The position numbers and the translations under genes are program-made. A stretch of DNA of 25,641 nucleotides from positions 1 through 25,641 of IMG/VR virus record IMGVR_UViG_3300044712_000419; one strand, given 5' to 3'. Each line of letters begins with the position of its first letter. Position 1 is the stretch's first letter. The notes below the pieces were generated by a model. The model saw only the letters and a program-made list of their open reading frames with translations. It ran no database searches and was not told the origin of the DNA. The DNA is from a virus. Shown here piece by piece: positions 1 through 25,641 of this stretch.

Positions 1-753
1 GCAGCGGTATGGAGAACTATTGCAATCACGAACGGGGAATCTCCGATTACCAGAGCCAGCAGCAAGGGCGGCGTCATTACCCGCGTTATCGAACTGCACG
101 GCGGACCACTCAAAGGCGATGAAGTTATTGCATCAGATTTATATCGGACATTATCGCGCCACCATGGCCACGCTGGACCTGTGTTTGTGCAAAATCTGCT
201 GAATTCTCAACATGATGCGTTGACGGATTTATACAGCAAGTTAAGGTATTCAATGCGACAGGCACATCCCGGAAGTCTGGAAGCACACGTCGATGCCGTA
301 TCCTGCGTTGTGCTGGCCGATTATTTGGTCAGTCAATGGATTTTTGGATTATCCGAGCCGGACGCAGGCCAGCAGTCAATCCAAATGGGAACTGCAGTCT
401 TGGCGGAACTGATATCAAAAAATGACGCATCCGAATCGGTCCGGGCATGGGACTGGTTGCAGGATTGGATTGCGGCCAATGAAAATAAGTTTGAAAGCAT
501 CAATGGATCAAATCGAAACCCGCCTAGCGTAACACTGGGATATTCTGACGGGTACGACACGGTGCATATCATCAAGGCCGAGTTGTCAAGGGCGCTGCGC
601 GAAGAAGGATACTCTGCGGAAAAACTTTACCGGCAGTGGGCGGATGAAGGTAAAATACCATTTACGACACGGCCTGATGGCCGTAAGGCATATGGAACTA
701 AAAACCGCAGGTTTAGAGGGTGCCAGCCCTGGGTGATAACTATAAAAACATAA
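1..753 (+). CDS. DUF927-type phage primase/helicase, C-terminal part (5' end cut by window)
   Basis: The frame is open from base 1 to a TAA at 751-753, giving about 250 residues with no start in view. The visible part begins with WRTIAITNGESPI and continues through GGVITRVIELHGGP. This resembles the ATPase-core end of DUF927 proteins, the superfamily II helicase-like replication proteins of phages and mobile elements. The tail has the usual basic helical region, with a KAELSRALREEGYSAEKLY segment and a final RRFRGCQPWVITIKT. The Walker motifs would lie upstream of the window and cannot be checked. The likely role is phage DNA replication as helicase or primase partner. It directly precedes the GGGTCA repeat region, which is why that region is considered a possible origin. 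A shorter reading from a GTG at 181 would cut the conserved segment and is not favoured. Confidence 0.75.
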   Translation, partial: AAVWRTIAITNGESPITRASSKGGVITRVIELHGGPLKGDEVIASDLYRTLSRHHGHAGPVFVQNLLNSQHDALTDLYSKLRYSMRQAHPGSLEAHVDAVSCVVLADYLVSQWIFGLSEPDAGQQSIQMGTAVLAELISKNDASESVRAWDWLQDWIAANENKFESINGSNRNPPSVTLGYSDGYDTVHIIKAELSRALREEGYSAEKLYRQWADEGKIPFTTRPDGRKAYGTKNRRFRGCQPWVITIKT

Positions 754-1076
754 TGGACGGGTCACTGCGGGTCGGCTGCGGGTCACTTGTTCGGGTCAGG
801 AAAATACTATATATAATATGTGATTTGATTAATTTATATATATATGACCCGCATGTTTTTACAAAATTAACTACGTGTAGAAAATATACCCTGTTTACTA
901 AAATAATGAAAATTATAAGGGTATATAAATATATACGCATGTAAAATAAAAAAAGTGCGCGGGTCAGTGATTAAAAATCGTGAAATGTCAATAAATATAA
1001 CCGTGTAGACCGACCCGCAGACTGACCCGCAATGACCCGACGTACCCGTCTTATAAAAAAAATGGTGGTGATCATT
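754..1076. other. Intergenic gap with AT-rich core and hairpin, candidate origin or control region
   Basis: No convincing gene lies in this gap of 323 bases. Between the two repeat clusters the sequence from about 800 to 955 is very AT-rich, with runs of alternating TA. Inside it a perfect 9-bp inverted repeat, ATATACCCT at 884-892 and AGGGTATAT at 918-926, could form a hairpin with a 25-base loop. A 7-base direct repeat, CGCATGT, lies at 850-856 and 936-942. An AT-rich melt region flanked by repeated binding sites next to a replication gene is the usual look of a replication origin, but an early-gene operator region would look similar. No clear sigma-70 promoter was identified. Confidence 0.45.
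759..1038. repeat. GGGTCA/TGACCC motif array in two opposed clusters (possible iterons)
   Basis: On the + strand GGGTC[A/G] occurs at 759-764, 769-774, 780-785 and 793-798, a step of 10-13 bp. Single copies lie at 845-850 (TGACCC) and 961-966 (GGGTCA). A reverse-oriented cluster reads CGACCC 1011-1016, TGACCC 1023-1028 and TGACCC 1033-1038, followed by a weaker TACCCG at 1043-1048. The left cluster is therefore mirrored by the right one, and most copies share the longer core TGCGGGTCA. The near-helical step suggests binding of several copies of one protein on the same face of the DNA. Candidates are a phage replication initiator or a regulator. Motif and spacing are seen directly; function is inferred. 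Confidence 0.7.
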
Positions 1077-1490
1077 ATGCTGACCGACTATATAAAATCT
1101 GTCATCGATCCCCATGATGCTGCGTTGGTTGAGGACTTTTTGAAACGTTCACATGCTCGCAACAATGAAACAATTATTTCCGAACTTGCGGAAAGTGACT
1201 GGCACGATAAATATGGACAGTTATCGCCGGTAGATTCTGATTTGTGGTTGAATCTAATTGTGATGGCAGATCGCGAGTACGACAAATCATTGGCGTTACG
1301 ACTGCTTGACATTAGAAATCGTGGGTCAGTATTGATTCCGCATGATAAATACGGATACGCGATCAGACCGGTGATCGGTCCTAACGGATGGATGTCAGCG
1401 CAAGAATATGATCGAGCCAGGGGACCACTACTCAGATACGAACATGCAATCATACTTATGTTGGGGAGGTTGAAAGATGCCAACATCTGA
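1077..1490 (+). CDS. Hypothetical phage protein (137 aa)
   Basis: I do not recognise this protein. The ATG at 1077 is chosen because GGTGGTGAT stands just upstream at 1064-1072; the frame is open further up to 1032, but that stretch runs into the repeat array. The product is an acidic, mostly helical soluble protein without signal peptide or membrane segment. Its C-terminal third has the run RGPLLRYEHAIILMLGRLKD, which looks like a packing helix. Its stop overlaps the start of the next gene, so the two are probably translated together. It lies between replication and packaging genes, where phages often carry small recombination or regulatory proteins, but the sequence gives no specific function. 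Confidence 0.7.
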   Translation: MLTDYIKSVIDPHDAALVEDFLKRSHARNNETIISELAESDWHDKYGQLSPVDSDLWLNLIVMADREYDKSLALRLLDIRNRGSVLIPHDKYGYAIRPVIGPNGWMSAQEYDRARGPLLRYEHAIILMLGRLKDANI

Positions 1491-1764
1491 ATTAAAACCC
1501 TGGCCGTGCCTTGATTGTAAAATCATGATGGAATTGATTGACGAAGACCATTGTAAATGCCCTATTTGCAAAACAGAAGTATGGTTTAAATATGATGCAC
1601 CGGATTTAAGCGACGATTCGATTGATTATTCGGATGTGCCGACAAATTATGTTTCCAGATCACTGCCTGAACTGTATAAGGTTCCGCCAGGAGGAAGCAA
1701 ATCTGGGAAAAGACCAAAGAAGAAAGGAACCAAAACATATCTTGATAATGGATATTGTGGCTGA
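1477..1764 (+). CDS. Small zinc-ribbon protein (95 aa)
   Basis: The start ATG at 1477 follows GGGGAGGT at 1463-1470 and overlaps the end of the preceding gene by 14 bases. Near the N-terminus the order CLDC, then 16 residues, then CPIC gives two CxxC knuckles of a zinc ribbon, followed by an aromatic WFKY. The C-terminal third is basic, with the stretch KSGKRPKKKGTK. A zinc ribbon plus a basic tail fits binding to nucleic acid or to a phage replication protein. No catalytic motif is visible, and the exact role is unknown. It is the last gene before the promoter/terminator gap. Confidence 0.75.
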   Translation: MPTSELKPWPCLDCKIMMELIDEDHCKCPICKTEVWFKYDAPDLSDDSIDYSDVPTNYVSRSLPELYKVPPGGSKSGKRPKKKGTKTYLDNGYCG

Positions 1765-1796
1765 CCTTCTAAAATGACGGTTTTATACACAACATA

Positions 1797-1825
1797 TTGA
1801 CAATTGTCTGTCCGTCTGATATCGT
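1797..1825 (+). promoter_or_regulatory. Candidate sigma-70/A promoter for the late (packaging and structural) genes
   Basis: TTGACA at 1797-1802 is a perfect -35 box. Seventeen bases later TATCGT at 1820-1825 matches the -10 consensus in four of six positions. A transcript would start near 1832 and run straight into the terminator at 1855-1883. It is the only good promoter seen upstream of the packaging genes. Confidence 0.5.
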
Positions 1826-1833
1826 AACAATTG
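1799..1833. promoter_or_regulatory. Palindromes overlapping the promoter, candidate operator
   Basis: GACAATTGTC at 1799-1808 is a perfect 10-bp palindrome overlapping the -35 box. Its arm CAATTGT (1801-1807) is mirrored by ACAATTG at 1827-1833 just past the -10 box. A dimeric regulator bound there would bracket the promoter. The repeats are seen directly; the regulator is unknown. Confidence 0.4.
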
Positions 1834-1854
1834 GATCACTTACTCTATAAACAG

Positions 1855-1883
1855 GGGCCGCCAATTGGCGGTCCTTTCTTTAT
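1855..1883 (+). terminator. Intrinsic terminator downstream of the candidate late promoter
   Basis: Bases 1855-1862 pair with 1867-1874 in an 8-bp GC-rich stem with one G-T pair and the loop AATT. TTTCTTTAT follows. It lies about 25 bases after the predicted transcript start, so it would stop both read-through from the early genes and new transcripts from the promoter at 1797 unless antitermination occurs. Confidence 0.75.
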
Positions 1884-1902
1884 GCCCAATCGGAGGTGTT
1901 TG

Positions 1903-2136
1903 ATGGTTGACCTGCACTGCGATAAACGCTGTTGGTATAACGAGAATGAACGCTGCACTGCTAAGTCAGTATACTTTTCTGGTGGAAGATGCCAAACAGT
2001 TCGAAGATTGCCGGCGCTACCAGCGGCACATGTTCCATGCGCGACATCAACACCGATGATCATGCGGCAGGAGGATGTGCCTGGTCGATGCGTCAGACCG
2101 GATCGGCGAGGGCGGCGGACGTGGACGGGAAGATGA
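1903..2136 (+). CDS. Small Cys-rich phage protein, apparently frameshifted near base 1999
   Basis: The start ATG at 1903 has CGGAGGTG upstream at 1891-1898. The first 32 residues hold four cysteines (C6, C10, C18, C30) in the order CDKRC, ERC, GRC, typical of very small metal-binding phage proteins. After GRCQT the reading frame turns into an Arg/Pro-rich string that does not look like natural protein. In the +1 frame from TTC at 2000 the sequence reads FEDCRRYQRHMFHARHQHR and stops at 2057-2059, which looks like the genuine ending. A single-base difference near 1999 therefore probably broke the gene, unless it is a sequencing error. An intact form would be about 51 residues. Function unknown. 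Confidence 0.5.
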   Translation: MVDLHCDKRCWYNENERCTAKSVYFSGGRCQTVRRLPALPAAHVPCATSTPMIMRQEDVPGRCVRPDRRGRRTWTGR

Positions 2137-2140
2137 TAAC

Positions 2141-2767
2141 ATGAGTTTTTGCAATGAATGCGCTGCAAAGAATTATTGCGAAGAATTGGGGATGCGATGT
2201 CGAGCATATAAAGCAATTTATGAATTATGCGATGAAGCGGTGACATCAAACAAAGCTGAGTTGATTCGCGGATATGCAAAAGAACTTGATATCATCGAAT
2301 ATGAGGTTTCGCACGAATTGCAGCAATTAGGAGAATCAGTCGTTGCTAATATGCCTGAACTTCATATTATCCGTGATTATGGCGTAAAAATTGGCTATGT
2401 TATCAGCTATTATTCAAAAAACAAGGACGGCAAATCTGTGTTTGCCGACTGCCGGAAAGTGACAAACACTTACACGGCATTTTTGCCTTTCGATTTTATT
2501 ATTACGTTTTATGACCCAAACACATATCTTCTGACAGATAACCAAAAAAAGATTCTGATGCTGCATGAATTAAAGCATATTGGGATGGGGCCGAAAGGGC
2601 TTCGGGTCGAGCCGCATGATATTGAAGACTTTGCTGGCATTCTTCAAAACTATGGTTTGAATTGGAATGGCTACCAGGTAGACGTTCCAGACATATTGGC
2701 AGGTGGTGATGATGAAACAGGAGCGCAAGAAAAGAAAAACTACAAAAAAGAAAACAAAAACCGTTAG
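2141..2767 (+). CDS. Putative phage zinc metallopeptidase (PhageMetallopep-like)
   Basis: The protein carries the zinc-peptidase motif HELKH at residues 142-146, in the context ILMLHELKHIGMG, followed by PHDIEDF at 158-164. That combination is the mark of the putative phage metallopeptidase family (PF18894); H159 or D160 may be the third ligand. The N-terminus adds a possible zinc knuckle of C4, C7, C13 and C20. The ATG at 2141 is preferred over an in-frame ATG at 2075 because the AGGAGG at 2069-2074 touches the latter without spacing and the extra 22 residues look unnatural; the choice is not certain. The gene lies directly before the small terminase and overlaps it. Its substrate is not known; processing of a host or head protein is possible. 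Confidence 0.75.
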   Translation: MSFCNECAAKNYCEELGMRCRAYKAIYELCDEAVTSNKAELIRGYAKELDIIEYEVSHELQQLGESVVANMPELHIIRDYGVKIGYVISYYSKNKDGKSVFADCRKVTNTYTAFLPFDFIITFYDPNTYLLTDNQKKILMLHELKHIGMGPKGLRVEPHDIEDFAGILQNYGLNWNGYQVDVPDILAGGDDETGAQEKKNYKKENKNR

Positions 2768-3227
2768 AGCGTGGGTTCCGCGCCCTGAATTGATTGAAAT
2801 TGCAAATTTGCTTGTGAATCCGGATGATAGAAGATCGAAAGCAGATAAAATCAAGGCGGCTGGACTAACGGAACAGGTTTTTTACCGATGGATGAAAGAT
2901 CCTCGTTTTATTAGCTATCTCAATAATTTGATTGATAAATATACCGATGCTGAATTGCCGGTCGTTTGGAAGGCTCTCATGCGTAAATGCGCTATCGGTG
3001 ACGTTTCGGCAATCAAACTATATTTTGATTTGAAACGATTGAATCCTGAGTTTGCCTTAAAGCAGGAACTTGGGAAAGAGCGCCTGGCAATCGAGCGCCA
3101 GAAAATTGCTTTACTGGAAAGCAAATTAAACGGCGGGGCTCCAGCGGAGGAAGACGATGGGTTTATTGATGCGCTGAAGGTGTCGGCAGCCAACATCTGG
3201 AACGAGCCAGGTGAGTCAAGTGAATAG
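2712..3227 (+). CDS. terS: Terminase small subunit (DNA recognition, packaging)
   Basis: This 171-residue protein opens with a very basic leader (KKRKTTKKKTK). A helix-turn-helix-like segment follows, with KADKIKAAGLTEQVFYRWMK around residues 44-63, as in phBC6A51-type small terminases. A helical oligomerisation region comes next. The acidic C-terminus (EEDDGFIDAL) would contact the large subunit. AGGTGGTGAT at 2701-2710 is the ribosome site; in-frame GTG and ATG codons at 2703-2711 are alternative starts. The gene overlaps the metallopeptidase upstream and the large terminase downstream, the standard packaging order. It is expected to bind the pac or cos site, often in or near this gene, but I could not identify that site. 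Confidence 0.8.
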   Translation: MKQERKKRKTTKKKTKTVRAWVPRPELIEIANLLVNPDDRRSKADKIKAAGLTEQVFYRWMKDPRFISYLNNLIDKYTDAELPVVWKALMRKCAIGDVSAIKLYFDLKRLNPEFALKQELGKERLAIERQKIALLESKLNGGAPAEEDDGFIDALKVSAANIWNEPGESSE

Positions 3228-4497
3228 TAAGATGGCGGCTGTCATCAAGTTTGTGGCGTTCTCTGTCAAGCAGCTGAAAATCCTGACCTGGTGGACGGCA
3301 GTTTCCCCGTATCAAAATTGGAACGGTATTATAGCCGATGGCGCGATCCGCGCGGGCAAAACTGTTCCGATGGCAATGTCCTATGTTTTTTGGGCAATGG
3401 ACACCTTCAGCGGTCAGAACTTTGCAATGTGCGGTAAAAGCATTGGCGCCTTTAAACGGAATGTCTGGCAGTGGCTGAAACCGGCGCTGCAAAAGCGTGG
3501 CTATCACATTATAGAGGTTCGGTCGACGAACTTCATTACCATATCTTTTCGCGGCAAGACCAACTATTTTTATATCTTCGGAGGCAAGGACGAATCAAGC
3601 CAGGACCTGATTCAGGGCATTACCCTGGCGGGGATATATTTCGACGAAGTTGCACTGCAGCCGGAATCCTTCGTGCTGCAGGGGACTGGCCGCTGCTCCG
3701 TCAAAGGAGCAAAGTTTTGGTTTAACTGTAACCCGGAAGGACCGGAACACTGGTTCAAGAAAGACTGGATTGACAAGGTTGCCGAAAAGAAACTGCTTCA
3801 TATTCATTTCAGTATGGATGATAACCCGTCCCTGGATGATGACACGAAAGCCCGGTACAAATCGATGTACTCGGGCGTTTTCTTTCAGCGGTTCATTCTT
3901 GGTTTGTGGGTCATTGCCAAGGGTGCCATTTATGACATGTTCGGCGCAGCCAATACATATTCGGACGGATCCGGCCCAAACTATGCGCTATGGTACCGCC
4001 GATATTTTGTTATTGATTATGGCACCGTGAATCCTTTCGTGATCTTGGAAGTCATTGAACAGGACAAGAAATACTACGTTGAAAATGAATGGTATTACGA
4101 TTCGAAGGCGCACAATCGCCAAAAAGATGATAACGAGTACACTGACGATTTAATCAAGTTTATCGATAATCGACGTTACGGGTCGGTGATCATCGACCCA
4201 TCAGCGGCTAGTTTCAAGGCGGCTGCACGTAATAAAGGCGTACGGTTCCGCGATGCCGACAATGATGTGTTGGATGGAATCCACTTAACCGCATCGCTGT
4301 TTTCGCTGTCCATACTCAAGATCAATAAAGACAAATGCCCGACACTGATCGCAGAGATCGCATCATACATATGGGACGAAAAGGCCAGTGAGCGCGGCGA
4401 AGAAAAGCCGGTCAAAGTATTCGACCATGCAGTGGACGCGCTCAGATATGCCGTAAAAACAATAGTTAGATACATTCCGATGGATAAGAAGTTCTAG
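3211..4497 (+). CDS. terL: Terminase large subunit (ATPase and nuclease)
   Basis: This is the packaging motor and genome-cutting enzyme of the PBSX-like terminase family. The N-terminal ATPase has a Walker A variant GAIRAGKT at residues 44-51, a Walker B IYFDEV with D145 and E146, and a coupling motif FNCNPEGP at 171-178. The C-terminal RNase H-like nuclease shows candidate metal ligands D269 (VIDYGT), D329 (IIDP) and the FDHAVDALRYA segment with D405 and D409. The length of 428 residues is normal. The start is GTG at 3211, overlapping the small subunit by 17 bases; ATG at 3232 is a shorter alternative. The TAG stop shares CTAG with the stop of the endonuclease gene on the opposite strand. 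Confidence 0.93.
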   Translation: MSQVNSKMAAVIKFVAFSVKQLKILTWWTAVSPYQNWNGIIADGAIRAGKTVPMAMSYVFWAMDTFSGQNFAMCGKSIGAFKRNVWQWLKPALQKRGYHIIEVRSTNFITISFRGKTNYFYIFGGKDESSQDLIQGITLAGIYFDEVALQPESFVLQGTGRCSVKGAKFWFNCNPEGPEHWFKKDWIDKVAEKKLLHIHFSMDDNPSLDDDTKARYKSMYSGVFFQRFILGLWVIAKGAIYDMFGAANTYSDGSGPNYALWYRRYFVIDYGTVNPFVILEVIEQDKKYYVENEWYYDSKAHNRQKDDNEYTDDLIKFIDNRRYGSVIIDPSAASFKAAARNKGVRFRDADNDVLDGIHLTASLFSLSILKINKDKCPTLIAEIASYIWDEKASERGEEKPVKVFDHAVDALRYAVKTIVRYIPMDKKF

Positions 4498-5120
4498 CTT
4501 CGCGTTTTTCGGGGCAGATGAGACAGAAGGTCTTTGCAGACAAGAGAACAGGTTTTCGTGTTTTGATACTTATTGGCAAAATAATTGCCCCCACAAATTA
4601 CACAAACCTTTTCTATATCATCAATGTGCTGATCTCTTCGCCATGCGGCTCTGCATTTATTAGAACAGAATTTGTTAGTTCCAAAGGGTTTCTTCTGAAA
4701 TTCTGTTTTGCATTGCAGGCAAATATATTCGCGTGGTTGCATTTTAGTTGCAACCTTTTTTGCATGTTCACGATGCCAGGATCGGCCTTCTTCCGATTTA
4801 TGCCAAGCTTTTGCTTTAGGGATGACCAAATTAATCATATTGTCACGAATGCGTGTTCTTTCAAGATCGGACAATAATTCACCGTGTACTTTTTGATGGA
4901 CCTTCCCGGGAATAAGATCCAAATTGTCAATTGCGTTATTTAGTCTGTTCTTATCTTTATGATGGACTTCAAATCCATTAGGAATAGGTCCGTTGTGTTT
5001 CATCCAAACATATCGGTGTAAACGAATTCTTTTCCCGTTTATTGGCGAGCTACTCAAATAAAATTTTGTTTTTTTATCCAACCGAAAATTAAAACCATCT
5101 ACTATCAACAAATCTGCCAT
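4494..5120 (-). CDS. HNH homing-type endonuclease with zinc fingers
   Basis: This is the only gene on the - strand. Residues 35-80 form an HNH_3-type nuclease core: HRYVWMKHNG, then EVHHKDKNRLNN with H53, H54 and N62, then the ending IPGKVHQKVHG. The C-terminal half has two Cys pairs of pairs, C134/C137 with C152/C156 and C173/C176 with C191/C195, likely two zinc fingers for DNA binding. Such free-standing genes are selfish elements that cut alleles lacking them. The gene sits between terminase and portal genes, convergent to terL and sharing four bases with it. It is visibly more AT-rich than its neighbours, as expected of an insertion. The ATG at 5120 has GGAGG eight bases upstream. Confidence 0.88.
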   Translation of the reverse strand: MADLLIVDGFNFRLDKKTKFYLSSSPINGKRIRLHRYVWMKHNGPIPNGFEVHHKDKNRLNNAIDNLDLIPGKVHQKVHGELLSDLERTRIRDNMINLVIPKAKAWHKSEEGRSWHREHAKKVATKMQPREYICLQCKTEFQKKPFGTNKFCSNKCRAAWRRDQHIDDIEKVCVICGGNYFANKYQNTKTCSLVCKDLLSHLPRKTRS

Positions 5121-5128
5121 GTATTTAA

Positions 5129-5181
5129 CCTCCGAATTATTATATATACTTTATTATATCAGAAGTGGTCAGATATTGTAA
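5129..5181 (-). promoter_or_regulatory. Promoter and ribosome site of the endonuclease gene
   Basis: Read on the - strand, TTACAA (5181-5176) is followed after 17 bases by a perfect TATAAT (5158-5153) with an upstream TG, an extended -10. GGAGG at 5133-5129 is the ribosome site. Transcription would start near 5146. The region overlaps the space just before the + strand zinc-ribbon gene. Confidence 0.65.
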
Positions 5182-5203
5182 TACATTCAGGAGGGATATA
5201 AAT

Positions 5204-5368
5204 ATGGGCGTTCGAGTAGCAAAATGGATATGCAGCGATTGCGGGAATATAATGCCGATTAGTGACCCTCGTCATCGAGATATTAATACTTGCACGCATT
5301 GCGGCAGCGCAAAAGTTCCACCGAAGCGACCTGCGCCGCCAGCCCCGACAAGGAGAACTAATAAATGA
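5204..5368 (+). CDS. Zinc-ribbon miniprotein (54 aa) before the portal gene
   Basis: AGGAGGGAT at 5190-5198 sets the start at ATG 5204. The 54-residue product has two CxxC knuckles, CSDC and CTHC, about 20 residues apart, so it should fold as a single zinc ribbon. It ends in a Pro/Arg-rich tail (PPKRPAPPAPTRRTNK). The TGA overlaps the ATG of the portal gene, so expression is coupled to it. Small zinc-ribbon genes at this place are common in phages; their function is unknown. It was probably adjacent to terL before the endonuclease gene was inserted. Confidence 0.7.
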   Translation: MGVRVAKWICSDCGNIMPISDPRHRDINTCTHCGSAKVPPKRPAPPAPTRRTNK

Positions 5369-6915
5369 GCAGATCAAGATATAAGCCAAAACATATCGAA
5401 TCGCGCGAACATGCCGTTGCGCCTCCGGTCAAAGTCTCTGCTGCCGACAGCTTTCAGAATGTCCTGGGACGATTAGGAGCAGACCAGCCGAACTTGGCCA
5501 GTATGGCCAATTATGTCATGAACAGGTTGACCAGGGACTATAATCTTCTGAATGTACTGTATCGAAACAGTTGGATCATTAAAAAAATCGTGAACATCAT
5601 TCCGGAAGACATGGTGAAAAACTGGGTTGACCTGACCACTGAACTGACGCCGGAACAGACTGACCGATACAAGAAACTGGAGCGGCGGACCAAGGTTAGG
5701 GAAAAGATTCTTGAAGGGTTATACTGGGGGCGTCTTTATGGCGGGGCCGGGGCGCTGATTATGATTGACGGGCATGAAGGCATCTTGGATCAGCCGCTTG
5801 ATCTTGACCAGGTCATGCCGAATTCGTTTTGCGGACTGATGGTGCTGGACCGCTGGACAGGTATTTTCCCATCATCTGAATTAATATCAGATCCGCGCGA
5901 TCCTGAATTTGGCATGCCGAAATATTATGAGGTTCGTGATACAACCAAAGGTACTGCCGCCCGCAATCCAGACAATAAAGGCAGCCTGGTCTTAACGGTG
6001 CATCACAGCCGCATTATCCGATTCACGGGACGGAAGCTGCCGTTTTTGGAAGAGCAGGCAGAAATGTACTGGGGCGCGTCCGAGATTGAACACGTGAAGG
6101 ACGAGCTGGACAAACGAAACAATACCAGCTGGAACATTGCGTCGCTTGTGTTCCAGGCAAACTTGCTGATCAATAAAGTGCAGGGACTCGATCAGATTAA
6201 TTCACTGGCCGACCCGCAAATGCAGCGTGATTTTTATAACGTGAAATCGGCACAGAATCAAATGCGGTCGAATCAGGGCATGATGATGATTGGTCCGGAA
6301 GATGATTTGCAGGCGATTCAATACACGTTTGCGGGCCTGAACGACATTTATGAATCATTCATGATGGATGTGGCCGGCGCGTCAGACATACCTGTCACAA
6401 GATTGTTCGGACGTAGTCCGGCGGGAATGAATTCCACCGGTGAATCGGACCTGCAAAACTATTACGACATGATCAGCCAGCAGCAGGAAGCGGTCCTCAA
6501 GCCGAAGCTGAACAAACTGCTGCCGGTCATGTTCATGAGTGAATTCGGGTATGTTCCTGCAGATCTGGACACAAAGGCGAACCCGATCCGGACAATGTCG
6601 GACAAGGAAGTCGCAGACCTGATTGACAAAAAAGCTGAAGCTGTCGGGAAAGCCTATGATCGTGGCATCATTTCGCAAAAATGCGCGATATCTGAACTGC
6701 ATGAAATGAGCTACAACACGAACATGTTCACATCGATTACGGATGAGGACATCGAGGCAGCTGATGCAACGATGAAAGTCCCCGGAGAGTTCGGGGTAGG
6801 AGGTGACCCGCTCGATGGACTCTTGGGATCTGACTCCTCGAATCGAAACCCGGTACAAACAAAACCTGCAATACCTGATGAACTGGGCCTGGGAACAAGC
6901 AAGCCAGTCAAATGA
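5365..6915 (+). CDS. Portal protein, DUF1073 family
   Basis: This 516-residue protein matches the DUF1073 (PF06381) portal family in length, place and conserved segments: RDYNLLNVLYRNSWIIKKIV near 53-72, IPEDMVKNWVDL, GRLYGGAGALIMIDG around 122-136, and VTRLFGRSPAGMNSTGE near 346-362. The portal ring sits at one head vertex, passes DNA inward during packaging and binds the neck afterwards. The C-terminus is acidic and proline-bearing and overlaps the next gene by about 100 bases. Databases often label this family Acb1-like because of a shared N-terminal domain; I see no paired HxT motifs of a 2H phosphoesterase and call it a portal only. Confidence 0.88.
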   Translation: MSRSRYKPKHIESREHAVAPPVKVSAADSFQNVLGRLGADQPNLASMANYVMNRLTRDYNLLNVLYRNSWIIKKIVNIIPEDMVKNWVDLTTELTPEQTDRYKKLERRTKVREKILEGLYWGRLYGGAGALIMIDGHEGILDQPLDLDQVMPNSFCGLMVLDRWTGIFPSSELISDPRDPEFGMPKYYEVRDTTKGTAARNPDNKGSLVLTVHHSRIIRFTGRKLPFLEEQAEMYWGASEIEHVKDELDKRNNTSWNIASLVFQANLLINKVQGLDQINSLADPQMQRDFYNVKSAQNQMRSNQGMMMIGPEDDLQAIQYTFAGLNDIYESFMMDVAGASDIPVTRLFGRSPAGMNSTGESDLQNYYDMISQQQEAVLKPKLNKLLPVMFMSEFGYVPADLDTKANPIRTMSDKEVADLIDKKAEAVGKAYDRGIISQKCAISELHEMSYNTNMFTSITDEDIEAADATMKVPGEFGVGGDPLDGLLGSDSSNRNPVQTKPAIPDELGLGTSKPVK

Positions 6916-7630
6916 CCCAATCGCATTCCTGCGTGAATTTGTATTCAGCAGGGATTTTTTACGTGAGTGCATGAAAGTGGCCGGCTCGATGGTGACAGCG
7001 GTGCAGACTGACCAGGGGCGAACATGGAGACAGGCAGCTGCCAAGGGAACACGAGGGCGCAGCATATATCTGACTCTTCGACAGGGATTGACACCGCAAA
7101 TGCGCTTGGCCATGGAACGACAGATGACTGAAAACGCAGCGTTGATCAGCCGGACGCCTTTAGATGTCGCTCAATATGTTGTGAATGAAATTCGTGAAAA
7201 GGCTTTTGAAGGGCTGCGTGCCAGCGCAATTACAGATTTGCTTCTGGAGTCGTTTCCATTGGCCAGTCAGAACCGAATCAATACAATTGCCCGGACCGAA
7301 ACAAGCAAGGCCAGTACCATGCTGACAATGGCACAAAGTGAGGATTTAGGGATTCAGTGGTATCAGTGGCGCACTTCCGAAGATAGTCGTGTCAGGTCCA
7401 GTCATTCGCATATGGACGATGTCCTGGTTAGATGGAGTACCCCCCCCAGTCCGGAAAAGCTGATCGGAGAACGTAGCGTCGGCAAATATCACGCAGGCAA
7501 TATTTATAATTGCCGGTGCTATCCGGAACCGGTTATTGATTGGGAATATGTCAACTGGCCACATCGGGTGTATATGGACGGAACGATCCGGCGAATGACC
7601 AAAACACAATTCATGAGGATGGTGGCATAA
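6815..7630 (+). CDS. MuF-like minor head protein
   Basis: ATG 6815 is chosen because a near-perfect TAGGAGGTGA lies at 6798-6807; an in-frame GTG at 6803 falls inside that ribosome site. The C-terminal half has the Phage_Mu_F features: ARTETSKAS at 159-167, WRTSEDSRVRSSHSHMDD at 185-202 and GNIYNCRCYPEPV at 228-240. The protein is a minor head component associated with the portal and is thought to be injected or to help assembly. The N-terminal half is helical and follows the portal directly, with 101 bases of overlap. A run of eight C at 7440-7447 encodes part of STPPS and could be a slippage spot. Confidence 0.88.
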   Translation: MDSWDLTPRIETRYKQNLQYLMNWAWEQASQSNDPIAFLREFVFSRDFLRECMKVAGSMVTAVQTDQGRTWRQAAAKGTRGRSIYLTLRQGLTPQMRLAMERQMTENAALISRTPLDVAQYVVNEIREKAFEGLRASAITDLLLESFPLASQNRINTIARTETSKASTMLTMAQSEDLGIQWYQWRTSEDSRVRSSHSHMDDVLVRWSTPPSPEKLIGERSVGKYHAGNIYNCRCYPEPVIDWEYVNWPHRVYMDGTIRRMTKTQFMRMVA

Positions 7631-7736
7631 GTGTGTTGGTTGATAGGACATGTGTTTGTTCAGTCGTGTAATTGGTATGTGCCGGTTAGATATTGTGTTT
7701 TTTGCGGCATACGCAAGAATGAAAGGAGGTGATTTG

Positions 7737-7883
7737 ATGTGGAAGCCGTTTGAACGGCGCGAGCCCCCGGCCAAGAAGCCGATGCGGGCAACTGGGCAGC
7801 AGGCGGCTGCCAGTGAATCGACCGAACCGGAACGACCGGTGACGGTCCAGGTAACTGAAACAAAGAAAAAGGGGGGTAAATAA
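7737..7883 (+). CDS. Hypothetical small protein (48 aa)
   Basis: A perfect AAAGGAGGTGAT at 7722-7733 precedes ATG 7737. The 48-residue product is polar and rich in Pro, Glu, Lys and Arg (WKPFERREPPAKKP at the start, TKKKGGK at the end) and probably lacks a stable fold. Its stop is followed at once by the ATG of the next gene. Function unknown; the place between minor head protein and scaffold suggests a head-assembly accessory. The 106 bases before it (7631-7736) show no promoter or terminator that I could support. The frame is open upstream to 7650, but no ribosome site supports that longer start. Confidence 0.6.
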   Translation: MWKPFERREPPAKKPMRATGQQAAASESTEPERPVTVQVTETKKKGGK

Positions 7884-8201
7884 ATGCCTGATATCAATAC
7901 GTTTTCTCAGGTCGGAGATGTGGAAGGTGCGATTACGTCAACAAATCCGTTGGACGTCAGGGATGCCGGTGTTGGCCTAAAAGCCGATGCTGCAGTCGTA
8001 AACCCGGCATCTGATGCAACGACCATTGCGCTGCTCAAAGGGATTTTGACCCAGCAACTGGCGATCAAATCGGATATCGCCACGTTGAAAGCCGATGTCG
8101 CAATTGTGAAAGGTGTTATCGGGACTGTTGGGGATGCCGCTTGGAGCGGAACCGGTGATGCAACAGTCATTGCTGCACTAAAGGCTGCAAAAACTGCGTA
8201 A
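7884..8201 (+). CDS. Hypothetical phage head-region protein (105 aa)
   Basis: The start ATG follows AAGGGGGGTAAATAA, giving good ribosome spacing. The protein has no recognised domain. The middle, LLKGILTQQLAIKSDIATLK, has heptad spacing of hydrophobic residues and could be a short coiled coil. A motif is used twice: DATTIALLKG in the middle and DATVIAALKA at the C-terminus. Small Ala-rich proteins with repeated short helices next to capsid genes are often trimeric decoration or assembly factors, but that is inference. A gap of 24 bases with GGCAGGTGAT leads into the protease gene. Confidence 0.65.
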   Translation: MPDINTFSQVGDVEGAITSTNPLDVRDAGVGLKADAAVVNPASDATTIALLKGILTQQLAIKSDIATLKADVAIVKGVIGTVGDAAWSGTGDATVIAALKAAKTA

Positions 8202-8225
8202 TGTACCTGAGGCAGGTGATAACTC

Positions 8226-9401
8226 ATGGCCCGTAGTTACTACGGTTCCCAGCTGTCGGAAAACATGATCGAAACACCGGAACAGTACCTGATCTGCCAA
8301 AATGTCCCGATCGGCAGAATCGGTTGGATGGAGTACCTGGGAGAAGAGCTCGGTCTTGAAGAGTCTCGGGGCAAAATCATCAAGGTATTCAGAGGGCCGG
8401 AAGAACTGTTCAGTGAAAAGACCATCGGCAGCTTTGAAGGGAAACCCATCACCAACAATCACCCAGCCAACAACCTTGATGTCAGTACAGTAATAACTCA
8501 AGAGCGAGGCCACATGCAGAACGTTCGCCGCGAAGGCGATTTTTTATGTGCTGATTTATTTATCAAGGATGCCGGATTAATTTCTGAAATCAAGGAAAAC
8601 CTGAAGCGCGAAGTTTCCTGTGGGTATGACTGCCTGTGGGTGCCAACCGGCGAAGGGCAATACGAACAGAAAGATATTATCGGGAATCATGTGGCGGTTG
8701 TGATGTCCGGGCGAGCGGGTGATCGTGTCGCGATTCAAGATCAAAAACCAAAAGGAGGACACAAGCGAATGAAAATTTCCCAAAAGATGCTGGCCGCTAT
8801 TGGCTTCAAGCATTTTGCCAAAGATGCTGAGCCGGAGGATATCGCCAATGCGATGGACGCCCTGGGCAGTGAAACGGAAACACCAGGCGAGCAGAAAAAA
8901 GAAGATGACGGTACCACTAAAATTCTGGCCGCCATTCAGGCGCTTGCCGATCGCGTAAGTGCGCTTGAGCAGTCTGACAAAAAAGTCCACGAAGAAGTCG
9001 GCGCCGATGCGATTCTCGATGCAGCCGCGGCTGAACTTGAAACCAAAGATGCCGATCCGGATCCGGAAGAAGATAAAGAAGCCAAGAAAAAAGAAGAGGC
9101 CCAGGACGCCTGCGCCATGCCTGCCAAAGATGCCGCGCTGAAAAAGTTCGTCCAGGACATGAAGCCGATCATCATGGCAATTCCTGATGAGAAGGCGCGC
9201 AAGGCGGCTGCCGAACAATTCGTTAAGTCGGTGCGCGACGCCCGCACGGTTGGCGCGAAAGACGGTTATGCCGAAATCCTGAAAACCGTGACCGAAAATC
9301 GGAAGGCCGCCATGGATACCAAACAAGAACCGCCCAAGGCCGAATTATCCGTAGGAAACTGGAATGCGGCTGGAGCGAAAATGCGAGGAGGTAAACAATA
9401 A
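8226..9401 (+). CDS. Prohead protease fused to scaffold, DUF2213 family
   Basis: The first ~175 residues match DUF2213: QNVPIGRIGWMEYLG near 25-39, SFEGKPITNNHP at 69-80, REVSCGYD at 128-135 and GNHVAVVMSGRAGDRVAI at 153-170. H79, S131 and H155 are candidates for the serine-protease catalytic set of HK97-like prohead proteases. From about residue 182 the protein becomes helical, highly charged and Lys/Glu/Ala-rich, as expected of a scaffold (core) domain. The protease would cleave scaffold and other head proteins during maturation. AGGTGAT at 8214-8220 fixes the start. An internal ribosome site and start at 8769 probably make the scaffold alone. The stop overlaps the start of the cement gene by one base. 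Confidence 0.85.
   Translation: MARSYYGSQLSENMIETPEQYLICQNVPIGRIGWMEYLGEELGLEESRGKIIKVFRGPEELFSEKTIGSFEGKPITNNHPANNLDVSTVITQERGHMQNVRREGDFLCADLFIKDAGLISEIKENLKREVSCGYDCLWVPTGEGQYEQKDIIGNHVAVVMSGRAGDRVAIQDQKPKGGHKRMKISQKMLAAIGFKHFAKDAEPEDIANAMDALGSETETPGEQKKEDDGTTKILAAIQALADRVSALEQSDKKVHEEVGADAILDAAAAELETKDADPDPEEDKEAKKKEEAQDACAMPAKDAALKKFVQDMKPIIMAIPDEKARKAAAEQFVKSVRDARTVGAKDGYAEILKTVTENRKAAMDTKQEPPKAELSVGNWNAAGAKMRGGKQ
8769..9401 (+). CDS. Internal in-frame start making the scaffold protein alone (C/Nu3-like)
   Basis: Within the protease-scaffold gene a strong AAAGGAGG at 8751-8758 stands ten bases before an in-frame ATG at 8769. Translation from it would give a 210-residue protein (KISQKMLAAIGFKHFAKD...) containing only the scaffold half, with the long helical stretch LAAIQALADRVSALEQSD and a Lys/Glu-rich core. 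Lambda C/Nu3 uses the same arrangement to make many scaffolds per protease. The ribosome site and frame are seen directly; that it is used is inferred. Confidence 0.6.
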   Translation: MKISQKMLAAIGFKHFAKDAEPEDIANAMDALGSETETPGEQKKEDDGTTKILAAIQALADRVSALEQSDKKVHEEVGADAILDAAAAELETKDADPDPEEDKEAKKKEEAQDACAMPAKDAALKKFVQDMKPIIMAIPDEKARKAAAEQFVKSVRDARTVGAKDGYAEILKTVTENRKAAMDTKQEPPKAELSVGNWNAAGAKMRGGKQ

Positions 9402-9970
9402 TGCCGGGAACTGTCATTGGTCAATCCTTGAATTTAGGGTATGCGGGCAAAATCAGCCGCAACCCGATGAACAAAGTCAACAGCCGTTTTGTTAAGTCGA
9501 TTCTCGACGGAAACGGCGATGAAACCCTGAATGCCATTCATTTCGGTTATGCAGTCGTTGTGAACACCGACAACACGTATTCCAAATTCGGTCAATCCGG
9601 AACTGGTGTTTCTGCTGCGACCGCTGCTAATTTTGGCGGCATTGCTGTGGCCGAAGTCAAGCAGGGAATGGTGCTGAGTTTTGGGGCCAACACAAACGAC
9701 GGTCAATATGATCCGGCGCAACCCTGCGACGTGCTGCAACAAGGCAGTGCCACCGTGTACTGCAAAGAGGGAACCCCGACTGCAGGCGGCAAGGTATACA
9801 TTATGACAGTGGCTGGAACTCATGCAGCTGTCGGTGAATTTGTTGCAACCGATTCTCCGGCTGGCCAAGGCGCCACCGCCGTTGAACTGCCGAATTGCAA
9901 ATGGACAACCGGCCGTCAGGATGCTTCGGGCATCGCCGAGATGACGATCAACTATCCGGTGCAGGCATAA
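9401..9970 (+). CDS. Structural cement (decoration) protein
   Basis: The 189-residue product resembles the phage structural cement family that precedes DUF2184 capsid genes. It begins with GYAGKISRNPMNKVNSRFVK and continues with the beta-rich HFGYAVVVNTDN and FGGIAVAEVKQG. Such proteins bind the outside of the capsid and stabilise it. AGGAGG at 9386-9391 inside the end of the scaffold gene gives the ribosome site, and the TAATG overlap couples the two genes. It is soluble with no signal or membrane segment. Confidence 0.78.
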   Translation: MPGTVIGQSLNLGYAGKISRNPMNKVNSRFVKSILDGNGDETLNAIHFGYAVVVNTDNTYSKFGQSGTGVSAATAANFGGIAVAEVKQGMVLSFGANTNDGQYDPAQPCDVLQQGSATVYCKEGTPTAGGKVYIMTVAGTHAAVGEFVATDSPAGQGATAVELPNCKWTTGRQDASGIAEMTINYPVQA

Positions 9971-9984
9971 GGAGGACATGAAGA

Positions 9985-11031
9985 ATGGATAAAATGACTA
10001 AACAAACAATGGATGCCCTCATGACCTCCGGCCAACGCGGCGTTGTGCTGCCGGTTGCTCCCGGAGCCGTTTATGGCCCTGGCATGGATGCTGCAGGCGC
10101 TGCGTCCGGACTGGCCTTTTTGGTCGGCGAACTTGAAAAACAAGATCCCCGGCTGCTGGAACCTCTAACGTCAATTACCGCCCCGCGTGATATCGACATG
10201 AAGTCGGGCGGCGGCTGGGTGTCCATGACATCCAATATGTTCGTCGATTATGCGACGACAGGGTCTGACGAAGACGCAATTATCGGTAGCCAGGCTGATA
10301 ATATCCCGGTATCTCAGGCCAACATCAGCAAGGACGTGTTCAAAGTGCACACCTTTGCTGAAGTGCTGCGCGTTCCTCTGTTCGACGAACTGAAAATGCA
10401 GCAGGTAGGTCGCGGATTGGCTCAAATTCTGGATGACGGCCTCCGTCTGAACTATAACAAGCTGCTCGATCGTAACACCTATACCGGATTGACCAAAGCC
10501 GGAACTTACGGCCTGGTTAACAATCCGGACGTCACTGCCGGATATGTGGCTAACAATGCAGCGGGGACATCCCGCTTGTGGGCCAACAAAACTCCAGTCG
10601 AAATCTTGAACGATTTCAACACTCTCATCAATGCGACCTGGGCAGCCAGTGAATATGATGTGACCGGCATTGCCAATCATATTCTGATTCCGCCCGCCAA
10701 ATTCGCCTATCTCAATGTACCGATGACCATCGCGGGATGCAATTCCGCATTGGAATATATCCTGAAATACAACGTGGCCACCATGCAGGGCCAGCAGCTG
10801 AATATCTATCCCAGCCGTTGGTGTATCGGCGCAGGCGTCGGCAGCACTGACAGGATGGTTGGATATGTTCGCGCCGAAAACCGCGTGCATATGGACTTGA
10901 CTGTCCCGCTGTCCCGTGTCATGACTGCTCCGAACGTGTCTTCCGCCTCGTACGAAACTCTGTTTGCAGCCCAATTCGGCCAGGTTAAGTTCTTGTATCT
11001 GACCTGTGCTCGTTATGCTGACGGCATCTAG
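9985..11031 (+). CDS. Major capsid protein, DUF2184 family
   Basis: This 348-residue protein sits right after scaffold and cement genes and matches the DUF2184 capsid family. The conserved features are FLVGELEKQDPRLLEPLTS near 46-64, the ASKS-like SQANISKDVFKVHTFAEVLR stretch, the helix around ELKMQQVGRGLAQILDDGL, and a C-terminal segment ending QVKFLYLTCARYADGI. It should adopt the HK97 fold and form the icosahedral shell. AAGGAGGAC at 9970-9978 is the ribosome site. Codon use is regular and GC-balanced, as expected of a highly expressed gene. Confidence 0.88.
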   Translation: MDKMTKQTMDALMTSGQRGVVLPVAPGAVYGPGMDAAGAASGLAFLVGELEKQDPRLLEPLTSITAPRDIDMKSGGGWVSMTSNMFVDYATTGSDEDAIIGSQADNIPVSQANISKDVFKVHTFAEVLRVPLFDELKMQQVGRGLAQILDDGLRLNYNKLLDRNTYTGLTKAGTYGLVNNPDVTAGYVANNAAGTSRLWANKTPVEILNDFNTLINATWAASEYDVTGIANHILIPPAKFAYLNVPMTIAGCNSALEYILKYNVATMQGQQLNIYPSRWCIGAGVGSTDRMVGYVRAENRVHMDLTVPLSRVMTAPNVSSASYETLFAAQFGQVKFLYLTCARYADGI

Positions 11032-11040
11032 GAGGACAAC

Positions 11041-11313
11041 ATGATTAAAGTATTGGCCAGCAAAAAACTGGCGTTTCAAAGCGACAGCATTGGGAAAGAC
11101 GGTTTCCCTGTCGAAGTCACCACAAAAGTCGGCTTTTGCGAATTGCCGGACTGGGTTGAAAAAACGGACCTGTTTAAAGCCGCTGTCGCGGAAGGTAGTC
11201 TGAAACAGTTTAAGGACTCCAACGAGTCTGAAAAGGTTCAAAAGAAAGCGGAGTCGGTAGCAAAGCCTGCTGATACTGCAAAACCTGAAGAACCCAAAGA
11301 AAAAACAAAGTAG
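11041..11313 (+). CDS. Hypothetical protein after the capsid gene (90 aa)
   Basis: TAGGAGGACAAC places the start at ATG 11041. The N-terminal half (KVLASKKLAFQSDSIGKDG, then FCELPDWVEKTDLFKAAV) looks folded and resembles the small proteins after capsid genes such as the YqbF-type N-terminal domain. The C-terminal third is a Lys/Glu/Pro/Ala-rich tail. It may be a head accessory or a linker that binds the capsid. No specific function can be read from it. Confidence 0.6.
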   Translation: MIKVLASKKLAFQSDSIGKDGFPVEVTTKVGFCELPDWVEKTDLFKAAVAEGSLKQFKDSNESEKVQKKAESVAKPADTAKPEEPKEKTK

Positions 11314-11322
11314 GTGATCCCA

Positions 11323-12057
11323 ATGGTCAACATGAACGCAGTAGCTCAAAATATAAAAGCGGTGGCCAGTAATGTTGTCCAGGGAGTGAACTCGGCGTTT
11401 ACGGTGGCGGATTTGCTTGCGGTATTCCCGCAGTTTTCCGCCACCAATATTCGGTCCGTCGAAATCAATGCCGGCGGATCCGGATATCATGTGGACGATG
11501 TTCTGACCATAGTTCAGTCCGGAGCCAGCGGCGGAACCGCACAAGTTACTTCTGTTGCGACAGTCGGACTTGTTTCCGGAATCGTCACAGGGATTGCGCT
11601 GCGTGATACCGGAGACAAATATTCGACATTCAATGGACTGGGAACAACAGTTTCACCGTCAGGAGGAACCGGCTGCAAAGTCAATATTACGGCAGCGGTT
11701 TCATTGGTTCCGGATGATCTGCTGGACCTGTTCATTAGCATGGCCACGGCGTCTATTCAAGAGGCCCGCTGGCACAGTCAATGGAAATATGCCATGTGTT
11801 TGTATGTGGCTCATTTTTGCGCCCTGTATTTGCAGACGCAGGCCGGGCCGAACTTGACCGCATCGCAGGTTGTTGCGACAGCGCAGGGCATGTTCCCGAA
11901 ATCATCCAAGTCGGTCGGCGACGTTTCCGTGTCCTACGATACGTCGGCCATCAATAACGACATACCGGGATGGGCTGCATGGAAGTCGACCGTATATGGC
12001 CAGCAGCTGGCGACCATTGCACGCATTGTTGGCCGCGGCGGAATGTATGTCTGGTAA
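11323..12057 (+). CDS. Head-tail connector, DUF4054 family, carrying an inserted beta domain
   Basis: The outer parts match the DUF4054 connector family: FTVADLLAVFPQFS at 26-39 and, after the insertion, VPDDLLDLFISMATASIQEA and ARWHSQWKYAMCLYVAHFCA. These form the helical adaptor ring that docks below the portal. Between them, residues 43-125 are an 83-residue beta-type insertion with GSGYHVDDVLTIV and PSGGTGCKVNIT, a glycine-rich pattern that is not part of the normal family. ATG 11323 is preferred over GTG 11314, which lies inside the ribosome site TAGGTGAT. The gene ends overlapping the next start. Confidence 0.8.
   Translation: MVNMNAVAQNIKAVASNVVQGVNSAFTVADLLAVFPQFSATNIRSVEINAGGSGYHVDDVLTIVQSGASGGTAQVTSVATVGLVSGIVTGIALRDTGDKYSTFNGLGTTVSPSGGTGCKVNITAAVSLVPDDLLDLFISMATASIQEARWHSQWKYAMCLYVAHFCALYLQTQAGPNLTASQVVATAQGMFPKSSKSVGDVSVSYDTSAINNDIPGWAAWKSTVYGQQLATIARIVGRGGMYVW
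11449..11697 (+). other. Inserted GxGYxxDDVLT beta domain, copy 1 (in connector)
   Basis: This 83-residue segment interrupts a DUF4054 connector and is homologous to the segment at 13878-14108 in the sheath gene. It has two half-repeats of the pattern G-G-Y-V-D-V-L-T and ends with SGGTGCKVNIT. About 25 of the first 36 aligned residues are identical to copy 2, whereas third codon positions differ widely. Confidence 0.75.
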
Positions 12058-12640
12058 AAGTGTCAAGGTGACAAAAAAAGGACCCGGCATCGACAAAATA
12101 AAGGCGGATATGCAAGCGATTGCGCGCATGGATGTTTTGGTTGGCGTTCCTCAAACAGGGTCAAGCCGACCAGGAGACCCGATTAATAATGCCGAGTTGG
12201 TTTTTATTCACACACACGGAATCAGGCAAAAGGCAATGCGGGAAGAAATGCAGCCGGAACTTGATAAAGGAACTCCCTACAGCGCGGCACATCAAATGTA
12301 TATTCAGGAACATGGGTCACCGCTTTGGCAGTCACCGCCAAGACCGATCATCGAACCGGCGATTGCTGACGAAACAAATAAACAAAGGATATCACAGCAA
12401 TTGGCGCAAGCGGCAAAGCTGGTTATGGAGGGCAAGGGGGAACAAGCAAAACAACAGCTTCGACGTGTGGGGATGCTTGGGCAAAACATTGTCCGGGAAT
12501 GGTTTACCAATCCTAAAAATGACTGGCCGCCAAATTCGCCGAAAACAATTGCCGCCAAAGGATCTGATCGCCCATTAATCGATACGGGTGAAATGCGAAA
12601 ATCCATAACTTACGTCGTGCGAGGTGATAATCGTGATTGA
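12047..12640 (+). CDS. Neck / tail-completion protein, HK97 gp10-like
   Basis: ATG 12047 overlaps the last codons of the connector gene, so it is read by coupling; the ribosome site is weak. The C-terminal half has features of gp10/virion-morphogenesis neck proteins: SPPRPIIEPAI, then GQNIVREWFTN, WPPNSPKTIAAKGSDRPLID and DTGEMRKSITYVV. The N-terminal part has a basic KVTKKGPG and a VLVGVPQTG strand. The protein of 197 residues should join the head-tail interface. The next gene starts inside its end. Confidence 0.75.
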   Translation: MSGKSVKVTKKGPGIDKIKADMQAIARMDVLVGVPQTGSSRPGDPINNAELVFIHTHGIRQKAMREEMQPELDKGTPYSAAHQMYIQEHGSPLWQSPPRPIIEPAIADETNKQRISQQLAQAAKLVMEGKGEQAKQQLRRVGMLGQNIVREWFTNPKNDWPPNSPKTIAAKGSDRPLIDTGEMRKSITYVVRGDNRD

Positions 12641-13001
12641 TGTGGCCGAAATTGTTGTTGACCCAGATTTCGCCCAGCCTTTTGACGTTTATCGCCAAGC
12701 GGGAAGCTGGGTAGAAGGCAAGTGGGTGCAGGCTCCTGAACAAAAACTTTCATTTTATGGCACGGTCATCGCCGCCAATCAGAAAGATATCATGCAAATG
12801 CCTGAAGGCGACCGCATCAGAGGAATGATGGTTTTTTACGTCGTAACGGACGAAGAGCTGTTTATCACTCGCAATAGCCCGGATGCCGGAACGTCTGACC
12901 AGATTGAATGGAACGGCGAACGATACCGGATATTTCAGCTTTACCCATACAGGGATTATGGTTACTGGAAGGCCATGGCGGCCAGAATGGCGGGTGATTA
13001 A
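12633..13001 (+). CDS. Putative head-closure or tail-completion protein (122 aa)
   Basis: GTG 12633 follows GAGGTGAT at 12621-12628 and overlaps the previous stop; an in-frame GTG at 12624 lies in the ribosome site. The 122-residue protein is beta-rich, with SFYGTVIAANQKDIMQMPEG, VFYVVTDEELFIT and the ending DQIEWNGERYRIFQLYPYRD, where a W-x-G-x-x-Y strand pair is typical of small head-closure proteins. The assignment rests on place between neck genes and on this general pattern, so it is moderate. Confidence 0.6.
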   Translation: MIDVAEIVVDPDFAQPFDVYRQAGSWVEGKWVQAPEQKLSFYGTVIAANQKDIMQMPEGDRIRGMMVFYVVTDEELFITRNSPDAGTSDQIEWNGERYRIFQLYPYRDYGYWKAMAARMAGD

Positions 13002-13595
13002 ATGGCTGATACATTTCTGTCATTAAGCGATTTGAACAGCCTTTTTTTTAAAGTTACCTGTGCCATTTACGGGCTGGACGCATCGGCTCCGGCCAACCAA
13101 TCAAAAATCAGGGAATCCTGGCCGACAGACGGACAGCCCGCGTGGAAAATTCACGATGACGTGACGTTTTTGCGTATCGGCTGGATTGATGATCCTTACA
13201 ACAGACAGCGGGAAGTTCGGTACGAGCCGATTTTTACCGGCGATCCTTCTGCTGAAGACCCTAATAATCTGATTCAACAGATGCAAATGACGAACGTCAA
13301 TCAGATATATTGGACGATTTACGGCCCCAACAGTTATGTGAATGCATGGAAGATCTGGAACCAACTCTATTATCAGTCGATCAAAGAAATGTTGCGGCTG
13401 AAAAATGTGTTTTTGATTCCGGATATCCCAGCGCCGCAACGAGTCCCTGAATCGTTTCAGGGGCAATGGTGGGAACGATGTGACCTGTCGGCCAGATTTA
13501 ACGCACTGACAGTGTTTGAATCGATCATGCCGACGATTAGAACAGTTGCTGTTCAAACAACTGATTCTCAAAAAACTATATCACAGGAGGTGTGA
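13002..13595 (+). CDS. Phage neck/tail terminator protein
   Basis: This 197-residue protein matches the phage neck terminator (LIC_12616-like) family in size, place and the segments VRYEPIFTGDPSAEDPNN and VNQIYWTIYGPNSYVNAWKI, followed by QGQWWERCDLSARFNALTVF. Such proteins cap the tail tube and join it to the neck. The ATG follows the previous TAA at once, with GGGTGAT as ribosome site. It directly precedes the sheath gene. Confidence 0.75.
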   Translation: MADTFLSLSDLNSLFFKVTCAIYGLDASAPANQSKIRESWPTDGQPAWKIHDDVTFLRIGWIDDPYNRQREVRYEPIFTGDPSAEDPNNLIQQMQMTNVNQIYWTIYGPNSYVNAWKIWNQLYYQSIKEMLRLKNVFLIPDIPAPQRVPESFQGQWWERCDLSARFNALTVFESIMPTIRTVAVQTTDSQKTISQEV

Positions 13596-13601
13596 CGATA
13601 C

Positions 13602-14966
13602 GTGTCAACGCTTAATCTGAAACACAACGTGGACGTGATTGTTAATATTGCGCCCCGTGCGGCATTTCGGCGGGCATTTAACCTGATGTGCATTATCGGA
13701 TCGTCGATTATTATTCCGGCAGTAGAACGTGTCCGGCAATATTATTCGACGGACGAGATGCTTTCCGATGGTTGGACAAGTTCGCATCCGGAATTTGTGG
13801 CCGCACAACTTGCGTTTTCTCAAAGCCCTGCTCCGAATCGAGTCATGATCGGCCGGCAAGACCTGACGGCAAGTCAGATCCGGACCGTAACAATCAATGC
13901 AGCGGGGACCGGCTATCACGTCGATGACGTGCTGACTGTCGTTCAGGCCGGAGGAAGCGCAGGAACACTCAAGGTTACCGAAGTAAATTCAGGCGCCGTA
14001 ACAGGTGTCGAAATATTGACGCCGGGGACCGGATATGCGCTTGGAACCGACTTGGTAACATCCGTCGCTCCAACTGGGGGCACTGGTTGCAAAATTGACA
14101 TTACAGCCATCGGGGAATCCCCTCTTGTGGCATTCCAGGCATGCCGGGCAGCTGACATCGAATGGTACGCAGGCATGGTCTGCGGCATCAAAAACGATTA
14201 CGCATCCATCGAAGCCATTGCGGCATATGTGGAAGCGGCAATGCCCACAACCGTGTTCGGGTATAATACTGACCAGGCATCGGTCATCAGCAGCGCCACC
14301 ACGGATATCATGAGCGTGCTGAAAGCGGAACTTTATCGCCGGACCATCGGTCAGTATTCGACGGATCCGGATCAGGACGATGCCATTGCGGCGATTCTCG
14401 GATACGCCATGGGAGCCAACAATGGAACGGTCAATTCGGCCTATACGCTCGATTTCAAGCGTAATGTTGGACTCCTGACCGAAGACGTTACCGCCACCCA
14501 GTTCGGTTACATCACCGGCAAAAACGGCAACGTTTATATCAACCGGGGCACCTATTACAACTGGTTCCAAAACGGGACCATGTCGGACGGTTCTTGGTTT
14601 GACGAAGTCATTAACCTGGACAAGCTGGCCAATGACATTCAACTGAATGTCGCCGACCTTCTGAACCAGGTGCCGAAAGTTCCTCAAACCGAAGCCGGAG
14701 TAAACCAGATTGTTTCGGTTATCAATTCAGCGTGCGCCCAGGCAGTTAAAATCGGATTCATTGCTCCAGGTCGCTGGACGGGTCCGACCATATTGAACCT
14801 TAATTATGGCGATACGCTGCCGCAAGGATACCTGGTTCAATCGGAACCGATTGCCGACCAGGCGCAGGCCGACCGTGACGCACGCAAAGCCCCGCCGATT
14901 TATGTGGCCGTCAAATTGGCCGGAGCCATCCAGCAAGTCACGATCCGCGTCGACGTGAACCGGTAA
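13602..14966 (+). CDS. Tail sheath protein, DUF3383 family, with inserted beta domain
   Basis: Presence of this DUF3383 sheath makes the phage a contractile-tailed one. AGGAGGTGT at 13585-13593 supports the GTG start. Residues 1-88 match the family N-terminus up to NRVMIGRQ, and GESPLVAFQACRAADIEWYA around 171-190 continues the family pattern. Between them residues 93-169 are a foreign beta domain with GTGYHVDDVLTVV and TGGTGCKIDIT, homologous to that in the connector gene. The C-terminal half has FGYITGKNGNVYINRGTYYN, and the ending QQVTIRVDVNR is the conserved last strand that links to the next sheath subunit. Length 454 is larger than usual by the insertion. Confidence 0.88.
   Translation: MSTLNLKHNVDVIVNIAPRAAFRRAFNLMCIIGSSIIIPAVERVRQYYSTDEMLSDGWTSSHPEFVAAQLAFSQSPAPNRVMIGRQDLTASQIRTVTINAAGTGYHVDDVLTVVQAGGSAGTLKVTEVNSGAVTGVEILTPGTGYALGTDLVTSVAPTGGTGCKIDITAIGESPLVAFQACRAADIEWYAGMVCGIKNDYASIEAIAAYVEAAMPTTVFGYNTDQASVISSATTDIMSVLKAELYRRTIGQYSTDPDQDDAIAAILGYAMGANNGTVNSAYTLDFKRNVGLLTEDVTATQFGYITGKNGNVYINRGTYYNWFQNGTMSDGSWFDEVINLDKLANDIQLNVADLLNQVPKVPQTEAGVNQIVSVINSACAQAVKIGFIAPGRWTGPTILNLNYGDTLPQGYLVQSEPIADQAQADRDARKAPPIYVAVKLAGAIQQVTIRVDVNR
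13878..14108 (+). other. Inserted GxGYxxDDVLT beta domain, copy 2 (in tail sheath)
   Basis: Residues 93-169 of the sheath protein resemble the insertion in the connector (11449-11697), with the shared GYHVDDVLT core and a shared GGTGCK near the end. It also has the second half-repeat PGTGYALGTDLVTSV. It lies between two parts that are adjacent in ordinary DUF3383 proteins, so it should be exposed on the outer face of the sheath. Confidence 0.75.
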
Positions 14967-14981
14967 GAAAGGAGAAGCGAA

Positions 14982-15422
14982 ATGGCAAAATACACAACGT
15001 ATTCATTCGGCGACGTCGTCGCCACGCTAAACTTTGCCGGGATTGTTCCGCTGACTCTTACCGGCGAAGGGGTCGGGTCGATCAATACTGCAATGGCTAC
15101 AGACAAAACAGCCCATGACGTAGCCGCTGACGGCTCTGTCATGACCTCGAAAATTTTGGGGAACAATGGCACGATAGCTATCGAGATCCAGCAGAGCAGC
15201 CCTGCCCATAAATTGCTGCTTCTGTGGTACAACTACATTCTAAATGCCCCATCGAGCGAATGGGCCAACAATTCCATCACCATCCGGAACAATGTTATCG
15301 GCGAAACGATTCTGTGTGAGGCAGTCGCGCCGCAGAAATTGCCGGACAAGCCCTATCAAGCCAGTGGCCAAAAAGTGACCTGGAATCTGATGGCGGCTAA
15401 TATCACTCAGTTGCCGGCGTAA
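14982..15422 (+). CDS. Tail tube protein, DUF3277 family
   Basis: The 146-residue product matches the phage tail tube family DUF3277 (PF11681), with DKTAHDVAADGSVMTSKILG near 41-60, NNGTIAIEIQQSSPAHKLLL at 61-80, and the end LPDKPYQASGQKVTWNLMA. It polymerises into hexameric rings that form the inner tube inside the sheath. AAGGAGAAG before the ATG is the ribosome site. Sheath, tube and chaperone genes in this order are standard for contractile phages. Confidence 0.88.
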   Translation: MAKYTTYSFGDVVATLNFAGIVPLTLTGEGVGSINTAMATDKTAHDVAADGSVMTSKILGNNGTIAIEIQQSSPAHKLLLLWYNYILNAPSSEWANNSITIRNNVIGETILCEAVAPQKLPDKPYQASGQKVTWNLMAANITQLPA

Positions 15423-15444
15423 TAAAGAGGGAGGAAACACAATT

Positions 15445-15861
15445 ATGGAAACAAAACGGGAAACGGAAAAGGTCGTTACGATTGGCGACCGTAAATTCAA
15501 GATTAAAAAGATGGATGCCAGGCTGGCAAGTTACGTGGCATATCAAGTCAAGAGCTTGCTGCCGTCATCCAATGACGCAGGGGATATGGTATCGGCCGGG
15601 CAATCCGGCCTTTCCCGGCAGCAGTTTTTTGCACTGCAGAATGACTGTCTGAGTGTCTGCTTTCACGTCATGCCTGCAGGCGATGCACCGGTTATCGATG
15701 GTAAGGGTAATTTTATAGATGTTACCCTTGAATTCGATGCAAAGACAATTATGCTGTTGACGGTGCAAAGTCTGGCATTTAACGTGACAAGTTTTTTCGA
15801 CGAGTCTTTCCTGTCGGAATTCAGCGGAACGGTCCAAGGTATGATCCCGTCACATGTATAA
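15445..15861 (+). CDS. Tail assembly chaperone, short form
   Basis: Between tube and tape-measure genes, this 138-residue protein is in the place of the tail assembly chaperones (lambda G, P2 E). It begins with RKFKIKKMDARLASYVAYQV and ends with FNVTSFFDESFLSEFSG, a helical pattern also seen in other tail chaperones. GGGAGG at 15430-15435 is the ribosome site. Near its end the heptamer TTTTTTC at 15792-15798 lies in the correct phase (T TTT TTC) for -1 slippage, which would join it to the open frame running to 16034. Confidence 0.75.
   Translation: METKRETEKVVTIGDRKFKIKKMDARLASYVAYQVKSLLPSSNDAGDMVSAGQSGLSRQQFFALQNDCLSVCFHVMPAGDAPVIDGKGNFIDVTLEFDAKTIMLLTVQSLAFNVTSFFDESFLSEFSGTVQGMIPSHV
15792..15798 (+). 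promoter_or_regulatory. Candidate -1 ribosomal slip site
   Basis: T TTT TTC is a canonical X XXY YYZ slip heptamer in the chaperone frame. The -1 frame is open from here through 16034. No strong RNA structure was confirmed behind it. P2 gene E uses a comparable T-run slip site. Confidence 0.5.
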
Positions 15862-15878
15862 ATGTTTCGGAATTTGTT

Positions 15879-16034
15879 ATGGCCCCGGTCATGGCAAATC
15901 TATGGAAGCAACATGAAACTTGGGACGGGACATATACAATGGATGATCTTCTGGATATTCACGAAATGATAATGGTTAAGAATGAGAACGAACGCAGAGC
16001 CCGCGAAGCCGCAGAAAGGGAGGCCGGTCAATGA
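15879..16034 (+). CDS. Tail assembly chaperone -1 frame extension (G-T/E' equivalent)
   Basis: This frame is -1 to the chaperone and is open from before the slip site to TGA 16032-16034. The part after about 15868 looks like real protein: VMAPVMANLWKQHETWDG, TYTMDDLLDIHEMIMVKN and a charged helical ending NERRAREAAEREAGQ. Slippage would yield a chaperone fusion of about 195 residues, as in lambda GT and P2 E+E'. The residues between the slip site and 15868 look less natural in this frame, so independent translation from ATG 15879 is an alternative, though its ribosome site is weak. The stop overlaps the start of the tape measure. Confidence 0.6.
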   Translation: MAPVMANLWKQHETWDGTYTMDDLLDIHEMIMVKNENERRAREAAEREAGQ

Positions 16035-17893
16035 GCGCAAACATAATCAATGAATATCTGGTATCTCTGGGATACGCGGTAGACTCTGCGTCGTTCCAAA
16101 AACTGAATCAGTCATTAAACACGGCTCAAAAGGCTGTAGAGACAGCTACGACAGGAATGACTAGAAGTGTCGGGATGGCCGCTATGGCTATTACCGGTTC
16201 TTTGGTTGCCGTCAATTCAGCGACGGTTGGGTTGCTTGATACTTTGGCCAAAGCAGATATGGGATATCAGAAAATGGCACTGCGAATGTGGATTTCAAAG
16301 CAGTCAGCCAAGGAACTCAAGACAACCATGGACGCCCTGGGGGAATCCATGGAAGATATTGCCTTTATTCCGGAATTGCGTGGGCAGTTTAATCAGCTGC
16401 TCACGCAAGGAAGGGGCATGCAGCCGCCAGATGAATATGCACAGCAGATGCGAGATATTCGGTCGATCGGATTTGAATTTAAACGTATGAAACTGGAAGC
16501 CAGTTATGCTCTGGAATGGGTCGGATATTATTTATTCAAATACTTGGAAGGCCCTATCCGGAATATTAAAAAATGGTTGTCCGAGTTCAATGACAATATC
16601 ACAAAAACGATGCCGCAATGGACAGAGAAAATAGCACGTGTACTTGCCAGCATCATGAATGTCGGCATGGCCTACTTTCGATTGATGAAAAATGTTTTTG
16701 CTGTTATGACAGATATTTGGAATTCATTCCCTAGGGGGGTCCAAGTTGCACTAGGAGCATTCGCCGTTCTTGGTGCGGCAATAATTTCAGGGCCTTTTGG
16801 GGTTGCGCTGTTAACAATCGGAGCAATTTTGGTATTACTGGAAGATTTCTTTGGGTATATTGATGGGCGCGAATCATCAAAAACACTGGCCCCGATGTGG
16901 AAATGGCTGATCGACATGTATGAAAAGATCAAGAACTCCAAAGCTCTGGAAGAATTCACAAAACAATGGAAAAAATTAAAAGAGCAGGTTGACGAATTAC
17001 GGGAATCCTTAGTTGAGCTTTTTTTGAAAATAAAAGAGTTTATGGGGATTACGACTGAAGACACTACAAACGCTTTTACGTGGCTTCTCGAAACGTGGCT
17101 GAAAATATTGACGAATATTCTTAAAGTCATAACAGCCATTGCCTGGTTTTGGTCTAAAATTTTCAAAGGTGATTCGGATGCTATTTTCAAAGAGTTTGAT
17201 AAATTTCTGGAAGACATGCAAAAAAGATGGAACAATTGGAAACCCTTTGGAACAACAAGTTCTGGTGGATTTAGGGGAGAACCGACATATGAAATGTCGG
17301 CAGATACTTCACAATTAACTGGTGAAAAAAACGGACTTGATGAAGGTTTTTTGTCAAAGCTGAATCGATTGGCAAAAGCGCAAGGCAGAACACTCAACAT
17401 CGACGACGGTTTTCGAACTTATGCGGAACAAGCGGCGTTATGGGAACGATCTGACAAATCAGGGAAATGGGTTGCAGCACCCGGGACAAGTCGACATGAG
17501 GCTGGTTATGCCATTGATGCAAAATGGGCTGAAAGTATGACTGATGAAGAACTGGCGCGATATGGATTATGGCGACCAATGGACTATGAGCCGTGGCATG
17601 TTGAACCTATCGAAACAAAAGGAAAATCAACAGCGGAATTAATAGCCCTTAGAAAGTCAGGTCGGTCAGCTACGGCAGCAGGCGGTGCAGGGACGAATTC
17701 AGCATTTGCACCGACTGGCTCGATAAACAACGGCGTACAAATAACAAACCATCTTGTAGTAAGCCTTCCTGCAGGTTCTGATGCTGACGGGATTGCTAAT
17801 ACGATTGTTGCAAAACTTGAACAGTTTCAAGGGCGTGCCAACAATATCACGATTACGCGCCAAATGCGAGATCTTCAGGGGGTGAATGCATAA
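16031..17893 (+). CDS. Tape measure protein with C-terminal M15 peptidase domain
   Basis: The first ~430 residues are helical and amphipathic, with a hydrophobic stretch at about 238-271 (LGAFAVLGAAIISGPFGVAL), as in tape measures. This sets tail length and may enter the cell envelope. Residues ~435-528 form a VanY/M15-type D-Ala-D-Ala carboxypeptidase or endolysin-like domain: DDGFRTYAEQAALW, then PGTSRHEAGYAIDAK with H489 and D496, then EPWHVEP with H523, the expected zinc ligands. It would open peptidoglycan during injection. A linker rich in Ala/Gly and a beta-like ending (residues 565-620) follow. At 620 residues it is a short tape, so a short tail is expected. The ATG overlaps the chaperone extension stop. 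Confidence 0.87.
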   Translation: MSANIINEYLVSLGYAVDSASFQKLNQSLNTAQKAVETATTGMTRSVGMAAMAITGSLVAVNSATVGLLDTLAKADMGYQKMALRMWISKQSAKELKTTMDALGESMEDIAFIPELRGQFNQLLTQGRGMQPPDEYAQQMRDIRSIGFEFKRMKLEASYALEWVGYYLFKYLEGPIRNIKKWLSEFNDNITKTMPQWTEKIARVLASIMNVGMAYFRLMKNVFAVMTDIWNSFPRGVQVALGAFAVLGAAIISGPFGVALLTIGAILVLLEDFFGYIDGRESSKTLAPMWKWLIDMYEKIKNSKALEEFTKQWKKLKEQVDELRESLVELFLKIKEFMGITTEDTTNAFTWLLETWLKILTNILKVITAIAWFWSKIFKGDSDAIFKEFDKFLEDMQKRWNNWKPFGTTSSGGFRGEPTYEMSADTSQLTGEKNGLDEGFLSKLNRLAKAQGRTLNIDDGFRTYAEQAALWERSDKSGKWVAAPGTSRHEAGYAIDAKWAESMTDEELARYGLWRPMDYEPWHVEPIETKGKSTAELIALRKSGRSATAAGGAGTNSAFAPTGSINNGVQITNHLVVSLPAGSDADGIANTIVAKLEQFQGRANNITITRQMRDLQGVNA

Positions 17894-18534
17894 TGGCGGG
17901 AATTTTGCCGACAGCCGATCTTCCTGTTCCGGGACTGGGACAAGTGGGGCGATTAACTGCCGGACTGCCGGCCATCGTGAATCGGGTTTTATCGGGGAAA
18001 ATATTTGACTTGGTTTATGTCAAAACCAATGTGGGCGGTTATTTTTTTGATGCCGTATTTAAGACGCAGCACACATCAAAATTGCGCATCACGTCTCATC
18101 CGGTGCAAGGCGGGGCAAACATTTCCGATCATGCTTATATGGAGCCGCTGAGCGTAACTATGGACATTGGCATGAGCGATGCAAACCCATCGCCGATCCT
18201 GGGGCAGTTCGTATCTGCAGGAAACAAAAGTCAGTCAGCTTTCGATGAACTGCGCAAAATGCAGGAAAGCAGAACGCCGCTCGATGTTTATACCCGGTTC
18301 AAAGCCTATACCAACATGCTCATTGAAGAAATAAGCGTGCCGGATGATGTGAAAACATCGACCGGCATGCGGGCCACGCTTATGCTGCGGCAGATTATCA
18401 TGGTAGATGTTCCTGTGGTAAAGGTGTCGTCTCGTCCTCAAACGACAGGATCGACAACGGGCGGGAACCCGGTTCCGATTAAACCACCGCCAATAGTTGC
18501 TCGACAAATTGAAAAAGGATTGGGGGTAAAATAA
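17893..18534 (+). CDS. Dit-like baseplate protein
   Basis: The 213-residue product follows the tape measure with a TAATG overlap. Its middle matches the N-terminal domain of Dit-like phage tail proteins: DAVFKTQHTSKLRITSHPVQ followed by GGANISDHAYMEPLSVTMDI, and later TRFKAYTNMLIEEISVPDD and RATLMLRQIIMVDVPVV. This is the typical beta-barrel ring that starts the baseplate around the tube end. The C-terminal tail is Pro/Thr/Gly-rich (SRPQTTGSTTGGNPVPIKPP) and probably flexible. Confidence 0.8.
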   Translation: MAGILPTADLPVPGLGQVGRLTAGLPAIVNRVLSGKIFDLVYVKTNVGGYFFDAVFKTQHTSKLRITSHPVQGGANISDHAYMEPLSVTMDIGMSDANPSPILGQFVSAGNKSQSAFDELRKMQESRTPLDVYTRFKAYTNMLIEEISVPDDVKTSTGMRATLMLRQIIMVDVPVVKVSSRPQTTGSTTGGNPVPIKPPPIVARQIEKGLGVK

Positions 18535-18875
18535 TGGCATATGTCATCGTGCCGACAACTTCAAGCCCCAATCAAACATTTCGCTGCACATTGCCGATTG
18601 ATGGCAAAAACATCACATTGGCATTTTTTCTACGGTTTAATTCTTTAGCCGGGTATTGGTTGATGGATATATCTGATCCAGAAACGGATTTGCCGCTACT
18701 GGCTTCTATTCCTCTGGTTCCTTCTGATGCCCCTGGTGGAAATCTGCTACACCAATATCAGTATCTCGAAATCGGGTCCGCAGCCATCATAAAAGCCGGA
18801 GCAACATCGGAAGAACATCCCGGAGAAACGTCATTAGGAACAGACTGGCTTTTGTCGTGGGGTGATACACGATGA
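18534..18875 (+). CDS. Baseplate plug protein
   Basis: A 113-residue beta-rich protein in the order Dit-plug-hub, which is the usual place of the baseplate plug family (DUF6983). Visible features are TFRCTLPIDGKNITLAFFLR near 15-34, NSLAGYWLMDISDPETDLPL at 36-55 and the ending GTDWLLSWGDTR. It is thought to fill or line the baseplate centre. It overlaps both neighbours (TAATG before, ATGA after). Confidence 0.7.
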   Translation: MAYVIVPTTSSPNQTFRCTLPIDGKNITLAFFLRFNSLAGYWLMDISDPETDLPLLASIPLVPSDAPGGNLLHQYQYLEIGSAAIIKAGATSEEHPGETSLGTDWLLSWGDTR

Positions 18876-19852
18876 GTAAAACCCTGTGGGGAAGAAAATA
18901 CAAGGTGCGAATTGAGCCGAAGGGGGGCGGTAAAGCGTGGGACGTATCTAATTTGAGATGTACGTTTCGCATCGAAAAAACCGCTCTTTCGCTTGCAAAC
19001 ATGGCGGATGTGCAAATCTATAATCTGAATGCACAAACCGAGTCTGACATTCTAAAAGAAGGCGCCCACGTAACGATTGAAGCCGGATATGAAGGCGTCA
19101 TTCAGCAAGCTACACCAAATCAATCCGGTCAAATCGTGAACGAGCCGATCCAGTATGGGAAAATATTCGACGGGTTATTGCTGCAAATTTTTCGGCTGCA
19201 GGAAAACAATGTTGATTACCAATTGAACTTTGTCGCCGAAGACGGGCAAGATTTCATAAACCAAGGATTTGTCACGGTATCAAAAGCGGCCAATTCAACT
19301 CCTCGACAAATTATTGACGCTGTAGCTGGACAAGCAAACTATCCGGTCCAAGTAGCTCGTGTGACAGAAAATTTAAGCACACAGGCATTACCTCGAGGAA
19401 AAGTAATTTTTGGCAAGCCTAAAGACTATCTGCGAACCATAGCTTATGAAAACAATGCTAATTTCTATATCGAAGATAATCAGGTTTATTTGATAAGATC
19501 AAGCGATATTCCAAGCGGGTCTGAAGTCGTTTTGACACCAAAAACCGGTTTAATAGGGTATCCGCAACAAGTAAACAACGGCGTTGAAATCAAATGCTTG
19601 CTTAACCCCAAAATTAAGCTAGAAACAATTGTAAAAATCGACAATTCGTCGATTCGGTTAATGAAGGCGCAGCGGGGACAATTGATAACGCCGCTTGATG
19701 CTGATGGCTTATATCAAGTCATAAAAGTTATTCATACAGGAGATACAAGAGGGGATGAATGGTATACGACGGTAACAGGTGTTTCCACACTCGGCGCAGG
19801 CATGATCCCGTTGTTGCTGGAAAACCAACAACAAACCCCATTAGGGCCATGA
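18872..19852 (+). CDS. Baseplate hub protein (gp27/gp44-like)
   Basis: This 326-residue protein has the layout of tail hub proteins: an N-terminal barrel with FRIEKTALSLANMADVQIYN at 32-51, a second barrel region near GKIFDGLLLQIFRLQENNVD, a middle domain with RGKVIFGKPKDYLRTIAYEN, and a C-terminal part with VNNGVEIKCLLNPKIKLETI and YQVIKVIHTGDTRGDEWYTT. The hub connects tube and spike. The start overlaps the plug stop (ATGA). The segment AQTESDILKEGAHVTIEAGY is a common landmark in this family. Confidence 0.78.
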   Translation: MSKTLWGRKYKVRIEPKGGGKAWDVSNLRCTFRIEKTALSLANMADVQIYNLNAQTESDILKEGAHVTIEAGYEGVIQQATPNQSGQIVNEPIQYGKIFDGLLLQIFRLQENNVDYQLNFVAEDGQDFINQGFVTVSKAANSTPRQIIDAVAGQANYPVQVARVTENLSTQALPRGKVIFGKPKDYLRTIAYENNANFYIEDNQVYLIRSSDIPSGSEVVLTPKTGLIGYPQQVNNGVEIKCLLNPKIKLETIVKIDNSSIRLMKAQRGQLITPLDADGLYQVIKVIHTGDTRGDEWYTTVTGVSTLGAGMIPLLLENQQQTPLGP

Positions 19853-19875
19853 TTTATAAATAAGGGGCTGTTTAA

Positions 19876-20499
19876 ATGTATGCAATCCCTGAACGCATAG
19901 GTGATTTTACGGAAATGATGCGAAAAATGATGGATAGTTTCGGGTTTGGTTTACGTGTATGCGTGCCTGGGATTGTCGAATCATTTGATCGCACAAAGCA
20001 GACTGTTGTTGTAAAAGTCGCTATAAAAGAACGAATCCTGAATGTCATAAATGGCGACAAACGATGGGAAGAAATACCGCCACTGCTGGATGTGCCGATT
20101 GTGGTGCCCAGGGCTGGAGGATACGGAGTTTTCCCGTCGGTCAAAAAAGGCGACGAATGCCTGGTAGTTTTCGGAGACATGTGCATGGATGCCTGGTGGC
20201 AATCCGGCGGGGTGCAGAATCAGGTTGAAAAACGCCGGCACGATCTGTCAGATGGATTTGCGATTTTGGGTTGCTGGAGTCAGCCCCGGGTGATACCGAA
20301 TTATCCGACGGACGGGATACAGGTCCGCAATGATGCGGGGAATGCCAAGATGGAAATCATCGGCGAAACGATTAACATTATGACTGCCGGAACTGTTAAT
20401 ATTGGTTCCGGTGATGTAGTTATTGATTCCAGAGTATTTATGAAGCACACGCATTCAGGCGTTGTCCCCGGCGGCGGCAATACTGGAGGGGTTGTATGA
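19876..20499 (+). CDS. Membrane-puncturing spike, Gp138 family
   Basis: The N-terminal domain matches Gp138_N: RVCVPGIVESFDRTKQTVVV near 27-46, PPLLDVPIVVPRAGGYGVFP at 68-87 and KKGDECLVVFGDMCMDAWWQ at 90-109, the OB-type fold at the spike base. A narrow beta-helix follows (MEIIGETINIMTAGTVNIGS). The end HTHSGVVPGGGNTGG (191-205) is the HxH tip motif that binds an iron ion in phi92 gp138 and P2 spikes. The trimer pierces the outer membrane, which suggests a diderm host. AAGGGG before the ATG is a weak-to-moderate ribosome site. Confidence 0.88.
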   Translation: MYAIPERIGDFTEMMRKMMDSFGFGLRVCVPGIVESFDRTKQTVVVKVAIKERILNVINGDKRWEEIPPLLDVPIVVPRAGGYGVFPSVKKGDECLVVFGDMCMDAWWQSGGVQNQVEKRRHDLSDGFAILGCWSQPRVIPNYPTDGIQVRNDAGNAKMEIIGETINIMTAGTVNIGSGDVVIDSRVFMKHTHSGVVPGGGNTGGVV

Positions 20500-20855
20500 G
20501 ATACAGAAAACTGGACCCCACAACCAAAGATTACATGCTTGGCCAAAACCAACAAGACTTTTTAAGCGGAGTCGACGCTGTGGCACAGGCCATTTATACC
20601 AGGCTGTATTTATTGCAGGGCGAATGGTGGGAAGACCTTGAAGATGGGCTGCCGCTCATGCAGCGCATCCTTGGGTACCGAAATACGCAAAATGCGGCCG
20701 ACATCCTGATCAGGAAACGTATCATAGAAACGCCCAACGTTTTGGCCATGATTGATTTTGTTTCAGAATTCAACAATGACACGCGGGTCTATACGTTTTC
20801 ATGCACTGTCGAAACCGCGTTCGGGCAGGTGGCTTTAACGGAGGTGAGTATTTAG
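20496..20855 (+). CDS. Baseplate wedge protein, gp25/W-like
   Basis: This small protein of 119 residues overlaps the spike stop and has the pattern of the gp25-like wedge family: VAQAIYTRLYLLQGEWWEDL at 29-48, GLPLMQRILGYRNTQNAADI at 51-70, RIIETPNVLAMIDFVSEFNN at 75-94 and a final beta pair. The wedge joins the baseplate to the sheath and triggers contraction. Its stop overlaps the GTG of the next gene. Confidence 0.85.
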   Translation: MRYRKLDPTTKDYMLGQNQQDFLSGVDAVAQAIYTRLYLLQGEWWEDLEDGLPLMQRILGYRNTQNAADILIRKRIIETPNVLAMIDFVSEFNNDTRVYTFSCTVETAFGQVALTEVSI

Positions 20856-22036
20856 TGGCTTATTTTGTCCCCTATATTGACGATAGCGGATTGCATATTC
20901 CGACCTATGCGGATATCCGAGATGCCCTGGTCGAAGATGCCCGCAGTATCTTTGGCACAGACATCTACCTAGACAATGATTCTGCAGACTATCAATACAT
21001 TGCGGTGATTGCGCTGAAAATACATGATGCTTTGTCGGCACTGGAACTGGCGTATAATAACCGTGGTCCGGCATCGGCAATCGGGTCCGGACTCGACGGA
21101 GTTGTCCGGTTGAACGGAATTTCGCGGGCAGCCGCATCGTATTCAACCTGTCAGGTAAAAGTGACCGGAGATTCCGGGACGCTGATCACCGGCGGAGTGG
21201 TCCGCGACCAGGCCGGATACTTATGGGATTTGCCGGCAGCAGTCACAATTCCCATTGCGGGCCATATCACAGTATCAGCGGTATGTCAGACTATCGGCGC
21301 GATCGGCGCGCTGATCGGCATCATTAACGAAATCAATACACCGACTAAAGGGTGGATATCCGTCACAAATGAAGCCGCTGCAGTTCCCGGCAATCCTGTC
21401 GAAACGGATGCCGAGCTCCGGGCAAGACAAACGCTCAGTGTCGCACTGCCATCGCAGACACTTTTGGAGGGAACCACTGCCGCCATCTTAACGGTGGCCA
21501 ACGTAACCCGGGCGATTGTGTATGAAAATGACACCAGCGAAGTCAGTGTTCCGGACGGATTCCCACCGCACTCGATCACGCCTGTAGTCGAAGGCGGAAC
21601 CGACGCCGATATTGCCCAACAGATTTATGAACATAAAGGAATCGGCGGATACATCAACGGCACAACGGTTGTCGTTATCAATGATTTGTATGGGCAGCCG
21701 AATTATATCCGCTTCTATCGGCCGACCTACGTGCCGATTTTTGCGACTGTCACGCTGACAACGTTGGCAAGCTGGAGCCCGGCGATGACTGCACAGATCA
21801 AGCAGGCGATCGCAGATTATCTGAACAGCCTCAAGATAGGCGATGATGTAACGATATCGGCATTGTGGGGCGCGGTGCTTTGTAATGTCATGCCCGACCT
21901 GCGCAATCCAGCTTTCTCGATTACCGGTATCGAAGCGGGAATTCTTGTCGGCAGCCAGGGAACGACAGATATTGTCCTGGCGTTTAATGAAGCCGCTCAG
22001 GGGGATATTGCCAATGTCGCGGTAGTAACTGCATAG
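20855..22036 (+). CDS. Baseplate wedge protein, J-like
   Basis: GGAGGTGA at 20840-20847 precedes GTG 20855, which overlaps the previous TAG. The 393-residue protein has the baseplate J-like features: IPTYADIRDALVEDARSIFG near 15-34, GSGLDGVVRLNGISRAAASY, NEAAAVPGNPVETDAELRAR, and the C-terminal pair NGTTVVVINDLYGQPNYIRF and AQIKQAIADYLNSLKIGDDV. It forms the baseplate wedge with gp25-like protein. The central domain has ALIGIINEINTPTKGWISVT, a usual J-protein landmark. Confidence 0.88.
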   Translation: MAYFVPYIDDSGLHIPTYADIRDALVEDARSIFGTDIYLDNDSADYQYIAVIALKIHDALSALELAYNNRGPASAIGSGLDGVVRLNGISRAAASYSTCQVKVTGDSGTLITGGVVRDQAGYLWDLPAAVTIPIAGHITVSAVCQTIGAIGALIGIINEINTPTKGWISVTNEAAAVPGNPVETDAELRARQTLSVALPSQTLLEGTTAAILTVANVTRAIVYENDTSEVSVPDGFPPHSITPVVEGGTDADIAQQIYEHKGIGGYINGTTVVVINDLYGQPNYIRFYRPTYVPIFATVTLTTLASWSPAMTAQIKQAIADYLNSLKIGDDVTISALWGAVLCNVMPDLRNPAFSITGIEAGILVGSQGTTDIVLAFNEAAQGDIANVAVVTA

Positions 22037-22046
22037 GGGTGATAAA

Positions 22047-22892
22047 ATGGCAGATCCCGTACAAGCAAATTTATGGGCCTATGATTTAGGATCAAACCTG
22101 AAACCGTCCAGCGAAATCTCTGGCGGTAATTTTTTTGCCGAAGATGACAACGGCGACATCATGCCGGCGGAAACGCCGCACTCGCATCCGTTTTATCAAC
22201 TGGACGGTGACGGGAACATTATCCCGCGCGAAGTGGTGGATATCCGGGAATACTATTTGGACCTGATCACATCACTGTATCGAAATAAACCCAAATTTAT
22301 GGCGTGGCTTGACGCATCACTGAAACGAATACCTTACCCGCAGGAACTGGCGACTTTCATGGATATTGCGTTTGAACTGGATAACGCCGAAGGGAATCAG
22401 CTTGATGTGCTGGGCTCGATTGTTGGCGCCAGTCGGCAGGTCAATTTTATACCGACGGACGCCAGCAGCTCACTGCTCAATGACACTTATTACCGGATAT
22501 TGCTCAAAGCCAAGATTGCCAAGAACCTATGGAACGGGAAAATAGACAGCCTGCAGCCGATTTGGCAGTCGCTATTCCCGGGTGGCGCAATTTTGATTCG
22601 GGACAACCAGAACATGACGATGGACGTGACCATTTTCGGCAGTGTGCCGCTCATGGTTCGCGACTTGGTGGCCAACGGATATATCGTGCCAAAACCGCAG
22701 ACGGTTCGCCTGGATAATGTTCTTTATTCAAACTATAAACCGGCATTCGGTTATGACATGTCCAACGAATATGTGGACGGGTACGACATTGGTTATTGGA
22801 TTCTTCCACTGCCTGCGCCGCCGTTTTTTGGCTATGACCAGTACGATGCCGTGGTGGCCGGGTACAACGAAGGGTCTTGGGACTACACATAA
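22047..22892 (+). CDS. Baseplate/tail protein, DUF2612 family (tail protein I-like)
   Basis: GGGGTGAT just upstream fixes ATG 22047. The middle (about 75-215) matches DUF2612: NKPKFMAWLDASLKRIPYPQ, MDIAFELDNAEGNQLDVLGS with IVGASRQVNF, and YYRILLKAKIAKNLWNGKID with SLQPIWQSLF. This is the tail-protein-I place between J-like wedge and fibres, where it links fibres to the baseplate. The N-terminal 65 residues are an unusual extension. The C-terminus contains two 18-residue repeats beginning FGYD (234-251 and 261-278), which may be a fibre-docking or receptor-binding unit. Confidence 0.82.
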   Translation: MADPVQANLWAYDLGSNLKPSSEISGGNFFAEDDNGDIMPAETPHSHPFYQLDGDGNIIPREVVDIREYYLDLITSLYRNKPKFMAWLDASLKRIPYPQELATFMDIAFELDNAEGNQLDVLGSIVGASRQVNFIPTDASSSLLNDTYYRILLKAKIAKNLWNGKIDSLQPIWQSLFPGGAILIRDNQNMTMDVTIFGSVPLMVRDLVANGYIVPKPQTVRLDNVLYSNYKPAFGYDMSNEYVDGYDIGYWILPLPAPPFFGYDQYDAVVAGYNEGSWDYT

Positions 22893-22907
22893 GAGGAGGG
22901 GACAGAC

Positions 22908-23855
22908 TTGCCAGGAAGTACAAATTTTCAAATCTTTGATGCCAACAAGGTCAATATCATGGATGACGTCAGCTATTTGGTGTCGGATTATCGAAAAGAC
23001 GGCGTCAGGCCGGGGATTGCTCCGGGGGATATCCACAATAAGCTGTACTATCAGACGTCTATTTTTAACGCGGCGTTTGCACAGTCTCTCGCCGATCGGG
23101 GACTGACTGTCGTCGATACGGTTTTTGCTGATTTGGTTGCCGTGTTTGGGCAGATTCCACTGCTGTCAGAAATTGAAGCGTTGATTACTACGGCTGCAAA
23201 TCAAAACTGGAAAGCCGGTGAAGATTATGCCGTTGGGGAAGTATGTTACGCATCATCCATTGCCAACAGTTTCAAGCGCATGGAATGCGTCATCCCGGGG
23301 ACTACAGGGACAGTAGAACCAGCGTGGACAGGAGTGGGAACGCTCGTCGTTGATAATGGTGTAACGTGGATTGTTGATGATGTGCGCGATTCTACGCCTG
23401 TGGGGAGAACCTCCTTCGAACATAGAAGCGCCGTGCGCGCCGGGTATGTAGAAGCAAATGGGGCCTTAATCAGCCGAACTGCTTACAGTCGTTTATGGGC
23501 CTTCGCACAGAATAGTGGCCTGCTTGTGACAGATGCGCAGTGGACTGGCGGAATGCAAGGTGCTTTTTCGACGGGGGACACAAGTACAACTTTTAGACTT
23601 CCTGATTTGAGAGGCGAATTTTTACGCGGCTTTGATAATGGGCGAGGTCTTGACACTGCAAGGGTACTTGGAAGTCTGCAGCTTGATGATTACAAAACAC
23701 ACCGCCATCAATTAACGGGACAAATCATGGTAAGAGCTTCCGGGTCAACATATGGCACATACATTCAAGAAGGACCGTATGATTACACCGCCTACTCGGG
23801 GGGCACAGAAACGCGTCCTCATAACATCGCTTTGCTCACCTGCATTAAGTATTAA
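22908..23855 (+). CDS. Tail fibre with C-terminal collar domain (first fibre)
   Basis: AGAGGAGGGGAC precedes a TTG start at 22908, a rare start choice. The N-terminal ~95 residues are probably the baseplate-attachment part. Residues 100-160 resemble the small carbohydrate-binding-type module found in phage fibres, with WKAGEDYAVGEVCY, MECVIPGTTGTVEPAWTG and VDNGVTWIVDD. From about 178 a phage collar domain follows: GYVEANGALISRTAYSRLWA, TFRLPDLRGEFLRGFDNGRG at 228-247, then HRHQLTG and ETRPHNIALLTCIKY at the end. It is a likely receptor-binding fibre. The second fibre next door shares its collar. Confidence 0.82.
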   Translation: MPGSTNFQIFDANKVNIMDDVSYLVSDYRKDGVRPGIAPGDIHNKLYYQTSIFNAAFAQSLADRGLTVVDTVFADLVAVFGQIPLLSEIEALITTAANQNWKAGEDYAVGEVCYASSIANSFKRMECVIPGTTGTVEPAWTGVGTLVVDNGVTWIVDDVRDSTPVGRTSFEHRSAVRAGYVEANGALISRTAYSRLWAFAQNSGLLVTDAQWTGGMQGAFSTGDTSTTFRLPDLRGEFLRGFDNGRGLDTARVLGSLQLDDYKTHRHQLTGQIMVRASGSTYGTYIQEGPYDYTAYSGGTETRPHNIALLTCIKY

Positions 23856-23870
23856 AAGGAGGGAGTAAGA

Positions 23871-25451
23871 ATGGCTGGAAAAGCTTTAGTCCCTCAGGTT
23901 GACGGCGGAAACGATTTAGGAACAGCCGCAAAAAAATGGCGCAAAGCTTATGTCCAAGAAATTCAAGCTGATAATCTAGGTACAGCTGCTTTTGTTGATA
24001 CAACCGATTTAGCGCTTGCAGATGCGGGGGTTACGGGCGGAAACACCCATGCGCATCACGATGGAGACGGCGGACAAATCGACCACGTTGATTTGGCGAA
24101 TAAAGGTACGAATACCCATGCGCAGATCGATTCCCATTTATCAAGCACGTCGAATCCACATAATACAACGGCGTCACAAGTTGGAATCGTTGACGCATCC
24201 TTTTCAGCAAGAGGGATTATTCAGCTCGCAACGTTGGCAGAAGCAGCAACGGGGACGGACCCTGATAAGGCTGTGACCCCGGCTGGTTTAGGAGCCGCTT
24301 ACGCTTTAAAAACGTATGTTGACCAAGCAATCGCTGCGTTAATTGATGGAGCACCCGCAGCGTTGGATACTCTGAACGAACTTGCCGCAGCGCTCGGAGA
24401 CGATGCGAATTATGCAGCAACAATTACAACAGCTTTGGGGTTGAAGGCCCCAATCAACAACCCGTCATTTACAGGGACGGTGACTCTTCCTGGCGCGCCT
24501 GCTGCAGATTTACAGGCTTCTACAAAGAAGTATGTAGATGATGCAGTGGGAGGAATAGTCGGTGAAAATGCCGGGATGGTTAAATGGTTTGCTGCAAACA
24601 GCGCCCCTTCCGGATACTTGAAAGCGAACGGGTCCTTGATTTCGAGAGTTACTTATTCTGCGCTGTTTGCTGTTATAGGAACTACGTTTGGTGGGGCATC
24701 GGTTACAGACAAGTCAAGAATTACTGCTCCGACAATAACTTTCCCGTGGGGAACATACAGCGGAGCTGCAAACATCAATGACAACAATCCGGCGACTTAC
24801 TGGGTTGCGAATACGTCGACTGGGTCAAGCTTTACAGCTATTCAATATGATTTAGGAACAGCCAAACTGCTCTCTAAAGTATATTCAGCTAATATATTTT
24901 GGAGCGTCGCGGATACAGTGACATTGACGCTTGAATACTCTGTTGATAATTCTAACTGGTATTCTTTTGGTTCTAATTATCAGTTTGCAATCACTAACAA
25001 CGCATCAAACGTAACGTGTTCCGCCGGAAGCAGTGGAATAACTGCAAGGTATATCAGATTAAGAGTGACGGGTTTTGGGCAAAACGGGTACTTGAACGTC
25101 GGCGATTTCAATGTTTGGGAAGGCGAAGATACCGGGACAACTTTTGCTCTTCCCGACATACGCGGAGAATTCGTTAGAGGATGGGACGACGCTCGAGGAA
25201 TAGATAGCGCAAGAACGTTTGCGTCATCTCAAACAGACGCGTTTCAAGGACACATTCACCAGTTGTATGGCAGAACTGTTACTTGGTCTGGGTCCGGTGA
25301 TTATATGTTGGGAAGTATTCAAACTCCCGAAGCAAGCTTGCCGGCAGACAGAATGCGGGGACCGTTGGCTTACGGGACTAGTGGAACTCCAAGAACGGCT
25401 GCTGAAACAAGACCGAGAAACGTTGCTCTATTAGCGTGTATTAAATATTAG
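23871..25451 (+). CDS. Long tail fibre with collar domain containing a discoidin-like insertion
   Basis: AAAGGAGGGAGT sets ATG 23871. Residues 1-230 are the usual fibre shaft: DLGTAAKKWRKAYVQEI, then AQIDSHLSSTSNPHNTTASQ, LAEAATGTDPDKAVTPAGL, and NNPSFTGTVTLPGAP followed by STKKYVDDAV. The collar starts at about 236 (MVKWFAANSAPSGYLKANGS) and ends with TFALPDIRGEFVRGWDDARG at 424-443, HIHQL and ETRPRNVALLACIKY. Residues 278-418 interrupt the collar with an F5/8 type C (discoidin)-like sugar-binding domain. The gene is AT-richer in that part, which suggests acquisition. It likely determines host range. Confidence 0.85.
   Translation: MAGKALVPQVDGGNDLGTAAKKWRKAYVQEIQADNLGTAAFVDTTDLALADAGVTGGNTHAHHDGDGGQIDHVDLANKGTNTHAQIDSHLSSTSNPHNTTASQVGIVDASFSARGIIQLATLAEAATGTDPDKAVTPAGLGAAYALKTYVDQAIAALIDGAPAALDTLNELAAALGDDANYAATITTALGLKAPINNPSFTGTVTLPGAPAADLQASTKKYVDDAVGGIVGENAGMVKWFAANSAPSGYLKANGSLISRVTYSALFAVIGTTFGGASVTDKSRITAPTITFPWGTYSGAANINDNNPATYWVANTSTGSSFTAIQYDLGTAKLLSKVYSANIFWSVADTVTLTLEYSVDNSNWYSFGSNYQFAITNNASNVTCSAGSSGITARYIRLRVTGFGQNGYLNVGDFNVWEGEDTGTTFALPDIRGEFVRGWDDARGIDSARTFASSQTDAFQGHIHQLYGRTVTWSGSGDYMLGSIQTPEASLPADRMRGPLAYGTSGTPRTAAETRPRNVALLACIKY
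24702..25124 (+). other. Discoidin-like (F5/8 type C) domain inserted in the collar
   Basis: Residues 278-418 of the long fibre have the discoidin landmarks: NINDNNPATYWVANTST, AIQYDLGTAKLLSKVY, LTLEYSVDNSNWYSF and ARYIRLRVTGFG. The neighbour fibre runs through the same place with only a short loop, between the ISRTAYSRLWAF and TFRLPDLRGEFLRG segments. Confidence 0.75.
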
Positions 25452-25462
25452 GGGGTTGCCAT

Positions 25463-25641
25463 ATGAAAACTTATCACTATCATCCTATAACCGGCGAATT
25501 GATTGGCGAATCTACGGCGGACGAGTCTCCGCTTGAACCCGGTGTGTTTTTAATCCCCGCCCATGCGACTGACCAGTCCCCGCCGACTGCGCAAGCAAAT
25601 AAAATGGCGGTGTATAAAGACGGCGCATGGAGCCGCGTATC
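25463..25641 (+). CDS. Fibre-associated protein, N-terminal part (cut by window end)
   Basis: GGGGG at 25451-25455, eight bases before ATG 25463, gives a ribosome site. The first 59 residues include YHYHPITGELIGESTADESP and LEPGVFLIPAHATDQSPPTA, a pattern found at the start of many small genes just after tail fibres, often fibre assembly or attachment proteins. The end QANKMAVYKDGAWSRV continues off the window. Family membership is inferred from pattern and place. Confidence 0.6.
   Translation, partial: MKTYHYHPITGELIGESTADESPLEPGVFLIPAHATDQSPPTAQANKMAVYKDGAWSRV

Follow-up and report, generated by a model that had tools for sequence, protein, structure and literature searches.

The closest described counterparts of the locus analysed here are origins of the SaPI/PICI type. 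As summarised in the papers cited, SaPI Rep uses its C-terminal domain to recognise an origin with iterons that is situated directly downstream of its own gene (PMC7581432), and SaPI origins contain oppositely oriented repeats, on which two head-to-head hexamers are proposed to load (PMC9894130). PICI origins are described as always possessing two sets of iterons flanking an AT-rich region, an organisation that the same source states to be absent from every other known bacterial replicon (PMC6092414). For SCCmec Cch2, the C-terminal domain is reported to bind repeats just downstream of the cch2 gene (PMC7581432). This protein belongs to a different helicase family, and its iterons, of 5 bp each, number only three and form a single group. 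No description of an origin for SCCmec Cch was found in the literature cited here. In origins of iteron plasmids or of the phage lambda type, the initiator is not a helicase, and usually a single, directly repeated iteron array is found.

The DNA analysed (the window) is a whole IMG/VR record of 25,641 bp and represents a tailed-phage fragment with genes for terminase, portal and further structural proteins. The ORF at 1-753 (plus strand) is cut by the window edge, so that only the HTH_56 end of its product (the C-terminal 250 residues) is visible. This piece matched Pfam HTH_56 ('Cch helix turn helix domain'; 4e-11) and a PHROG primase/helicase family (3e-37). Comparison of a helicase-family profile with PDB sequences yielded confident matches only to the SaPI protein 8tch (2e-11) and SCCmec Cch 5dgk (9e-9), and the same two structures alone were matched at a probability of 1.00 by an AlphaFold model of the piece (mean pLDDT 85), for which two rows from phage database records were left out of the alignment; SCCmec Cch, a structural relative, and SaPIbov1 Rep are its clear PDB relatives, with no others. 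A winged helix is located at about residues 187-250, with predicted wing strands at residues 221-223 and 229-231. The ORF encodes the C-terminal portion of an MCM-like helicase of the DUF927/Cch type (DUF927/Cch/SaPIbov1-Rep family). The DUF927 gene named in the preliminary description was thereby borne out, with the HTH_56 end seen in the window and DUF927 plus HTH_56 joined within one protein in the nearest relative, L127, whose helicase is 50% identical. In L127, the helicase (775-3768) carries a long fused N-terminal extension. The extension differs from the CHC2 zinc finger found in phage THSA-485A and resembles a P4-family primase from a Parageobacillus plasmid and a hypothetical protein from an Anoxybacillus plasmid, which suggests that primase domains may have been swapped.

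Non-coding DNA of 323 bp lies between the stop codon of the helicase (753) and the gene that follows (1077-1490, plus strand, function not assigned). A homologue of the downstream gene occupies the same place in L127 (ORF 4018-4497), and two small genes downstream of the helicase are common to the window and L127. Further along in L127, a small ORF beside the phage replication genes (4818-5099) contains the motif DSIDLVELAMEFEDEF and looks like an acyl carrier protein, an unusual phage cargo. In the window, a gene with a PhageMetallopep match (2141-2767; Pfam, 8e-22) lies immediately ahead of the terminase small-subunit gene, and an HNH endonuclease gene on the minus strand (4494-5120), which looks like a mobile homing-type gene, stands between the terminase large-subunit and portal genes.

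Within the non-coding stretch, nine copies of CGGGTC[A/G] were found between 758 and 1039. All copies of the motif previously read as GGGTC[A/G] were recovered where they had been reported, starting at 759, 769, 780 and 793 (plus strand), 845 (minus), 961 (plus) and 1011, 1023 and 1033 (minus), and each of them extends to CGGGTC[A/G]. The outer-left array (758-798, plus strand) comprises four copies spaced by 10, 11 and 13 bp and holds the same place relative to the helicase stop as in relatives. It is followed by a single reversed inner-left iteron (TGACCCG; 845-851, minus strand), an AT-rich core that may serve as the melting region (852-959), a single inner-right iteron (960-966, plus strand) and an outer-right array of three copies spaced by 12 and 10 bp (1011-1039, minus strand). 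A degenerate fourth outer-right copy, GTACCCG (1042-1048, minus strand), has two mismatches to CGGGTCA and is weak by itself, although it stands in register; when it is counted, the spacings read from outside to inside are 10, 11 and 13 bp on the left and 10, 10 and 12 bp on the right. The number of CGGGTC matches in 754-1076 (nine) compares with a maximum of five among 3000 dinucleotide shuffles, and no other part of the window contains more than five. The first iteron starts 5 bp past the helicase stop, so that the array lies directly 3' of the initiator gene, as in SaPI/PICI-type origins. The long imperfect inverted repeat that had been remarked upon is present and is a mere consequence of the opposed orientation of the arrays.

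The AT-richness ascribed to the tract between the arrays was confirmed (851-960; 75% AT versus 52% window-wide), placing it in the top 0.3% of 110-bp stretches. The perfect 9-bp inverted repeat described within it (884-892/918-926) exists, but carries little weight as evidence because shuffled cores also reach 9-bp stems and the stems in relatives scarcely exceed those of shuffles (7.3 versus 6.0 bp, with 15% of cores beating all 20 shuffles); a conserved functional stem is thus only weakly indicated. An Rfam search for structured RNA returned zero matches up to E=1, and promoter and terminator matches were near chance (promoter-like, 4 versus 2.2 expected).

Relatives of the locus were collected by alignment-based scans of viral and genome contigs, which were needed since a single-protein search returned none, and 143 non-redundant helicases (<85% identical) were retained. 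A single short-repeat family that exceeded all 50 shuffles was detected within 420 bp downstream of the helicase stop in 123 of the 143 loci, whereas the remaining 20 gave no clear iteron family by this test; the mean copy number over all 143 was 7.3, as compared to 2.1 in shuffles and 2.4 in control windows. In five distant phage genomes, with helicases 25-31% identical, short repeats of other sequence occupy the same place. In the common layout, which follows the helicase gene in more than 100 phages and prophages with differing repeat words, outer-left sites are separated by ~47 bp from one to three inner-left sites; beyond the core, inner-right sites facing the other way are again followed after ~47 bp by outer-right sites. 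The core measures a median of 99 bp between the inner sites and has a mean AT content of 70%, as against 50% in the locus. Neighbouring sites of the same orientation are mostly 7-12 bp apart. Inner-left and inner-right sites are oppositely oriented in 109 of 120 relatives, as judged after layouts had been normalised on the inner sites, with orientation labels being ambiguous in part of the family because the iterons are quasi-palindromic (TG...CA). The window conforms to this layout; it has one inner site on each side, and its outer arrays are unusually symmetrical, as are those of L127. Mirrored arrays had been regarded as less usual, yet opposed arrays are the norm in the SaPI/PICI class of origins.

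The iteron word differs in the middle between the window (TGCGGGTCA) and L127 (TGCGGAACA); all copies have changed together, while some flanking positions can still be aligned. Words of further relatives include GGTGTAACA, GGCGTAAGG and GTGGGACA. Conservation in related phages, which had been proposed as a check, therefore holds for the layout, the spacing and the position behind the helicase (in about 120 of the 143) and fails for the exact motif. With the CGGGTCR array alone as a query, 120 stretches were retrieved from public viral contigs and a helicase relative was detected by tblastn in none of those examined, so that the bare motif finds chance repeats. In the complete phages THSA-485A (30.8-31.2 kb) and FP_Epona (13.25-13.58 kb), the array constitutes the strongest short-repeat cluster of the genome. 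GC skew, which had been put forward as another check, did not mark the site in either of them; cumulative skew tracks transcription and is hence uninformative. Outside genomes listed as phages, AGTTCCC repeats follow the helicase in a circular record of 39.8 kb from Eubacterium callanderi (a phage genome catalogued as a plasmid). In the Geobacillus plasmid pSJEF4-2-2 (L368; CP128451.1, 1-13067), 14 GTCACAA iterons directly after the helicase show the layout described above. The only recognisable replication genes of pSJEF4-2-2 encode a CHC2 (zinc-finger) primase and the DUF927 helicase, which makes it a candidate for a minimal natural replicon with a SaPI/PICI-type origin. Its repeated gene set suggests that the 13-kb plasmid may be a diverged dimer of about 6.5 kb. 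As a natural replicon, it lends indirect support to the view that such an origin can sustain autonomous replication together with its helicase.

A second element was recognised in both outer-inner iteron spacers of many relatives (L002, L128, L130, L132, L165, L209 and others), namely a 23-bp imperfect dyad of the approximate form AAacCytgaaa...CaaGGnTTT. In a strict version it was present in 22% of the left spacers and 15% of the right ones, compared with 0.08% of control 45-bp windows. No clear copy of the dyad boxes was found in the window. In the Geobacillus plasmid the dyad is apparently present too, with spacers within about 5325-5365 and 5508-5545.

Similarity in the HTH region of the helicase predicts iteron similarity beyond what is explained by the ATPase part (partial r 0.23; 0 of 300 permutations), whereas in the converse test similarity in the ATPase part was not predictive beyond the HTH region. 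For 40 loci with AGGNGNNANN iterons, each iteron position was compared with ~500 variable protein columns. The best column for position 9 was wing residue 237 (25 W-G, 12 R-C and 1 K-C, with 1 Y-G and 1 R-T unmatched); as the lead had come from inspecting close pairs before testing, the rank among all columns is a fairer measure than the P value. Position 4 was best matched by residue 230 (E with C) and position 6 best explained by residues 222 and 235. All four residues (222, 230, 235 and 237) fall inside or adjoin the predicted wing strands. The data derive mostly from one clade. When mapped onto a tree built from the ATPase part, residue 237 switches about 8 times and the iteron base about 9 times; the two exceptions on this tree are both of other iteron types and lie outside the clade. 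In the full set of 109 loci, AGG-type iterons accompany 25 of 33 helicases with W and none of 63 with R or K; CA is the usual partner of R (46 of 55), and CC that of K (6 of 8). Examples are W237 with GG in L154 and R237 with CA in FP_Epona. The iteron end thus corresponds to residue 237 as W-GG, R-CA and K-CC. The window obeys this rule (R237, iteron ..TCA) but not that for residue 230, as it combines A230 with C, whereas L127 follows it. Taken together, these correlations argue strongly, on comparative grounds, that it is the helicase which reads the iterons, as far as can be judged from sequence.

The stretch 754-1076 is very probably a phage replication origin read by the upstream helicase; its initial designation as a candidate origin gains support from the conserved layout together with the change of the motif in step with the DNA-reading wing. 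The arrays could also be operators through which the helicase or a small DNA-binding protein regulates the downstream genes without any origin role. Iteron binding by Rep proteins can indeed be regulatory as well, and the arrays sit between two co-directional genes; however, a layout centred on a ~100-bp AT-rich core with flanking sites facing opposite ways, the near-chance level of promoter-like matches and the retention of the array on the small Geobacillus plasmid make this explanation improbable. Even slighter is the chance of a packaging (pac/cos) or terminase-binding site, despite the terminase small-subunit gene just 1.6 kb downstream in the window, since the array tracks the helicase and the terminase lies ~6 kb off in FP_Epona and ~3 kb off in THSA-485A, the small plasmid has no terminase among its annotated genes, and iteron sequence changes in step with the helicase wing. 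Integration-arm (attP) or partition (centromere-like) sites can likewise be arrays of short repeats, but are just as improbable here, given the serine-type recombinases encoded far away as integrases of THSA-485A and FP_Epona, the absence of a ParA/ParB-like gene among the neighbours examined, and an array position tied to the helicase.

Among described origins, those of SaPI/PICI elements (such as the SaPIbov1 Rep-ori) agree with this probable origin in their position immediately 3' of the gene for a self-loading initiator helicase, which belongs to the same family, and in having two opposed iteron sets, one on each side of an AT-rich region, as portrayed in the cited accounts (PMC6092414, PMC9894130, PMC7581432). 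Because of this shared layout, the window is a phage example of that origin type, its initiator being a SaPIbov1 Rep/Cch-family helicase with a C-terminal winged helix. The iteron sequence differs from that of SaPIs, whose details are given here as described in citing papers. The carrier differs as well: a SaPI is a satellite, whereas the window comes from a tailed phage that encodes terminase, portal and tail proteins itself. PICIs are satellites that need virion proteins of a helper phage; as the window has structural genes, the SaPI/PICI origin type fits but the element itself is no PICI. Iteron plasmid and lambda-type origins are similar in placing iterons beside an AT-rich unwinding element; in single-array origins of the RepA/RepE type the initiator lacks a helicase domain, whereas here it is a DUF927/MCM-like helicase. 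By analogy with the SaPI/PICI work, from which binding, double-hexamer loading, melting and bidirectional firing are inferred, the C-terminal winged helix would bind the CGGGTCA iterons, for which the covariation of wing residues and iteron bases gives indirect support, and two oppositely oriented helicase hexamers would assemble over the left and right iteron groups. The paired, self-loading helicases would then open the AT-rich core between these groups, and unwinding would proceed both ways while primase works on the strands so exposed.

Less expected are the distribution among phages, the code that links helicase and iterons, and the conserved 23-bp dyad. An origin layout previously known mainly from staphylococcal pathogenicity islands, and described as unique to the SaPI/PICI islands, is common among ordinary tailed phages, and at least one small plasmid has it too. 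We judge it somewhat better than an even bet that these loci jointly form a large class of phage origins whose iterons coevolve with the C-terminal wing of the helicase by a readable code (residue 237: W-GG, R-CA, K-CC; residue 230: E-C), with the paired 23-bp dyads as a second, undescribed origin element. If the wing code is true, new replication specificities would arise by concerted change of all iterons together with one or two wing residues. The origins of most gut and environmental Clostridia phages are unmapped; inspection of the helicase gene and the DNA downstream of it now predicts one, and wing covariation predicts the iteron read by a given helicase. These results may also bear on the ancestry of satellite replicons and on the cross-talk of phage origins with those of satellites.
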